64,000 nt of DNA from Bacteroidota bacterium (GTDB lineage Bacteria; Bacteroidota; Bacteroidia; AKYH767-A; OLB10): NCBI GenBank assembly GCA_023251535.1, contig JAHEYP010000001.1, forward strand, positions 1 through 64,000. Reading direction: 5' to 3'. Positions 1 through 64,000 of this stretch are shown here, piece by piece (the stretch's first letter is position 1; every line of letters begins with the position of its first letter). Under the pieces are notes generated by a model, which saw nothing but the letters and a program-made list of their open reading frames with translations, ran no database searches and had not been told where the DNA came from. A program made the translations under genes and the position numbers.

Positions 1-1
1 G

Positions 2-1540
2 AACAACAAAAATCAGTTGAAGAAAGATGTCTGGACCGACAATCACCACGGAGAAAAAATCAAGGTGATGCGCGCGCTGTCCGACAACGAAGAAGGAGCT
101 ATGGTGGCGAGTTCTATTTACGAGGACAAAATGAACCACCAGCTTCACAATAAAGACTTCGCCATTCTTTATCGCACCAATGCGCAAAGTCGCTCGATGG
201 AAGAAGCCTTACGCCGACTAAATATTCCTTACAAAGTATATGGCGGAGTATCGTTCTACAACCGAAAAGAAATCAAAGACCTCCTCGCCTACTTCCGCTT
301 AGCCATCAACCCTAACGACGAAGAAGCTGTAAAGCGAATCATCAATTATCCGGCGCGTGGTATTGGCAAAACGACACTCGACAAAGTGATCATGACTGCT
401 GCTACTTCGAATGCCTCACCATGGCAAGTGATTAGCGATATCAACCAATTCGGTGCAGGGATAAACTCCGGCATCAGAGATAAAATTGCTGAATTCGCCA
501 CGATGGTAAAAAGCTGGCAGATTATGATGCCTAACCAATCGGCGTATGAATTAGCGAGCCATATTGCGAGTGCCTGCGGACTCCTTACCGAGCTTTATGC
601 CGACCGTACCCCTGAAGGTATCAGTCACTATGAAAACGTTCAAGAACTTTTAAACGGCATCAAAGAATTTAGCGATAATGGATCGATGCCATTAGAAGCG
701 CCTTCGGCGGAACAAGATTTAACAGGACTCAGAACCCTCGATTTATACCTTCAAGATATTGCCTTGTTAACCGATGCCGACAACGACAAAGACCAAGACA
801 ATAACAAAGTGATGATGATGACCATTCACAGTGCGAAAGGACTGGAATTTAAGAATGTGTATGTTGTAGGACTTGAAGAAAATCTTTTCCCGTCGCAGAT
901 GGCGATGCAATCGAGAAATGAATTAGAAGAAGAACGACGTTTATTCTATGTTGCCATCACGCGAGCGGAATCAAAGCTTACATTATCCTTTGCTGCTAGT
1001 CGCTATCGCTGGGGAAATCTGGTGATGTGCGAGCCGAGCCGCTTCCTCGATGAAATCGACCAAACCTGTTTAGATATTGCCGCACCGAAAGAAGCCAAGC
1101 ACTACGAAGACGACGATACGAGAGGCTCGTGGGGCAGCGGAAGTCCTTTTGGCGGAGCTAACCGTTACGGCAGCGGAAGTCAAAGCAACTATCGCAAACC
1201 AGCTGCGGGAGGAAATAGCTCTCGACCTGCTGCGGGATCGACTTATGGAAAAAATGGTCCTGCAAGGCCTGCACCAAAACCGACTAGTAGTCCAGCGCCA
1301 GCAGGCTTCAAAAAAGTGGGACAAGCTCAGCCTAAGCCATTTACACCAGCCGCCGACTTCAAAGCCGACGATCCGAGTTTGATAGCCGTAGGGATGCAAG
1401 TAGAACATCAGCGCTTCGGGAGCGGGAAAGTGATCAGTATAGAAGGCCGCTTCCCCGACAATAAAGCCATCATTTTGTTCGATAATGACGGACAGAAGCA
1501 ACTGTTGCTTAAATTTGCGAAACTTAAAATAGTGAACTAA
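2..1540 (+). CDS. UvrD/PcrA-type ATP-dependent DNA helicase, C-terminal part (5' truncated by window)
   Basis: Superfamily 1A 3'-5' helicase of the UvrD/Rep/PcrA type, acting in DNA repair and replication-fork clearance. The reading frame is open from base 2, so the N-terminal half with the Walker A motif lies outside the window. Counting from the TTG at 17, motif IV (AILYRTNAQSR) is near residues 49-59, motif V (TIHSAKGLEF) near 269-278 and motif VI (EEERRLFYVAITRAES) near 304-319. These form the 2A domain that couples ATP hydrolysis to DNA movement. A Gly/Ser/Pro-rich linker (about 365-450) leads to a C-terminal Tudor-like segment (VGMQVEHQRFGSGKVISIEG), as in PcrA. The family call is firm; uvrD versus pcrA naming is a matter of convention, so no symbol is given. 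Confidence 0.93.
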   Translation, partial: NNKNQLKKDVWTDNHHGEKIKVMRALSDNEEGAMVASSIYEDKMNHQLHNKDFAILYRTNAQSRSMEEALRRLNIPYKVYGGVSFYNRKEIKDLLAYFRLAINPNDEEAVKRIINYPARGIGKTTLDKVIMTAATSNASPWQVISDINQFGAGINSGIRDKIAEFATMVKSWQIMMPNQSAYELASHIASACGLLTELYADRTPEGISHYENVQELLNGIKEFSDNGSMPLEAPSAEQDLTGLRTLDLYLQDIALLTDADNDKDQDNNKVMMMTIHSAKGLEFKNVYVVGLEENLFPSQMAMQSRNELEEERRLFYVAITRAESKLTLSFAASRYRWGNLVMCEPSRFLDEIDQTCLDIAAPKEAKHYEDDDTRGSWGSGSPFGGANRYGSGSQSNYRKPAAGGNSSRPAAGSTYGKNGPARPAPKPTSSPAPAGFKKVGQAQPKPFTPAADFKADDPSLIAVGMQVEHQRFGSGKVISIEGRFPDNKAIILFDNDGQKQLLLKFAKLKIVN

Positions 1541-1698
1541 GCAAATTTTATCTTAAATTGCCTGTTCATATTTGTTGAGCACCTGCCCCAAAACCGCACG
1601 AAACAATTTGTAGATTCGTAGCAATGCAGGTCATGATAAAGACCCAATAAACGAAGCGAAAGATTCGTTATAACATCTAGAGAACTTTAATTATCCTA

Positions 1699-2346
1699 AT
1701 GGAATACAATACAGCCCGGGAGGCCCTTATTATCCCTGAATACGGAAGAGCGATTCAGGAAATGGTGCAATACGCCATTCAGCTTCCCACACGAGAAGAA
1801 AGAACACATGCCGCAAAAACCATTGTACATGCAATGTCGATCTTGAATCCACAGTTGCGCGACATGACCGACTACAAGCATAAGCTATGGGATCATATGT
1901 TCATTATTTCCGACTTTCAACTCGACTGCGAATCGCCTTATCCAATGCCTGATCGCGAAGCAACGAAGAAGAAGCCAGCTCGCATCGCTTATCCTCAGAA
2001 AAATATTCGCATGCGTCACTACGGAAGTATCGTAGAATCGATGATTGTAGAAGCGAAAAAACTAGAAGAAGGAACCGAGAAAGAGCAAGTAGTAGAATCG
2101 ATCGCCAACTTTATGAAGATGAGTTACCTCACATGGAATAGAGATACAGTGAGTGATGAATTGATCCGCGATCAGCTAAAAGAATTTTCGGGAGGACTAT
2201 TAGAATTGAACGAAGAAACGAAGTTAGCGACCAAGTTCATCGATCTACAAGATACTGGTGTGAAATACCGCAACCAAAACAACAAACACAATTACATTAA
2301 CCGTACGGCTAAAAAACGTAATGGATTCAACAACCGTGGCAAATAA
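1699..2346 (+). CDS. DUF4290 domain-containing protein
   Basis: A 215-residue soluble, mostly helical protein matching my memory of DUF4290, a family largely confined to Bacteroidota and of unknown function. The N-terminus ([17 protein letters not shown]) and the segment [16 protein letters not shown] are typical. There is no signal peptide or membrane segment. The C-terminus is basic and Asn-rich ([19 protein letters not shown]). Its last 26 bases overlap the start of murA in another frame, so the two are probably translationally coupled. The conserved adjacency to murA in this phylum hints at a link to envelope synthesis, but that is inference. Confidence 0.85.
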
Positions 2347-3676
2347 CCCAACTGAAACCTCTACCGCAACAGGAGGAAGCTTCGAGATTATCGGCGGCAC
2401 CAAATTATCGGGCAGCATCGAACCACAGGGAGCCAAAAACGAAGCGTTGCAGGTACTATGTACCGTATTGCTTACTTCAGAGCGCGTAATCATTGAGAAT
2501 GTTCCAGAGATACGTGACGTACTCAAGCTCATTGAACTATTGGGCAAGATGGGCGTTATCGTAGAGCGACTAAAACCGAATGTTTATGCCTTCGAAGCGA
2601 AGGAAGTAAACATGGACTACCTGCAAACGAAAGAATTCACCAAGTTAGCAGCATCGCTACGCGGATCGATCATGATTGTTGGTCCGTTGTTAGCTCGTTA
2701 CGGCAAAGCACATATCCCTAAGCCAGGTGGCGATAAAATCGGGCGTCGTCGTTTAGACACGCATTTTATCGGATTTCAAAGTTTAGGAGCTAAATTCAAC
2801 TTCGACACCACCGAAAATTTCTTTACGGTAGAAGCACCGAAGCTGAAAGGAACCTATATGTTACTCGACGAAGCGTCGGTAACAGGAACTGCCAATATTG
2901 TGATGGCAGCGGTAATGGCGGAAGGCACCACCACGATTTACAATGCAGCCTGCGAACCCTATCTGCAACAGCTTTGCAAGATGCTGAATGCGATGGGTGC
3001 AAAAATCAGCGGCATCGGTTCGAACCTATTAGTGATTGAAGGAGTAACGTCGATGCACGGAACTACACATCGTATTCTGCCGGATATGATTGAAGTAGGA
3101 TCGTTTATTGGTTTGGCGGCGATGACGCAGAGTGAAATCACCATTAAAAATGTGGGATTACAACATCTGGGAATCATTCCAGCTACCTTCCAACGCTTAG
3201 GTATTAAAATGGAATTCAGAGGCGACGATATTTATATTCCCGCTCAAGAAAAATACGAAATCGATACGTTTATTGATGGATCGATCTTGACAATTGCCGA
3301 TCAGATCTGGCCTGGATTTACGCCTGACTTAATCAGCGTTGTATTAGTAACAGCAACGCAAGCAGTAGGAACGGTATTGATACACCAAAAGATGTTCGAA
3401 AGCCGTTTATTCTTTGTCGATAAGTTGATCGATATGGGAGCGCAGATAATACTTTGCGATCCGCATAGAGCAACAGTTATCGGATTAGGAAGAAAGCAAT
3501 CATTGAAAGGCATCCAGATGACCTCACCTGATATCCGTGCGGGGGTAGCATTGTTGATAGCGGCCATGTCGGCAAAAGGCAAGAGCGTAATCCACAATAT
3601 CGAACAAATCGACCGTGGGTACGAAAGAATCGACGAGCGATTAAATGCGCTAGGAGCTCAGATCCGACGCGTCTAG
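2321..3676 (+). CDS. murA: UDP-N-acetylglucosamine 1-carboxyvinyltransferase (MurA), Asp-type active site
   Basis: Catalyses the first committed step of peptidoglycan synthesis, transferring enolpyruvate from PEP to UDP-GlcNAc in the cytoplasm. At 451 residues it is slightly longer than E. coli MurA (about 419) because of a Ser/Thr-rich N-terminal lead before [13 protein letters not shown]. The substrate-binding GAKNEAL motif is at residues 37-43. The active-site loop reads [21 protein letters not shown]: residue 138 (codon 2732-2734, GAT) is Asp where E. coli has Cys115. Asp at this position is known to retain activity and block alkylation by fosfomycin. The ATG at 2321 lies inside the DUF4290 gene; no later Met precedes the conserved core, which supports this start. 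Confidence 0.96.
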
Positions 3677-3802
3677 GCAAACCACTACACACCTCTTAAA
3701 CATCGTATTAGAGGAAATAAAAGCCCAAAAAAGTACCATAACCACTAAAAATTATCACCGCCAAGAACATGAAAAGACGGTGAACGAGAATAAAATTGGT
3801 AT

Positions 3803-3810
3803 TATATTTG
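3803..3810 (+). promoter_or_regulatory. Bacteroidota -7 promoter box (TATATTTG)
   Basis: Matches TAnnTTTG exactly. It lies 36 bp before the ATG of the exported thioredoxin at 3847, in the gap after murA. No convincing -33 TTG is seen at normal spacing. Confidence 0.55.
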
Positions 3811-3846
3811 CTTAGCCCAAACTTCTATTAAAACATATTCAGCATT

Positions 3847-4386
3847 ATGAAAAAATCATATTTAGTAGCCTTAATGACGGCTTTTGTGATCCTAACAGGA
3901 GGATTCATTTATACGCAAGCGCAACAAGGCGGAAAACAAGGAACTCAGATTGGCGATAAAGCAGTCGACTTAGCGTTCACCACACCGGAAGGAAAGACAT
4001 TAGCACTTTCATCATTAAAAGGAAAAGTAGTTTTACTTGATTTCTGGGCTAGCTGGTGCGGACCATGCAGAAGAGAAAATCCGAATGTAGTTGCCTCTTA
4101 CCAAAGATTCAAAGACAAGAAATTCGTAAACGGAAAAGGATTCACAGTTTATAGTGTATCGCTAGATCAGAACAAAGATGCGTGGACGAAAGCGATTGCA
4201 ACTGACAAATTAGAATGGCCAAATCACGTAAGTGACTTAGGCGGATGGAACAGCCGCGGTGCTGCGATCTACGGTGTAAATTCAATCCCTACCAACGTAC
4301 TAATCGACGGTAAAGGAGTAATTATTGGAAAGAACCTCAGAGGTGCTGATTTAGATGCAGCCTTAGAAAAGATAGTAGCGAACTAA
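3847..4386 (+). CDS. TlpA/ResA-like exported thioredoxin-family protein
   Basis: A 179-residue thiol-disulfide oxidoreductase predicted to act in the periplasm. It has an N-terminal signal or anchor (basic KK followed by a hydrophobic stretch to about residue 22). The AhpC/TSA-Redoxin core begins at IGDKAVDLAFTTPEGK. The active site is WASWCGPC with cysteines 71 and 74, and the cis-proline loop is NSIPTNVLI near residue 148. Similar proteins reduce cytochrome c apoprotein or other envelope disulfides; the substrate here cannot be read from sequence. It is monocistronic, with its own promoter box upstream and a strong terminator downstream. Confidence 0.88.
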   Translation: MKKSYLVALMTAFVILTGGFIYTQAQQGGKQGTQIGDKAVDLAFTTPEGKTLALSSLKGKVVLLDFWASWCGPCRRENPNVVASYQRFKDKKFVNGKGFTVYSVSLDQNKDAWTKAIATDKLEWPNHVSDLGGWNSRGAAIYGVNSIPTNVLIDGKGVIIGKNLRGADLDAALEKIVAN

Positions 4387-4392
4387 AAAAAG

Positions 4393-4422
4393 AAACTCCG
4401 ATGAAAGTCGGAGTTTTTTTTT
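4393..4422 (+). terminator. Rho-independent terminator
   Basis: A 9-bp stem (AAACTCCGA / TCGGAGTTT) with a 6-nt loop, followed by a run of T. It starts 7 bp after the thioredoxin stop codon. Confidence 0.9.
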
Positions 4423-4828
4423 ATCCATCAGCATTGCATATTGAAAATATTTTCAATAAAAATATACCTGCATTTTTCTTGTCAATGTAATAGCATACTT
4501 ATACTTTTCAATTTGCTATAATTAATTCACGCAATAGAATTCGGTCAATTTATTTTTCATTAAAAGATTAATAACAATATTTTTTCAGAAGAACACCAAA
4601 TGTCATTTTCTTATTGAATTCCAGTTTGAATCTGATCTGTTTCAATTGAATTAACAATCAATTCATATACAGAAAATCAACGGCAAATACGGTCATTTCA
4701 ACCTTCGCACGACTCTTATTAATTAGCTTATAATCTGTAAATCAAGTATTTACAAATAATACTATTTTTCAATATGTAACCAAATTCCGTATTTAATGTA
4801 AAATGAGGCACTTACAAATCATTAAACT
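4423..4828. other. AT-rich intergenic region
   Basis: About 400 bp without a credible ORF. It is very AT-rich and must contain the promoter of the large T9SS protein that follows, but I see no clear TAnnTTTG box in a convincing position. No RNA gene was recognised. Confidence 0.5.
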
Positions 4829-7800
4829 ATGGGATCTTTAAAACTACCACTATTAAAAATCTGTCTAGTGCTCTTCGGAATACTGGCAACTGCGTTTAAT
4901 TTAAAAGCGCAAACTCCCCCCCCCTTCGATCCATGCGGCCCTAACGGACCGGGATGCTCAGCCGGACCGGCTGTAATTATGTTTTCTCCTGCATGCGGAG
5001 ATACATTAGCACAAAATCAACCTGCCGCAATTATGGTAGGTGCAATGGATAATGTTGGAAAAATCGACACCACCTTCACTGGTCCAATCACATTAACTCT
5101 TGTTAATGGTCCGGGTACATTGAGTGGGAATTTAAACATGGCCTTTAACAAAGGAATGTGTGTATTTAACAATATTGCAGCCTCTGCAGTTGGCGATTAC
5201 ACTGTGACATTCGGAGGAGGAACTCTTCCTATCTTAAACTGCACAATACGCTTCGACACCATAGGAATATCAGGAGGATCAGGAAGTGGAAATTGTTTGA
5301 GTGCCGGACCTTCTACAATGTTGAAATTCTCTTTTTCTCCTGCAAATCTTGGAGTAAACAGTTCATTTACGACAGAAGTTAGAGCAGTTGACAATACAAA
5401 TTGTACAGACACAACCTTCACAGGAACTATAAACATCACCAAATTTTCTGGAACAGGAAATCTAATCGGCACAACTTCTGTTGCTGCCAACAAAGGTGTA
5501 AGTACTTTCAACAATTTACAATTCGATCAATCCGGAATGTATGTATTAGAAGCTACATATTCAGGATTATCATCTTCGCAAAGTATGCCTATCAACGTTA
5601 ACGGCGGTGGTACAGGTGGAGGATCTAATTGTCCACCGACAAGCTCACAAGGCACACGTGTCAACATGGGACTTTACGGAGGATCAAGCTTAGACTTAAC
5701 CTATAATTATTCCAACAAACGCTTATTTGCAGCTATCTCTAGTCCTGCATCACTTTACTACAGCGACGACACTTGCAAAACATGGTCGGCTGCATTTCCA
5801 GATGATTCGTTAGAATACGGATGCGGCAGAGGATGGGGCGGACGTGCGGTTCGTGTACTAACCAATCAAAACGGTTGGGTAGCTGTACAAACTTCACAAG
5901 AAGCAGGTACATTAAATGCACTTGTTATTAGTTATGACGGAGGTACAACATGGACTACTGCAATGGACGGCAGCATGCTTCAAAGTTTAGGAAAACAAAT
6001 GCAAAACACATCAGGAATGTCGTTAACCGACTATCACATGTTTTGCTTAGATGGAAAATATATTTCTAAAGTCAGCAATGCAGGTCCGATAAATCCTTCA
6101 ACTGATATTTTAGATATCACCACTGCAATTCCGGGTATCAACTCGAATGCATCAGTAAAAGCAATTGCAGTAGCGAATAACGGTAACGGATATCCGTACT
6201 ATGCAATGATTGACACATCAGGACAATTCGGATCAACGCCAAGTCCTTTATATAAATTCGACGGAACAACATTTACTGCAGTGACACTTCCTGCAACAGT
6301 AGTTGGAGTAACGAATGTATTCACGCATCCAAATCAACCATTAGGAGATACTGTTATCATTGTTGGAAGCACTATGAGTGGATCAAAAATATTCAGATCA
6401 CTTGATGGAGGAACAACATGGACAACCATTACATCACCAGGATCTAACTTCCCATTAAGTGATGTAGATTATAGTCCTGATTGGGTTTCAAGCATGCCAC
6501 AAAGCAACGGTATGGTAATGATAATTCCCGGAGTAGCAATGTCGAACGACTTAGGCGACACATGGACCAACATCGGACTACAAAACAACGGAGGAGCAGT
6601 ACATCCTTCAGATGCCAACTTAGTAGTAGGAACTATGGGAAGAGGAGTTGCTGTAAGCACTACAGGACCTGCCGGACCCTATACTATTGCCAACAACTAT
6701 GGATTTGAAGCAGTGCAGATCAAAAAAATTTCACGCACAGCATCGAAAGGAACATTCTATCTTGCCACAAGAGCAGGACTTGCATATACAACAGCTTACT
6801 TAGATAATAGTGTTGCAGGCTTCGACAAATGGAACACACCTTACGGAATGTTTCCAGTTGCGAATGTAGGCGATGATGCAGGAGTATCAGCAGTAGTTAT
6901 CAATCCTGATGACAGCTTGAACGTTATTGCAGGATACTCTAACGGTTTCGCAGTAACGAAAACAGGAGTATCAGGATTTAGCAATGTTCAACCAGCGGGA
7001 TGGAATACAGGTGGAATGGATCCTGCTGTACGCGACATCATCTTTGTAAATGCTACCACAGCGTTAGCAGTAACAGGTGGCGACAACAACCAAGCAGCAG
7101 GAAAAGGGAATATCTGGAGATCTACCGACGGTGGAACAACATGGTCGACCGTTACACCAACAGGATACACTTGCGGAAACTCACTTGCAAAAGGAAGCAA
7201 CGGAGTATCAACAGTTATCTACTGCGGAACGGGATTATCGGGAAGTATGAGTGATCCGGGAACACTTTGGAAATCGAATGATGAAGGAGCAACATGGACA
7301 CAAGTATCATACGGTCCTACTGCAACAAACAATCCTGGTATGACCAACTTACCAATTTACGATATCGCAGTTGACCCAAGAGGAACAGACACCTTATATG
7401 CAGCTTGCGGATCGAATACAGATTATGCCTTCGCACGCTCAACCGACGGAGGAAGCACATGGAATAATATCAATGCATCAGGAGAAGGAGCATTCACATC
7501 AGTATGCATCAATCAAACATATCCTGATAGCGTATACACAGCAATTCGCAGAGATATTTTAGTATATGATGCAGCAACAGACTCAACGATGTACATCTAT
7601 CGTGGATTACCAGGAGAACTAGTTCCGGATTTAGCATTCGGATCAGTTTTAGCAGGATCATCGATGGGATTCTTCAGAGTACAAGCCACTCCATTAGTGA
7701 CAACCTCAATACATGAAAATAAATTAGTATCTACAACCACACTCGACATTTATCCGAATCCTGTGATTGACGAAGCGACGTTGGTAATTAAACTCGCTAA

Positions 7801-7990
7801 AGCATCGCCTATAACAATCAAAGTATATGACATCATGGGCAATGAAGCTTGGAGTTCAACAACAATGACAGGCAACGTAGAAGAACAAAAAATAAAACTA
7901 AACACATCAGGATTCGCAGTAGGAACCTACTGTGTGAGACTTACTACATCTGACGGATTAACCACCCGACGATTTATAAGAATCAAATAA
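4829..7990 (+). CDS. Large T9SS cargo protein: two Ig-like repeats, BNR/propeller repeats, type A sorting domain
   Basis: A 1053-residue secreted or surface protein. The signal peptide spans residues 1-27 (KICLVLFGILATAFNLKA, then Q). A C9 homopolymer (4916-4924) encodes Pro30-32 just after the cleavage site. Two related Ig-like units follow: each runs from 'FSPA' through 'DTTFTGPITL/TGTINI' to a 'VFNN/TFNN' strand, about residues 50-145 and 165-255. The middle is a propeller built from BNR-type Asp-box repeats (SLDGGTTWTTI, STDGGTTWSTV, SNDEGATWTQV, STDGGSTWNNI). The C-terminus (about 975-1053) is a type A sorting domain: LDIYPNPVIDEATLVI, then GTYCVRLTTSDG and a basic end. No catalytic residues are recognised; a binding or adhesive role is only a guess. 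A terminator follows immediately. Confidence 0.88.
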   Translation: MGSLKLPLLKICLVLFGILATAFNLKAQTPPPFDPCGPNGPGCSAGPAVIMFSPACGDTLAQNQPAAIMVGAMDNVGKIDTTFTGPITLTLVNGPGTLSGNLNMAFNKGMCVFNNIAASAVGDYTVTFGGGTLPILNCTIRFDTIGISGGSGSGNCLSAGPSTMLKFSFSPANLGVNSSFTTEVRAVDNTNCTDTTFTGTINITKFSGTGNLIGTTSVAANKGVSTFNNLQFDQSGMYVLEATYSGLSSSQSMPINVNGGGTGGGSNCPPTSSQGTRVNMGLYGGSSLDLTYNYSNKRLFAAISSPASLYYSDDTCKTWSAAFPDDSLEYGCGRGWGGRAVRVLTNQNGWVAVQTSQEAGTLNALVISYDGGTTWTTAMDGSMLQSLGKQMQNTSGMSLTDYHMFCLDGKYISKVSNAGPINPSTDILDITTAIPGINSNASVKAIAVANNGNGYPYYAMIDTSGQFGSTPSPLYKFDGTTFTAVTLPATVVGVTNVFTHPNQPLGDTVIIVGSTMSGSKIFRSLDGGTTWTTITSPGSNFPLSDVDYSPDWVSSMPQSNGMVMIIPGVAMSNDLGDTWTNIGLQNNGGAVHPSDANLVVGTMGRGVAVSTTGPAGPYTIANNYGFEAVQIKKISRTASKGTFYLATRAGLAYTTAYLDNSVAGFDKWNTPYGMFPVANVGDDAGVSAVVINPDDSLNVIAGYSNGFAVTKTGVSGFSNVQPAGWNTGGMDPAVRDIIFVNATTALAVTGGDNNQAAGKGNIWRSTDGGTTWSTVTPTGYTCGNSLAKGSNGVSTVIYCGTGLSGSMSDPGTLWKSNDEGATWTQVSYGPTATNNPGMTNLPIYDIAVDPRGTDTLYAACGSNTDYAFARSTDGGSTWNNINASGEGAFTSVCINQTYPDSVYTAIRRDILVYDAATDSTMYIYRGLPGELVPDLAFGSVLAGSSMGFFRVQATPLVTTSIHENKLVSTTTLDIYPNPVIDEATLVIKLAKASPITIKVYDIMGNEAWSSTTMTGNVEEQKIKLNTSGFAVGTYCVRLTTSDGLTTRRFIRIK

Positions 7991-7997
7991 AACAATA

Positions 7998-8030
7998 AAA
8001 GGCTCGGTCATCCGGGCCTTTTTCTTTTTT
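7998..8030 (+). terminator. Rho-independent terminator
   Basis: Hairpin AAGGCTCGG / CCGGGCCTT (one mismatched position) with a TCAT loop, followed by a T-rich tract. It lies just after the 1053-residue T9SS gene. Confidence 0.8.
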
Positions 8031-8233
8031 ATCAAACAATAAGGGATCATACAAAAACAAATGGGGATCTCTAGTATCTAAACAAGTAAAAGCAAAGCTA
8101 AAAGGCATAAAATCCAAGTCAAAGTATTAAAAACTATCACAAAAAGTTGAATTATGAGTTCAAAATAGCTGAAATTTGCAGTAGGATTCAGGATTGCCCC
8201 AAACCGATCCTGATTTCTTCAACTACTGTAATA

Positions 8234-10099
8234 ATGAAAAAGAAAATAGAAATACTTGCTCCTGCCAAAGATCTGATACAAGGAATGGCGGCTATCAATA
8301 GCGGAGCTGATGCAGTATATATTGGAGCGCCACTTTTCGGAGCTCGTTCAAACGCTACTAACTCGGTAGAAGATGTAGCGCAATTGGTAAGCTATGCACA
8401 TCTTTTCAATGCGCAAGTGTATGTGGTGATCAATACCATTCTGTATGACAACGAACTTGAGACTTGCCGAAAGTTAATTTGGGAACTTTACGAAATCGGC
8501 GTAGATGCATTGATCATTCAGGATATGGCTTTGTTAGAACTCGACTTACCTCCTATCCTACTTCACGCAAGTACACAAGCCAACAATCGCGATCCGCATA
8601 AAATAAAATTCCTGAAAGATGCAGGAATGAAACGTGTTGTATTAGCACGTGAATTAAATCTGCATCAGATAAAAGAAATTAGTGATGTTGCAGATGTAGA
8701 ATTAGAATTCTTCGTGACAGGTGCATTATGTGTATCCTTCAGCGGAAACTGTTATATGAGTGTTGCGAATGGAGAACGCAGTGCGAACCGCGGATCATGT
8801 GCACAGAATTGTCGATTGCCATATAACCTCATCGACGGCAACGGAAACACCTTAATCAAGAACAGCCATTTATTATCGATCAAAGATTTTGATGTAAGCA
8901 ATCAGATTCCAGAGTTAGTAGAAGCGGGAATATGTTCATTCAAAATTGAAGGTCGATTAAAAGACATGGCCTATGTAAAAAATAATGTTTCTTATTTGCG
9001 ACAGAAATTAGATGCCTTTTTAGAAGGAAACGACAAATACACGAAAGCTTCGTCGGGTAAATGTACTTATACATTTGACTCTGCATTAAACAGAACCTTC
9101 AACAGAGGATATACCGATTACTTCGTAAACGAACGAAATGAAAAAATCGGGTCGTGGGAGAGTCCGAAGTCGAGAGGACAATACATCGGCAAATTAATTC
9201 GCACCAAAGGCAATGCCTATGAAATAGAAAACGGGCAACTGTTGAACAACGGCGACGGACTATGTTTCATCAACAACGAAAATGAACTTGACGGCATACA
9301 TGTTAATCGCGCCGAAAACGGATTCGTTTATCCGAATGTGATGAAAGAAATAAACAACGGAGTTGAAATTTACAGAAACAACGATGCTGCTTTTATTAAA
9401 CTAGTAGAACGCGAAGACAGTGCAGTAAGAAAAATCAGCAGCACGTTACATCTCACCGAAAACGAAAATGGATTTGTATTAACTGCTACCGACGAAGACA
9501 ACTACAGTGCTACAGTAACGCTTGCGCATTCGAAAGAACGCACAAAGAACAACGAATCGATAGAAGAAAACATAAAGACCCAATTAGCAAAAACGGGATT
9601 CACTCCGTTCAATGCTGATGAAATCACGATACAATTTTCAGAAAACTGGTTTTTACCGATATCGAAGATCAATGAAATGCGACGAAATGTATACGATCAA
9701 TTAACAGAGATCAGAAAAGCGGGTTATAAGCGCATAGAACGACCTATCGTAAAAACCGACCACCCTTATCCCGAAACAAAGCTCGACTTCACCTATAACG
9801 TCGCTAATAAGCTTGCACGCAAATTTTACGAACGTCACGGAGTGACAGAAATCGAAAAAGCCTTCGAACTACAATGGGATCCGGGCAAATCGAGGGTGAT
9901 GACGACGAAGTATTGTATCAAGTATGAACTAGGAAAATGTCCGAAGTATCATAAAGACACGCTCGAAGTAAAAGTAAAAGAACCATTAGTATTAAAGCAA
10001 GGCGAACTCGAATACAAATTAAAATTCAACTGCAAACCTTGTGAGATGGAGATATGGGAGAAAGATGCGGAGTTTGAGATAGAAGAAGATAATTGGTAA
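8234..10099 (+). CDS. Peptidase U32 family protein (RlhA/TrhP-like RNA hydroxylation factor)
   Basis: A 621-residue protein with the U32 N-terminal TIM-barrel signature (IEILAPAKDLIQGMAAINSGADAVYIGAP, LLHASTQANN) and the cysteine-rich core GALCVSFSGNCYMSVANG...GSCAQNCR. Cysteines at about 166, 173, 189 (or 193) and 234 resemble the four that hold a [4Fe-4S] cluster in UbiU-type relatives. Characterised members with this long architecture (E. coli RlhA, TrhP) act in 23S rRNA or tRNA hydroxylation rather than proteolysis. Which of these applies is not decidable here. A C-terminal zone (CIKYELGKCPKYH, CKPCEMEIW) carries four more cysteines. The frame is open back to 8147, but the ATG at 8234 gives the family-typical MKKKIEILAPAKDL start; the extra 29 residues look non-coding. 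Confidence 0.85.
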   Translation: MKKKIEILAPAKDLIQGMAAINSGADAVYIGAPLFGARSNATNSVEDVAQLVSYAHLFNAQVYVVINTILYDNELETCRKLIWELYEIGVDALIIQDMALLELDLPPILLHASTQANNRDPHKIKFLKDAGMKRVVLARELNLHQIKEISDVADVELEFFVTGALCVSFSGNCYMSVANGERSANRGSCAQNCRLPYNLIDGNGNTLIKNSHLLSIKDFDVSNQIPELVEAGICSFKIEGRLKDMAYVKNNVSYLRQKLDAFLEGNDKYTKASSGKCTYTFDSALNRTFNRGYTDYFVNERNEKIGSWESPKSRGQYIGKLIRTKGNAYEIENGQLLNNGDGLCFINNENELDGIHVNRAENGFVYPNVMKEINNGVEIYRNNDAAFIKLVEREDSAVRKISSTLHLTENENGFVLTATDEDNYSATVTLAHSKERTKNNESIEENIKTQLAKTGFTPFNADEITIQFSENWFLPISKINEMRRNVYDQLTEIRKAGYKRIERPIVKTDHPYPETKLDFTYNVANKLARKFYERHGVTEIEKAFELQWDPGKSRVMTTKYCIKYELGKCPKYHKDTLEVKVKEPLVLKQGELEYKLKFNCKPCEMEIWEKDAEFEIEEDNW

Positions 10100-10207
10100 T
10101 TTGAAAATTTGAAAATCAGACAATTTGAAAATGGGAGCAAAGCTCGGAGAATGTTGAATTGCGCGAAGGTTGATTTAATATTACTTTAACCGTAATTAAC
10201 TGAACAA

Positions 10208-12268
10208 CTAATTCGCGACGATAATTTTAGTTGAGAACAATTTACCATCTGCATTTTTGATTTGTAAAAAGTAAAATCCATTGGGGATGTTATTGCAATT
10301 GAACTGCACTTTTTTGCCATTCAATTCGTGTTGAGATGTGATTAATTGTCCGATGTTGTTGTAGATAAAAAGGGTTCCGTGATTTAGTTCTTGATTTAGC
10401 TCTAAAACAGCGTCAGCAGCAATCGGATTCGGATAAACGTGAATTAATTGATCGAAAGCAAATTGATTTTCGGCGAGCGAAACAGTACTGCTATTTCCAC
10501 TTTCGAATAAAATAGATCCATTCTCGCCTGCCATCCAAATATGATTTGAATCAATATAACAAATTGATTTTATCACTCTGTTATAAGGAGCGCATTCATC
10601 GGGATTCCACGTATTTCCTCCGTCGGTAGTTTTAAATATTGAAGGTGCGAATCCTGTTACATATCCTGTTAAAGAATCTGTAAAAACAACTGCATTAAAC
10701 TCAAAAACATCTCCTGAAATATTTACCGCTTGTTGATTCCATGTTTGTCCACCGTCATTGGTATACAAAATCATTGAGCCCTCTCCTACTACCCAGCCTT
10801 CCAATGGAGAAATAAAATGAACATCATTTAGCGCATCTACAAATGCGACGTTCTGAACATTCCATGTTTGTCCCCCATCAATAGTTTTAATTATTATTCC
10901 GCTATCACCCACTGCCCATCCTTCATTTAAATTTACGAAATAAACAGCGTTTAACTTTTGAGTGACATTTGAAATGATGGTGGTCCAAGTATTGCCACCA
11001 TTAACAGTTTTTATTATAGTTCCACTATCGCCAACAGCCCAACCGAAAGAAGCATTCACAAAAAACACTTTACTCAAACTTTTGGTTGTGCCACTTGGAA
11101 CAACTTGCCATGATTGCCCAGCATTAACAGTATTCAATAATGTATCGGACATATTACCAACTATCCAAGCTTCAAGAGGGCTAATAGCAAAAACAGAATA
11201 TAATTCAGCGTGTGTAATAGCAGATTGATCAATCCAATTTGCTCCACCATTGGCAGTATGCAAAATAGTACCATTATTCCCAACTGACCATCCCGTTGAA
11301 ACATCGGCAAAATTAACACTATTAAGTGATTCATTGGTTACCGTTGGCAACGCATTTGTAGATAATGCTCCAGCATTATTTGTTGTAAAAAGATTATCTC
11401 CGGCTATAAAACCATTCAACGAATCGGAGCAATAAATTAATTCACCCTTTACGGAATGCACTAGCCATGAAACACCGCCATCGGTAGTTGAAATCAGCGA
11501 TTCAAAAATGGGACTGATAGCCCAACCTGTCATTGTATCTATAAAATGGCAATCGGTTAAGAAAGGAAGCGTTGCACCGATGGCTGCTCTGCTCGATAAA
11601 TTTATTGTCCAGTTAGCTCCCGCATTGGTAGTATGAATTAATCCGCTAACGCCAGCCATCCATACTTCATTCGAGTCGATGATATTAATCGATAGAATAT
11701 TTTCGGAAACACCACTCACCTGGCTTGTCCAATTCACACCCCCATCGGTGGTATATTTCACGCCTCCAAAAGGTGTAATTTGCCAGCCTTTTCGTGGATT
11801 AGCAAAGCTGAATAAAGAATTTACTGTTGCATTCTTTAATGTCCATGAAATTCCAGCATCATCGGTATAAAGTAATCCGCCCTCTGTACGCACCCATCCT
11901 TGCAAAGGAGAAATAAATTGAAATGCAGTTATTGAATTATAGGCCAAAACAGGAAAGCTCGTCCAGGAGTTGCCGCCATTAATCGAATGATATAAAGTAT
12001 TGCCTGCGATTGCCCATCCTTCAGAAGGCGAAACAAATTGAACGCGAGAAATATTTTCGCAAGTTCCCACATCCTGTTTGTTCCATGTTATTCCTCCATC
12101 GGTGGTATTTAACAATGTACCGACATCTCCTCCGGCCCATCCTAAAAAAGGAGAATAAAAGTGAAGCGCATGAAAACGCTCACCAGTTATAGTTGGATTT
12201 TGCCATTGAGATTGCGAATACGCCAATGAATTAACGAACAATAAAAATATTAGGTAAAATCTTTTCAT
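10208..12268 (-). CDS. T9SS cargo protein with many YCF48-like propeller repeats and type A sorting domain
   Basis: A 686-residue secreted protein. The signal peptide is residues 1-18 (MKRFYLIFLLFVNSLAYS). Nearly all of the mature chain is a repeated unit of about 40-45 residues with the consensus 'TTDGGxTWxxQ ... VxFxxxxxGWAVGDSGTIIKT', the Ycf48/Hcf136 photosystem-assembly-factor-like repeat that forms a beta propeller. The C-terminal sorting domain is recognisable as VYPNPIAADAVLEL, then GFYFLQIKNADGK and FSTKIIVAN. It is convergent with the U32 gene and has its own promoter region to the right. Substrate or ligand is unknown. Several other proteins in the window share the repeat type but are not close copies. 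Confidence 0.88.
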   Translation of the reverse strand: MKRFYLIFLLFVNSLAYSQSQWQNPTITGERFHALHFYSPFLGWAGGDVGTLLNTTDGGITWNKQDVGTCENISRVQFVSPSEGWAIAGNTLYHSINGGNSWTSFPVLAYNSITAFQFISPLQGWVRTEGGLLYTDDAGISWTLKNATVNSLFSFANPRKGWQITPFGGVKYTTDGGVNWTSQVSGVSENILSINIIDSNEVWMAGVSGLIHTTNAGANWTINLSSRAAIGATLPFLTDCHFIDTMTGWAISPIFESLISTTDGGVSWLVHSVKGELIYCSDSLNGFIAGDNLFTTNNAGALSTNALPTVTNESLNSVNFADVSTGWSVGNNGTILHTANGGANWIDQSAITHAELYSVFAISPLEAWIVGNMSDTLLNTVNAGQSWQVVPSGTTKSLSKVFFVNASFGWAVGDSGTIIKTVNGGNTWTTIISNVTQKLNAVYFVNLNEGWAVGDSGIIIKTIDGGQTWNVQNVAFVDALNDVHFISPLEGWVVGEGSMILYTNDGGQTWNQQAVNISGDVFEFNAVVFTDSLTGYVTGFAPSIFKTTDGGNTWNPDECAPYNRVIKSICYIDSNHIWMAGENGSILFESGNSSTVSLAENQFAFDQLIHVYPNPIAADAVLELNQELNHGTLFIYNNIGQLITSQHELNGKKVQFNCNNIPNGFYFLQIKNADGKLFSTKIIVAN

Positions 12269-12546
12269 AGAAGTTCAATATTTAAAATTAAAAAAGTTTG
12301 ATAACATTTCAGAAGATAAAAATAGGAAAGCCTTCATTACTATTACAAGCGTGATTAAATAATATCGGCCCATAATCGTGAAAAATGCAAATTCATGACA
12401 AATAATATTATCACGAAAGCGCAATTCTTCAAACAAGAAGGGTTGAAGTTGAATTTTTCATTTAACTCTACAACCATTCATTTCATTGGTAAAATTTAAG
12501 ATTACAATGTTTTTCTGTAATTTCAATCCTACAAATCAAAAACCAC

Positions 12547-12554
12547 TAACTTTA
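12547..12554 (+). promoter_or_regulatory. Possible -7 promoter box (TAACTTTA)
   Basis: One mismatch to TAnnTTTG, 13 bp before the ATG of the SDR gene at 12568. If used, the leader would be very short. Confidence 0.4.
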
Positions 12555-12567
12555 CAAAAAGCCCACT

Positions 12568-13368
12568 ATGAAAGATTTTAAAAACAAGAACATCCTCATT
12601 ACAGGTGGAGCTTCGGGCATAGGGAAATTGATGGCTCAAGAATTTTTAAAGCGAGGAGCAAGGGTAATTATTTGGGATATTGATGAAGCGAAACTGAATG
12701 CAGTAAAAGAGGATTTATCGGTTTTAGGAAATGTTGATGTATATAGAGTAAACATTGCAGATCAAGAAAACATAAAAGCAGCTTATGTTAATGTAATGAA
12801 TGATCATCATAAAGTGGATGTTTTAATCAACAATGCGGGAATTGTAGTAGGAAAATATTTCCATGAACATAGTGTAGATGAAATACGTTGCACAATGGAG
12901 ATCAATGCATATGCTCCGATGTTCATAACACATCTATTTCTTCAAGATATGCTCAAAATTAACTCGGGATATATCTGCAATATCTCATCATCCGCAGCAA
13001 TGATCTCTAATCCGAAAATGTCTGTTTACGCAGCCAGCAAATGGTCTGTTTTAGGATGGTCGGATAGTCTGCGGATTGAGATGAAAAAACTCAATAAAAA
13101 TATCGGAGTGAGCACGGTCACCCCTTACTACATCAACACTGGAATGTTTGACGGGGTAAAATCGTTAATCCCCATTTTAAAACCCGCAAAAGTTGTTGCA
13201 AAAATTATCAGAGGAATTGAAAACAACAAACCTATCATTAGCATGCCATGGAGTATACATTTTGTACGATTCTTTCAAGGGATATTCTCGGTAAGAATAT
13301 TTGATTGGTTTGTAGGCGATATACTTGGCATTTACAAAACAATGGATGAGTTTAAAGGAAGATCATAA
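12568..13368 (+). CDS. SDR-family oxidoreductase (retinol dehydrogenase/SDR16C-like)
   Basis: A 266-residue classical short-chain dehydrogenase/reductase. It has the cofactor motif TGGASGIG (12-19), acidic D37 in WDIDE favouring NAD(H), NNAG (88-91), catalytic Ser near 141 and Tyr154-x3-Lys158 (YAASK). The C-terminal region (KPIISMPWSIHFVRFFQGIF) resembles the membrane-associating tail of SDR16C/retinol dehydrogenase-like enzymes. It lies 9 bp upstream of an ALDH3-like gene, so the pair probably oxidises a hydrophobic alcohol to its acid by way of the aldehyde. The substrate is inferred only from the pairing. Confidence 0.83.
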   Translation: MKDFKNKNILITGGASGIGKLMAQEFLKRGARVIIWDIDEAKLNAVKEDLSVLGNVDVYRVNIADQENIKAAYVNVMNDHHKVDVLINNAGIVVGKYFHEHSVDEIRCTMEINAYAPMFITHLFLQDMLKINSGYICNISSSAAMISNPKMSVYAASKWSVLGWSDSLRIEMKKLNKNIGVSTVTPYYINTGMFDGVKSLIPILKPAKVVAKIIRGIENNKPIISMPWSIHFVRFFQGIFSVRIFDWFVGDILGIYKTMDEFKGRS

Positions 13369-13377
13369 TCAGCAAGT

Positions 13378-14754
13378 ATGAATCAGCACATCAACGACAT
13401 TATTGAATCGCAACGTGCACTTTTTCTAACCAATGCAACGAAGTCGATTGATTTTCGCATTGAGCAACTTCGAAAATTACGTTCGGCTATTCAAGCCAAT
13501 GAAAAAGCGATGTATGAGGCAATCGATAAAGATTTTAAAAAATCGGAATTCGACACCTACACTACAGAAATTGCAATTGTATATCAAGATATCGATGCGG
13601 CGATCAAACATATAAAGGAATGGGCATCTATTAAAAAAGTAAGCACCAATGCGGCCAACCTCCCTGCGAAAAGCTATATCGTTCCTGAGCCTTTAGGCAA
13701 CGCATTAGTGATTGGAGCATGGAATTACCCTTATCAACTATCGTTCGCGCCTGCTGTGGCAGCTATTGCAGCGGGATGCACTATTATTCTTAAACCAAGT
13801 GAACTTCCTACCAACACATCATCCATTATAAAAAAAATAGTATCCGAGAATTTTTCAACGGAATACTTTGCGGTTATTGAAGGAGGTGTTTCAGAAACTA
13901 GTTTACTGCTAAATCAAAAATTCGATAAAATATTTTTTACGGGAAGTGCAACAGTTGGAAAAATAGTTTATCGTGCAGCGGCAGAGCATTTAACTCCGGT
14001 AACGTTAGAATTAGGAGGAAAATGTCCTGGGATAATTGCTACCGACTGCAAAATCGACATCTCGGCCAAACGATTAGTTTGGGCAAAGTTTCTCAATGCG
14101 GGACAAACTTGTATTGCACCTGATTATTTAGTCGTTCACAAATCAATTAAAGATGTATTCATCAAGCAATTGATCAAAGAAATAGAAGCATCATCATTAA
14201 GCTTTTCAAATGGCAATTATGTCCAGATAATCAATGAACATCATTTTGATCGACTTACGAAATTGATTAACAAAGAAAACACTATTTACGGAGGAAATTT
14301 TAACAAATCGGAAAGATACATAGAGCCTACAATAGTTTCAGCAAAGGACTTTGACGCTGAAGTAATGAAAGAGGAAATCTTCGGACCAATACTTCCAATC
14401 CTAGAATATGAAAGCCTTGAAGAATTAATTTCAAAATTGAAAAAATTACCAAAACCTTTAGCTTGCTATGTATTTACAGAGAGCAACGATACAAAAACAA
14501 AAGTGTTAAACGAATTATCATTTGGTGGCGGAGGAGTTAACGAAGCTGTGATGCACATCAGCAATATTCAATTACCCTTTGGAGGAGTTGGAGCGAGTGG
14601 CATAGGTTCTTATCATGGAGAAGCAGGATTTAAAGCATTCACACATTACAAGAGCATCCTAGAAAAAACCACACTGTTAGAATTAAATTTGAAATACCAT
14701 CCACATACTGATTTTAAATTTAATCTTATTAAAAAAATCATGAAGTGGCAGTAA
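13378..14754 (+). CDS. Aldehyde dehydrogenase, ALDH3-like (fatty aldehyde type)
   Basis: A 458-residue NAD(P)-dependent aldehyde dehydrogenase of the short ALDH3/fatty-aldehyde class. Motifs are PLGNALVIGAWNYPYQLSFAP (oxyanion-hole Asn), the cofactor loop FFTGSATVGK, general-base Glu211 in LELGGKCPG, and catalytic Cys245 in NAGQTCIAPDY (codon 14110-14112). IFGPILPI and LPFGGVGASGIGSYHG are also family-typical. It is cotranscribed with the upstream SDR (9-bp gap) and ends at a strong bidirectional terminator. The likely role is converting a medium- or long-chain aldehyde to a carboxylate; specificity is inferred from family. Confidence 0.9.
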   Translation: MNQHINDIIESQRALFLTNATKSIDFRIEQLRKLRSAIQANEKAMYEAIDKDFKKSEFDTYTTEIAIVYQDIDAAIKHIKEWASIKKVSTNAANLPAKSYIVPEPLGNALVIGAWNYPYQLSFAPAVAAIAAGCTIILKPSELPTNTSSIIKKIVSENFSTEYFAVIEGGVSETSLLLNQKFDKIFFTGSATVGKIVYRAAAEHLTPVTLELGGKCPGIIATDCKIDISAKRLVWAKFLNAGQTCIAPDYLVVHKSIKDVFIKQLIKEIEASSLSFSNGNYVQIINEHHFDRLTKLINKENTIYGGNFNKSERYIEPTIVSAKDFDAEVMKEEIFGPILPILEYESLEELISKLKKLPKPLACYVFTESNDTKTKVLNELSFGGGGVNEAVMHISNIQLPFGGVGASGIGSYHGEAGFKAFTHYKSILEKTTLLELNLKYHPHTDFKFNLIKKIMKWQ

Positions 14755-14801
14755 GCTATAAAGAAATTGGTTAGATAATTCAAAAATTTACGAAAAACAA
14801 A

Positions 14802-14831
14802 AAGCGGTCGAGCATAAATACTCGACCGCTT
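14802..14831. terminator. Bidirectional terminator between convergent genes
   Basis: A perfect 11-bp stem (AAGCGGTCGAG / CTCGACCGCTT) with an 8-nt loop, between the ALDH gene and the convergent T9SS gene. The flanking A and T tracts are modest. Confidence 0.85.
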
Positions 14832-14859
14832 ATAATTATACTAAGAATCAGAACTTGAA

Positions 14860-16608
14860 CTATTCTTTTAGAAACTTCTTAGAGACCAAAGTGCCATTAT
14901 TATTCATAATCAAATGATATAAACCAGTAGTCAATTGATCAGTTGGAATTGATATTGGCAAAGTTAATTTATCAGAAGCAAATACAACTTTACCTGTTAA
15001 ATCAACAATTTCCAAACTTGTTAACTCAGAAATGTTTGAAGAGCTCAAATTGATTGTGTTAACACAAGGATTTGGATACAAATTCAAATCAAGGTCTGAA
15101 GTAAATTGATTGACACGTGACTCAAGATGCGAAGAAACTATTGAAGTAGGGGCATACTTCATTATGGTCATTGAACCATAAAAGCTCATTCCTATACTCA
15201 TTGTCCCTGCTACATATAATGTCTGAGAAGAAGGTATATACGTAGCCTTAACACCTTTAAAAGACTGAAAGCCCGAAACAGATCCTGAACTACGCAAATC
15301 CGACCAGCTTAATACACCAGCTGAAGTATACTTCAATACTAAGTGATTTGCTTCATTATAGGAAGGTGTTTGTATTCCTGTTGTACCAATAACATAAATG
15401 TTCTCATTGGGTGTAACTAACAAGGAAGAAACATAAGCACCTAAAGAACTAGTAGAGGAAGTTGTTGCTACTCCAGTATACGTTTTCGACCAGATAGAAG
15501 ATCCATCGGAAGGCAACAACTTTTTCAATACAATACTAGGCAAATTAACACTAGAAACAGTGGATTTGAAATTACCCGTAACATAAAGTGCTCCTGAATT
15601 AAAATACGAAATATCAATTCCCCAATCATCATTATTATCGACACCAGAAAAACGTTTCGACCATGCTTTTGTGCCATCGATACCATTGAATTTAGCAACT
15701 ACCCAATCATAATTAGTACCGTAAAAACCCCTACCCGTAACATAAATATCACCTGTGACACCATCATAAGACAATGCAGTACCGTAATCATCAGAAGCAG
15801 CAGAAAGATTCGCATCATGGTAGCGCGTCCATAAAGAAATTCCATTCCCCCAATACTTCAATACCACTAATCGATTACCTAAAGTTGTACTGTAAGCAGA
15901 ACCAGTAATATCACAAACCCCATTCGGCTCAACTTTCATAGCTTTTGCCACATCAGTAGCTATCCCGGTTGATGAGAAACTTTTCGTAAATAATGTAGCA
16001 AAGCTAGAATTGAACTTTATTAAAATAATATCGCTACCGGTAGCAACAGTAGAAGTATTCCCTAATACATAAATATTGTCGTACATATCCATTCCCATAT
16101 CTACAGGTACATCATTTACATTACCAATTCCATTGTAATATGTAGCGCCAATATAGTTCAAACTTGTATCAAGCTTAACCAAAACAATATCATGATCTGC
16201 TGCAGAAGTTGCATTATATACTCCATCAATTAAAGCATATACATAAGGGCCTTTAGTAATGACTTTTACTACTTTATCAAATCCATGTGTATTAGCGTAG
16301 TCATAATAGTAAGTATTTAGCAAGGTTCCACTTGGAGAATACTTCAACAAACAACCATCTGTTTCGCCATAACTTCCGCCAAGCGAATCAGGAGCTGTCC
16401 CGCCAACAATTGCACTTCCATTTTCGGTATAAGCAATATCAGTCGATGCTACATTCTGACTATACCCGGAAGGCCCTGGGCGGTTAAAGATATTTTGCCA
16501 AACAAATGGGCCTTGCGCAAAGGTTTGCAAATGAAGACAAAAAAATAAAACTAGTAAAGTGGTTGATTTCGTTTTCCGACTATTTCGGAAAAATAACGGT
16601 GTTTTCAT
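14860..16608 (-). CDS. T9SS cargo protein with SBBP-type propeller repeats and sorting domain
   Basis: A 582-residue secreted protein. The N-terminus is a basic region plus hydrophobic signal (STTLLVLFFCLHLQTFAQ, cleavage near residue 32). The body has repeats such as 'DIVLVKLDTSLNYIGATYYNG', 'GTALSYDGVTGDIYVTG' and 'VVAKFNGIDGTKAWSKRFSG', the style of SBBP beta-propeller proteins. The C-terminus is a type A sorting domain: LNLYPNPCVNTINLS, SLEIVDLTGKVVF, TGLYHLIMNNNG and VSKKFLKE. No enzymatic motif is visible. It shares a terminator with the convergent ALDH gene. Confidence 0.85.
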   Translation of the reverse strand: MKTPLFFRNSRKTKSTTLLVLFFCLHLQTFAQGPFVWQNIFNRPGPSGYSQNVASTDIAYTENGSAIVGGTAPDSLGGSYGETDGCLLKYSPSGTLLNTYYYDYANTHGFDKVVKVITKGPYVYALIDGVYNATSAADHDIVLVKLDTSLNYIGATYYNGIGNVNDVPVDMGMDMYDNIYVLGNTSTVATGSDIILIKFNSSFATLFTKSFSSTGIATDVAKAMKVEPNGVCDITGSAYSTTLGNRLVVLKYWGNGISLWTRYHDANLSAASDDYGTALSYDGVTGDIYVTGRGFYGTNYDWVVAKFNGIDGTKAWSKRFSGVDNNDDWGIDISYFNSGALYVTGNFKSTVSSVNLPSIVLKKLLPSDGSSIWSKTYTGVATTSSTSSLGAYVSSLLVTPNENIYVIGTTGIQTPSYNEANHLVLKYTSAGVLSWSDLRSSGSVSGFQSFKGVKATYIPSSQTLYVAGTMSIGMSFYGSMTIMKYAPTSIVSSHLESRVNQFTSDLDLNLYPNPCVNTINLSSSNISELTSLEIVDLTGKVVFASDKLTLPISIPTDQLTTGLYHLIMNNNGTLVSKKFLKE

Positions 16609-16805
16609 GATATAAATTGATTAGATTGAAACACTAAGATAGTATTTTTTCATAAAAAACAATTAATGACATATAATATTTTTATCTATAACATGCATAA
16701 ATATCCGAATCTATAAGCACAAAACGCTAGTATAAATCAATGTGCATTAATAAGAAACAATACATTACAATAATTACTAAAAAGGATGCACTTTGCAGAT
16801 TGCAA

Positions 16806-17243
16806 CTAGTTCCATTCTATCAACCGAACCAAACGATCAAAATTCTCTTCGTTTTTTGGAACAACGAAAGGCTTCATTTTATTACATAAATCGGGGGAGT
16901 CAAAAATCATGCGAAATGAAATTTCGGAGTGGGTTTCATCAATTGATTTAAATCCAACTTCCATATCAAAGAAAGGTTGCGACATTCTCTTCCACCTAAC
17001 TAATTCGAGTGGTTTTACCATTTCAAATACGGAAGAATTTTCGAAGTTACCTTTATCGGGTCCATGCATTGTAAGCAACCATTTCCCTCCAGGTTTTAAA
17101 TCGAATTCATGTATTGTATTTGTAAAACCCTCGGGGCCCCACCATATTTTCAATTGCTCTGGATTTACAAAAGCAGCATAAACATGCTCTAAAGGAGCAT
17201 TTATTAGTCGAGAGCTAAATATTTCACGATCATTATTATCCAT
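16806..17243 (-). CDS. SRPBCC/AHSA1-family protein
   Basis: A 145-residue START/Bet v1-like fold protein of the activator-of-Hsp90-ATPase-homologue-1 (AHSA1) type. The N-terminal ALEHVYAAFVNPEQLKIWWG pattern (here LINAPLEHVYAAFVNPEQ) and the GPEGFTN, FDLKPGGKW and MHGPDKGNF segments are characteristic. It has no signal peptide. It is first in a left-facing block of small accessory genes, 25 bp from the YdeI-like gene. Bacterial members bind small hydrophobic ligands or are uncharacterised; no specific role can be read. Confidence 0.85.
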   Translation of the reverse strand: MDNNDREIFSSRLINAPLEHVYAAFVNPEQLKIWWGPEGFTNTIHEFDLKPGGKWLLTMHGPDKGNFENSSVFEMVKPLELVRWKRMSQPFFDMEVGFKSIDETHSEISFRMIFDSPDLCNKMKPFVVPKNEENFDRLVRLIEWN

Positions 17244-17268
17244 GTTTAATTAATTTTTATAAAAGAAG

Positions 17269-17847
17269 TTAGTCATCTAATCCTTTCCCTTGAAGAATTT
17301 TCGGAAGGTATTTTGCAATTCTTGTTTCTCGAGTTTTCGATTGTTTAGCCGCTGAAAAATAAAGTAGATATCCTCTCTGTCTTCCAGGAGTTAGCGCTTT
17401 GAATGCAGCATTGACATCAGGCATTTCCTTCAATACCGCTTGAAACTCCTCCGGCATATTGAATTCTTCTGTTTTCTTGAATTCTACTTTTGCTCCAGAT
17501 TCTTCTAATTTAATTGCCTCTAGGATATAATCCTTGATGATTTTCTTTTGCTTTTTAATATTAGCCAATGAAGTAAATCGTAATTGCCGACGATCTTGGA
17601 CATTTGCTGTTTGTTGAATAAGGAGTCCAATTTCATCTTTCATCAATGAACCCTTCATAAACAATAATGCGCAATAGTCTTTAAAACCATGAATTAAGAC
17701 AACGTTGCTATTATTGAGGGTGTAACATGGGCAACCCCATTTTAACTCTTCTGCAAGTCCACATTCAAGCACAATGGCTCTAAGCGCATTGTATTCGTCT
17801 TGCCATTTTGTATCTTTCACAAAAAACCAATCGACTGAAGGATTCAT
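17269..17847 (-). CDS. YdeI/OmpD-associated family protein (DUF1801 plus OmdA-type C-terminus)
   Basis: A 192-residue cytoplasmic protein. The first half has the DUF1801 pattern (VDWFFVKDTKWQDEYNALR, LKWGCPCYTL, VVLIHGFKDYCALLFMKG). The second half is the YdeI/OmdA region (MPEEFQAVLKEMPDVNAAF, LTPGRQRGYLLYFSAAKQSKTRETRI). Family members are linked to stress or peptide resistance in a few bacteria, but the biochemical function is unknown. It sits between the AHSA1 gene and a second DUF1801 protein on the same strand. Confidence 0.85.
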   Translation of the reverse strand: MNPSVDWFFVKDTKWQDEYNALRAIVLECGLAEELKWGCPCYTLNNSNVVLIHGFKDYCALLFMKGSLMKDEIGLLIQQTANVQDRRQLRFTSLANIKKQKKIIKDYILEAIKLEESGAKVEFKKTEEFNMPEEFQAVLKEMPDVNAAFKALTPGRQRGYLLYFSAAKQSKTRETRIAKYLPKILQGKGLDD

Positions 17848-17906
17848 ATTACAATAGATTGAGATTAGATTCTTTAGTTTTAATTACTTGAATAGCTCTA
17901 AATCTA

Positions 17907-18341
17907 CTATTGCAATTTCCCTGACTCCTGAATTCCAAAACGAATAGCTTCTTCGAGCACATTTAAATCGATATCTTTCAATGCTTTGAATTTAATGCAA
18001 TAGCCAGTGACATTTGCTTTTCCGATATTGGCGCCATACGCATGAGCTAGATGCTTTTTATCTTCGATACCCATAATATAAACCGAGATACCTATTGTAT
18101 TTCCACTTAAGCCTATTTGGTAAAACTCTCGCGTTTTTCCATCAGCGTATTTAATTGTGTAATGACCATATCCAATATTAGGATTCGATACTACTTTTTC
18201 AGTACTATCCTTTCCATCTAAGTACCATAATTTACAGCCTGGCATGATATTAAGCATAAAATCATGCAATGTATTCATGTCGGATTGTTTTGCATCAGAT
18301 TGAGATGCAATATACCCATCAATTTGTTTTTTCGTATCCAT
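17907..18341 (-). CDS. DUF1801 domain-containing protein
   Basis: A 144-residue protein of the DUF1801 fold: MPGCKLWYLDGK, NPNIGYGHYTIKYADGKTREFYQIG, then AHAYGANIGKANVTGYCIKF and LEEAIRFGI. The frame is open to 18386, but the ATG at 18341 gives MDTKKQIDGYIASQ, the usual family start, and avoids overlapping the upstream reductase gene. Function unknown. It is part of the same left-facing block of small accessory enzymes. Confidence 0.8.
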   Translation of the reverse strand: MDTKKQIDGYIASQSDAKQSDMNTLHDFMLNIMPGCKLWYLDGKDSTEKVVSNPNIGYGHYTIKYADGKTREFYQIGLSGNTIGISVYIMGIEDKKHLAHAYGANIGKANVTGYCIKFKALKDIDLNVLEEAIRFGIQESGKLQ

Positions 18342-18382
18342 ATAGAGTGCCAAAGAATTAAATTTTAAACTGCTTAAAAAAA

Positions 18383-18931
18383 TCAATTTGTAGGTTGGTA
18401 ATAAAGCGCCACTGCTCCGCTAGAAAAAATTTTTGACTTAATAAGACAAAATTCTTTCCGCACAGTTATATCTTCAAACAAAGGTAATCCTCCGCCTGCT
18501 ATAACAGGATGAACACATATCTGTAATTCATCTATCAATTTCGCTTTCAAAAGTTGAATGATAAGACTTCTGCAACCGACCAATATATCACCTCCCGGTT
18601 GCTGCTTCAACTCCATTACAAACTCTTCAAGTGGTTTTGTTGCGAGCGTGGCACTCCCCCATCCTGAATCCCTCATCGTTCTCGAAAAAACTATTTTGGG
18701 GATTCTATCAATAGCTATTGCAAAATCATCCATCGATTTTTCTCCAGAAGGATGGTCAATCAAAGACTTCCAAAACAACATAAGCTGGTAAGTAATTCTT
18801 CCATAAAGAATCACACCCGCTCCATCTAAAACATCGGCAAAATGTTGATGTATTTCTTCGTCCGGGGTAACAGAAGTATGGTCACAATATCCATCGAGAG
18901 TCATGTTGATGGCGGCTCTAACTTTTCGCAT
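18383..18931 (-). CDS. Dihydrofolate reductase family protein (RibD C-terminal-like)
   Basis: A 182-residue NADPH-reductase-fold protein related to DHFR/RibD-C. The N-terminus KVRAAINMTLDGYCDHT, the segment LDGAGVILYGRITYQLM and the cofactor loop GGDILVGCRSLIIQLLKAKLIDELQICVHPVIAGGG are typical of the paralogous DHFR-like family common in accessory loci, not of folate-metabolic FolA. It starts the block of accessory genes that continues leftward. The substrate is unknown. Confidence 0.85.
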   Translation of the reverse strand: MRKVRAAINMTLDGYCDHTSVTPDEEIHQHFADVLDGAGVILYGRITYQLMLFWKSLIDHPSGEKSMDDFAIAIDRIPKIVFSRTMRDSGWGSATLATKPLEEFVMELKQQPGGDILVGCRSLIIQLLKAKLIDELQICVHPVIAGGGLPLFEDITVRKEFCLIKSKIFSSGAVALYYQPTN

Positions 18932-18969
18932 AATGAAAATAAAAGTATTTAAGTTGCAATAAATGTTGA

Positions 18970-19431
18970 TTATATTCTTTGGATTAATTTATCAATTCGT
19001 CGTTTATTTTCTTGCTGCAACAATGAAGGATATAAATTCATCAAAACATTAACCATCATAATTGTCATTCCAAAAATTAAATCAAATTTGATTGATTTTA
19101 TCACTGCTATAATAATCACGAAAACAAAGGCAATTAAATGATCAATTTCAGACTTTGTCATTTCGTTTCTTAAATTTACTAAATCAATTTTTTCAATTTT
19201 TCTGTCAATCTTAATCTTTTGATTGAAGAATTTAAAAAATGAATTTTTAACAATCCATTTAAAATAATTTAATCCAATGCTATTATTCAATTTGTCTGAT
19301 TCAATAAAATTTAGATTCGACAACCTGATACTGTAAAAATCAGTTTTACGAACGTATGTATTTACTATCATACCCAAAATCCAGGAAATGAAAGCAATAG
19401 AAATACTAAATGATATGTATTTTAAGTTCAT
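18970..19431 (-). CDS. Small membrane protein, possibly CrtO-like acyltransferase family
   Basis: A 153-residue protein with an N-terminal hydrophobic segment (residues 5-25) and two closely spaced ones (about 98-135). The end, NLYPSLLQQENKRRIDKLI, is reminiscent of the 'N-x-YPI-x2-QRYNR' signature of glycosyl-4,4'-diaponeurosporenoate acyltransferase-like proteins, and EIDHLIAF could be the E..H element. The match is weak and from memory, so treat it as an uncharacterised inner-membrane protein. It lies between the RibD-like reductase gene and a possible oxygenase, all on the minus strand. Confidence 0.55.
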   Translation of the reverse strand: MNLKYISFSISIAFISWILGMIVNTYVRKTDFYSIRLSNLNFIESDKLNNSIGLNYFKWIVKNSFFKFFNQKIKIDRKIEKIDLVNLRNEMTKSEIDHLIAFVFVIIIAVIKSIKFDLIFGMTIMMVNVLMNLYPSLLQQENKRRIDKLIQRI

Positions 19432-19541
19432 ACAAAGACAGTGTTGTTAATAGATTCACAAACAAACAAATTAATCCTTAAACAACCAAAATGAATATCC
19501 ATAAGAATTTCCGACGCAAGGGGCTATCCTTCTTTAATTAC

Positions 19542-20240
19542 TCAACAAATCAGCATCAATCTGCTTTCACCCACTTTTTCCTTCGGTGCACGATGAATAC
19601 ATGGCGGCACTTTACTTTCGGGATGATCGACAGCTAAACGCCAAAGATGTCCGATGCCAAGATTAACAATATTTGCATTAGCTTTAGCTTGATAATGTAA
19701 ATCATAAAAGTTTTCAGTCAAAAACACATCGAATTCATCATCGTTACCTGAAAATAAATTTCTGAGCTCACGGCGAATTTCTGGGACAAGAATTTTCTTT
19801 TCTGCTTGACTATTCGGCACAATATCACTTGAAGCACCGTAATACGTACATAAAAAAGTACTTGTAGGAATTGGAGAACGATCAACATGCCAAGAATAAA
19901 CGTCGGTAGGGAAACCAGGATTTTCCACATCTCGTTCGTAACATTTCAACAAATTCAAAGTTGGGGCCGCTCCATAATCGCGCAATAGCTGCAAATCATT
20001 CAAAACAATATCACGCGCAACAATGCCTTTTTCGCTTAAAGATAAAGACAATAATTCCTCCTCATCAATTACCGCAATATCATCTCGTTGTTTCAACTTA
20101 TTCGCTATCTCCGCAAAATCACCGTCAAGCACCCTACTCCAACACATTGCATTTACACTTCCTTGAAAAGGAGTATTTACCAATTCGAGGAAAGAGGAGA
20201 CGGTATGAGTTTGCTTATTATCTGAATTAATACTCATCAT
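19542..20240 (-). CDS. Uncharacterised protein with HxD...HR pattern (possible DUF1826 / Fe-dioxygenase-like)
   Basis: A 232-residue soluble protein without signal peptide. The segment YSWHVDRSPIPTSTFLCTYYG has His118-x-Asp120, and IHRAPKEKVGESRLML near the C-terminus has His216-Arg217. This His-x-Asp...His arrangement is what an Fe(II)/2-oxoglutarate-dependent oxygenase or cupin-like fold would need, and it resembles DUF1826 as I remember it. I do not firmly recognise the family. It is a single gene with unremarkable AT-rich flanks. Confidence 0.6.
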   Translation of the reverse strand: MMSINSDNKQTHTVSSFLELVNTPFQGSVNAMCWSRVLDGDFAEIANKLKQRDDIAVIDEEELLSLSLSEKGIVARDIVLNDLQLLRDYGAAPTLNLLKCYERDVENPGFPTDVYSWHVDRSPIPTSTFLCTYYGASSDIVPNSQAEKKILVPEIRRELRNLFSGNDDEFDVFLTENFYDLHYQAKANANIVNLGIGHLWRLAVDHPESKVPPCIHRAPKEKVGESRLMLIC

Positions 20241-20447
20241 TTGGTCAAATAAATATGATCAATAAAGAATAATAATATTTCTTTTACAGCAAGTACATTT
20301 CTCATTCAATTACATTTTATAGATCAACCTTTAGATATCATTTTCGAAGCAAATGTCAAGAAAATTCCGAACCCAAACAATTCGATCTAAATGATAATGT
20401 TATGATTTATTTTTATAGTGACTAAACAAAATAATTCTTCAAGCATA

Positions 20448-20939
20448 TTAATGTAAATCAAACGTTCTTGTTAAATCTCTATTTGGAGTACCGCTATGAC
20501 AACTTATGCATCCATCTCCCTTTTTCACTACACTGAAAGCAGCTGAACCATCAGGATTAAATTCCGCCCATACCCATCCATTGCCTGCGTTGTCATTTGA
20601 TGGATCCTTTTTCATTACAGCATATAAACTTACACTACTTCCACTAAAAACTTCTTTCACAATAATAGAACCTGACGGGAAACTGCTTCCTGGCGGCAAC
20701 TCCCCCGTACTATCTAAAGCTGATAAAGCTTTCGCATTAAAGCGTAATTTAAAATTCCCATGAGGACTAGGGGAAACTCTAGGCAAGACATTACCATTTT
20801 GATAATAGCTATACCCAGTAGATGCCACTTCACTATAAAGTGCATTATCCGCTTCGGTATCTGACTTATCCTTTTTACAAGAATGCATAGTTATGAGACT
20901 TGCCATAAGCAAACTCAATGCAATGGCTTTATTTTTCAT
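20448..20939 (-). CDS. Cytochrome P460-like haem lipoprotein
   Basis: A 163-residue predicted lipoprotein. The N-terminus is a short basic-hydrophobic signal ending in Cys21 (LITMHSC-KKDKS), a plausible Bacteroidota lipobox. The C-terminal half matches the cytochrome P460 family: GWVWAEFNPDG, then the haem c motif CISCH (144-148) followed by SGTPNRDLTRTFDL. Family members include enzymes oxidising hydroxylamine and cytochrome c'-beta proteins binding NO; the physiological role here is unknown. The frame is open to 20975, but the ATG at 20939 is chosen because it begins the signal peptide directly. Confidence 0.8.
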   Translation of the reverse strand: MKNKAIALSLLMASLITMHSCKKDKSDTEADNALYSEVASTGYSYYQNGNVLPRVSPSPHGNFKLRFNAKALSALDSTGELPPGSSFPSGSIIVKEVFSGSSVSLYAVMKKDPSNDNAGNGWVWAEFNPDGSAAFSVVKKGDGCISCHSGTPNRDLTRTFDLH

Positions 20940-21206
20940 TTTATCAAATTTTCGTATAACAAAAGAGAATTTCAATTGAATTTTAGGTGAAATTAAAGTT
21001 TCAAGATATCCACTTTAGATGCATGCTAAAATAATACACTTCGGTGACAAAGTAAAATGGCGATAATCGGAGCATAGGAATCAAGAAAACACAACTAATT
21101 GTGAGCAAATAGCTAATACAATCTAATATTTAATAAAGAACATCATTCAAATAATATTAATCTAAAAAACTAAGAAAGTCCTACACATCAAATTTACTTA
21201 GGATCA

Positions 21207-22799
21207 TCAATGAACAATTAAAATCACTGTTCCTTCTTTTGGTTTATTTACTCTCGTCAGATAATATACGCCACCGAGCAGACTACTATCTATAACATTA
21301 AATTGATTTGCGTCAATTAGTAAATTTAAAACCACAGAACCTAGACTATTATAAAGAATATATTCGCCACTTTCAGCTCCTTGAATTTGAAACACACCAT
21401 TACTTGGATTGGGGAATATAATACCTTTCTTTTCAAATTGGCTAACATCATCAACTCCAGAAAGAACACTTGGCGTTAGTTTCTCAATAAATGTACTTCC
21501 ACTTAATCCACTAGTCATATTAAATACTGTACTATCAGGATCAAAATCATAAGTACCCGAAAAATTACCGTTCGTATAAATATCATTGCCTTCAGTGATT
21601 GAAATAAGCGAACTCAAACTATTGTTTGAAGTCCATTGATTATTACCTGTTACATCAAACTTCTGAATACTATTTCCACAAGTGTAAATATTACCAATAT
21701 TATCCAATGCAATTCCTTTCACATCTGACAATTGATTTACCCAACCAAAATTTCCATTACTATCAATTTGCAAAAGAAAGTAATTGCTACCAGAAGACGG
21801 AACAACAGTATGAACGCCAATATTTGGATCGAAATCAGTAGCGGTTAAAATATATCCCCCATAATATGAATTTCCCATACTATCAACAACTACACTTCTA
21901 TCATTTTGAAGCATGTCGACGTTATCGATTTTTTTGACCCATTCAAAATCTCCCATTGGATTTAATTTTAGCATAAAAAGCGAATGTCCTACTGCAGAAG
22001 TATTCGACATGCTATAGACCGCAGTTCCAGGATCAAAATCATTCGTTTCAACTAACAGTCCAGTTAAATAAACATTTCCTGTTGGATCCGTTGCAACTGA
22101 ATGACTTCTTGTTAAAATTGTTTCAATCTGCTTTACCCAAATAAAACTCCCATTTACATCTAATTTCCAAATGAAAATAGCATTTGCATTTGCTGATAAA
22201 TTTACAATGCTCGCACTAGGATCGAAATCAGCAGTACCTTCAAAACGACCTGTAACTAAAATATTATTTTGTTGATCTAGTGATAATGACCTCGAATAAT
22301 TTTCATAGGCACTTTCAATTTGTTTTGCCCAAATAAAATTCCCGTTTGAATCTAATTTTAACACAAAAGAATTTTCACCTCCAATAGAACTCAGGAAATA
22401 ATTATTTATTCCGGGATCAAAATCGATAGAATCCAAACTAAAGAATCCTGCAACATAACAATTACCATTTGCATCAACAGCGATAGATTTACCCTCATCA
22501 TAAGATGTCCCACCAATACGCTTGGCCCATACCAAATTTCCAGAAGGATCAGTCTTTGAAATAAAAACATCGCCAAAACCAGAATCAGTTAAAACCAAAA
22601 CACCGGAATTAGGATCAAAATCCGGACTACCACTAAATATTCCAGTCATATAAAGATTACCCAAACTATCATTCGCCATTGAATTCACTTGAATTTCGCT
22701 TCCTACTTGCTTTACCCAATTAAAATGAGGTTGCTGGGCATTGATTATACTAGCAATAAGTAAAAGAATAATTAAGAGCAAACTATTTTTTCTTTTCAT
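21207..22799 (-). CDS. T9SS cargo protein with six DFDP-containing repeats and sorting domain
   Basis: About 530 residues. The start at 22799 (MKRKNSLLLIILLLIASIINA) gives a clean signal peptide; the longer frame to 22856 is unlikely. The body repeats a unit of about 55-65 residues: 'DxxGNxYxxGxFxxxxDFDPxxxxxxL' then 'FIxKLDxxGNFxWxKQI'. DFDP occurs six times, the pattern of SBBP-like propeller blades. The C-terminus carries a sorting domain (IIFPNPSNGVFQIQG, EYILYNSLGSVV, GGVYYL), although it ends in VILIVH rather than the common basic tail. Function unknown; surface localisation is inferred. Confidence 0.83.
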   Translation of the reverse strand: MKRKNSLLLIILLLIASIINAQQPHFNWVKQVGSEIQVNSMANDSLGNLYMTGIFSGSPDFDPNSGVLVLTDSGFGDVFISKTDPSGNLVWAKRIGGTSYDEGKSIAVDANGNCYVAGFFSLDSIDFDPGINNYFLSSIGGENSFVLKLDSNGNFIWAKQIESAYENYSRSLSLDQQNNILVTGRFEGTADFDPSASIVNLSANANAIFIWKLDVNGSFIWVKQIETILTRSHSVATDPTGNVYLTGLLVETNDFDPGTAVYSMSNTSAVGHSLFMLKLNPMGDFEWVKKIDNVDMLQNDRSVVVDSMGNSYYGGYILTATDFDPNIGVHTVVPSSGSNYFLLQIDSNGNFGWVNQLSDVKGIALDNIGNIYTCGNSIQKFDVTGNNQWTSNNSLSSLISITEGNDIYTNGNFSGTYDFDPDSTVFNMTSGLSGSTFIEKLTPSVLSGVDDVSQFEKKGIIFPNPSNGVFQIQGAESGEYILYNSLGSVVLNLLIDANQFNVIDSSLLGGVYYLTRVNKPKEGTVILIVH

Positions 22800-22973
22800 A
22801 GTAGTATTTGGGATGTACTTGTTTGTAAAAATTTGCTTGCATCTTAATTTTCTCATAACAACAAGGTCTCTAACTACAATCGAAGAAGAATTTACAAACA
22901 GAAGGCTTAATACTTAACGAATATATGATAAATTCAGCTGTAGCTTTTCTGCTTAAGACCTTTAAACAGAAAT

Positions 22974-23333
22974 TCACTTCTTTTTGCTTGCTTTTGCCAA
23001 AGGATTAAACTTCAAACACAATCCCAGCCAATAATCTAAATCCTTGGCTCTGCTATGTCCATTTTCTAAAACGAATACATAACCTTTCATAGGTTTTCCG
23101 GTAAACTCCATGGGAATCACATTATCCATTTCCAAAGCACTGGCATATGCCTCTTCTCCAATTCGGCAAAGCAAATAATCTTGTTCGGTTTCTTTATCAA
23201 TATGCGTCCCACAGCACATCTTATCATCAACCATAAAGCAAACTCCGCTAAACATTTTCTTCTCATAGAAGTCAGTGTTGTTCTTAAGAAAGAATTCTCT
23301 AATTCTTTGTGCTGTGCTTTCGTTGAATGGCAT
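22974..23333 (-). CDS. TfoX N-terminal-domain family protein
   Basis: A 119-residue protein matching the TfoX_N fold: KKMFSGVCFMVDDKMCCG, LLCRIGEEAYASAL, and MEFTGKPMKGYVFV. Only the N-terminal domain is present, as in many stand-alone homologues; the competence-regulating C-terminal half of Sxy/TfoX is absent. A direct role in competence is therefore not implied. The Lys-rich end is KASKKK. It is a single gene between two T9SS cargo genes, of the same class of small accessory proteins as the block at 16.8-18.9 kb. Confidence 0.85.
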   Translation of the reverse strand: MPFNESTAQRIREFFLKNNTDFYEKKMFSGVCFMVDDKMCCGTHIDKETEQDYLLCRIGEEAYASALEMDNVIPMEFTGKPMKGYVFVLENGHSRAKDLDYWLGLCLKFNPLAKASKKK

Positions 23334-23514
23334 AAGTTGAAATTTGGTTTTTGAACAAGTTTTTAATCCAATGGAAGAGTGGAATGCAGACAGCTGAAAT
23401 TGAACTTTTATACTAATTCTTTATTAACAACTAAATTATTATTGGGACACAATATTTCACATTAAGGAGGGTTTTTAATTTTAGGTAATCGTTCCTTTCA
23501 ATAATTTGTTTAAT

Positions 23515-24876
23515 TTAATCATGCTCAATTATTAATTTCTTGCTATAAACATTCTCACCATCGAAAATCTTCACGATATAAATTCCTGACAAAATATTTT
23601 CAACATTGATATTTTTTTCTAAATTTCTTATAATAGGTTCAGCAAACACCCTTTCGCCTAAAACGGTAAATACTTCAACTGATCCAATTTTTATTTCTTC
23701 CGGAAATCTAATTGTAAAATTGTATCTAGTTGGATTTGGATGCGTAATAAATGAATCTGCATTTGAAATACTAGTTGAAATTCCAGTTTGAGTGTTTTGC
23801 AATTTATAAATTGTATTTCCGCTTGCATACATTAATGAATCACCAAACTTTCTAAACCGGTTAATTGCGTAGCCCCCATATACATTATAAGGTGGAGCTT
23901 GTACGCCAAATGAGTTATCAGGAAACCAATTATTGCCACCATCTATTGTTTTATAGTTGAAAGCCCAACAACAATCACCTCCCACCCAACCTACGGAATC
24001 ATTAATAAAACCAATGCCTTGTAATTCATAGAATCCGTTTGTTTTAAATATTTTTTCCTGCCAAGTTAAGCCGCCATCCGTTGTTTTTAAAAAATAAGTT
24101 GTATCAGGATAAGCGCCAACACCATCAAGGTAACTTTGAATAGTGGCATAACCAATGTTTCTGCTGGGAAAAACAATTTTCCATACAGCTTCATGATTTC
24201 TTAAAGATTGATGTCGAACTTGCCATGATACTCCACCATCAAACGTTGAAAGAATCAATGCTTTTGGTGGAGAACCATATGTGCCTGTAATAAACCCGGT
24301 GTCAGGACCAAAAAAATACCCGTCAATTAAGCCTGAAGCTTGGGTTGATAAACTTTGTGTTATCCAAGACTGACCCATATCCATGGTTTTCATCAAAACA
24401 GCAGGCCCGTAGTATCTTCCGTATGCATATATAATGGAATCATTAACAACTGATATACCACATATGCCTTTCGGTTTAATTCCCGTAACATTTGTTACAG
24501 CTTGCCAAGTACTTCCTCCATCTGTAGTTTGATAAAGGAAATTCGTATCAGGCGTAGCTGTAGAATCTCCTAAATTTCCAAACCAACCATTTAAATCATC
24601 AGCAAAGCCAACCGATCTAATAAATGTAGTTGAAGAATCATAAAGCAAAGTCCATGTCTGACCTGCATCATTAGTAGTAAATACCCGGCCATATTGATTT
24701 GGGAAAAGATAATTGTAAGAAGGATTTATCGCCCAACCTTTTTGAGGATTCAAAAAATACATATCGTCAAATCTCCAACTTACAGGAGCATTAGGTAATG
24801 CTTGCCAAGTCCACTGTGCATTTAGCGTTGTTTGAATAGAAATGATTGCTAGCAGTAAAATAATGTATTTTTTCAT
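23515..24876 (-). CDS. T9SS cargo protein with YCF48/BNR-like repeats and sorting domain
   Basis: A 453-residue secreted protein. The signal peptide is MKKYIILLLAIISIQTTLNA (residues 1-20). The body has Asp-box or YCF48-like repeats (TNDAGQTWTLL, TTDGGSTWQAV, TMDMGQSWITQ, TFDGGVSWQVR, TTDGGLTWQEK, TIDGGNNWFPD). The C-terminal sorting domain is FITHPNPTRYNFTIRFP, VEVFTVLGERVF, LSGIYIVKIFDGE and VYSKKLIIEH. It is related in architecture to the 686-residue protein at 10.2 kb. Role unknown. Confidence 0.87.
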   Translation of the reverse strand: MKKYIILLLAIISIQTTLNAQWTWQALPNAPVSWRFDDMYFLNPQKGWAINPSYNYLFPNQYGRVFTTNDAGQTWTLLYDSSTTFIRSVGFADDLNGWFGNLGDSTATPDTNFLYQTTDGGSTWQAVTNVTGIKPKGICGISVVNDSIIYAYGRYYGPAVLMKTMDMGQSWITQSLSTQASGLIDGYFFGPDTGFITGTYGSPPKALILSTFDGGVSWQVRHQSLRNHEAVWKIVFPSRNIGYATIQSYLDGVGAYPDTTYFLKTTDGGLTWQEKIFKTNGFYELQGIGFINDSVGWVGGDCCWAFNYKTIDGGNNWFPDNSFGVQAPPYNVYGGYAINRFRKFGDSLMYASGNTIYKLQNTQTGISTSISNADSFITHPNPTRYNFTIRFPEEIKIGSVEVFTVLGERVFAEPIIRNLEKNINVENILSGIYIVKIFDGENVYSKKLIIEHD

Positions 24877-25191
24877 TTTGTTTTAATATAGCATAATACT
24901 ATCCGAAGTAACTTTTTGATTTCTATGTGAAGTATTTAAATTGAAATAAAGCCTATTTCATATTCATTTTTCAAGTTTATTTTTGAGGTTGCACTGTCTC
25001 AAAGAATGTTGAATATCGATTCTCTCCATTATCATCAATATCAATAATTGCAAAAAGCAATGTAAAGATAATTAATTTATTTTTACTTTAAGGAAAATAT
25101 TGACGCTCTATTTTTGCCTCTTTGGCAAGATTGGTTTCCTTGCTAATTTCCCTCGTATATGTTTAGCTCCATTGCTGGCTAGTATCTATTT
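24877..25191. other. AT-rich non-coding region
   Basis: About 315 bp with no credible ORF and no recognised RNA. It lies between the start of a T9SS gene and the end of a decayed acetyltransferase gene, and may be part of the same degenerating patch. Confidence 0.4.
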
Positions 25192-25599
25192 TTAATAGAT
25201 GATTCGATCAATAGTAACAAATCCAAATTTCGCATAAAAACATTCAGCATTGGGTTCCGCTTCAAGAGTGATTTTTCTAGATTGGGTATTTTTACTCGAG
25301 TAAGAAAGTCTTTCATTAAAACCTGTCCAAATCCTTTACCAACAAAGGCAGGCAAAATAAAAATATTATCTAGTCTAATACTCATTTTATCTTCTTAAAA
25401 AAACGATTAGTAGCCGATATCTATATTAGCTATAATCAATTTAAAGACATCGTTCGACAAATCATAAAATTCAGTAATTGTTAATGATTCTGACCATAAC
25501 TTCATTTGCTCATCCGAGTAACCTCAATGAGACTTTGACTTTTTGGGTAATCTCCGTTAAAATTTCAATGTCTGTGATATTGGCTTTTTCTTTTATCAT
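25192..25599 (-). pseudogene. Decayed GNAT-family N-acetyltransferase gene
   Basis: Read across frames, the minus strand gives a near full-length GNAT protein of about 135 residues. It begins at 25599 (MIKEKANITDIEILTEIT), shifts frame near 25540 into KSKSH-stop-GYSDEQMKLWSES, then has two in-frame TAA codons (IDIGY-stop-SFF-stop-EDKMS). It continues as SIRLDNIFILPAFVGKGFGQVLMKDF, which holds the acetyl-CoA-binding (Q/R)xxGxG/A-type loop GKGFG. It shifts frame again near 25280 to ITLEAEPNAECFYAKFGFV and stops at 25192. At least three stops and two frameshifts make it inactive. Only the 68-residue piece 25179-25385 survives as an ORF. Confidence 0.85.
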
Positions 25600-25777
25600 T
25601 TTCCGATATAAGATCACCTTTCAGATCTGCAATAAATAACGCTATTGTGAACAAGTGCTGAAATAGAGAATTAATCTATATGCCGTCTTATATGTGTTTA
25701 CAGAGCAGGCCTCTATCTTATTTTCGTATCACTCATTTAAGCTATTGCAATTCCTTCTACTGAGTCGTCGTCAATAT

Positions 25778-26185
25778 TCATTTACTTTCGTATAAAGTCA
25801 AATAATTTTTACGTCCAAATGTCAGATAGTATAGTAATAAAAAAAAGATCGGTGTATTTAAAAATATTGCGTAGTTAAAATCCATCGTTATAGATAAAAT
25901 AACATGGAGAAAAAATATACCAAGTCCTAATGGCATTAACCAGTTACCGTTTTTAAAACCACCAACTTTTTAGTTTTTAGTTTTTTTTTCGTCAGCATCA
26001 ATCGAAATATCTTGACTGCTACAACAGTCTATTTTTGCGTTAACAATATGTTGTCCGGATACAGTTACAAACTCTTTAGTCTCCCCATTGGCAATTGTCC
26101 CGACTTGTTTTCCATCAATGAAGAATTTATAATCTCGCATTCTGTTGTTGCATTCATTTGTTCTTTGAATTTTAATAGTCGCCAT
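25778..26185 (-). pseudogene. Small cytoplasmic-plus-membrane protein gene split by one in-frame stop
   Basis: The first 71 codons encode a soluble domain (MATIKIQRTNECNNRMRDYKFF... NGETKEFVTVSGQHIVNAKIDC), a short beta-rich PEGA-like domain common as a stand-alone Bacteroidota hypothetical. After a single TAA (25970-25972) the same frame stays open for 63 more codons: KVGGFKNGNWLMPLGLGIFF, further hydrophobic stretches (LHVILSI, IFFLLLYYL) and FGRKNYLTLYESK, ending at 25778. The downstream half reads as a normal continuation, so TAA most likely replaced a sense codon such as TTA. The alternatives are a real short protein with an untranslated relic, or a sequencing error. Confidence 0.7.
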
Positions 26186-26236
26186 ATTCTAAATTAATTT
26201 TACAAACCAATCGAGTTCGGTTGTATTACCTTGGGT

Positions 26237-26455
26237 ATGTCAAAAGTTACTTCCAACTTAAAAAAGGCAATAATTTTTATCCTGAACTTAACAAATCTCG
26301 CTGTCTTGAAGATAATTTATTTCTTCTATACAAATATATTGGATTTCTATGGTAAAGACATGCTATCGTATCCTAAATATTTTTTGCATCATACCTTCAA
26401 CGTATTAAGTATTTCAATCGTCTTTTTTATCATGTCGGCAATTCCCATATTTTAA
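26237..26455 (+). CDS. Doubtful small membrane protein ORF
   Basis: A 72-residue ORF from the ATG at 26237 with two hydrophobic segments (IIFILNLTNLAVLKIIYFF and FNVLSISIVFFIMSAIPIF). I recognise no family. AT-rich non-coding DNA readily gives hydrophobic ORFs, and the neighbouring genes are decayed, so this may be a relic or chance. Confidence 0.25.
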   Translation: MSKVTSNLKKAIIFILNLTNLAVLKIIYFFYTNILDFYGKDMLSYPKYFLHHTFNVLSISIVFFIMSAIPIF

Positions 26456-26859
26456 GCACGATTAAAGTTGTCCATCTGATGATTTGTGCTAGACGGAAAT
26501 TTATCAAGGACCCTTTCGATCAACAATTTGGTTGAAAAATAATTGGGAGATATTTATAATCTAAGACAATCGATCTCAGAATATTTTACCAAAAGCGTTC
26601 TACCTCTAACAACCTTTTTCGAACCATATGATCGGCTTTTCTGCACAACCCTCATCACGAAATCCAATCCCGATGGCTATCGGGACAAAATCCAAAATCC
26701 CCATCGGCTTCGCCGCAAAATCCGCTTCGAGAAACCCCAAAGTAGTGCTGAAAAAACACACTTTAGGGCAAGCCCTTAAACCGCGCCAGCCCAAACCGCG
26801 ACAGCCAACCGTAAACGCAGGAGGCATTAAACCCCAAACTTTAAACCCCTAAAATTCCC
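26456..26859. other. Intergenic region, AT-rich then GC-richer repeat-like
   Basis: No gene is supported. From about 26640 the composition shifts to repeat-like text (a CCCGATGGCTATCGGG hairpin, then AAAATCC...CGGCTTCGCCGC), similar in flavour to the dispersed repeats elsewhere in the window. The overlapping ORFs on both strands here look like by-products of this composition. Confidence 0.5.
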
Positions 26860-26867
26860 TATCTTCG
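26860..26867 (+). promoter_or_regulatory. Possible -7 promoter box (TATCTTCG) of grpE-dnaJ
   Basis: One mismatch to TAnnTTTG. It would give a leader of roughly 55-100 nt before grpE, depending on the start codon used, which is long for this window. Confidence 0.4.
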
Positions 26868-26918
26868 CCTGCCAAAATGTCGCCGAAGGCATACATGGCA
26901 ACATTTTTGCCTAAGGCG
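26866..26918 (+). promoter_or_regulatory. Long hairpin in the grpE-dnaJ leader
   Basis: An 11-bp stem (AAAATGTCGCC at 26874-26884 with GGCAACATTTT at 26897-26907, one mismatch) closes a 12-nt loop. An outer 5-bp stem (CGCCT 26866-26870 with AGGCG 26914-26918) extends it across an asymmetric internal loop. It lies between the proposed promoter and the start of the chaperone operon. It does not end in a T-run terminator of normal form and is not the CIRCE operator sequence. A regulatory role is inference. Confidence 0.5.
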
Positions 26919-26929
26919 TCCACTACAAA

Positions 26930-27529
26930 ATGAAGATAAAATTCCCTTTTACGGGCAAGAGACGTGTCATGAACCAGGATCAAACAAACCCAACCGAAGA
27001 ACAAAAAATAGATCAAAATCCCGCCGATGAGCTTAAACTTCAGTCTGAAGTAGAAGCTTCTGAGCAAATGCCTATCGAGGAGGACCCGATTGCCAAACTG
27101 ACTGCCGACTTGGCAGAGCAGAAGGATAATTACCTCCGCCTTTATGCCGATTTTGAGAATTATAAAAAACGTGCTCTAAAAGATCGTTCCGACCTCATTA
27201 AATCGGCCGGCTCTGATACTTTAGCAGCTCTCCTTCCTGTGCTCGACGATTTCGATCGTGCAATGAAAGCGATGGAAACTGCAGCCGACAGCCCTGTTAA
27301 AGAGGGAGTTACGCTAATTCACAATAAATTAATTTCTACACTTGAGCAACGCGGATTAAAAGTGATGGTCGCTATGGGTGAGGAGTTTAACGTGGATATG
27401 CATGAGGCTATCACCAATATCCCCGTTGCCGATGAGTCGCAGAAGGGTAAGGTGGTTGATGTGCTCGAAAAAGGTTATTATTTAAATGATAAAGTGATCC
27501 GCTACGCTAAGGTGGTAGTCGGAAATTAA
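26930..27529 (+). CDS. grpE: GrpE nucleotide-exchange factor
   Basis: Cochaperone that releases ADP from DnaK. At 199 residues (or 186 from the ATG at 26969, MNQDQTNPTEEQK, which I think slightly more likely to be the true start) it has the normal length. There is an acidic, disordered N-terminus, then the long helix (IAKLTADLAEQKDNYLRLYADFENYKKRALKDR). The C-terminal beta-domain ends in the signature GEEFNVDMHEAIT...KGKVVDVLEKGYYLNDKVIRYAKVVV. It is followed 6 bp later by dnaJ; dnaK is not in the window. Confidence 0.96.
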   Translation: MKIKFPFTGKRRVMNQDQTNPTEEQKIDQNPADELKLQSEVEASEQMPIEEDPIAKLTADLAEQKDNYLRLYADFENYKKRALKDRSDLIKSAGSDTLAALLPVLDDFDRAMKAMETAADSPVKEGVTLIHNKLISTLEQRGLKVMVAMGEEFNVDMHEAITNIPVADESQKGKVVDVLEKGYYLNDKVIRYAKVVVGN

Positions 27530-27535
27530 TAAGTC

Positions 27536-28705
27536 ATGGCAAAACGCGATTATTACGAAATTTTAGGAGTAACGAAAGGTTCTTCTGAGGCAGAGATCAA
27601 GAAGGCTTATCGTCAGATGGCTTTGAAGTATCACCCTGATAAAAATCCAGGTAATAAAGAGGCTGAGGAGCATTTTAAAGAGGCTGCTGAGGCATATGAA
27701 GTACTAAGTAACGCCGACAAGAAGGCTCGCTACGATCAATTCGGTCATGCCGGAATGGGTGGCGCAGCAGGTGGCGGCTACGGCGGACAGCATATGAACA
27801 TGGATGATATCTTTAGCCAGTTTGGTGATATCTTCGGTGGTGGTGGCAATCCGTTTGAGAGCTTCTTTGGAGGTGGCGGCGGACGACAAGGCGGCGGACG
27901 TAGAGCCGTAAATCGTGGTAGCAACCTTCGCATCAAAGTAAAACTTACACTCGATGAAATTGCTCATGGAGTAGAGAAAAAAATAAAAGTAAATAAGGCT
28001 GTTGCTTGTAATACTTGCGGCGGCTCTGGGGCTCAAGCAGGATCGGGTGCTTTTCATACTTGCGGTACTTGTAAAGGATCAGGGCAAGTTCGTCGCGTGA
28101 CGAATAGCTTCCTCGGACAAATGCAAACTATTACCACTTGTCCGACTTGTAATGGCGAAGGACAAACAATTGCTAGCAAGTGTAAAGCTTGTCACGGAAA
28201 CGGAACTCAACAAGCCGAAGAAGTAATCACTATTAATATTCCTGCTGGAGTTGGCGAAGGAATGCAATTGACGGTAAGCGGCAAAGGAAATGCTGCTGAA
28301 CGCGGAGGCATTCCCGGCGATTTATTAATCGTGATTGAAGAAATTCCGCACGACAATTTAGTACGCGACGGAGATCATTTGATGTATGATTTATACATCA
28401 GTTTTATCGACGCTACATTAGGAACATCAGTAGAAATTCCAACACTTGAAGGCAAGGCAAAAATTAAAATTGATGCCGGAACACAAGGAGGAAAAGTACT
28501 AAGACTAAAAGGAAAAGGAATCCCTGCAATTAATAGTTATTCTAGAGGAGATTTAATGGTAAACATCAATGTATGGACACCACAACAACTCAGCTCGGAT
28601 GAAAAGAAAGCATTAGAAAAACTTAGAGACTCAGAGAACTTTAAACCGAAGCCGGGGAAGGGGGATAAGAGTTTCTTCGAGAGGATGAAAGAGTATTTCC
28701 ACTAA
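27536..28705 (+). CDS. dnaJ: Chaperone protein DnaJ (type I Hsp40)
   Basis: A 389-residue full-length Hsp40 that stimulates DnaK ATPase and delivers substrates. The J domain (1-70) has the HPD tripeptide at 33-35. A Gly/Phe-rich region follows to about residue 125 ([16 protein letters not shown]). Four zinc-binding CxxCxGxG repeats follow between about 158 and 225 ([32 protein letters not shown]). The two C-terminal substrate-binding domains come next ([30 protein letters not shown]). It is in an operon with grpE. Immediately after its stop codon the sequence turns into dispersed GC-rich repeats with no classical terminator. Confidence 0.98.
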
Positions 28706-29115
28706 AAGGCGCTTTGCTTTTTGTTTAAACGCTTTGCTTTTTTGTTTAAACGCGGAGGGCGCGAAGGCGCTGCGCTTAACACGGTGGGCGCGGAGGCGGC
28801 GAAGCCGAATTTCGGGCGCGTTGCTTTTTGTTTAAACGCTTTGCTTTTTGTTTAAACGCGGGGAGCGCGGAGGCGGCGAAGCCGTGGTGGAAGGAGCGAT
28901 TGCGTTTGGTGCGTTGCCTTCTATTTAAACACAGAGACCCCAAAGGCGCTGCGCTTTACACCGAGGACGCGGAGGCGGCGAAGCCGAATTTAGGGCGCTT
29001 TGCTTTTTGTTTAAACGCTTTGCTTTTTGTTTAAACGCAGAGGGCGCGAAGGCGCTGCGCTTAACACGGTGGGCGCGGAGGGCGCGGAGGCGGCGAAGGC
29101 GAAGCTGAGGGAAGA
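28706..29115. repeat. Cluster of GC-rich dispersed repeats with GTTTAAAC cores
   Basis: Several interleaved units: GCTTTGCTTTTTGTTTAAAC (about six times, often in pairs), GGAGGCGGCGAAGCCG (four variants) and GCGAAGGCGCTGCGCTTAACACGG (split copies). The ORFs seen in both strands here are repeat artefacts. Related repeats recur at 30132-30208 and 39641-40072, always between genes. Confidence 0.85.
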
Positions 29116-29600
29116 GTAAATCAAAAATGCGTGTAGTTCTTTGACTGCGTTTTTTTTGAACCCCATTTGTTCTGATAGAGTTTCGGCAACAAGTCGGTTT
29201 TGATAAAAAGTTAAAAGCGTAATAAGATTTCAAATTGAATCTTGTTACGCTTTTTGTTTTAAAATAAGATTCACATCAAACATGAATTTCATTTAATGAC
29301 AAACAGTATTAATTGAAGATAACATTAGCATAATCCTATTCAATCAACGCGTCAGCTACCATCCGCGCCAGCCATCCTTTTAAATCCCTTTAAAATCCTT
29401 TTAGCTCCGATGTGCTTGCACAGTCGGAGCGCATCAGCGTTCTACTTAAAACTGGTTCTTGAATAAGAAACCTGAAAGAAGTAAATCGGCGTCGTAAACG
29501 AAAAATCAGCGTAAACCATTCAAATCAGCGTCATCTGCGGCCAATCAACACTCGCTTTGCGAAATCTAAAATCCCAAATTCCAAATCCAAAATTTCTTCC
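29116..29600. other. Intergenic region before cdd
   Basis: No gene or RNA recognised. It contains repeat-like fragments (TCAGCGTC occurrences, AAATCCCAAATTCCAAATCC) typical of non-coding DNA in this genome. Confidence 0.45.
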
Positions 29601-29608
29601 TATCTTTC
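29601..29608 (+). promoter_or_regulatory. Possible -7 promoter box (TATCTTTC)
   Basis: One mismatch to TAnnTTTG, 18 bp before the ATG of cytidine deaminase. Confidence 0.4.
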
Positions 29609-29626
29609 CTCCCCCAATAAACTTTT

Positions 29627-30115
29627 ATGCGCACAATAACTCTCGATAGTACTTTTGAAGAATACGAATCATTAGAAAAATTACCTGAAGCCGATCAACT
29701 ATTGGTAGAAGAAGCTAAAAAAGCTGCCGATGATGCATACGCTCCTTACTCTCATTTTCATGTCGGTGCCGCTGTATTACTCGATAACGGAAAAGTGATT
29801 CGAGGCAACAACCAAGAAAATGCGGCTTACCCTTCAGGACTATGTGCCGAGCGCGTAGCCTTTTTCGCTACCGGTGCCCAGCATCCTGGTGAAAAAATTA
29901 AGGCTATTGCGATCACTGCCTATCCAGAAGGAAAAAAGTTACCATCGGTGCCCGTGAGTCCTTGCGGCGACTGCCGCCAAGTTATGGCAGAATACGAGCA
30001 ACGCTACGGACAAAACATCCGACTAATTATGGAAGCTGGCCAAGGCAAATACATTGTTTCTGAGAGCGTTAAGAATTTACTACCGTTCTTATTTAGTGCA
30101 GATAGCATGATGTAA
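29627..30115 (+). CDS. cdd: Cytidine deaminase
   Basis: A 162-residue zinc-dependent pyrimidine-nucleoside salvage enzyme converting cytidine or deoxycytidine to uridine or deoxyuridine. The zinc site is Cys73-x-Glu75 (GLCAERVAFF; Glu is the proton shuttle) with Cys113 and Cys116 (SPCGDCRQV). Substrate residues are in the N-x-E segment GNNQENAAYPSG. The length fits the tetrameric class. It stands alone between repeat-rich intergenic regions. Together with psuK/psuG at 62-64 kb, it shows nucleoside salvage capacity. Confidence 0.95.
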   Translation: MRTITLDSTFEEYESLEKLPEADQLLVEEAKKAADDAYAPYSHFHVGAAVLLDNGKVIRGNNQENAAYPSGLCAERVAFFATGAQHPGEKIKAIAITAYPEGKKLPSVPVSPCGDCRQVMAEYEQRYGQNIRLIMEAGQGKYIVSESVKNLLPFLFSADSMM

Positions 30116-30131
30116 GACTGGATATCGAGGG

Positions 30132-30208
30132 AGCTTTGCTTTTCCCTTAACCACGGAGGACACAGAGTCGCGTTGCTTTACACAGAGAGCACAAAGTCGG
30201 CTAAGCCG
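30132..30208. repeat. Dispersed GC-rich repeat, degenerate copy
   Basis: Carries GCTTTGCTTTT, CCACGGAGGACACAGAGTCGC and TTTACACAGAGAGCACAAAG, followed by CGGCTAAGCCG. It belongs to the same family as 28706-29115 and 39641-40072. Confidence 0.65.
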
Positions 30209-30315
30209 ATGAATTTTAATGGAATACCATAAATTTAGACCAGAATTTCAATTCTGAGGACGCTGTAAAAACGCCCAATTTCATGTCACTTTAGGTAGCA
30301 CTATTTACCCTCCTA

Positions 30316-30337
30316 AAAACTGACAATTCTCAGTTTT
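30316..30337. promoter_or_regulatory. Inverted repeat at the pdhA promoter (candidate operator)
   Basis: Perfect 8-bp arms AAAACTGA / TCAGTTTT with a 6-bp spacer, ending 16 bp before the pdhA -7 box. The right arm overlaps the expected -33 region. The size and symmetry fit a dimeric repressor site. There is no T-run or GC content to suggest a terminator. Confidence 0.5.
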
Positions 30338-30353
30338 GTATTCCCGTTTCGCT

Positions 30354-30361
30354 TATTTTTG
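30354..30361 (+). promoter_or_regulatory. -7 promoter box of pdhA (TATTTTTG)
   Basis: Exact TAnnTTTG, ending only 7 bp before the pdhA ATG at 30369. This implies a near-leaderless transcript if the annotated start is right. Confidence 0.55.
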
Positions 30362-30368
30362 CGAAACA

Positions 30369-31391
30369 ATGGAAACAACTACATCCAAAGCAAAAAAGAG
30401 CAAGCTGAAACACAGCAGTGAGTTGTACCTGAAATGGTACGAAGAGATGCAGTTAATGCGTCGTTTTGAAGAGAGAGCTGGACAGCTTTACGGAATGCAG
30501 AAAATCAAAGGATTCTGCCATTTATACATCGGACAAGAAGCCGTAGTTGCGGGAGCTATTTCCGTGCTTAAGCCTGAAGATAACATGATCACTGCTTATC
30601 GTGAGCATGCTCATGCATTAGGAAAAGGAATTACTGCTCGTGAAGTGATGGCCGAATTATACGGTAAAATAACAGGCTGTTCGAAAGGGAAAGGCGGCTC
30701 GATGCATATGTTCAGTAAAGAGAAGAAATTCTTCGGTGGACATGGTATTGTAGGAGGACAAATTCCTTTAGGTGCAGGTTTAGCTTTTGCCGATAAATAC
30801 AACAACACCGGATTAGTAACGGTTTGTTACATGGGCGACGGAGCAGTTCGACAGGGAGCGTTACACGAAGCATTCAACATGGCAATGTTATGGGAATTAC
30901 CTGTAGTATTCATTGTTGAAAACAACGCTTATGCGATGGGAACATCAGTAGAGCGTACTTCTAACGTACACGACCTTTATAAATTGGGATTAGCATACGA
31001 TATGCCTAGTTTTCCTGTTGACGGAATGAGCGTTGAAGCTGTTCACGACGCAATGACAAAAGCAGTTGATCATGCTCGCTCAGGCAAAGGCCCGATGTTT
31101 TTAGAGATGAATACGTATCGCTACCGCGGACATTCAATGAGTGACCCTGCGAAATACAGAACGAAAGAAGAAGTAGAAGGCTATAAAGCGAAAGATCCAA
31201 TCGAAATGGTAAAAGCTACCATCATCGAAAATAAATTCGCTACAGAAGAGGAAATTGAAGCAATCAATGCAAAAATCAACGACATCGTTGAAGACAGCGT
31301 GAAGTTCGCAGAAGAGTCGCCTTACCCTGATGCATCGGAGTTGTACAAAGATGTGTACGACCAAACCGATTACCCTTACATTATCGAATAA
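30369..31391 (+). CDS. pdhA: Pyruvate dehydrogenase E1 component, alpha subunit
   Basis: A 340-residue thiamine-diphosphate-dependent subunit that decarboxylates pyruvate in the E1 alpha2-beta2 heterotetramer. Hallmarks are YEEMQLMRRFEERAGQLYG, GKGGSMHMFSKEKKFFGGHGIVGGQIPLGAG (phosphorylation-loop region) and the TPP/Mg motif GDGAVRQGALHEAFNMA...VVFIVENN (about 30831-30926). It starts at the ATG at 30369, since the frame upstream (to 30336) lies in the promoter. It is followed 68 bp later by the E2 gene; the E1-beta gene is not adjacent, as in many Bacteroidota. Confidence 0.96.
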   Translation: METTTSKAKKSKLKHSSELYLKWYEEMQLMRRFEERAGQLYGMQKIKGFCHLYIGQEAVVAGAISVLKPEDNMITAYREHAHALGKGITAREVMAELYGKITGCSKGKGGSMHMFSKEKKFFGGHGIVGGQIPLGAGLAFADKYNNTGLVTVCYMGDGAVRQGALHEAFNMAMLWELPVVFIVENNAYAMGTSVERTSNVHDLYKLGLAYDMPSFPVDGMSVEAVHDAMTKAVDHARSGKGPMFLEMNTYRYRGHSMSDPAKYRTKEEVEGYKAKDPIEMVKATIIENKFATEEEIEAINAKINDIVEDSVKFAEESPYPDASELYKDVYDQTDYPYIIE

Positions 31392-31459
31392 TCACTAACG
31401 TTTGTGCATATCCGAAATTAGGAATGCAAAAAATATATTACCCAAATTAAACAGAAGAA

Positions 31460-32752
31460 ATGGCGGAAATAGTTAGAATGCCGAAGATGAGTGATACTAT
31501 GACAGAAGGTGTTGTAGTGAAATGGCATAAGAAAGTTGGAGACGCTGTGAAGAGTGGCGAATTAGTTGCTGAAATCGAAACCGATAAAGCAACAATGGAA
31601 TTTGAAAGTTACAGTACCGGAACTTTGTTATTTATCGGTGTTGAAGAGGGAAAGGCTGCTCCTGTTGATGGCATTTTAGCTATCATGGGTAAAGCTGGTG
31701 AAGATTATAAAGAGTTATTAGCTTCAGAACAAGCGAAAGATGCTGCTGCTGCTGCTCCTGCAGCTCCTGCGCCAGCACAACCTGCTGCACAAGCACAAGC
31801 GCCTGCTCCTGTTGCGACACCTGCTCCTACTCCTGTAGCAGCTACTCCTGCTCGTCCCGTGGCTACTGCATCAACGAGTAGCGACGATCGCATGAAAGCA
31901 TCTCCTTTAGCGAAACGCTTAGCAGAAGAAAAAGGAATCGACCTTGGGATGTTAAAAGGATCGGGAGATCACGGACGTATCGTTAAGCGCGATATCGAGT
32001 GGTTTAAACCGGGAACATTTGTGCAAACAGCTGCCTTCGCTCCTAATGCGGTTACTTCAGAAAGCTTTGAAGAGGTAACGGTATCGCAGATGAGAAAAAC
32101 AATTGCTCGTCGCTTAAGCGAAAGTATGTTTACTGCTCCGCATTTTTATTTAACGATGGATATCGATATGGATGCCGTTGTACATGCTCGTGAAAGTGTA
32201 AACCAAGTCGCATCAGTAAAGATCTCTTTCAACGATTTCGTAGTGAAAGCAGTTGCTAGCGCATTACGTCAGCATCCTGCAGTTAACTCATCGTGGTTAG
32301 GCGATAGAATCCGTTATAACAATCATATCAATATTGGTATCGCGGTTGCTGTTGAAGATGGACTATTAGTTCCTGTTGTTCGCTACGCGGATAGCAAAAC
32401 ACTTACACAAATTGCAACCGAAGTAAAATCATACGCTCAAAAAGCAAAAGATAAAAAATTACAACCTGCAGATTGGGAAGGAAACACATTTACCATCTCT
32501 AACTTAGGAATGTATAATATCGAAGAATTCACTGCAATTATTAATCCACCGGATGCATGTATTTTAGCTGTAGGCGGTATCAAACAAGTTCCTGTTGTTA
32601 AAAACGGAATGGTACAACCGGGCAACGTGATGAAGGTAACACTAAGCTGCGATCATCGAGTAGTCGATGGCGTAGTAGGATCGAAATTCCTCAATACGCT
32701 AAAAGCATTGCTGGAAAATCCGATAGTGTTATTAGGACAAGGGAATATTTAA
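31460..32752 (+). CDS. pdhC: Pyruvate dehydrogenase E2, dihydrolipoamide acetyltransferase
   Basis: A 430-residue core subunit of the pyruvate dehydrogenase complex that moves the acetyl group from lipoyl to CoA. There is one N-terminal lipoyl domain with lipoylated Lys43 in ETDKATMEFES, and a long Ala/Pro linker (about 95-138). The peripheral-subunit-binding domain (SPLAKRLAEEKGIDL...GSGDHGRIVKRDIE, about 145-182) and the catalytic domain follow. The catalytic domain ends with His399-x3-Asp403-Gly in SCDHRVVDG. It probably forms an operon with pdhA and ends at a clear terminator. A branched-chain or 2-oxoglutarate E2 is less likely, given the pdhA neighbour. Confidence 0.95.
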   Translation: MAEIVRMPKMSDTMTEGVVVKWHKKVGDAVKSGELVAEIETDKATMEFESYSTGTLLFIGVEEGKAAPVDGILAIMGKAGEDYKELLASEQAKDAAAAAPAAPAPAQPAAQAQAPAPVATPAPTPVAATPARPVATASTSSDDRMKASPLAKRLAEEKGIDLGMLKGSGDHGRIVKRDIEWFKPGTFVQTAAFAPNAVTSESFEEVTVSQMRKTIARRLSESMFTAPHFYLTMDIDMDAVVHARESVNQVASVKISFNDFVVKAVASALRQHPAVNSSWLGDRIRYNNHINIGIAVAVEDGLLVPVVRYADSKTLTQIATEVKSYAQKAKDKKLQPADWEGNTFTISNLGMYNIEEFTAIINPPDACILAVGGIKQVPVVKNGMVQPGNVMKVTLSCDHRVVDGVVGSKFLNTLKALLENPIVLLGQGNI

Positions 32753-32753
32753 A

Positions 32754-32782
32754 AAAAGCCTCGCGGAAGCGGGGCTTTTTTG
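32754..32782 (+). terminator. Rho-independent terminator after pdhC
   Basis: Hairpin AAAAGCCTCGC / GCGGGGCTTTT with a short GGAA loop and a following T-run. One G-T pair is needed in the stem. Confidence 0.85.
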
Positions 32783-32930
32783 TTCTTAGTTTCTAGTTCT
32801 TAGTTCATAGTTCATAGTTCATAGTTTCGCGATGCGGATTAAGCTGCAAAGCAGATATAAAAATTTGTTAGATATTCGACTATCTCAAATCAGCTTTGCT
32901 GAACTAAGAACTAAGAACTAAGAACAATAT
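32783..32930. repeat. Decamer repeats TTCTTAGTTC/TTCATAGTTC in inverted arms
   Basis: Left arm: several direct TTCTTAGTTC/TTCATAGTTC units (about 32783-32825). Right arm: the complement, three GAACTAAGAA units (about 32899-32928), with TTTCGCGATGCGGATT between. It separates the convergent pdhC and acyl-CoA ligase genes; the right end reaches into the last codons of the ligase gene. The same unit recurs near 52925-52950. Confidence 0.75.
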
Positions 32931-34693
32931 ATGTTTTCCACCGCCTCCTTATTATTCTCCATAATCACTCTTCTCTTCAGGCTTAACTTCGGAGATAATT
33001 CGCCAGCATCGACGGTCCATTCGCGAGGAAGGAGTTCAATCTTTTTGATGGTTTCGTAGTTGCCTAAAGTTTGATTAACGATCTCGACTTCTTTCATGAT
33101 GCGATCTTTGATTCGAGGAATTCTAATTAACTCTGCGTTCGAATCAGGAATTTGAATTCCCTTGCGCGTACACCATTCCAATAAAAACGGAAACGATGGA
33201 ACGACTAAAGCAGCAGCAAAATTTTTCCCTTCTCCTACTACCATCACTTGCTCTATAAAACGTGATTCCTTCAACTTATTTTCGATGTGTTGAGGTATGA
33301 TGTACTTACCTCCCGAGGTCTTGAAGATTTCTTTTTTGCGATCGGTAATTTTCAGATAAACACCATCTTCAAAAACTCCTATATCTCCAGTATGAAACCA
33401 GCCTTCGCTGTCGATTACTTCGGCAGTTAAATCAGGACGTTTATAATATCCTAACATCAAATTTGGACCTTTACACAAGATCTCACCATCTTCGGCTATA
33501 CGCACCGTTACTTTATCGAGCAACTTACCTACGGTACCGAATTTTAGTCCGCCAGGCTCTAGCGTATTCACCGAAACCACCGGACTAGTTTCTGTTAATC
33601 CGTAGCCCTCTAAAATCGGAATTCCAGCCGCCCAAAATACTCGAGCCAAACGTGGTTGCAATGCTGCTCCGCCCGAAACTGCAGCCTTCACCTTCCCTCC
33701 TAAAGCCTCTTGCCACTTACTAAAAATAAGTTTTCGAGCAATGGCTAACTTTTTCTCATATACCCAACCGTTAGCTCCATTAGTTTCATATTTCAATCCG
33801 AGGTCGAGCGCCCAGAAGAATAATTTCTTTTTGATGCCTGTCAGTTCATTTCCTTTGTTTACAATTCTATCATAAACCTTTTCAAACAATCGAGGCACAC
33901 AACCGAAAATTTCAGGTTGTACTTCTTTCAAATTATCTGCTACCTTATCGATACTCTCGGCATAATAAACCGACACACCGAGATAGAAATACAAATACGT
34001 CAACACACGTTCGTAAACGTGATTTAATGGCAAAAAGCTCAATGCTCTACTATTTACATCAACTGGCGCCAAATATTGAGCAGCTATTAATTGACTGATA
34101 ATATTATCATGCGATAGCATAACTCCCTTCGGAATTCCCGTTGTTCCGCTCGTATAAAGCAATGTAGCCAAATCATGAGCTCCGATAGTAGCAGCTATTT
34201 CAGCCACTTTCGAAGGATTAGGGTTTTGTGCTCCCAAAGCTTTTATTTCGGTCCAATGTTTTGCTCCTTGCACCTCATCGAAAGAATAGATCGCCTTAAT
34301 GCCCTCTAGATCTTTAACAGCTGCACTCACCTTTTCGAATAACTCCTTACTAGAAACAAAAATGAATTTCACCTCTGCGTCCTTCAATATAAAACGAAGG
34401 TCTTCATCGGCGAGGGTGGTATAAATTGGGACATGAATTCCGCCGATACGCATGGCACCTAGGTCGAGGAAATTCCACTCAGGACGATTATTACTCAGCG
34501 AAGCAAACTTATCGCCCTTTTCCATTCCCAAAGCCAGCAATCCGTAGCTGATATTCTCTACACTAGAGGTAAACTCCTCCGAACTAACCGTCTGCCAACT
34601 ACCATTAATTTTGGCGGCCAGCGAATCCTTTTTATGAGGATAAAGTTGTTTATAACGGTCAACAAGATCAAACAAACGGGTAACAGACATCAT
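32918..34693 (-). CDS. Long-chain fatty acyl-CoA ligase (AMP-binding enzyme)
   Basis: A 591-residue ANL-superfamily adenylating enzyme that activates fatty acids with ATP and CoA. Motifs are the P-loop LLYTSGTTGIPKGVMLSH, FLPLNHVYERVL, GYGLTETSPVVS, GWFHTGDIGVFEDGVYLKITDRKKEIFKTSGGKYI (A8 hinge) and the C-terminal lid. The length and the FLPLNHVYER/YYAESIDKVADNLKEVQP segments fit the FadD15/FAA-type bacterial long-chain ligases. It is divergent from the nitronate monooxygenase-DUF4442 pair across a 69-bp gap. The stop codon lies within decamer repeats. Confidence 0.92.
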   Translation of the reverse strand: MMSVTRLFDLVDRYKQLYPHKKDSLAAKINGSWQTVSSEEFTSSVENISYGLLALGMEKGDKFASLSNNRPEWNFLDLGAMRIGGIHVPIYTTLADEDLRFILKDAEVKFIFVSSKELFEKVSAAVKDLEGIKAIYSFDEVQGAKHWTEIKALGAQNPNPSKVAEIAATIGAHDLATLLYTSGTTGIPKGVMLSHDNIISQLIAAQYLAPVDVNSRALSFLPLNHVYERVLTYLYFYLGVSVYYAESIDKVADNLKEVQPEIFGCVPRLFEKVYDRIVNKGNELTGIKKKLFFWALDLGLKYETNGANGWVYEKKLAIARKLIFSKWQEALGGKVKAAVSGGAALQPRLARVFWAAGIPILEGYGLTETSPVVSVNTLEPGGLKFGTVGKLLDKVTVRIAEDGEILCKGPNLMLGYYKRPDLTAEVIDSEGWFHTGDIGVFEDGVYLKITDRKKEIFKTSGGKYIIPQHIENKLKESRFIEQVMVVGEGKNFAAALVVPSFPFLLEWCTRKGIQIPDSNAELIRIPRIKDRIMKEVEIVNQTLGNYETIKKIELLPREWTVDAGELSPKLSLKRRVIMENNKEAVENIYCS

Positions 34694-34762
34694 CTAGAAT
34701 TTCTTAGCTTTATGTCAAATATAGTTGAGTAAAATTGAATCACCAATTATTTATCTTAATTC

Positions 34763-35767
34763 ATGATCACCACGAACTTCAGTCAGCAGAATAGTCTCAA
34801 TTTCCCGATCATTATGGCACCCATGTTTTTGGTGTCGAATGAGGCAATGATCCAAGCAGCAATACGCAGCGGAATCATGGGTACATTCCCTACATTGAAC
34901 TATCGCAAAGAGAATGAATTGAAGGATGTAATAGATCGTTTACATGCCTATCGAAATAACCAATCAAATGCAGGCAGTTTCGGTGTGAACCTCATTGTTC
35001 AGAAATCGAATCCCCTGTACCCCAAACATCTCGATATCTGCGTTGAAGGGAAGGTTCCATTTTATATTACCAGCTTAGGAAATCCGAAAGAAGTTATAGA
35101 ACGAGCTCACGCTTACGGAGGAAAAGTATATTGTGACGTGACCAATTTAGAGCATGCAGAAAAATGTGCTTCTCTGGGTGCCGATGGATTTATTGCCGTT
35201 TGCCAAGGGGCAGGGGGACATGCGGGACCTTATCCGTTTTCAGTACTAATCCCTGCATTAAAAGAAAAATTCCCGACAATTCCGGTTGTAGCAGCAGGAG
35301 GCATAGCCACCGGTGCGGGAATCGTGAGCGCGTTAAGTTTAGGGGCTGAAGGAGTTAGTATAGGAACACGCTATCTTGCAAGTAAAGAGGCAGGAGTCAG
35401 TGAGGCCTATAAAGAAGCAGTTGTGGCTTCAGGGATGGAAGACATAGTACTTACTGAGCGATTAAGTGGCACGCCATGTGCGGTAATCAATACACCTTAC
35501 GTTCAGAAAATCGGATTACATCAGAATAGTATTGAAAAGTGGATGAACAACAATGCCACCACTAAGAAATATTTCAAGATGTTGACACAAGTAAGAGGCA
35601 TGAAAAAACTTGAAGAAGCTATTAAGCCAGGGAATTACAATAACCTATGGAGTGCAGGACAAAGCAGTGCATTGATTCATGACATCAGAGGATGCGAAGA
35701 AATTACCGATCGACTTATAAAAGAAAGTTTTGAGAGTATACAAAACCTAAACAGAAAATTTAGTTAG
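34763..35767 (+). CDS. Nitronate monooxygenase family flavoprotein (NPD-like)
   Basis: A 334-residue FMN-dependent TIM-barrel protein of the nitronate monooxygenase/2-nitropropane dioxygenase family. The N-terminal FPIIMAPMFLVSNEAMIQAAIRSG, the catalytic-His segment VCQGAGGHAGP (His153) and the phosphate-binding end VVAAGGIATGAGIVSALSLGAEGVSIGTRYLAS are all present. It shares this fold with enoyl-ACP reductase FabK, so a lipid-related reductase role is an alternative. Two bases separate it from the DUF4442 gene, so they are cotranscribed, and the divergent neighbour is an acyl-CoA ligase. Confidence 0.87.
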   Translation: MITTNFSQQNSLNFPIIMAPMFLVSNEAMIQAAIRSGIMGTFPTLNYRKENELKDVIDRLHAYRNNQSNAGSFGVNLIVQKSNPLYPKHLDICVEGKVPFYITSLGNPKEVIERAHAYGGKVYCDVTNLEHAEKCASLGADGFIAVCQGAGGHAGPYPFSVLIPALKEKFPTIPVVAAGGIATGAGIVSALSLGAEGVSIGTRYLASKEAGVSEAYKEAVVASGMEDIVLTERLSGTPCAVINTPYVQKIGLHQNSIEKWMNNNATTKKYFKMLTQVRGMKKLEEAIKPGNYNNLWSAGQSSALIHDIRGCEEITDRLIKESFESIQNLNRKFS

Positions 35768-35769
35768 TT

Positions 35770-36276
35770 ATGTTTGACCCTTCAACGCTGCTAAAAAAAG
35801 CGGAGCAATCGCCGTTTGCACTGATGATGCTAAACATCGGATTAAAGAATATGATTCCCTTTAATTCACCACATCGCTTCAAAATTTCGAAGGTTACTAC
35901 AAACAGCATCAGCATAACGGCACCGTATATCCGAAGAAATAAGAATCATGTTAATAGTATTCATGCCTGTGCATTAGCGACGCTCTGCGAATATAGCTGC
36001 GGACTAACACTTGCCAGAACCTTTGACCAAAGAACTTATCGGGTTATTTTAAAGGAGTTAAAAGTAAATTATCAATATCAGGCAAAAGAAAATGTAACTG
36101 CCACCTACTCTCTTCCTGAGGGCACAATTTCTGCAATTCAAAAGACGTTAAGTACAGAAGATGCGGCACTTTGCACCCTCATTGTAGACATAAATGACAG
36201 TAAAGGCAACGTAATATGTACAGGAGAAGTAACCTGGCAGATAAAACCATGGAGCAAAACCAAAACAGCAAGGTAA
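35770..36276 (+). CDS. DUF4442 (hotdog-fold) protein
   Basis: A 168-residue protein resembling the DUF4442 group of hotdog-fold, thioesterase-like proteins: NHVNSIHACALATLCEYSCGLTLAR is the family's central helix and TYRVILKELKVNYQYQAKENVTATY the following strands. No signal peptide. It is translationally linked to the nitronate monooxygenase-like gene and close to an acyl-CoA ligase, which fits acyl-thioester metabolism; activity on a real thioester is inference. Confidence 0.8.
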   Translation: MFDPSTLLKKAEQSPFALMMLNIGLKNMIPFNSPHRFKISKVTTNSISITAPYIRRNKNHVNSIHACALATLCEYSCGLTLARTFDQRTYRVILKELKVNYQYQAKENVTATYSLPEGTISAIQKTLSTEDAALCTLIVDINDSKGNVICTGEVTWQIKPWSKTKTAR

Positions 36277-36301
36277 GTCTTGCAAACAGAAACAACAACA
36301 G

Positions 36302-36309
36302 TATATTTG
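36302..36309 (+). promoter_or_regulatory. -7 promoter box (TATATTTG)
   Basis: Exact TAnnTTTG, 23 bp before the ATG at 36333. It drives the two-gene secreted-protein unit. Confidence 0.55.
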
Positions 36310-36332
36310 CATAAGAAAGAAAGAATAAAAAA

Positions 36333-36764
36333 ATGAAAAAGTTAGTACTCCTCCTTTGCTTACTCATTACGGGAAGCGTATCAATGGCACAATCAATTGC
36401 TGCCACAACTGAAGAAGAATTCAATATGGCTTCTGTAGGATACAAAATGTACTTACAGATGGGTGTAGAAATTAAGAAAGGTTATAAAATCAGCAACATC
36501 AAAGAATTTGAGTATGGCGATCGTAAAGCTTCCTTCAAAGGATTATATCGTCCTGGTGATACTAAGCCATGTGCGCTTATTATGGTTTATAGCAAGCTAA
36601 GAGGAGCACCGGAATATTATTGCATTCCTACTCCCGATGCAGAAGAACTATTGTGGGATCGATTCAGAACTAGTTTAGCAGGAGAAACCGACAATAAGCA
36701 AGAACAATTGCAATTCATTGGATTTGCATTAGGAAAAGCATCTATGTTTTTCGCTACGCGATAA
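36333..36764 (+). CDS. Small secreted protein of unknown function
   Basis: A 143-residue protein with a clear signal peptide (MKKLVLLLCLLITGSVSMA, then Q). The mature part is soluble, with EFEYGDRKASFKGLYRPGDTKPCALIMVYSK and two cysteines. I do not recognise a family. Its stop codon TAA overlaps the next ATG by one base (36764), so the two genes are translationally coupled and their products are both predicted to leave the cytoplasm. Confidence 0.75.
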   Translation: MKKLVLLLCLLITGSVSMAQSIAATTEEEFNMASVGYKMYLQMGVEIKKGYKISNIKEFEYGDRKASFKGLYRPGDTKPCALIMVYSKLRGAPEYYCIPTPDAEELLWDRFRTSLAGETDNKQEQLQFIGFALGKASMFFATR

Positions 36765-37393
36765 TGAACGCTCGATACGTCATATTTTTATTGTTGACGC
36801 TAACGTTTACGAGTAGCCGAAGTCAGTCGGTATTGAAGCAATATAGGGCTTTACCTAAAGCTGAAAAGCGGTGGGTACGACAACATCCTCACGCTGCTTT
36901 GAAAGTCAGAAGCATCACTTCAATCGTCAGAAAAGAAGTAATAGAGTATTCTAGAAAGAACCTAGTTGATACTTTATTCAACGGCGGGACAGCCGACGCC
37001 TTCCGACATTGTTATTGGATGGCATTGTGCGCTCAAAAAATAGGTAGCAAGAAAGCGCTATCGCTAGGAGAAGCGCATGAGAAAGGCAACCGAGAACAAT
37101 TTGATAAAGGGTTAACAGAAGATGCTGTTTTACAAGACAGCATATCTTGTTTGATGGATTTGTATAATAACCGAATCGGAATAGGAATGGTAAGCGACCA
37201 AAAAATTAAAGATGCAGAAACATTGAAATTCCATATTTTAGAGAAAATCAAGCAAGGAGAATTAAGGGTATTAAAACGCAATAACATGAATCAATTTATT
37301 GATTGTGAAGGAAATGCCGTAATTAAGCCAATCGGAAATCAGCGAAAATGGCAATTACCCTATTGCTTAGTACCTTCGAATCTAGTCCAATGA
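36764..37393 (+). CDS. Secreted DUF6973-like protein
   Basis: A 209-residue protein with an N-terminal signal (MNARYVIFLLLTLTFTSSRS). The core has the pattern FNGGTADAFRHCYWMALCAQKIGSKKALSLGEAHEKGN... SCLMDLYNNRIGI, which I associate with DUF6973. The fixed His/Asp/Asn set (FRHCYW, AHE, MDLYNN) looks like a metal or catalytic site. Function unknown; a hydrolase is a guess. It is coupled to the upstream small secreted protein. Confidence 0.7.
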   Translation: MNARYVIFLLLTLTFTSSRSQSVLKQYRALPKAEKRWVRQHPHAALKVRSITSIVRKEVIEYSRKNLVDTLFNGGTADAFRHCYWMALCAQKIGSKKALSLGEAHEKGNREQFDKGLTEDAVLQDSISCLMDLYNNRIGIGMVSDQKIKDAETLKFHILEKIKQGELRVLKRNNMNQFIDCEGNAVIKPIGNQRKWQLPYCLVPSNLVQ

Positions 37394-37528
37394 TTAGGAT
37401 TTTCGCAATTGGCAATAAAATATTAAGAAGAAGGAAATATACTTTTCATTTAAATTGTCAAATAGAAAACAATCTAACGTCATAGCCTAACCGAAAATTT
37501 AGATAATTCAAATATTCACAATCGTTAT

Positions 37529-37828
37529 TTACTTCTCTAAGCGAGCCTTCAAATCCATTTGTTCGTGAAGAATTCTAATAATCAAAATAGATTTGGGAGA
37601 AATAATGCGATAGAAGATGATATGTTTAGAAAACTGTCGACCTAGGACACCGGGATAAACATCAAAATAAGATTTTCCTTTTAGTGCATTTTTTGCAATT
37701 TCTGAGCAACCATCGATTAGTAGTTTATAATACTTATCGGCCTGCTTTTCTGACCACTGCTCTACAGTATATTCCCATATTTCGGAAAGATCAGCAACTG
37801 CTTTGTTAGTTAACTTAAACGAGGCCAT
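37529..37828 (-). CDS. parE: ParE/RelE-superfamily toxin
   Basis: A 99-residue toxin: FKLTNKAVADLSEIWEYTVEQWSEKQADKYYKLLIDGC is the paired-helix N-terminus and GRQFSKHIIFYRI...ILIIRILHEQMDL the beta-sheet end of the ParE family. ParE toxins inhibit DNA gyrase. The gene follows its antitoxin with no spacing (antitoxin ends at 37829). The residues HIIFYR and IIRILHE are intact, so it is likely functional. Confidence 0.9.
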   Translation of the reverse strand: MASFKLTNKAVADLSEIWEYTVEQWSEKQADKYYKLLIDGCSEIAKNALKGKSYFDVYPGVLGRQFSKHIIFYRIISPKSILIIRILHEQMDLKARLEK

Positions 37829-38080
37829 TTACTTCTTCTTAGCTCTTTTAGCTTTTAAAGATTTCAAATGCACATCAGCATCAAAGTTTTTAGCAACTCC
37901 ACTATCAACTCCTTCATTGATTGCCTGCCGCAATGCAACAATTTTCTTCTCTTCCTCTTCCAACAACCTTAACCCTGCACGAACCGCCTCGCTAGCATTA
38001 TTATAACGTCCCTCGCTTATAATACCACGAATAAATTCATCAAAATAACTACCTAAAGTAATTGAAGTGTTTTTGCTCAT
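37829..38080 (-). CDS. parD: ParD-like ribbon-helix-helix antitoxin
   Basis: An 83-residue type II antitoxin of the CC2985/ParD family. The N-terminal RHH DNA-binding part is NTSITLGSYFDEFIRGIISEGRYNNASEAVRAGLRLLEEEE; a C-terminal toxin-wrapping tail ends in Lys-rich KSLKAKRAKKK. It should neutralise the adjacent ParE and repress the operon at the palindrome 21 bp upstream of its ATG. Confidence 0.92.
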   Translation of the reverse strand: MSKNTSITLGSYFDEFIRGIISEGRYNNASEAVRAGLRLLEEEEKKIVALRQAINEGVDSGVAKNFDADVHLKSLKAKRAKKK

Positions 38081-38100
38081 AACCGTGAATTTTAAGTAAA

Positions 38101-38119
38101 AGTACCAAATATTGGTACT
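38101..38119. promoter_or_regulatory. Palindromic operator of parDE
   Basis: Perfect 8-bp arms AGTACCAA / TTGGTACT around ATA. On the minus strand the centre reads AATATTTG (38106-38113), one base off the TAnnTTTG box, so the operator coincides with the likely core promoter. This fits autoregulation by an RHH antitoxin. Confidence 0.65.
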
Positions 38120-38389
38120 ATTTCAAAATATCTATGATTAATATTTCTCAATTACTCAATCTATTTCAGAAGACAAAATCATCATTTAGTCTTTGAAAAC
38201 ACCTCAGCTATTTCGCCAAAATAGAATTCCTCACCATTACACTAACATGCAACTAATTGATTTTAAATATTTAACACTCCATACAATCCTTGAACCATCT
38301 TTTAATCTCATGTCAATTATTCAACCATACTTAGATTCAACTAATTTGAATTTCATGTTACTCTCATCGACATAAAGCAAGGTTTACCG
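38120..38389. other. Intergenic region between parD and the thioredoxin/TPR gene
   Basis: No supported gene. The 60-codon ORF at 38193-38375 has no start context or family resemblance. Confidence 0.45.
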
Positions 38390-38397
38390 TAACTTTG
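38390..38397 (+). promoter_or_regulatory. -7 promoter box (TAACTTTG)
   Basis: Exact TAnnTTTG, 27 bp before the ATG at 38425. This argues against starting the gene at 38395. Confidence 0.6.
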
Positions 38398-38424
38398 CAG
38401 TGCCTCAAAAAGCGAAACCCCGAA

Positions 38425-39600
38425 ATGAAAAAAATCTGCTTACTCTTCCTTATAATTTTTAGTGTCTTTAATACAAATGCCCAAGACAAAGGAATTCAAT
38501 TTCAACCCCTCAGTTACGAACAAGCATTACTAAAAAGTAAAGAAGTAAATAAACCTGTTTTTCTTTTCGGCTTTGCCACTTGGTGTCATTTCTGCGAAGC
38601 CATGAAAGACAGTGTACTTCCATTGGAGGCTGTTGGTGATTTTTACAATAAAAATTTCGTTTGTATTAAACTCGATTTAGAAAAAGAAGGTAAAGGGTTA
38701 AATCAAAAATTACGTGCAAAGAATTTCCCTACAATGGTATTCTTTAATTCCGATGGAGAGATGTTACATCGATTATCGGGCAAAAAAGATGCGCAAGATT
38801 TTATTCAGCTAGGTAAAGATGCAATAGATTCTACGAAGCAATTAAGGACATTCATTTACAAATACCGTGATGGCAAATTAACACCTCAACAAACATGGGA
38901 TTACTTTAAAATGGTTGATCGTGCGGGCATGGATAATCAACCTTTAATCAGTAACTATTTAACGATGATTCCAGAGGACAAACTTACAACCTCAACCAGC
39001 TGGAGAATCATGTACGACCTTTTTCGTGATATAGAGCAACCATGTATGAAAACGGTAATGAATCATCGTGAAGAATATGCTGCTAAATTCACAGCCGACT
39101 CAATCGATAATAAAATCATTGGCTTGTACATAAATGCATTGATGATGAAAGTGCAAATGGTCGATACCAATGGATACAATAGCATCATTGCGAAATTAAC
39201 AGCATCGAAACTTGATCTTGCAGATAAAATTGTTGCTTTCGCCAACTTAAACCGTTGCAAACTTAAAGGCCAATGGGATGAATACGGAAAGTTAGGAGTA
39301 ATCTTTGTTGAGAAATATGCAAAAGACGATTATCGTAGATTAAATGATGTCGCTTTTAACTTTTCGGAACGAATCAATGATCGAGATTTATTAACTAAAG
39401 CCGAAGGCTGGTCACAACGTGCGGTAGAATTAATGGACACTTACAAAAACAACTACACTTTAGGATGTGTTTACTATCGAAACGAAAAATATCCCGAAGC
39501 AAGAAAAGCATTGAATCACGCTATTGAATTAGCTGTAAAAAGTGGAACTGATCCGAAGCAGGCGTTGCAATTGATGGGAAAAATCCCACAAGGAAAATGA
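38425..39600 (+). CDS. Exported thioredoxin-family protein with TPR-like C-terminal half
   Basis: A 391-residue periplasmic protein. The signal peptide is MKKICLLFLIIFSVFNTNA (1-19). The thioredoxin-like domain (about 25-140) has active site GFATWCHFCEAMKDSV with cysteines 54 and 57 (CHFC), and the cis-Pro loop KNFPTMVFF. The C-terminal 250 residues are helical with TPR-like elements (YTLGCVYYRNEKYPEARKALNHAIELAVKSG). Proteins of this architecture are common in Bacteroidota and usually annotated only as thioredoxin-fold. The start is set by the promoter box just upstream. Confidence 0.85.
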   Translation: MKKICLLFLIIFSVFNTNAQDKGIQFQPLSYEQALLKSKEVNKPVFLFGFATWCHFCEAMKDSVLPLEAVGDFYNKNFVCIKLDLEKEGKGLNQKLRAKNFPTMVFFNSDGEMLHRLSGKKDAQDFIQLGKDAIDSTKQLRTFIYKYRDGKLTPQQTWDYFKMVDRAGMDNQPLISNYLTMIPEDKLTTSTSWRIMYDLFRDIEQPCMKTVMNHREEYAAKFTADSIDNKIIGLYINALMMKVQMVDTNGYNSIIAKLTASKLDLADKIVAFANLNRCKLKGQWDEYGKLGVIFVEKYAKDDYRRLNDVAFNFSERINDRDLLTKAEGWSQRAVELMDTYKNNYTLGCVYYRNEKYPEARKALNHAIELAVKSGTDPKQALQLMGKIPQGK

Positions 39601-39640
39601 AATTAATTTTGGATTAGGAATTTTGGATTTTGGATTTATT

Positions 39641-40072
39641 CAATTTAAACGAGATTCATTGTTTAAACGCAGCGTTAACAAAGTAATGGCTTGTCGCGCG
39701 GTATGCTACGGATGATTTTGCGGTAGCAGCGATTGCTGCGCTATTTTTTTGCCCATAAGTAACTTCAATTTAAACGAGAGGCATTGTTTAAACGAGATGC
39801 ACTTTTTAAACGCAGAGACCGCGGAGGCGCTTTGCTTTGCACAGAGAACGCAGAGGCGGCGAAGCCGGAAATATTAGGACGCGGGGATTGCTGCGCAATT
39901 TGAGCTCCCATAAGTTTCTTCGATTTAAACTAGATGCATTGTTTAAACGAGATGCACTTTTTAAACGCAGAGACCGCGGAGGCGCTTTGCTTTGCACAGA
40001 GAACGCAGAGGCGGCGAAGCCGGAAATATTAGGACGCGGGGATTGCTGCGCAATTTGAGCTCCCATAAGTTT
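39641..40072. repeat. 155-bp tandem repeat of the GTTTAAAC repeat family
   Basis: Unit 1 at 39781-39935 and unit 2 from 39936 to about 40072 are essentially identical; a partial unit with the same spacing precedes them (CCCATAAGT at 39752 and 39907). Each has GCATTGTTTAAACGAG, CGCAGAGACCGCGGAGGCGC, GCACAGAGAACGCAGAGG and GGCGAAGCCGGAAATATTAG. ORFs on both strands follow the repeat. No gene lies in 39601-40256. Confidence 0.9.
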
Positions 40073-40256
40073 ATTTAATCATATATAAATTCACTACAAG
40101 CGCTGCGAAAACGTCGCCTCGCTGCATTTAAAAGAAATGGCGTTTAAACATTAGTGAATACGGACCAAATCTATTGCCTTTTGTCAATTGCCTAAAGCCT
40201 AATTCCAAAAGCCTTTCGCGAACAACCTGTGTCCTGTATCATGCATCCTGCATCGT

Positions 40257-41015
40257 TTAAACCTTCCTCTCCACATACGCAGCAGCAGCTTGTGCAAGTG
40301 GAGTAATAACAATATCGTTTAATACAACATGTTTCGGACGAGAGGCTGCAAAGTAGGCTACTTCTGCAATATCTTCTGCAACTAATGGATCGATTCCGTT
40401 ATATACTTGTTTTGCCTTATCAGCATCGCCTTTAAATCGTACGAGTGAAAATTCAGTTTCGGCTGCGCCGGGATGAATAGCAGTTACTTTAATTCCATGA
40501 GGTAACATATCAATGCGCATTGCCTTACTAATTGCATCTACAGCGTGTTTCGTTGCGCAATAAACATTTCCTTTCGGATATACTTCTTTTCCGGCAATTG
40601 ATCCGATATTGATTATATGTCCCTTGTTGCGCTTCACCATCCATGGCATAACTGTTCTACTTACATACAACAATCCTTTTACATTGGTATCAATCATCAA
40701 TTCCCAATCGTTAATATCTCCATCTTGAATGGTAGATAGTCCCGATGCTAGCCCAGCGTTATTTACCAATACATCTACTTCTTTCCAGTCGTGGGGAAGT
40801 GCATTTAGTTCTTCTTCTGTTTTCACTTTATCACGTACGTCGAAGCATAAAGAAAATACTTTTACATCGTACGTATCTTTAATGATATGCTCCAATTGAT
40901 TTAGACGCTCTTCTCTCCTACCGGTAATAATTACATCATATCCGTGTTCAGCAAATTTTAAAGCGATGGCTTTTCCGAATCCGGAAGTTGCACCAGTTAT
41001 TAAGGCAATAGACAT
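40257..41015 (-). CDS. SDR-family NADP-dependent oxidoreductase (YdfG-like)
   Basis: A 252-residue classical SDR from the ATG at 41015 (MSIALITGATSGFGKAIA); the frame to 41036 is a short Lys-rich extension. TGATSGFG at 7-14, Arg-rich TGRREERL favouring NADP, NNAG 85-88, catalytic Ser near 139, Tyr152-x3-Lys156 (YCATK). It resembles 3-hydroxy acid/serine dehydrogenase YdfG, including the C-terminal EDIAEVAYFAASRPKHVVLNDIVITP segment. It stands alone, to the left of an APC transporter on the same strand. Confidence 0.88.
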   Translation of the reverse strand: MSIALITGATSGFGKAIALKFAEHGYDVIITGRREERLNQLEHIIKDTYDVKVFSLCFDVRDKVKTEEELNALPHDWKEVDVLVNNAGLASGLSTIQDGDINDWELMIDTNVKGLLYVSRTVMPWMVKRNKGHIINIGSIAGKEVYPKGNVYCATKHAVDAISKAMRIDMLPHGIKVTAIHPGAAETEFSLVRFKGDADKAKQVYNGIDPLVAEDIAEVAYFAASRPKHVVLNDIVITPLAQAAAAYVERKV

Positions 41016-41078
41016 TTTCTTTATTTTTATTTTCAATCAATTCGCCAAAGTGAATCTTTAGTGAAATTGTCATTAGAT

Positions 41079-42785
41079 TTAAATATTCGCTTTATTTAAC
41101 TTACTGTGCTTATATCCATAAGCAAAATAGATGATCAATCCGATGATCAGCCAGATTGTAAATCCTAGCCAATTATGTACATGAATTTGAGCCATCAAAT
41201 ACAAGCAAGTTAATATCCCCAACACTGGTATTAACGACAGTTTGTTTTTCGCACTGAAATACGCCATTATCGCATATACAATGAAAAAGATAAACATCGG
41301 TATGGCGTCAACGTTAGTTAAAGGATTAACATGATCGTGTAACCATAGTTGTTGATTCATTCCTAAATACGCACAAACTATTACATAAGTAGCTGGAACA
41401 ATTATTTGTCCGTTGAAGTAAGGAACTCTAAATTTCCGAGGCAAATCAGGATGATTATGCAGCATTAACACTCCTCCGCATACCAATATAAATGCAAATA
41501 AAGTTCCAATTGAACATAAATCTACAACCGTATCCATGTCAATAAAAAACAAAGGAATTCCAACTAGCAATCCTGTAACTATAGTAGAGAAATCTGGTGT
41601 TCCGAATTTGGGATGTACACTTGCAAAAGCTTTCGGCAATAATCCATCGCGACTCATACTCATCCAAATTCTTGGTTGCCCTAATTGAAACACTAACATC
41701 ACACTTGCCATAGCAACAACTGCACTTATACCAATAATACCACTGATCCAATGCAACCCTACTTTACTAAACACAAATGCTAACGGATCATCTACGGCTA
41801 GTTGTTTGTAGTTAACCATTCCTGTAAGAACTAACGCGATAAGAATATACAATACAGTACAAATAATTATTGAATACATCATTCCTCGAGGTAAATCGCG
41901 TTGAGGATTATGACATTCTTCAGCAGTAGTAGAGATCGCATCAAAACCGATATACGCAAAGAACACCGCAGAAACTCCTGCGAGTACTCCTGAAATCCCT
42001 TCTGGCATAAACGGCGACCAATTAGCTGTATCAACATAAAAGAATCCGCAAACAATAACCATTACAACCACTATTAATTTAATACCCACCATGATATTAG
42101 AGGCATTTCTAGTTTCTTTAATTCCTCTATATACCAACCAAGTGATAAGCACATTTATTACCAAAGCAGGGATATCGAAAATTATTTTTAATCCTCCGAT
42201 TACTGGCGCTGAAATCCACGCTAAATATCCTTCAGTAGATTTCAATGCAACATCAGCACCTGCAACATTAGCAGCTTCGAAAGCACGTCGAGCAGAGAAG
42301 TAATCGATACCCGACCATTCAGGCAAATGAATTCCATTTTCAAATCCCCCGAAAGGCAAATGAATATGTTCGAGCAACGAAGAAAAATATCCCGACCAAG
42401 AAATTGCTACTACAATATTTCCGATAGCATATTCCATGATTAATGCCCAACCTATGATCCATGCAAAAAGTTCGCCGAAGGCTACATACGAATAAGTATA
42501 AGCCGATCCGCTCACAGGAACCATACTCGAGAATTCAGCATAACAGAATGCTGCGAATCCACATGCAATTGCGGTAAAAATAAATAAGAAGATTACTCCA
42601 GGTCCGCCATCTGCCGCTGCTTGTCCGATGGTACTAAAGATCCCTGCACCGATGATCGCTGCAATTCCAAAAGCAGTGAGGTCGCGAACACCAAGGTGTT
42701 TTTTCAACGAACCATGTCCGTCGGCTTCGCCTTCAGCCACTTGCTTTAATATCTGATGGATGTTTTTCTTTCTGAATAAATTCAT
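41079..42785 (-). CDS. APC-superfamily amino acid permease (CAT-type)
   Basis: A 568-residue inner-membrane transporter with about 12-14 hydrophobic segments. The N-terminal LTAFGIAAIIGAGIFSTIG unwound-helix substrate motif, GPGVIFLFIFTAIACGFAAFCYAEFSSMVPVSGSAYTYSY and FAYIGFDAISTTAEECHNPQRDLPRG are typical of the cationic amino acid transporter group. The specific amino acid is not known. It lies 29 bp after the gene for a 436-residue membrane protein and may be cotranscribed with it. Confidence 0.92.
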   Translation of the reverse strand: MNLFRKKNIHQILKQVAEGEADGHGSLKKHLGVRDLTAFGIAAIIGAGIFSTIGQAAADGGPGVIFLFIFTAIACGFAAFCYAEFSSMVPVSGSAYTYSYVAFGELFAWIIGWALIMEYAIGNIVVAISWSGYFSSLLEHIHLPFGGFENGIHLPEWSGIDYFSARRAFEAANVAGADVALKSTEGYLAWISAPVIGGLKIIFDIPALVINVLITWLVYRGIKETRNASNIMVGIKLIVVVMVIVCGFFYVDTANWSPFMPEGISGVLAGVSAVFFAYIGFDAISTTAEECHNPQRDLPRGMMYSIIICTVLYILIALVLTGMVNYKQLAVDDPLAFVFSKVGLHWISGIIGISAVVAMASVMLVFQLGQPRIWMSMSRDGLLPKAFASVHPKFGTPDFSTIVTGLLVGIPLFFIDMDTVVDLCSIGTLFAFILVCGGVLMLHNHPDLPRKFRVPYFNGQIIVPATYVIVCAYLGMNQQLWLHDHVNPLTNVDAIPMFIFFIVYAIMAYFSAKNKLSLIPVLGILTCLYLMAQIHVHNWLGFTIWLIIGLIIYFAYGYKHSKLNKANI

Positions 42786-42814
42786 AATTCGATTATAATA
42801 CTACAAAGAAACAT

Positions 42815-44125
42815 TTATTTCTCACTTATTGTACTATTTGGACTAGAAGAATTAGACAAGGACCTTAATAAAGAAGCCGAGCCTATTACAGCTAGCAATA
42901 ACATCGACACCATGCGGTATCGAACTATATTTCCAAGGACAGGATTAGTGTATCCAATTAACAATAATAATCCCAGTGCCACAATAATTCCATACACATG
43001 AAATGAATTGGAGTAAATATACTTGCATCGGTCAATATAAAAACATGCAGCATATAAACTCAAAATGAATATTGCTTCAAACGAGAAAGGGAACATCCAC
43101 CACTGCTTCAATTCAGTTGGATAAGGATGTGCAAAGGCAAACCAAATTCCTTCGGGAATATGTTTTACAAAACTGATCCAGTTGGGAGCAAAGGCTACGG
43201 GATGCACCACCGAACCTGCATTCATATATACAGCGAAACGATAAGTATTCAATTGCTTTCCGAATAACAAAGCAGGAAGATCATAATTGGGATGATAATA
43301 CCCAACTCCTAGCATTGCGATCAGTGCTAGCAAATAAGTAACGATTATAAAATTTGTCTGCCTTTTATGTGATGAATATTTAGAAAAGAAAATTCCAATA
43401 ATACCAGGCATCAATATAGCGAAGAGGTACATCTTAATAATCAAAAACAAAAATACTATCAATGGAAAATAAATAAAATATCGAATTCGCATATTCTCTG
43501 TTGATAGTTGTGTTAATCGCAATATAATTCCCACCATAAACAATACTATAGGTTCTTTTAGTAATCCAGAACCCCACATTAATACTGATGGAGTTAGAAA
43601 TCCTACACTTAGAATGGCAATATTCTTCCATCCGGTGATTGTCATATCTTTAAAGAATACTCTGTAAATCCACAATAGTCCTAAGTATGAAATACAATTC
43701 ATGAATACTACATGCACTTCATAATATCCGAATGAAATAAATCTTAGTAGCGCATTAATTTTCACCACTGTTCGTGCATCATTATAATAATCGTCGAAGC
43801 CACTGTCGTACCATAAGTGCATTCCAGCCACATTTCGAGCGGTATCGGGACTACCTAAATGATAATCGAAAAATATTTTCACAAATTCTTTGGGTTCATT
43901 AAAGAAAATCGAGAATAGATGTCCAGAGTCGCCGAAGAATCCAAATGTATCTCCAGAACCGTAATATGTTTTATAAAACAACCCAAGCCCTAATCCGACA
44001 AAGCATTTTATCACAAACAGATATACAGCAGTCATTACAGGCACACCTTCTGGTTGCAAGCCGGCAAATCGTTTTATGCAACTAACAAACAACCACGCAT
44101 ACAGAAATGCAATAATGTACCCCAT
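42815..44125 (-). CDS. Polytopic membrane protein, paralogue B
   Basis: A 436-residue protein with about 9-11 hydrophobic segments and no recognised family. Notable loop: DSGFDDYYNDARTVVKINALLRFISFGYYEVHVVFMNCISYLGLLWIYRVFF. It lies 6 bp after the gene for a protein of the same length (44132-45442) that shares this loop, YIIYFFxxK-type segments and the ending V-x-PILG-x2-VRYKV/VLGNIVRYRM pattern. The layout (large polytopic, one Asp-rich periplasmic loop) recalls polysaccharide polymerases or GT-C-like enzymes, but no catalytic motif is identified. Confidence 0.75.
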   Translation of the reverse strand: MGYIIAFLYAWLFVSCIKRFAGLQPEGVPVMTAVYLFVIKCFVGLGLGLFYKTYYGSGDTFGFFGDSGHLFSIFFNEPKEFVKIFFDYHLGSPDTARNVAGMHLWYDSGFDDYYNDARTVVKINALLRFISFGYYEVHVVFMNCISYLGLLWIYRVFFKDMTITGWKNIAILSVGFLTPSVLMWGSGLLKEPIVLFMVGIILRLTQLSTENMRIRYFIYFPLIVFLFLIIKMYLFAILMPGIIGIFFSKYSSHKRQTNFIIVTYLLALIAMLGVGYYHPNYDLPALLFGKQLNTYRFAVYMNAGSVVHPVAFAPNWISFVKHIPEGIWFAFAHPYPTELKQWWMFPFSFEAIFILSLYAACFYIDRCKYIYSNSFHVYGIIVALGLLLLIGYTNPVLGNIVRYRMVSMLLLAVIGSASLLRSLSNSSSPNSTISEK

Positions 44126-44131
44126 ATTTGC

Positions 44132-45442
44132 TTAGTTATTTTTCAGAAACCAACGTGATTTAACAGAAGCCAAATCTCGAGGAATAATTGCAATTACCAC
44201 AAACAAGAAGAAAGGATAAGCAGGAACTTTATATCGCACCACCGCACCTAGAATCGGTGTTACTAATCCAGTTAATACAAATATGGCGGAAGAAAAGAAC
44301 AATGCGATATAAAACAAATCGGGCACTTCACGCTCTTTATTTTTCAAAGCCATTATTACAGCAAAGAGTATAAATAATATCAAGAAAAAATTCTCTGCTG
44401 CTGCAAATAACATCAGGGGATTTTTAATCTCGAGTATCGAAGGACGAAAGAGTACATTAACGAAAGCTTGAGGAGCATTTTTAAACAACGTAGTGTAAGT
44501 TCCATCGAGGCGAGGAATATCGATTACGCTATTGGCATGATCACGCTCCGCTACAAAATAAAATTCGTTTTGCTTCGACGTCAAAAGATTTGGAATTTTT
44601 TGTCCCAATATCACTTCTGCAGAAAAGATCATAATTGCTGCATAAATAGCATAGGTTGATAACAACACTACAAACCTTCGTGTTGGAAAATACTTAAACA
44701 TTAACCAAGCTGTAACTCCCGGAATCATCATAAAGATGATATAAGGTTTGATGAGAAATAAGCAGTACAAAAACACTATAAGCTTAACATATTGCAAGAC
44801 ATTCCTTCTATTGCCTTCTATTATTTGTTGAATAGTATAAAACAACATTCCTAATGCAAACATCAAGAATGCTTCTTTTATCAAGCCTGATGTCCACAGT
44901 ATTGTAGAAGGCATTAAATACACTGCCACCATCAGCACTAACTCACGGCCAGGCAGAGCCGAAATAAACAAGCGATAGATTCCAGTTAATCCGAGTAGCG
45001 ACAAAAAGCACATCAACACTGCATGTGGATAATACAAACGCATCGAGAATATTTTCATCAATGCGCTAAACCGAATCATGGTTCTTGTATCATTAAAAAT
45101 CATGTCGGTATTATACCAATTGCGCATGGCATCGTAATACGGTTGCAAATCGGGATCAGCGGCATGGAAACCAGTAAGCATGCGAAAAAAATCATAAGGC
45201 TTCGTAAACAACGATTGATACATGATATCTGAATCGTCGAAATATCGAAAGATATCGGCAGTACTACGATCAGGGTAATAGCGCGTATAAATCAAATACA
45301 AGAAAAATCCTGCTGCCAACTTCACCAAGAAGAGCAGCTTATAGGTATGGGTCGGGATCGCCTCCGTTTTAAAAATTTTCATCTTCCCGATGAGGAAGAC
45401 AAAAAAGGCTGCATAGCCGATCGAAAGGAATAATTCGAGCAT
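44132..45442 (-). CDS. Polytopic membrane protein, paralogue A
   Basis: A 436-residue protein (ATG at 45442; the frame begins at a TTG at 45451). Many hydrophobic segments. The loop NTDMIFNDTRTMIRFSALMKIFSMRLYYPHAVLMCFLSLLGLTGIYRLF aligns with the neighbour, as do STILWTSGLIKEAFLMFALG (neighbour: SVLMWGSGLLKEPIVLFMVG) and VTPILGAVVRYKVPAYPF. It is thus a tandem paralogue. Function unknown. It is divergent from purL; the 150-bp gap holds purL's promoter box. Confidence 0.75.
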   Translation of the reverse strand: MLELFLSIGYAAFFVFLIGKMKIFKTEAIPTHTYKLLFLVKLAAGFFLYLIYTRYYPDRSTADIFRYFDDSDIMYQSLFTKPYDFFRMLTGFHAADPDLQPYYDAMRNWYNTDMIFNDTRTMIRFSALMKIFSMRLYYPHAVLMCFLSLLGLTGIYRLFISALPGRELVLMVAVYLMPSTILWTSGLIKEAFLMFALGMLFYTIQQIIEGNRRNVLQYVKLIVFLYCLFLIKPYIIFMMIPGVTAWLMFKYFPTRRFVVLLSTYAIYAAIMIFSAEVILGQKIPNLLTSKQNEFYFVAERDHANSVIDIPRLDGTYTTLFKNAPQAFVNVLFRPSILEIKNPLMLFAAAENFFLILFILFAVIMALKNKEREVPDLFYIALFFSSAIFVLTGLVTPILGAVVRYKVPAYPFFLFVVIAIIPRDLASVKSRWFLKNN

Positions 45443-45599
45443 ATCCGCCAAAATTAAAAAATCTGCTGAGCCTACCTAAAATTCGGGAAATAACTTTTAC
45501 AAGCCCATTTCGGGCATTTTGCTAACAACGAAGTTCAGTTTTTTTAATAAAAAGCCTTGAAACGGGGCTATAATCGATCTCAGATAGGCGTCGGTTGCT

Positions 45600-45607
45600 T
45601 AACTTTG
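45600..45607 (+). promoter_or_regulatory. -7 promoter box of purL (TAACTTTG)
   Basis: Exact TAnnTTTG, 20 bp before the ATG at 45628. It lies inside the longer possible frame from 45595, ruling that start out. Confidence 0.6.
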
Positions 45608-45627
45608 CAGCGAAAATAAACGCTCAC

Positions 45628-47865
45628 ATGACTACCGGAACTGAAGAATTAAGCAACGTAGAAACCGCGAAGAAACTGGGATTACTACCTGAAGAATTCG
45701 AAAAAATCAAGCAAATCCTGGGCCGCACGCCCAATTTTACCGAGCTCAGCATCTATTCGGTGATGTGGTCGGAGCATTGCTCGTACAAAAATTCGATTGT
45801 TTGGTTAAAGACCCTTCCAAAAGACGGCCCTCATATGTTGGCCAAGGCTGGAGAAGAAAATGCGGGATTGGTAGCGATTGGCGACGGCTTGGCTTGCGCC
45901 TTCAAAATCGAGTCGCATAACCACCCTTCAGCGATTGAGCCATACCAAGGGGCAGCGACGGGTGTCGGCGGAATTAACCGCGATATTTTTACCATGGGAG
46001 CTCGTCCTATTGCTCAATTAAACTCTTTACGCTTCGGAAATCCAGATTCAGCACGCACAAAATGGCTGATGAAAGGAGTGGTGAAAGGTATCGGCAACTA
46101 CGGTAATGCTTTTGGCATCCCAACCGTTGGTGGCGAGGTGTTTTTTGATGAATCATTCAACGTAAATATTTTGGTGAATGCCATGTCGGTAGGAATCGTG
46201 AAAGAAGGCGAAACGGCTTCAGCGATTTCTTACGGAGTGGGTAACCCGGTATATATTGTGGGATCGGCGACGGGTAAAGACGGAATTCATGGTGCAACTT
46301 TCGCATCTGGCGACTTACACGAAGACTCACACGAAGACCTTCCATCGGTACAAGTGGGAGATCCTTTTATGGAGAAATTACTCCTCGAAGCATCGCTTGA
46401 AGTGATTAAGACTGGAGCTGTTATCGGAATGCAAGATATGGGAGCGGCAGGGATCATCTGTTCTACCAGTGAAATGTCGGCGAAAGGAAAGCACGGTATG
46501 AATATCTACCTCGAAAAGGCACCTACTCGTCAGGCGAATATGAAAGGATGGGAAATCCTTTTGAGCGAAAGCCAAGAGCGTATGTTGGTGGTAGTTGAAA
46601 AAGGACGTGAAGCAGAAGTAGAAGCCATCTTCGAGAAATGGGATTTAAATTGCCAACAGATTGGAGAAGTAACCGAAGGTGATCGATTAAGATTCACGAT
46701 GAACGGAGAACTTTTAGCTGATGTACCTGCAGAATCGTTGGTATTAGGTGGTGGTGCTCCGATTTACAATAGAGAATATTCAGAACCTGCATATATCGCT
46801 AAGAACAAAGCCTTCAAAATTGATTCGGTAAAACAACCTAGCGATTTGAAAGCGGTGATGATGCACCTGACAACACATCCGAATATAGCCTCTAAAAAAT
46901 GGGTATATACGCAGTATGACTCAATGGTAGGTACTATCAACATGACAACAAATGCTCCGGCAGATGCTGCGATTGTAGATGTACGAAATACGAAGAAAGC
47001 TTTAGCGCTTACTGTTGACTGTAACTCACGCTATGTATATGCTGATGCGGAAGCAGGCTGTGCGATTGCTGTAGCGGAAGCAGCGAGAAATATTGTTTGT
47101 GCGGGCGGACATCCATCGGCAGTAACCAACTGTTTGAATTTCGGAAATCCTTATAACCCTGAAGTATATTGGCAATTTGTTCATGCCATCAAAGGGATGA
47201 GTGCTGCATGTTTACGCTTTGAGACACCGGTAACGGGAGGAAATGTAAGTTTCTATAATCAATCGAAAAACGAGCAAGGAGAAGTGCCTGTATTCCCTAC
47301 TCCAACCATCGGTATGGTGGGAATTATTCCTGACAAGAAAAAACGCATGAGCCTTAACTTCAAACAAGAAGGTGATGTTATTTTCATGTTAGGATCATCG
47401 CGTGACGACATTAACTCATCAGAATATTTATACTCGTTCCACGGAGTGAAAAACTCCCCTGCTCCATTTATGGATTTAGAAGAAGAGTATGCATTACAAC
47501 AAGTGATTAAGCAATTAATTAAAGACGGATTAATTGAAAGTGCGCATGACGTATCTGACGGAGGATTATTCATCACATTATTGGAATCAGGAATGCCAAA
47601 TGGCTTAGGATTCAGAATTGAAACGGATGAAGAAATTAGAAAAGATGCATTCTTATTCGGCGAATCACAAAGCCGTGTAGTGGTGAGTGTAAGTGCCGAG
47701 AAGTTAGATGCATTTGTTGAGATGATGGCCGACACCGACGTAGACTTCGTTAACCTCGGAGAAGTAACAGCAGACAATATTATTATCGACGATCAAACTT
47801 ACGGATCTATTATCGAATACAAAGAAGCCTATGACAATGCGATTGGCAAACTGATGGAAGCATAA
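45628..47865 (+). CDS. purL: Phosphoribosylformylglycinamidine synthase subunit PurL
   Basis: A 745-residue small-type PurL, the synthetase subunit that makes FGAM from FGAR and ammonia in purine synthesis; it needs PurQ and PurS, not present here. Hallmarks are [13 protein letters not shown] with catalytic His50, [50 protein letters not shown], and the second-half [28 protein letters not shown] and [17 protein letters not shown]. It starts at the ATG at 45628. It ends at a strong terminator. Confidence 0.97.
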
Positions 47866-47885
47866 GCTAAAACTAATTATAAAGG

Positions 47886-47920
47886 AAAGTGAACTTTTGA
47901 AAGAGAGTTCACTTTTTTTT
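47886..47920 (+). terminator. Rho-independent terminator after purL
   Basis: A perfect 10-bp stem AAAGTGAACT / AGTTCACTTT with a 10-nt loop, then a run of T. Confidence 0.9.
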
Positions 47921-48324
47921 GTTTTTGGAGGGGTGGTTGATAAAAAGAATATACTAAATGTTTAAGAAATTGGATTTCTTAAAAACATCAAAGTGCGGCG
48001 GCGGTTATTGAGTTGGTCATCGAGCGGTGGTTATTGAGCGGAGTCGAAATAAGTCGAGATGGAGTCGAAATAAGTCGAGATGTGGTCGATATAAGTCGAG
48101 ATGGGGCTGACGCCTCACCTTTCTCAATTAAATTTTTCTCGAAAAACTACCTTAATCTTGGTCCCTATTTTCAGAATGGGGTACAGCAAGTTCCCTCCCT
48201 ATTTAAAATTACAAAAAAACCTCAAGATAGTCGGGAAATAAATGCTTACAAACGGTTAAGTGCATACCGATTTCTTTTTTTAGTGATTTATATATACATT
48301 TGGTAAATATTGGTCACTTTAAGG
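47921..48324. other. Gene-free leader of the duplicated unit, copy 1
   Basis: Holds GAGCGGAGTCGA-type repeats (48000-48102) and then about 220 bp (48103-48324) that is almost identical to 50670-50891 upstream of the second copy. An ORF spans it but simply follows the 21-bp repeat in frame and ends before the CTD gene. The conserved part probably contains the promoter. Confidence 0.5.
48040..48102. repeat. Three 21-bp direct repeats (GGAGTCGAAATAAGTCGAGAT)
   Basis: Units at 48040-48060, 48061-48081 and a variant 48082-48102. The matching position of copy 2 has only two units (50628-50648, 50649-50669). Confidence 0.85.
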
Positions 48325-48687
48325 ATGCACTTTATGAAGGATGGGAGTTTGTTGAATATTGAACTGGAATACGATGATGACTCGAATTGTGGTAGTTCTT
48401 CCCGCATTAGTACTTTTTATGATAAGTTAAATCAATTAGTGACTGAATTTACCATTAGTCCAAATCCAACGCAATTGCACTTTACTTTAAGAGGTAGTTC
48501 GATTTCATTTGTTCATCAATTTTTATTAACAGACTTAAATGGAAAAGAAATCTTCAAGTATTTAGTTGATGAGAAAATAACTGAAAAAACATTTGATCTT
48601 CCAAATCTTAGTGATGGTGTGTACAACGCAAAAATAATTCTTGAAAACGGGAAAAGTGTTAATAAGAAAGTTGTAATTCTAAATTAA
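48325..48687 (+). CDS. Orphan T9SS sorting-domain protein, copy 1
   Basis: About 120 residues from the ATG at 48325 (a TTG at 48310 is also in frame). It is almost entirely a type A sorting domain: FTISPNPTQLHFTLRG, HQFLLTDLNGKEIFKY, LSDGVYNAKIILENGKSVNKKVVIL. It is preceded only by about 40 residues (MHFMKDGSLLNIELEYDDDSNCGSSS). There is no signal peptide and no cargo domain, so as annotated it cannot reach the T9SS. It ends 1 bp before the next ATG. Differences from copy 2 near 48348-48362 are mostly synonymous in this frame, suggesting it has been translated. It could be a relic of a larger gene. Confidence 0.65.
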   Translation: MHFMKDGSLLNIELEYDDDSNCGSSSRISTFYDKLNQLVTEFTISPNPTQLHFTLRGSSISFVHQFLLTDLNGKEIFKYLVDEKITEKTFDLPNLSDGVYNAKIILENGKSVNKKVVILN

Positions 48688-48688
48688 C

Positions 48689-50206
48689 ATGCGCGCAACA
48701 TTTAAAATTATATTCTCTTTATTATTGCTATTGCAATTTAATGAGGAAATTAATGCTCAAGGTAAAGCACATCAATTTTTATTTGGTTATAATAATCAAC
48801 CAGACCCATTAACAACTGCTTTACGTGGTAGGATGTTGTTTGATACAAGTAATTTAAATGTTATTCCAGATAGCTTCTCAATGGCATTTAGGCAAACCCA
48901 AGGAAATATTTCAAATGAGCAAGGGAATTTACTTTTCGCCAGTAACGGTGTTTATATAATGAATGCGACAGGGAGTATTATGTTAAATGGAGGAGGGTTG
49001 AATCCTGGCCCTGCAGTTAGTGGTTTAGGCACTTATGGTTTGCCGATTCCTTTTGGAAATATTGTTCTTCCATTCCCTGGAGATACAAATAAATATATAT
49101 TATTTCATCATTCCTTCGATTATGTGGGCAATCTTGCTTCATATGCCTTATTTATGACAGTTGTTGACATGACCTTAGATAATGGGAAAGGTGCAGTTAT
49201 TAGTAAAAATGTTGTTGTTAATAGTGATTCCTGCGATTGGGGTATTGCGGCTTGTCAACATGCCAATGGTAGAGATTGGTGGATAACAATTCCAAAATTT
49301 AAAAATGACACACTTATAACGTTATTGTGTTCTCCTTCTGGGGTGATTGAAACCAACCGACAGAGTTTTGGTTTCCCATCTACTATTGGGAATGCTGGAT
49401 GTCCGATGTTCTCACCTGATGGTAATAAGTTTTCAATTGTTACCTCAGTTCCTTATGGAAGTGTTTATAAACATGATGTGAGGCTTTATGATTTTGATCG
49501 ATGTAGTGGGATTTTCTCTAATGCTAAAATTGATTCCATTGACAATCAAGTTGGGTTTGGTGCTACATTCTCACCCAACGGAAAATATTTGTATGCTATA
49601 TCGTTAGGTGATATTTATCAATATCAAACTGATACATTTGATTTTCATGGGTCGAAAAAAAAGGTGGCAACGTACGATGGATTTGTTTCATTAAGCCAGA
49701 CCATCTTTTGGTCGGCTTTTTTAGCAGCTAACGGTAAAATATATATATCGTCTGGCGGCCCTGTAATCGACCTGACTTGTATTGAATATCCTAATAATCC
49801 TGATACACTATGCTTTGTGAATCAGCATTCGGTTCATTTACCAGCATGGTGTAATAGAGGCAGTGTCAATCACCCAAATTATTATTTAGGGCGATTGCAG
49901 GGTAGTCCGTGTGATACTTTATCTTGGGTTGGGGTAGAAGAAAATGCTCTTCATGATTTTAAAATAGGGTTAAGTCCAAATCCAAGTACAGGGAGTTTTA
50001 AAATAATTTATTTGTTGCCTTCCAACGAAAGTGGAGAATTGCTCATTTATAATTTAATGGGACAAATAATTTATCGCCAAACTCTTCCTGAATGGACTAC
50101 ACTTCAAAATATTCAGTTGCCTAATGTCCCATCAGGTATTTATCAATGTACTATCAAATGCAAATCCGGTTCAGCCACTAAGAAGTTGATGGTGGTTGGG
50201 GAATAG
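48689..50206 (+). CDS. T9SS cargo protein, 505 residues, copy 1
   Basis: A secreted protein with signal peptide residues 1-23 (FKIIFSLLLLLQFNEEINA, then Q). The body has propeller-like strands (GNLLFASNGVYIMNATG, MFSPDGNKFSIVTS, FSPNGKYLYAISLGDIYQYQ, FLAANGKIYISSGG), like a WD40/TolB-type propeller. The C-terminal sorting domain is IGLSPNPSTGSFKIIY, GELLIYNLMGQIIYRQ, SGIYQCTIKCKSGSATKKLMVV. About 85 percent of residues match copy 2 by eye, and the last 75 are identical. It is coupled to the orphan sorting-domain ORF. Confidence 0.83.
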   Translation: MRATFKIIFSLLLLLQFNEEINAQGKAHQFLFGYNNQPDPLTTALRGRMLFDTSNLNVIPDSFSMAFRQTQGNISNEQGNLLFASNGVYIMNATGSIMLNGGGLNPGPAVSGLGTYGLPIPFGNIVLPFPGDTNKYILFHHSFDYVGNLASYALFMTVVDMTLDNGKGAVISKNVVVNSDSCDWGIAACQHANGRDWWITIPKFKNDTLITLLCSPSGVIETNRQSFGFPSTIGNAGCPMFSPDGNKFSIVTSVPYGSVYKHDVRLYDFDRCSGIFSNAKIDSIDNQVGFGATFSPNGKYLYAISLGDIYQYQTDTFDFHGSKKKVATYDGFVSLSQTIFWSAFLAANGKIYISSGGPVIDLTCIEYPNNPDTLCFVNQHSVHLPAWCNRGSVNHPNYYLGRLQGSPCDTLSWVGVEENALHDFKIGLSPNPSTGSFKIIYLLPSNESGELLIYNLMGQIIYRQTLPEWTTLQNIQLPNVPSGIYQCTIKCKSGSATKKLMVVGE

Positions 50207-50289
50207 TTTATGGTTTACGGTTTACGGTTTACGGTTTACGGTTTACGGTTTACGGTTTACGGTTTACGGTTTACGGTTTACGGTTTACG
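50206..50289. repeat. Heptamer tandem array (GTTTACG)11
   Basis: One degenerate GTTTATG (50206-50212) then eleven perfect GTTTACG units (50213-50289), beginning at the last codon of the 505-codon gene. The matching place after copy 2 has GTTTATC, GTTTATG and two GTTTACG. Confidence 0.95.
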
Positions 50290-50627
50290 GTTCGCGAAGC
50301 GAGTAGCGAGATTATTTTAGGATAGAAATAAGGGTGGAGGAAAGGAATTGGTTCGAAGTTCGATGTTCTAAGTTTCTCAATGCGGATTGCGAAATCTTTT
50401 TATGGTTCGAGGCCTGCCGTGACTTGTGCTTTTCGCACAACGTCATCGGTTCATGGCTTGCCCTGAAGTGAGCTTTTTCAGCTCTACTTCAGGGGTTCGC
50501 AATACGGATAGCGAAATCTTTTTATGATTCGTGGTTGTCGAGCTGGTCATTGAGCGAAGTCGAAATGGAGTCGAGACATGGTCATGGTTATTGAGCTTGT
50601 CGAAATATCGAGCGGCGGTCATCGAGC
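50290..50627. repeat. Dispersed intergenic repeats between the two copies
   Basis: Contains TTCGCGAAGCGAGTAGCGA, GCGAAATCTTTTTATG (twice), GAAGTTCGATGTTC and GAGCGAAGTCGAAATGG. These recur at 52800-53085 and in part at 32826. No gene. Confidence 0.75.
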
Positions 50628-50891
50628 GGAGTCGAAATAAGTCGAGATGTGGTCGATATAAGTCGAGATGGGGCTGACGCCTCACCTTTCTCAATTAAAT
50701 TTTTCTCGAAAAACTACCTTAATCTTGGTCCCTATTTTCAGAATGGGGTACAGCAAGTTCCCTCCCTATTTAAAATTACAAAAAAACCTCAAGATAGTCG
50801 GGAAATAAATGCTTACAAACGGTTAAGTGCTAGACGATTTCTTTTTTTAGTGATTTATATATACATTTGGTAAATATTGGTCACTTTAAGG
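50628..50891. other. Gene-free leader of the duplicated unit, copy 2
   Basis: Nearly identical to 48061-48324; one visible cluster of changes (GCTAGACGATT versus GCATACCGATT near 50829). Likely contains the promoter of the second ORF pair. Confidence 0.55.
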
Positions 50892-51254
50892 ATGCACTTT
50901 ATGAAGGATGGGAGATTATTAAACATTGAACTGGAATACGATGATGACTCGAATTGTGGTAGTTCTTCCCGCATTAGTACTTTTTATGATAAGTTAAATC
51001 AATTAGTGACTGAATTTACCATTAGTCCAAATCCAACGCAATTTCACTTTACATTAAGAGGCAGTTCTAGTTCATTTATTCATCAGATTGTATTAATCGA
51101 CTTAAATGGAAAAGAAATCATTAAGTATTTAGTTGATGAGAAATTTACTGAAAGAAATTTTAATCTTCCAAATCTTAGTGATGGTGTTTACAACGCAAAA
51201 ATAATTCTTAAAAACAATAAAAGTGTTAATAAGAAAGTTGTAATTCTCAATTAG
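50892..51254 (+). CDS. Orphan T9SS sorting-domain protein, copy 2
   Basis: Second copy of the stand-alone sorting-domain ORF, same length. The N-terminal part MHFMKDGRLLNIELEYDDDS differs from copy 1 by one residue (Ser to Arg), while the sorting domain differs at about 14 positions (for example SSFIHQIVLIDLNGKEIIKY). No signal peptide. It ends 1 bp before the following ATG, exactly as in copy 1. Confidence 0.65.
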   Translation: MHFMKDGRLLNIELEYDDDSNCGSSSRISTFYDKLNQLVTEFTISPNPTQFHFTLRGSSSSFIHQIVLIDLNGKEIIKYLVDEKFTERNFNLPNLSDGVYNAKIILKNNKSVNKKVVILN

Positions 51255-51255
51255 C

Positions 51256-52773
51256 ATGAGATCAATATTTAATATTATATTCTCTTTATTGTTGCTGATG
51301 CAATTTAATGAGGAAATTAAAGCTCAAGGCAAGGCACATCAGTTTTTATTTGGCTGGAGTAGTCAATTGGATTCTTATACGACTTCGTTACGTGGTAGAA
51401 TACTATTTGATTCAAGTAATTTAAATATAATACCGGATAGTTTTGGGATGCCATTTAGGCAAGCTCAAGGGAATATATCTGATGAGCATGGCAATTTGCT
51501 CTTTGCAAGTAATGGTGTTTATATAATGAATGCAACCGGAAATATAATGTTAAACGGAGGTGCATTAAATCCAGGGCCAGCAGTAACAGGTTTAGGTTCT
51601 ATAGGTATGCCAATGCCATTTAGTAATATTGTTCTACCATTCCCTGGTGACACAAATAAATATATATTGTTTCACCATTCCGAAGATTATTTGGGGAATC
51701 TTGCGTCGTATGCCTTGTTTATGACTGTTGTTGATATGACCTTAGATAATGGAAAAGGTGCTGTAATAAGTAAAAATGTTGTAGTTAACAGTGATTCATG
51801 CGATTGGGGAATTGCTGCTTGTCAACACGCAAATGGAAGAGATTGGTGGATTACAATTCCTAAATATAAAAGCGATACCTTAATAACATTACTTTGTGCT
51901 CCTTATGGAGTAGTTGAGACAAATCGGCAAAGTTTCGGATTTCCTTCAACTTTGGGGAATGTTGGATGTCCTATGTTTTCACCCAATGGTTCAAAGTTTT
52001 CAATTACCAGTGTAAAGCCTTATGGTAGTGCCTATAATCATGACGTAAGGCTATACGATTTTGATCGCTGTGGTGGAGTTTTCTCTAATGCTAAAATTGA
52101 TTCGATTGACAATAAAGTTGGCGGAGGTGCAATATTTTCTTCAAATGGGAAATATATTTATACAATTTCAGTAAATGATATTTACCAGTATCAAACTGAC
52201 ACTATTGATTTTCATGGGTCTAAGAAAAAAGTAGCCACATATGATGGATTTGTTTCATTAGCTCCAACAAACTTCTGGTCATCATTTTTAGCAGCTAATG
52301 GAAAAATATATATATCATCTTATGGTTTTGTTGTAGATTTAACTTGTATTGAATATCCAAATAATCCTGATACTCTTTGTTTTGTGAATCAGCATTCTGT
52401 CCATTTGCCAGCATGGTGTTTTAGGGGAAGTGTCAATCACCCAAATTATTATTTAGGGCGATTGCAAGGTAGTCCGTGTGATACTTTGTCGTGGGTTGGG
52501 GTAGAAGAAAATAATCTTCATGATTTTAAAATAGGGTTAAGTCCAAATCCAAGTACAGGGAGCTTTAAAATAATTTATTTGTTGCCTTCCAACGAAAGTG
52601 GAGAATTGCTCATTTATAATTTAATGGGACAAATAATTTATCGCCAAACTCTTCCTGAATGGACTACACTTCAAAATATTCAGTTGCCTAATGTCCCATC
52701 AGGTATTTATCAATGTACTATCAAATGCAAATCCGGTTCAGCCACTAAGAAGTTGATGGTGGTTGGGGAATAG
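51256..52773 (+). CDS. T9SS cargo protein, 505 residues, copy 2
   Basis: Second copy of the secreted propeller-like protein, exactly the same length as copy 1. The signal peptide is conserved (FNIIFSLLLLMQFNEEIKA, then Q). Central differences include HSEDYLGNLASYAL versus HSFDYVGNLASYAL and MFSPNGSKFSITSVKPYGS versus MFSPDGNKFSIVTSVPYGS. All cysteines (SDSCDWGIAACQH, CIEYPNNPDTLC, SPCDTLSW) are retained. The sorting domain is identical to copy 1. An intact frame in both copies argues that both are used. Confidence 0.83.
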   Translation: MRSIFNIIFSLLLLMQFNEEIKAQGKAHQFLFGWSSQLDSYTTSLRGRILFDSSNLNIIPDSFGMPFRQAQGNISDEHGNLLFASNGVYIMNATGNIMLNGGALNPGPAVTGLGSIGMPMPFSNIVLPFPGDTNKYILFHHSEDYLGNLASYALFMTVVDMTLDNGKGAVISKNVVVNSDSCDWGIAACQHANGRDWWITIPKYKSDTLITLLCAPYGVVETNRQSFGFPSTLGNVGCPMFSPNGSKFSITSVKPYGSAYNHDVRLYDFDRCGGVFSNAKIDSIDNKVGGGAIFSSNGKYIYTISVNDIYQYQTDTIDFHGSKKKVATYDGFVSLAPTNFWSSFLAANGKIYISSYGFVVDLTCIEYPNNPDTLCFVNQHSVHLPAWCFRGSVNHPNYYLGRLQGSPCDTLSWVGVEENNLHDFKIGLSPNPSTGSFKIIYLLPSNESGELLIYNLMGQIIYRQTLPEWTTLQNIQLPNVPSGIYQCTIKCKSGSATKKLMVVGE

Positions 52774-53085
52774 TTTATCGTTTATGGTTTACGGTTTACG
52801 GTTCGCGAAGCGGGAGGCGAGATGTTTTTTGAATAGAAATAAGGGTGGAGGAAAGGAATTGGTTCGAGGTTCGAAGTTGGAAAAAAAGTTCTTGGCTTGC
52901 CATGCAGTGTGCTATTTCAGCTCTACTGCATGGTTCCTAGTTCTTAGTTCATAGTTCGCGAAGCGAGTAAAGAGATCTTCATAAGTTCTTTGGTCATCGA
53001 GCGGAGTCGAGATGGAGAAGCTCTATTGGGTTTACAGCTGTCCCTACGGGAATTCGCGAAGCGAGTAGCGAAATCTTTTTATGTT
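52774..53085. repeat. Dispersed repeat block after copy 2
   Basis: GTTTACG remnants, TTCGCGAAGCG (four variants), TAGTTCTTAGTTCATAGTTC, ATCGAGCGGAGTCGAGATGG, and GCGAAATCTTTTTATG. No gene; the ORF at 52763-52954 is made of repeats. The stretch 53086-53220 shows nothing recognisable. Confidence 0.75.
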
Positions 53086-53220
53086 TTGCGGAAAGGATAA
53101 GCGTTGCAACATGCATCTGATTTGCATTTCATCAGAGCATTTATTGTCAGGGCAATAAAAAACAATGCCCGCCTGTAATAAATCATCTGTTTTTACTGTG
53201 AAATGGGGCTTTTTAAAGGG

Positions 53221-53228
53221 TACATTTG
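53221..53228 (+). promoter_or_regulatory. -7 promoter box (TACATTTG)
   Basis: Exact TAnnTTTG, 97 bp before the multicopper oxidase ATG. Confidence 0.5.
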
Positions 53229-53325
53229 CATTAACAAAATGTTAGCACGCTTTTTGCAACAACTACCGCAAAAATTCGTAGAAATTTTAATTGCCAAACT
53301 CTAAACAAAAAGTACCTTATCCATA

Positions 53326-55326
53326 ATGCATTTTTATCGCTTTTTTATTAAGAAAATATTTCTGTTAGTATTATTGTGTTCGCTTCATAGTGCTGCGAAT
53401 GCTCAGTATAATACATTATGGATTCCCGATACTTTATCAGGCACTACATTTAACTTAACAGTTCGTGATACGTTTCGTCAGGTTTTACCCGGACAACAAA
53501 CGATCGTTGGCGCCTTCAATCATTTTCCTACTTGGGGACCTACTCTATTCTGGAACAAAGGTGATTCGGTAAATATGTTTGTCACCAATAGCATGCTCGA
53601 CACTACAACGGTGCATTGGCATGGTATTCACCTTCCGGCCATAATGGATGGCGGTCCGCATCAAACAATTGCTCCGAATCAAACATGGAATCCGAAATTC
53701 AGAGTCAAGAACAATGCCGCCATGTATTGGTATCATCCGCATTTGCATATGATGACGCAAGCGCAGCTCGGTTTAGGTATCGGAGGATTAATCATTGTTC
53801 GTGATCCCGTTGAAGCAGCACTAGCATTACCGCGCAAATACGGAGTTGATGATATTCCATTGGTTTTAACAGATAGTCGCTTCGATAATTCTAATCAAAT
53901 TGTATTGTCGTCGTATGGAGATACCATGATGTGCAACTTTACATTAAATGCTCAATACACTATTCCCGCTCAAGTTGTAAGGTTACGAATATTAAACACT
54001 GCTTCAGAGCGATTTTATAATCTCGGCTTCAGCGATAACAGATCGTTTTCGGTTATTGGCACTGACGGAGGATTACTAAACGCACCTGTTTCACTTACAC
54101 GTAAATTATTAGCTCCTGGCGAGCGCGTTGAAATACTCGTGAACTGCACGGGGCAAAACGGAACATCGTTCGACCTAATGGCATATAACTCAGGAATGGC
54201 AACTGATTATCCCGGATGGCAACCAACGAACTATTCTGATGTTCGTTTTCGCAATGATTTAGGCGGAAGGAATTTCAATATTTTGCATCTCAATGTTGGT
54301 CCGCAGACAGCCAACCCTAAAACAACAATTCCTACTACATTAACCACAAATGTATTCCCCGACTCTACAACTTCAATAGCAACTCGAGCAATATCGATGG
54401 CTTTAGGAGGAAGTGCTTGTCCCCCAGGCTACCCCGACTGCTACCAACTAAACGCTACCAACTTCGACATGAATCGAATTGATTATCGTCCGTTGATTAA
54501 CAGCACTGAGATTTGGGAAATCACCAACAATAGCACACTCGCACATCCATTTCATATTCATGATGCGCAATTTAAAATTCTCACTGTTAACGGAGTGAAT
54601 GCACCTGCGGCAGACAGAGGATGGAAAGACGTTGTGGTAGTAAGAAGAAATTACAAAGTACGATTTGTAGTTAGCTTTCCTGACTATGCCGACAGCCTCC
54701 ACCCCTTCATGTATCATTGCCACATGGCACCGCATGAAGATGCAGGCATGATGGGACAATTTACGGTGATGCCAGAATGTGTGCCCACAATAACCACACT
54801 TACCCCAACAACATTAGGAGTAGGTGCATTGGCAACATTAAAAGGAACACATCTCAACAATATCACGAGTGTAAAATTCAACGCATTAACATCATCGTTC
54901 AGCGTAACTAGCGATACTACCATTAAAGCAACAGTACCAACAGGAGTAACTGCAGGAGTAATTACGGCGCAAAATAATTGCGGAACGGCAACTTCGCAAG
55001 CTTATACGGTAGTAGATTCTGCGAATGTCACCGTTAAATTTTTATTACAAGGTCTTTACGTAGCACCCGACAGTATGCGCAATGCGATGGGCATTTATGC
55101 CGATAGTGTAGAAGTTAGATTTTATGCGAAGACGGATGTAAATACTCCAGCGAAAATTATCAAAACAGTCGTTCGTACCAACGGACAGACCTTTTGCAAA
55201 CTACCAGCATCATTTATTGGAAGACAATACTACATCTGCATACGACACAGGAACTCTATTGAGACATGGAGTAAGACAGCAATGACACTGCGCAACGGGC
55301 TCACCTACGATTTCAGCAGACCATAA
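53326..55326 (+). CDS. Secreted multicopper oxidase with IPT/TIG domain
   Basis: A 666-residue exported oxidase. The signal peptide ends near residue 26 (LLCSLHSAANA). All four copper motifs are present: HWHGIHLPAIMDGGPHQ, YWYHPHLH, HPFHIHDAQF and YHCHMAPHEDAGMM (about 54711-54752). The last supplies type 1 Cys and His plus a Met axial ligand and the trinuclear His residues. An IPT/TIG-like domain follows (TITTLTPTTLGVGALATLKGTHL, 54787-55015). The C-terminal module (VKFLLQGLYVAPD...FIGRQYYICIRHRNSIETWS) is seen in other Bacteroidota secreted proteins. There is no obvious sorting domain. Substrate (metal ions or phenolics) unknown. Confidence 0.92.
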   Translation: MHFYRFFIKKIFLLVLLCSLHSAANAQYNTLWIPDTLSGTTFNLTVRDTFRQVLPGQQTIVGAFNHFPTWGPTLFWNKGDSVNMFVTNSMLDTTTVHWHGIHLPAIMDGGPHQTIAPNQTWNPKFRVKNNAAMYWYHPHLHMMTQAQLGLGIGGLIIVRDPVEAALALPRKYGVDDIPLVLTDSRFDNSNQIVLSSYGDTMMCNFTLNAQYTIPAQVVRLRILNTASERFYNLGFSDNRSFSVIGTDGGLLNAPVSLTRKLLAPGERVEILVNCTGQNGTSFDLMAYNSGMATDYPGWQPTNYSDVRFRNDLGGRNFNILHLNVGPQTANPKTTIPTTLTTNVFPDSTTSIATRAISMALGGSACPPGYPDCYQLNATNFDMNRIDYRPLINSTEIWEITNNSTLAHPFHIHDAQFKILTVNGVNAPAADRGWKDVVVVRRNYKVRFVVSFPDYADSLHPFMYHCHMAPHEDAGMMGQFTVMPECVPTITTLTPTTLGVGALATLKGTHLNNITSVKFNALTSSFSVTSDTTIKATVPTGVTAGVITAQNNCGTATSQAYTVVDSANVTVKFLLQGLYVAPDSMRNAMGIYADSVEVRFYAKTDVNTPAKIIKTVVRTNGQTFCKLPASFIGRQYYICIRHRNSIETWSKTAMTLRNGLTYDFSRP

Positions 55327-55335
55327 AGAATTAAA

Positions 55336-55920
55336 ATGAGAACCTATTTTTTACTATTGATTTTGTCGATTGCGATATCGGCAAAAGGTCAAACCATCAA
55401 CGACTTTCAATTACTATCGACGAGTGGTACTAATTTTAAATTATCCGATAATGCCAATGCGAAGGGATATATAGTAGTATTTACAAGTAACAACTGTCCC
55501 TTTGCGAAGCTCTATCCCGAACGATTAAAAGCACTCAACAAAAAGTATGAGCCTTTAGGAATTCCTTTGGTATGCATTCGCTCAACCGACACAACGGTAA
55601 TGGATGAAGATGTATATGAAAAAATGATCGAGCTAACGAAACGCGAACAATTTAACTTCCCCTATTTAGTAGATGGAGATCAAGAAGTAGCTGCTCAATT
55701 TCATGCCGACAAAACACCGCATGCTTTTGTAATTTGGAAAGAAAACGAACAATGGATAGTAAAATATTCGGGGGCGATTGACGATAACGGAGCAGAAGAA
55801 AAAAAAGTAAAGCATCGTTATGTAGCAGAAGCTGTTGATGCGCTTTTAGGAGGCAAAGAAGTAGCTATTAAGAAAACTGCATCGGTAGGATGTGCCATTC
55901 ACTATCGCAAGAAACGATGA
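55336..55920 (+). CDS. Exported redoxin-like (AhpC/TSA-type) protein
   Basis: A 194-residue thioredoxin-fold protein with a signal peptide (MRTYFLLLILSIAISAKG). TSNNCPFAKLYPERLKAL has one active-site Cys54 where thioredoxins have CxxC (here C-P-F-A), as in the alkyl-hydroperoxide or metal-delivery-like 'thioredoxin family protein' group. DKTPHAFVIW holds the cis-Pro. It lies 9 bp after the multicopper oxidase, so a partner role such as copper handling or thiol protection is plausible but inferred. Confidence 0.82.
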   Translation: MRTYFLLLILSIAISAKGQTINDFQLLSTSGTNFKLSDNANAKGYIVVFTSNNCPFAKLYPERLKALNKKYEPLGIPLVCIRSTDTTVMDEDVYEKMIELTKREQFNFPYLVDGDQEVAAQFHADKTPHAFVIWKENEQWIVKYSGAIDDNGAEEKKVKHRYVAEAVDALLGGKEVAIKKTASVGCAIHYRKKR

Positions 55921-55983
55921 TAGTTGCGTTAAGGACAGAAGTACCAATCAGTGAATTCTGAAAGAAAGCATTAAATTCGCCGA

Positions 55984-56658
55984 ATGCTAAAGAAAATAAT
56001 CCGCACCATTGCCCTATGCATTGCAGGATTTGTTGCATTAAGTTTTGTGACAGCCTTAATCTTTCGTTGGGTACCAATACCAGCAACTCCTTTAATGGTG
56101 ATCAGGTATTTTGAGATGGAAGACGGCAAGATCGACAAGACGTGGAAACCGTTAAGTGAGATCAACTCATCATTACCATTAGCAGTAGTAACATCGGAAG
56201 ATCAAAAATTCGAAGACCATTTCGGATTCGATATTGAAGCGATAGAAAAAGCAGCCAAGTACAATCAGAAACACAAAGGAGGCAAAGTAAAAGGAGCCTC
56301 CACCATTAGTCAACAGACAGCGAAGAATGTTTTTTTATGGCCATCGCGCAGCTGGATTAGAAAAGGCTTCGAAGTATATTTCACATTCGTGATTGAAGTA
56401 TGTTGGAGCAAAGAACGCATCATGGAAGTATACTTGAATGTAATTGAAATGGGTCCTGGGGTATATGGAGCCGAAGCTGCGGCACAATATTATTTTCACA
56501 AGCCTGCATCGCAACTTACCCGTGAGCAAAGTGCATTGATAGCAGCAATTCTTCCCAACCCAATTAAATGGTCGGCAGCAAAACCAACGCCCTATATTTC
56601 GAGAAAGAAAGCATGGATTTTGCAACACATGCGAAAGATTGAACTAAAAGAAATTTAA
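55984..56658 (+). CDS. mtgA: Monofunctional biosynthetic peptidoglycan transglycosylase
   Basis: A 224-residue GT51 enzyme polymerising lipid II at the inner membrane. One N-terminal transmembrane helix (8-27); GT51 motif 1 is SEDQKFEDHFG with catalytic Glu72; KGASTISQQTAKNVFLW and the second catalytic segment KERIMEVYLNVIEMGPGVYGAEAAAQYYF follow. There is no transpeptidase domain, and the length fits MtgA. The ATG is 63 bp after the redoxin stop. It converges with a barrel-protein gene 14 bp away. Confidence 0.95.
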   Translation: MLKKIIRTIALCIAGFVALSFVTALIFRWVPIPATPLMVIRYFEMEDGKIDKTWKPLSEINSSLPLAVVTSEDQKFEDHFGFDIEAIEKAAKYNQKHKGGKVKGASTISQQTAKNVFLWPSRSWIRKGFEVYFTFVIEVCWSKERIMEVYLNVIEMGPGVYGAEAAAQYYFHKPASQLTREQSALIAAILPNPIKWSAAKPTPYISRKKAWILQHMRKIELKEI

Positions 56659-56672
56659 ATTCAATACCGCTT

Positions 56673-57233
56673 TTAGAACCCGAGATTTATTCCTGCGCGG
56701 ATAATAATATCATTGTAATAAGAATATTTACTAGGAGCGAAAACATAAAGACCCATCACCGTAAAATTAAAGCGATTGAATAGTGGTTGTGTATATCCGA
56801 CTCCTGCCATTCCGTTACCAATAGTATGTCGGCTGAGATTGGTTTGAAAAACATTCCACACATCAACATTAATCACTTCATACTCGGCATACAAAAGAGT
56901 ATAGCTAAATAAGCGCTGTTGCGCGAAAATCCTTCCTCCATAGCCATTCGTAGTATATTCTTTTTTAGGTAAGCGAGCGTCATGCAGATAAGTATAAACA
57001 GGTCCTATGCCCACGCCCATATCATTTGCTATTTTATATCCCAAGGTAGGAGCAAAATAAAAATAATCGACATCGCCACCGCTACCACTAATATCGCCTC
57101 CAATAAAAAAGTGAGTAAGCAACGCACCTAGTTTCGGATTATCGAATCCATCGACATAAGCCAAAGAATCTTGTGCCTTAGCAGAATTAAGAGCTATCGT
57201 TAAAAACGCAAATAGAACTAGTAATTTTTTCAT
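56673..57233 (-). CDS. Outer-membrane barrel-like protein, paralogue 1
   Basis: A 186-residue protein with signal peptide MKKLLVLFAFLTIALNSAKA (1-20). The mature part has alternating aromatic strands (DVDYFYFAPTLGYKI, GVGIGPVYTYLHDAR, YTLLYAEYEVINVDVWNVFQ, FNFTVMGLYVFAPSKYSYYN) and ends in IIIRAGINLGF, the C-terminal Phe expected for a BAM substrate. About half its residues match the neighbour at 57301. No specific family recognised. Confidence 0.75.
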   Translation of the reverse strand: MKKLLVLFAFLTIALNSAKAQDSLAYVDGFDNPKLGALLTHFFIGGDISGSGGDVDYFYFAPTLGYKIANDMGVGIGPVYTYLHDARLPKKEYTTNGYGGRIFAQQRLFSYTLLYAEYEVINVDVWNVFQTNLSRHTIGNGMAGVGYTQPLFNRFNFTVMGLYVFAPSKYSYYNDIIIRAGINLGF

Positions 57234-57300
57234 ACCTCAAATTTAAATATCCGTACTCTGACAGGCGAATCGATTTTACTCAAATGCAAAAATCGTTTCC

Positions 57301-57855
57301 TCAAAAGCCAATATTAAACCCTGCTCTGATGATAGGATTTTCGTAATAGCTGTATTGGCTTGGAGCTACATTCCAAAGGCCCATTATGGTAAAATTAGAA
57401 TTCTCGCCTATGGGGGCGATATATCCTCCACCTACAAATAAGCTGCCAATATTTGCACGAACTAGTTTAGTCTGCAAAAGATTATAAACCTCAGCATTCA
57501 CTAATTCATACTCGGTATACAGCAAAGCCTGTTCAATAATACGATATTGAGCGAAAGCTCGTCCACCGTAAGTGCTTGTCTCATAATGATAACCGGCATA
57601 ACGTTTGTCGTTCAAATAGCTGTAAGAAGGTCCGAGGCCCACACCAAATTTCGGTGTTACCTTATATCCCACCGTAGGTGCCAAGTAGATGTACGTAACA
57701 TCACCGAAATTAAGGCTTAAGTCGCCTCCATAAAACAAACGATCAGCAAACGAAGGTCCCTGTTTAGGAGGACGCGTAACGCCTAATGTATCCTGAGCCA
57801 ATGAGATATACACTCCTGCGAAGAGCGCCACAACGAACAACAGCAATTTTTTCAT
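57301..57855 (-). CDS. Outer-membrane barrel-like protein, paralogue 2
   Basis: A 184-residue paralogue of the preceding protein: signal peptide MKKLLLFVVALFAGVYISLA, then VTYIYLAPTVGYKVTPKFGVGLGPSYSYLND, LLYTEYELVNAEVYNLLQTKLVRANIG, SNFTIMGLWNVAPSQYSYYENPIIRAGFNIGF with terminal Phe. The start is placed at 57855 (57858 also possible); the frame to 57891 runs into the divergent promoter region. It lies 67 bp from paralogue 1 and is probably cotranscribed with it. Confidence 0.75.
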   Translation of the reverse strand: MKKLLLFVVALFAGVYISLAQDTLGVTRPPKQGPSFADRLFYGGDLSLNFGDVTYIYLAPTVGYKVTPKFGVGLGPSYSYLNDKRYAGYHYETSTYGGRAFAQYRIIEQALLYTEYELVNAEVYNLLQTKLVRANIGSLFVGGGYIAPIGENSNFTIMGLWNVAPSQYSYYENPIIRAGFNIGF

Positions 57856-57911
57856 CATAATATTTTGCAGATCAAAGATAATGGAATCCATTTGATTGTT
57901 TTCTTTGCAAC

Positions 57912-58625
57912 ATGAATAAATCAGGAGGCAAAACGATCCTTATCACGGGAGCCAGCAATGGTATCGGATACGAAACGGCATTATTGATGGCTAACGAGCC
58001 CGGAAATACGGTTATTGCATTAGCACGAAATGAAAAAGCGCTTCAAGCCCTTCGGGAACAAAGTGGGGACAAAATTCTTCCATTGGTTTTCGACCTCGAG
58101 GGTGGCAACTATCCATCGATCCTTGATCATGAAGCAATTAAAGAAATAAACCACCTCGACATATTAATTCACAATGCAGGAAAGATTGTAAACAAGCCTT
58201 TTGAAAACATCACGGAAGAAGAACTCAAAGGATGTTACACTGTAAATGTTTTTGCTCCCTATTTACTTACTCAGGCCTTACTTCCACTCTTAAAAAAATC
58301 GAGCAAAGCACATATTGTGCATATCAGCTCAGTGGGCGGAGTACAAGGAAGTGTAAAATTTGCGGGACTCACGGCATACTCATCGAGCAAGGGAGCACTC
58401 TCGATTCTCACTGAATGTTTAGCCGAAGAATTTTCCCAAACCAACATTAAAGTTAATTGCTTAGCTTTGGGCGCCGTACAAACCGACATGCTCAGTCATG
58501 CTTTCCCCGGTTACAAGGCTCCGCTAACGGCACAAGAAATGGGTAGTTATGTAGCCCGGTTCGCCATGGACGGAAATAACTATTTCAACGGAAAAATCAT
58601 TCCCGTTGCCCTCAGTACCCCATAA
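57912..58625 (+). CDS. SDR-family oxidoreductase
   Basis: A 237-residue classical SDR: TGASNGIG at 12-19, ARNEKAL after the second strand (NADP-type), HNAG 87-90, Ser139-140 in HISSVGG, Tyr156-x3-Lys160 (YSSSK). The substrate is unknown. It lies 19 bp upstream of plsC on the same strand, suggesting an operon and possibly a lipid-related role. The ATG follows a TTTCTTTG sequence by 4 bp, so the transcript may be nearly leaderless if that acts as promoter. Confidence 0.87.
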   Translation: MNKSGGKTILITGASNGIGYETALLMANEPGNTVIALARNEKALQALREQSGDKILPLVFDLEGGNYPSILDHEAIKEINHLDILIHNAGKIVNKPFENITEEELKGCYTVNVFAPYLLTQALLPLLKKSSKAHIVHISSVGGVQGSVKFAGLTAYSSSKGALSILTECLAEEFSQTNIKVNCLALGAVQTDMLSHAFPGYKAPLTAQEMGSYVARFAMDGNNYFNGKIIPVALSTP

Positions 58626-58644
58626 ACCTAGTGCCTAACACCCT

Positions 58645-59376
58645 ATGAAAATCTTCCGTGCCATCTTTGCAGTATACTGCATCATTGCCTTTTTGGCAAC
58701 CTTTCTCATTGTAATCCCTTGTTACTTCATCATCTTCAACCTTTGGTCGAAAGAAAAAGCGCCTCATGTAGCACATAAGCTATCGAAGTTTTGGGCACAC
58801 TTAATTTTTGCACTCTTCTTTGTAAGATGCAAAATTGAAAACAAATCCTATATCGACCCGAAGACTCAATACGTATTCGTAGCGAATCACTTGTCGATGC
58901 TTGATATACCTGCTTACGCAGCATCATGCAGTAACACATTTCGATTTTTAGCGAAAGCTGAATTAGCGAAAGTTCCTTTACTAGGATATGTTATAAATAA
59001 CTTATATATCACAGTAAATCGTAGCGACCGTGGTGATCGTCATAAGAGTATCGAGAAAATGAAAGCGACCATCGATAGCGGGCTATCGGTATTTCTTGCT
59101 CCCGAAGGAACTAGAAACACTACCGGTGCGCCATTACTCGAATTCAAAGACGGAGCCTTTCGTTTAGCTATTGCAGCGCAAGTACCGATGGCAGTTCTTA
59201 CTTTAAAGAACGCGCATCACTTACACTCACCAAAGCAATTGCTAAGCATGTCGCCAGGAACGCTACATGGTAGTTGGAGCAAACCAATATCTACTATTGG
59301 CATGACAGAAGAAGATGTGCCCCGTTTAAAGGAAATGGTAAGAGCAGAAATGCTCAAATATCTGCAGAGTGCTTAG
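58645..59376 (+). CDS. plsC: 1-acyl-sn-glycerol-3-phosphate acyltransferase
   Basis: A 243-residue inner-membrane enzyme adding the second acyl chain in phosphatidic acid synthesis. There is an N-terminal hydrophobic segment (8-33). The catalytic HX4D is His82-Asp87 in VANHLSMLD, the substrate motif FLAKAELAKVPLLGY follows, and the phosphate-binding PEGTR is at 153-157. This is the normal PlsC layout. It is cotranscribed with the upstream SDR. Confidence 0.92.
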   Translation: MKIFRAIFAVYCIIAFLATFLIVIPCYFIIFNLWSKEKAPHVAHKLSKFWAHLIFALFFVRCKIENKSYIDPKTQYVFVANHLSMLDIPAYAASCSNTFRFLAKAELAKVPLLGYVINNLYITVNRSDRGDRHKSIEKMKATIDSGLSVFLAPEGTRNTTGAPLLEFKDGAFRLAIAAQVPMAVLTLKNAHHLHSPKQLLSMSPGTLHGSWSKPISTIGMTEEDVPRLKEMVRAEMLKYLQSA

Positions 59377-59671
59377 AAGCAAACCATTGTTTGTTGGTTA
59401 TAATTTCCATCGAACATACCATAGAACTGGCAATATTAATGGCCTCTACTTGTGAAATCTTTTTTTCAAAGATTGATTTTTTATCGGGCTTCTAAACATA
59501 TTGATTGCGGACATTTGAATTTCTTCGTCTCATAACCGAAGAAACAAATTTTCAATTTCATTTCCACCTTCAATTTCATTTAAACGGGATTCATCAGCTG
59601 TCCTCTCTTGAGGACTACCAACCAACAGCTGTCTAGCTGTAATATTATTTATTTCATTTAATCGTCCTCCT
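59377..59671. other. Intergenic region after plsC
   Basis: No gene or RNA recognised. A weak stem AACCA / TGGTT near 59385-59399 and short repeats (TTTCAATTTCATTT) are seen. Confidence 0.4.
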
Positions 59672-60049
59672 TTACTTCTTAACAGTTTTCTTCGGCGACT
59701 TACTTGGCGGCGCCGGATCAATTTTTCCGTCGATTACTTCATAGATAGTGATGTCCTCCAATATTTTATTTTTCAATTTTTGATTTAGTCTGTATACTAC
59801 GACCGGCACTATGGCGGGATCGAGAATTTTTCGTGGATCATACTTTAGTAATAAGCAACTTGCGGGTTTATAATATCCACTAAAGTGTAGTCCCTCGAGA
59901 CACTGCAGCTGACGATTAATTTTATATACTCCCCATTCGTCGAGTGTAGCCACTTTAATGACCATTTCTTTCCAGCTCTCATTCATCTGAGCGAAGCCCC
60001 CTGTAGTACAGGAAACAAATCCGATGATGATGGCTGTTTGCTTGAACAT
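59672..60049 (-). CDS. Small exported protein of unknown function
   Basis: A 125-residue protein with a signal peptide (MFKQTAIIIGFVSCTTGGFA, then Q). The mature part includes LDEWGVYKINRQLQCLEGLHFSGYYKPASCLLLKYD and a Pro/Lys-rich tail (DPAPPSKSPKKTVKK). Two Cys after the signal. No family recognised. It is divergent from acs. Confidence 0.65.
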   Translation of the reverse strand: MFKQTAIIIGFVSCTTGGFAQMNESWKEMVIKVATLDEWGVYKINRQLQCLEGLHFSGYYKPASCLLLKYDPRKILDPAIVPVVVYRLNQKLKNKILEDITIYEVIDGKIDPAPPSKSPKKTVKK

Positions 60050-60182
60050 GAAGGCAATTTACTCGCGCCGAAAAAAGAAAAAACTCATTAATCGTATTTT
60101 TCTTACAAACCCGAAAAAAGTTTAGTCAGCAGAAATTTCGCCTCATTCGACCTTCCTTCTTTTTTTATTGTGTGGCAACGAT

Positions 60183-60190
60183 TATATTTG
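60183..60190 (+). promoter_or_regulatory. -7 promoter box of acs (TATATTTG)
   Basis: Exact TAnnTTTG, 27 bp before the acs ATG. Confidence 0.55.
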
Positions 60191-60217
60191 AATTTCTAAA
60201 ACCTCACAAACCAGCGA

Positions 60218-62116
60218 ATGAACCCGAGAATTAAGAGCATGGCAGAGTACGAAGCTGCCTATCAACAAAGTGTAGAGCAGCCGGAACAATTCTGGGCTGC
60301 AATGGCGCATGAATTTACCTGGAAGAAAAAGTGGGATAAAACACTCAGTTGGAATTTCAATGAATTTGATGTTAAATGGTTTGAAGGCGGACAGTTAAAT
60401 ATCACCGAAAACTGCTTAGATCGACACCTCGAAACCAGAGGAGATCAAACAGCCATTATATGGGAACCGAATGATCCTACACATACAGTAAGAACACTCA
60501 CCTACCGCGAATTACACAGGGAAGTATGCAAGGCCGCCAATATGCTAAAAGCGCAAGGCGTTCAAAAAGGCGACCGTGTTTGCATCTATCTACCAATGGT
60601 ACCAGAAGCTGCGGTGATTATGTTGGCATGTGCAAGAATAGGAGCTATTCACTCTATCGTTTTCGCGGGATTTTCGGCTCAATCATTAACCGACCGACTA
60701 ACTGATGCGGAATGTAAAATCGTTATCACAGCCGACGGAGCATTCAGAGGGGCAAAAGCCATAGGACTAAAAGAAATCGTAGACGAAGCCCTCCTCACCT
60801 CACCTACCGTTACCAGAGTTGTTGTATTACAACATACGATGACGCCCGTAACGATGGTAGAAGGAAGAGATATTTGGTGGCATGAAGCAGTATCGACCTG
60901 CAGCGATGTATGCGAAGCTACTGTGATGGATGCTGAAGATATGCTTTTCATTCTCTACACATCAGGATCGACAGGAAAGCCCAAAGGAGTAGTTCATACC
61001 ACAGCGGGATATATGGTGTGGGCATGGTACACCTTCAACAATGTATTTCAATATGACCCAGGTGATATTTATTGGTGTACAGCCGATGTAGGTTGGATTA
61101 CGGGACATAGCTATATAGTATATGGTCCGTTGTTAAGTGGAGCCACAACATTAATGTTTGAAGGCGTTCCCACCTATCCTGATGCTGGAAGATTCTGGCA
61201 AGTAATCGACAAACATAAAGTAAACATATTCTATACCGCTCCAACTGCTATTCGCTCATTGATGGCGCAAGGCGACGAGTTCGTATATCCGTATTCGTTA
61301 GAGTCGCTGAAGACCTTAGGATCGGTAGGTGAACCTATCAACGAAGAAGCATGGCAATGGTATTTCGACAATGTAGGAAAAGGGAAATGCTGGATTGTTG
61401 ACACCTGGTGGCAAACGGAGACAGGAGGAATTATGATATCGCCATTAGCGCATATTACTCCTACCAAGCCTACGTTCGCAACATTACCACTTCCAGGAGT
61501 TCAGCTGATGTTAGTAGATGCGAATGGCAATGAATTAGAAGGAAACAACGTAGAAGGAAATTTATGCGTTAAATTCCCTTGGCCGGGCATGCTCCGCACC
61601 ACTTACGGCGACCATGAACGCTGCAGAATGAACTATTTCGCTACCTACAGCAATTTATACTTCACGGGTGATGGCTGCCGCAGAGACTACGATGGATATT
61701 ACCGCATTATAGGCCGTGTAGACGACGTAATTAACGTAAGCGGGCATCGCATGGGAACGGCGGAAGTAGAAAACGCTATCAACGAACATCCGCACGTAAT
61801 TGAATCGGCAGTAGTAGGATTCCCACATCCAATTAAAGGCCAAGGAATTTACGCCTATGTGATTTGCGATCATATGCCTGATCATGCAGATCAACGCAAG
61901 CGAGAAATATTAGAAGTAGTATCGAAGCAGATTGGTCCGATAGCGAAGCCCGACAAGATTCAATTTGTTGCGGGATTACCAAAGACGAGATCAGGAAAAA
62001 TCATGCGACGTATTCTTCGAAAGATAGCGGAAGGAGAAACCGGAAATCTTGGTGACACCTCAACGCTTTTAGATCCTTCGGTAGTAGAAAGCATCAAAAA
62101 CGGCGCACTAAGCTGA
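60218..62116 (+). CDS. acs: Acetyl-CoA synthetase (AMP-forming)
   Basis: A 632-residue ANL enzyme making acetyl-CoA from acetate, ATP and CoA. It has the acetyl-CoA-synthetase N-terminal segment ([23 protein letters not shown]), P-loop [55 protein letters not shown], and the C-terminal [20 protein letters not shown]. It also has [13 protein letters not shown], whose Lys is the acetylation-controlled residue in characterised Acs. Single gene with its own promoter box and a weak terminator. Confidence 0.96.
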
Positions 62117-62135
62117 AATACTGATAAATAGCAAG

Positions 62136-62166
62136 ATTCCCGGTTGACCAACAGCCGGGAATTTTC
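62136..62166 (+). terminator. Terminator after acs
   Basis: Stem ATTCCCGG / CCGGGAAT with an 11-nt loop, followed by a short T stretch. Weaker than the others in this window. Confidence 0.65.
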
Positions 62167-62202
62167 GTTTCTGAATTAATTTTATCTTCAGTCGCTAAGC
62201 AG

Positions 62203-62210
62203 TACCTTTG
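62203..62210 (+). promoter_or_regulatory. -7 promoter box of psuK-psuG (TACCTTTG)
   Basis: Exact TAnnTTTG, 23 bp before the kinase ATG at 62234. Confidence 0.55.
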
Positions 62211-62233
62211 CGGGCTTATTCCAGACAATTATT

Positions 62234-63166
62234 ATGAATAAGCCCATATTGTGCATCGGAGGATCGCTGGTTGATGAAACCTTTTACTGTGTTCATGCGC
62301 CCATCCGCGGCACTAGCAATCCTGCTACCATCGAGAAAAGTGCAGGAGGAGTAGTACGCAACATTGCACACCACTTAGCATTACTCGGTCATCATACACA
62401 ATTGATCACAATCATCGGCAATGATACCGAAGGAGATTGGCTGATGAAAAAATGCACGGATGCGGGCATCGACATGCAGCATACGGTACGCATGAATGGA
62501 ATAACGGGACGATTTTCAGCGATATTAGGTCCAGATGGAGAATTATTTGTTGGCACTGTAGTGAACGAACTAGAGCCACTACTCAACAGCAAAATCCTAG
62601 AGCAAAAAATAGAATTATTAAAATCGGCGAAGCTCATTATCACCGATACCAATATGGCGCCGGAGTGTATACAATGGTTATTAAACTTCTGTGCGAAAGA
62701 ACATATACCCTGCGTAGTAGAGCCAGTATCTATTCCGAAAGCATCGAAGCTATCGTCGATGGACTTATCGGAACTATTCCTTATAACTCCCAACGAAGTA
62801 GAGTTATCATCGATACAAAGTGTATCACCTGAGCCAGGAGAAGAAGCAACCATAAAAGCATTACGTGAGAGAGGAGTAAAACAAGTATGGTTGCGACTAG
62901 GAGAAAACGGATCTGTGATGTATGATGGCAATGAACCCATTGCATTACATGCGCCCGAAGTGAATGTGATAGACAGTACGGGAGCAGGAGATGCGGCATT
63001 AGCAGGATGGGTACACGGACATGTAAACGGAGCATCACAAAAAGACTGTATCAGCTATGGCCACACATTAGCGGCATTAGTACTGCATCAAAAAGGAGCT
63101 ATTTTAAACACGCTCACACCTGCACTTTTAGAACAAGAAAAACAACGACTCTATCCCAATGCATAA
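62234..63166 (+). CDS. psuK: PfkB-family kinase, probable pseudouridine kinase
   Basis: A 310-residue ribokinase-type sugar/nucleoside kinase. PfkB signature 1 is SAGGVVRNIAHHLALLG, signature 2 is DSTGAGDAALAGWVHGH with catalytic base Asp253. The length matches E. coli PsuK (313). The substrate assignment rests mostly on the overlapping downstream psuG: together they phosphorylate pseudouridine, then cleave the C-C glycosidic bond to give uracil and ribose 5-phosphate. Confidence 0.85.
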   Translation: MNKPILCIGGSLVDETFYCVHAPIRGTSNPATIEKSAGGVVRNIAHHLALLGHHTQLITIIGNDTEGDWLMKKCTDAGIDMQHTVRMNGITGRFSAILGPDGELFVGTVVNELEPLLNSKILEQKIELLKSAKLIITDTNMAPECIQWLLNFCAKEHIPCVVEPVSIPKASKLSSMDLSELFLITPNEVELSSIQSVSPEPGEEATIKALRERGVKQVWLRLGENGSVMYDGNEPIALHAPEVNVIDSTGAGDAALAGWVHGHVNGASQKDCISYGHTLAALVLHQKGAILNTLTPALLEQEKQRLYPNA

Positions 63167-64000
63167 GAACGACTATCTGCTAATACATCCCGAAGTAGCA
63201 TCGGCAATAAAAGAAGGGCGAGCGGTAGTTGCTTTAGAATCGACTATTATTTCGCATGGGATGCCTTGGCCACAAAATGTAGCCACTGCAAGAGAAGTAG
63301 AAAATATAGTTCGTGAGAACGGAGCCGTACCTGCTACAATAGCTATTCTTGATGGAAAATGCTGTGTAGGACTAAACGACCAACAACTCGATTACCTCGG
63401 GCAGACACAAGGAGTATGGAAAGTAAGTCTGCGAGACATGCCCTATGTGATATCACAGAAAATTCCTGGGGCGACCACCGTAGCGGCTACTATGAGAATA
63501 GCATCGATGGCGGGAATACGCATATTTGTAACGGGCGGAATCGGAGGTGTACATAGAGGAGCAGAAAATAGTATGGATATATCTGCTGACCTCACGGAGA
63601 TGGCGCATACCAACGTAGCGGTGCTATCAGCAGGAGTGAAATCGATACTCGACATAGGGCTTACGCTAGAATATCTAGAAACATTAGGAATACCGGTAGT
63701 TACCTACGGGCAAGATGCCTTTCCGAGTTTTTATTCGCAAGAAAGCGGATATACATCACCGTTAAGACTCGACGATGCAGAAGCTATTGCGGGCCTTTTA
63801 AAAGCCAAATGGGACTTATCGCTTGAAGGATCGGTATTGATAGCCAATCCGGTGCCGAAAGCCATGGAAGTACCACATGACAAGATGGAAAAGACCATAG
63901 TAGAAGCATTGAAAGAAGCAGACAATCAAGGTATAAAGGGGAAATTGGTAACACCATTTTTGCTGAAGCGCATAGCAGAACTCAGCGGAGGAGAAAGCCT
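63159..64000 (+). CDS. psuG: Pseudouridine-5'-phosphate glycosidase (3' truncated by window end)
   Basis: Reads open from the ATG at 63159 to the end of the window, 280 codons of an expected 300-310. It cleaves the C1'-C5 bond of pseudouridine 5'-phosphate. Family residues at the expected places: Glu27 in ALESTIISHGMP, Lys88 in WKVSLRDMP, Asp144 in MDISADL, Lys161 in AGVKSILDIGLTLEYLET; each lies 4-5 positions before its E. coli counterpart (E31, K93, D149, K166). ATG overlaps the psuK stop by 8 bp, so the two are coupled. Confidence 0.93.
   Translation, partial: MHKNDYLLIHPEVASAIKEGRAVVALESTIISHGMPWPQNVATAREVENIVRENGAVPATIAILDGKCCVGLNDQQLDYLGQTQGVWKVSLRDMPYVISQKIPGATTVAATMRIASMAGIRIFVTGGIGGVHRGAENSMDISADLTEMAHTNVAVLSAGVKSILDIGLTLEYLETLGIPVVTYGQDAFPSFYSQESGYTSPLRLDDAEAIAGLLKAKWDLSLEGSVLIANPVPKAMEVPHDKMEKTIVEALKEADNQGIKGKLVTPFLLKRIAELSGGES

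Follow-up and report, generated by a model that had tools for sequence, protein, structure and literature searches.

A multi-locus family of predicted T9SS propeller proteins in which gene conversion and cassette exchange probably use the common leader and sorting tail as homology arms

Two tandem units between a purL-like gene and a multicopper oxidase gene

The window, i.e., the whole stretch of 64,000 nucleotides analysed in this study, belongs to genome G000 and contains two units, at 48,061–50,220 and 50,628–52,787, which match each other without gaps when shifted by exactly 2,567 bp. Each unit consists of a leader, a 120-codon frame (orfA) and a 505-codon frame (orfB), of which orfB starts one base past the orfA stop codon. 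The flanking genes were used for synteny with the sister species G003. The features of the region are as follows.

45,595–47,865, + strand: purL-like gene, left flank (Pfam AIRS/AIRS_C), 94.6% identical to G003 contig C405
48,040–48,104: imperfect 21-bp repeats at the 5' edge of leader copy 1
48,061–48,324, + strand: leader copy 1, stopping at the orfA start codon, 98.5% identical to copy 2
48,176–48,263, + strand: 88-bp conserved core of leader 1, a probable control region
48,295–48,302, + strand: TACATTTG box of copy 1, which resembles the Bacteroidota -7 promoter box TAnnTTTG (from the sequence and the leader alignment)
48,325–48,687, + strand: orfA copy 1, 120 amino acid residues, T9SS sorting domain (PF18962, E = 1.3e-8)
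48,689–50,206, + strand: orfB copy 1, 505 amino acid residues, with a signal-peptide-like start, a predicted propeller body and a T9SS type A tail
49,951–50,206, + strand: homogenised 3' tail segment of copy 1 (sorting domain), 99.6% identical to copy 2
50,206–50,292, + strand: GTTTACG heptamer array, 12.4 units past the copy 1 stop codon (Tandem repeat finder)
50,628–50,891, + strand: leader copy 2
50,743–50,830, + strand: 88-bp conserved core of leader 2
50,892–51,254, + strand: orfA copy 2 (PF18962, E = 2.5e-9)
51,256–52,773, + strand: orfB copy 2, matched by the sorting-domain profiles
52,518–52,773, + strand: homogenised 3' tail segment of copy 2
53,326–55,326, + strand: multicopper oxidase gene, right flank (Pfam Cu-oxidase); this flank is ~91% identical to G003 contig C114

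GTTTACG heptamers were also found directly after stop codons at 52,780–52,803 (3.4 units) and on contigs C45, C58 and C39, and the spacers carry dispersed GAGTCGAAATAAGTCGAGATG-type repeats.

The tail of orfB is a type A sorting domain of the type IX secretion system (T9SS), matched by TIGR04183 (E = 1e-12, 47.8 bits vs. a cut-off of 23) and PF18962 (43.5 bits vs. a cut-off of 27). Its N-terminus, inspected by eye, is hydrophobic with an AQG-type end, and is a helix in the structure model; no signal peptide was evident by eye in orfA. Similar to T9SS type A cargo (TIGR04183/PF18962), orfB combines a C-terminal sorting domain with a signal-peptide-like start. Different from such cargo in general, however, its body belongs to a predicted propeller family and its tail is homogenised between paralogues. 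The structure model, built from 25 family members, had a mean pLDDT of 80, and its best PDB matches were beta-propellers of the 6-phosphogluconolactonase type (4qrj, TM 0.58 by target length), which suggests a propeller fold for the orfB body and says nothing on its function. Nonsynonymous changes were fewer than synonymous ones in all 10 pairs of five orfA copies (p = 5e-3 to 7e-7). Thus, orfA, under purifying selection, seems to be kept as a protein.

An earlier note on this DNA had described the units as copies offset by 2,567 bp with near-identical ends and diverged middles, and identities calculated part by part confirmed this. The leaders were 98.5% identical over 273 bp and the orfA copies 91.8%, whereas the orfB copies were 80.8% identical over their first 1,250 bp and 99.6% over their last 256 bp. 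The note had staked its description on divergence being non-uniform, and it was: the orfB bodies differed at 153 of 255 synonymous sites and the tails at 1 of 51 (Fisher p = 1.6e-16), with dS of 1.1 and 0.02, respectively. Given this synonymous contrast, protein constraint does not explain the identity of the tails. Moreover, the longest identical run of the pair, 69 codons, extended up to the stop codon (permutation p = 0.0002).

Homogenised tails across a dispersed family

A profile of the orfB body gave 37 matches in G000, and members were found in 31 of the 34 genomes of the order. In addition, a scan of public genomes identified at least 539 confirmed stretches with the family body; the best 80 of these were all in records named as Bacteroidota. 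The paralogues have a putative signal peptide, a predicted propeller and a T9SS sorting tail. The search for further copies that the earlier note had proposed thus yielded about 37 paralogues, and the pattern concerns the whole family rather than the tandem pair. The leader-orfA-orfB layout occurs in five units of G000 (twice on C14, and on C11, C45 and C58). All five have a leader, a start codon and an open frame, none of them being a promoterless silent copy, so that a silent-cassette system of the pilE/pilS type was rejected from these five units.

The tails were alike well beyond the tandem pair. The tail of copy 1 was 98.0% identical to those on C45 and C58, while the bodies were 77–82% identical. 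The C45 and C58 bodies were saturated (dS 1.4), and yet the two genes ended in 110 identical codons (body vs. tail synonymous contrast, p = 9e-22). The same contrast was found in other subfamilies, namely for C34/C3, the C51 pair and C6/C14:192998. Furthermore, copy 2 and the C45 gene had an identical 39-codon run within their bodies (p = 0.0002), indicating that conversion is not limited to the ends. The pattern was also found in genomes G038, G008 and G015 and in several public MAGs; some gene pairs, and some MAGs in which few loci were examined, had no tail homogenisation.

Near-identical segments could have been merged or mis-joined by the assembler, which the earlier note had named as a refuting possibility. 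Several family members lie at contig ends (C9, C34, C49, C51, C1 and C6), so repeats do trouble assembly. However, both flanks of the window units were matched by the independent assembly of the sister species, and the tail identities were graded (90.6, 98.0 and 99.6%) rather than all-or-none. Moreover, in G038, a member of another family, three genes at 0.15, 1.25 and 1.57 Mb of a single 2.73-Mb contig, and thus 0.3–1.4 Mb apart, had the same tail pattern: the synonymous difference (ps) of one pair was 0.70 in the body and 0.08 in the tail, and another pair with a body ps of 0.79 had 174 bp of upstream DNA that was 97.7% identical. Such a pattern among genes far apart on one contig argues against misassembly, which we consider very unlikely. 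In a four-gene array of G008, ps was 0.62–0.80 for the bodies and 0.09–0.28 for the tails.

Selection alone, with a constrained leader and tail, a faster-evolving body and no recombination, would also give similar ends, and indeed conservation between species is strong for the leader core, and the tails are conserved at the protein level. Comparison of two G000 genes and three G003 genes of subfamily B contradicts it. Their bodies differed at ps 0.54–0.70 in every pair. Their tails, however, differed at ps 0.15–0.21 within a genome and 0.58–0.65 between genomes. Thus, the silent sites of tails from one subfamily agree within a genome and diverge between genomes, which tail constraint cannot produce. 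The body and tail trees were also in conflict: the two G000 tails formed a clade with support of 100/100, a grouping rejected by the bodies (AU p = 5e-40), and the pairing of C3 with C382 by the bodies was rejected by the tails (AU p = 1e-34). Together with the replacement of cargo at an orthologous site described below, these results leave selection alone highly improbable.

In subfamily E, the bodies of C20:55714 (L052) and G003 C66:408 (L113) differed at ps 0.10 and their tails at ps 0.56. The tail of the G003 gene matched that of another gene, so that its body and its tail have different nearest relatives. A gene on the same flank of this pair differed at ps 0.43; in comparison, the body value of 0.10 suggests a recent transfer of the body between species.

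Of the earlier claim of ongoing gene conversion at both ends, the part concerning the 3' end is supported by the synonymous identity of dispersed copies and by the grouping of tails by genome. The part concerning the 5' end needs modification, since the likeness of the leaders comes partly from probable constraint on their 88-bp core. In addition, conversion also enters the bodies.

Different cargo behind the same leader

Leader 1 had homologues at 9 further places in the genome. The leader was also found upstream of genes encoding proteins with only about 30% identity to orfB (C45:11140, C58:12258, C14:194566 and C6:1609). On C11, it precedes a 1,584-codon gene (L037, C11:83459-88213), whose product has a different N-terminal part fused to the propeller-plus-tail unit of the family. 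In addition, C14 and C45 have in common the spacer after the first orfB (94% identical over 348 bp) and a second leader, which are followed by different genes.

The loci were compared one by one between two closely related genomes, G000 and G003, both of which are draft assemblies. The impression from purL (94.6%) that the two species are very close is contradicted by the neighbouring genes, which differ at ps 0.24–0.69. Downstream of purL, G003 has the same leader and, behind it, a member of another subfamily that is only about 30% identical. Homology ends at the start codon: the alignment of the two leaders is intact through ATGAAGG and collapses immediately after it. The multicopper oxidase gene, which bounds the window locus on the right, lies on a second contig of G003, where a tail of that other subfamily precedes it. 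The G003 cargo is thus spread over two contigs, and its middle is on neither. As judged from these alignments, the flanks and the leader have been kept at the purL-oxidase site and the cargo has been replaced in G003.

Different members at the same locus in the two lineages were found not only at the purL-oxidase site but also at C6/C337 and C11/C203, where the flanks match (82–87%) and the cargo does not correspond. At C58/C183, G003 has ~11 kb with other T9SS genes between the leader and the family gene, and the orfA-orfB unit of C58 is absent. The family gene at this locus has a body ps of 0.51 and could be a true orthologue, so that only the 11 kb were counted as a change. Similarly, a body ps of ~0.55 at C51/C166 was not taken as replacement, as it is ordinary among neighbouring genes with ps of 0.24–0.69. 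The exchange of cargo cassettes between conserved flanks that the earlier note had offered as a second explanation is therefore seen at purL and also at other loci of the sister species that have the leader. The leaders of three G003 loci clustered together (99/97), and the flanks of two of these loci have their orthologues at different G000 loci. Inside G000, a test for leaders having been mixed between cargo types gave no significant result (AU p = 0.19).

One T9SS gene of G003 (L107, C183:6422-16518) is very large and lies in two frames of 1,695 and 1,670 codons, and it is intact, with 3,343 codons, at C337; the split is either a sequencing error or a real break.

The leader core, the proposed mechanism and related systems

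The 88-bp core was present in 18 of 19 aligned leaders, with 10 copies in G000 and 9 in G003, and had no convincing match in the other 59 genomes searched. It was found only upstream of family genes, and its copies were ~85–98% identical between species, compared with differences at 24–69% of the synonymous sites in neighbouring genes. The TACATTTG box, to which we assign a putative promoter role from its sequence, lies downstream of the core in most leaders. The core is thus probably a control region under constraint, and it may help recombination merely through its length and likeness. A structured RNA in the leader was rejected: Rfam gave no credible match, and the consensus fold of the core reached only z = -2.1 vs. 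shuffled columns, which is weak evidence.

Alternatively, the core could be the recombination site of a dedicated site-specific or mobile system, in which an integrase-like enzyme swaps the cassettes. Its presence in nearly all leaders fits this possibility, as does the end of homology just past the core in two orthologous pairs (C58/C183 and C6/C337). At other loci, however, homology extends beyond the core and ends at the -7 box or at the start codon. Moreover, the core occurs only before family genes, the window unit has no terminal inverted repeats, and no recombinase was recognised by eye in the neighbouring frames. We therefore give a dedicated system very little credence. For lack of inverted ends, the leader was also rejected as the end of a mobile element; a transposon- or integron-like cassette was rejected on the same ground and on the inspection of the neighbouring frames.

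The tails are homogenised at synonymous sites, tails and leaders cluster by genome, and cargo has been replaced with homology ending in the leader. The reading that we favour, with considerable confidence, is a multi-locus T9SS propeller family in which the leader and the sorting tail are the homology arms that gene conversion and cassette exchange rely on. Recombination with other loci or with incoming DNA would start in the similar ends and stop where similarity fails, probably driven by ordinary RecA-type recombination. The ends would be copied from gene to gene, and the stretch between the arms would be replaced by a body from another locus or genome. Such exchange would be tolerated if the tail serves for nothing but sorting and the leader for nothing but control, and the displayed propellers would be what is varied. 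In Porphyromonas, the T9SS tail is reported to be an export signal and to be cleaved off (PMC4804311), so that its exchange there should do little harm; the same may apply to the proteins of this study. Given that the dN/dS of the bodies was near 0.1, exchange appears to reshuffle old bodies that already work, and not to generate new variants through point changes.

Families with fixed ends and a variable middle that are diversified by conversion are mostly known from pathogens under immune attack. In Neisseria opa and pilE/pilS, conserved ends guide the recombination of a variable middle; the opa genes are complete and dispersed, and the pilS cassettes are silent archives. The present family is similar in its conserved ends and variable middle, and different from pilS in that its five units keep their leader, start codon and open frame. 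The closest parallel is found in the bab/hop genes of Helicobacter pylori, where the bab genes have nearly identical ends around a divergent middle, undergo gene conversion and can occupy one another's locus (PMC4552749). Both systems consist of dispersed paralogues at several loci with alike ends, a divergent middle, conversion and locus swaps, and near-identical ends with diverged middles were indeed found among the paralogues of this study. However, the two are not homologous, the present family has about 37 members and a T9SS sorting tail as its 3' end, and no CT-repeat phase switch was seen in it. In Porphyromonas gingivalis, adhesin modules are rearranged and surface-protein alleles exchanged (gingipain/HagA; PMC5266723); there too, recombination and allelic exchange diversify the T9SS surface proteins of a member of Bacteroidota. 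Different from the modular adhesin domains in a few large genes of P. gingivalis, whole bodies lie here between leader and tail at many loci. The literature searched on T9SS with gene conversion, antigenic variation or concerted evolution did not describe this pattern, nor did it contain an account of a T9SS propeller family with a common leader and tail.

The pattern reported here, which becomes visible when two sister species are compared, belongs to a widespread family of largely uncultured Bacteroidota, and its constant 3' end is a secretion tag. The two ends look like adapters for swapping surface proteins. Tentatively, the promoter leader and the T9SS tail could even be a general adapter pair across Bacteroidota for exchanging whole surface-protein bodies between loci and species. 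In that case, environmental bacteria that have no known immune host would possess, in the propeller family, a widespread system for diversifying their surface; we regard this broader possibility as somewhat doubtful. If general, the pattern offers a way to recognise T9SS surface proteins under turnover pressure, and it raises the question of whether that pressure comes from phage, predators or particle surfaces. It also calls for caution with the trees, orthology calls and assemblies of T9SS cargo genes, in any of which several histories may be mixed within a single gene.

Finally, small tail-only frames or larger T9SS proteins were found directly before orfB homologues at other loci, and their stop and start codons often overlap; the large C24 protein, translated in a wrong frame, was left out of account. 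Besides 48,325–48,687 of the window, tail-only frames precede propeller genes in L047 (5,230–5,640 and 7,129–7,539), L048, L044 (67,843–68,457) and L110 (1,766–2,218). They are perhaps remnants of larger partner genes, although orfA is under purifying selection. Several of them have a QCP.GG..VY.AR..YNDD..C segment in common.
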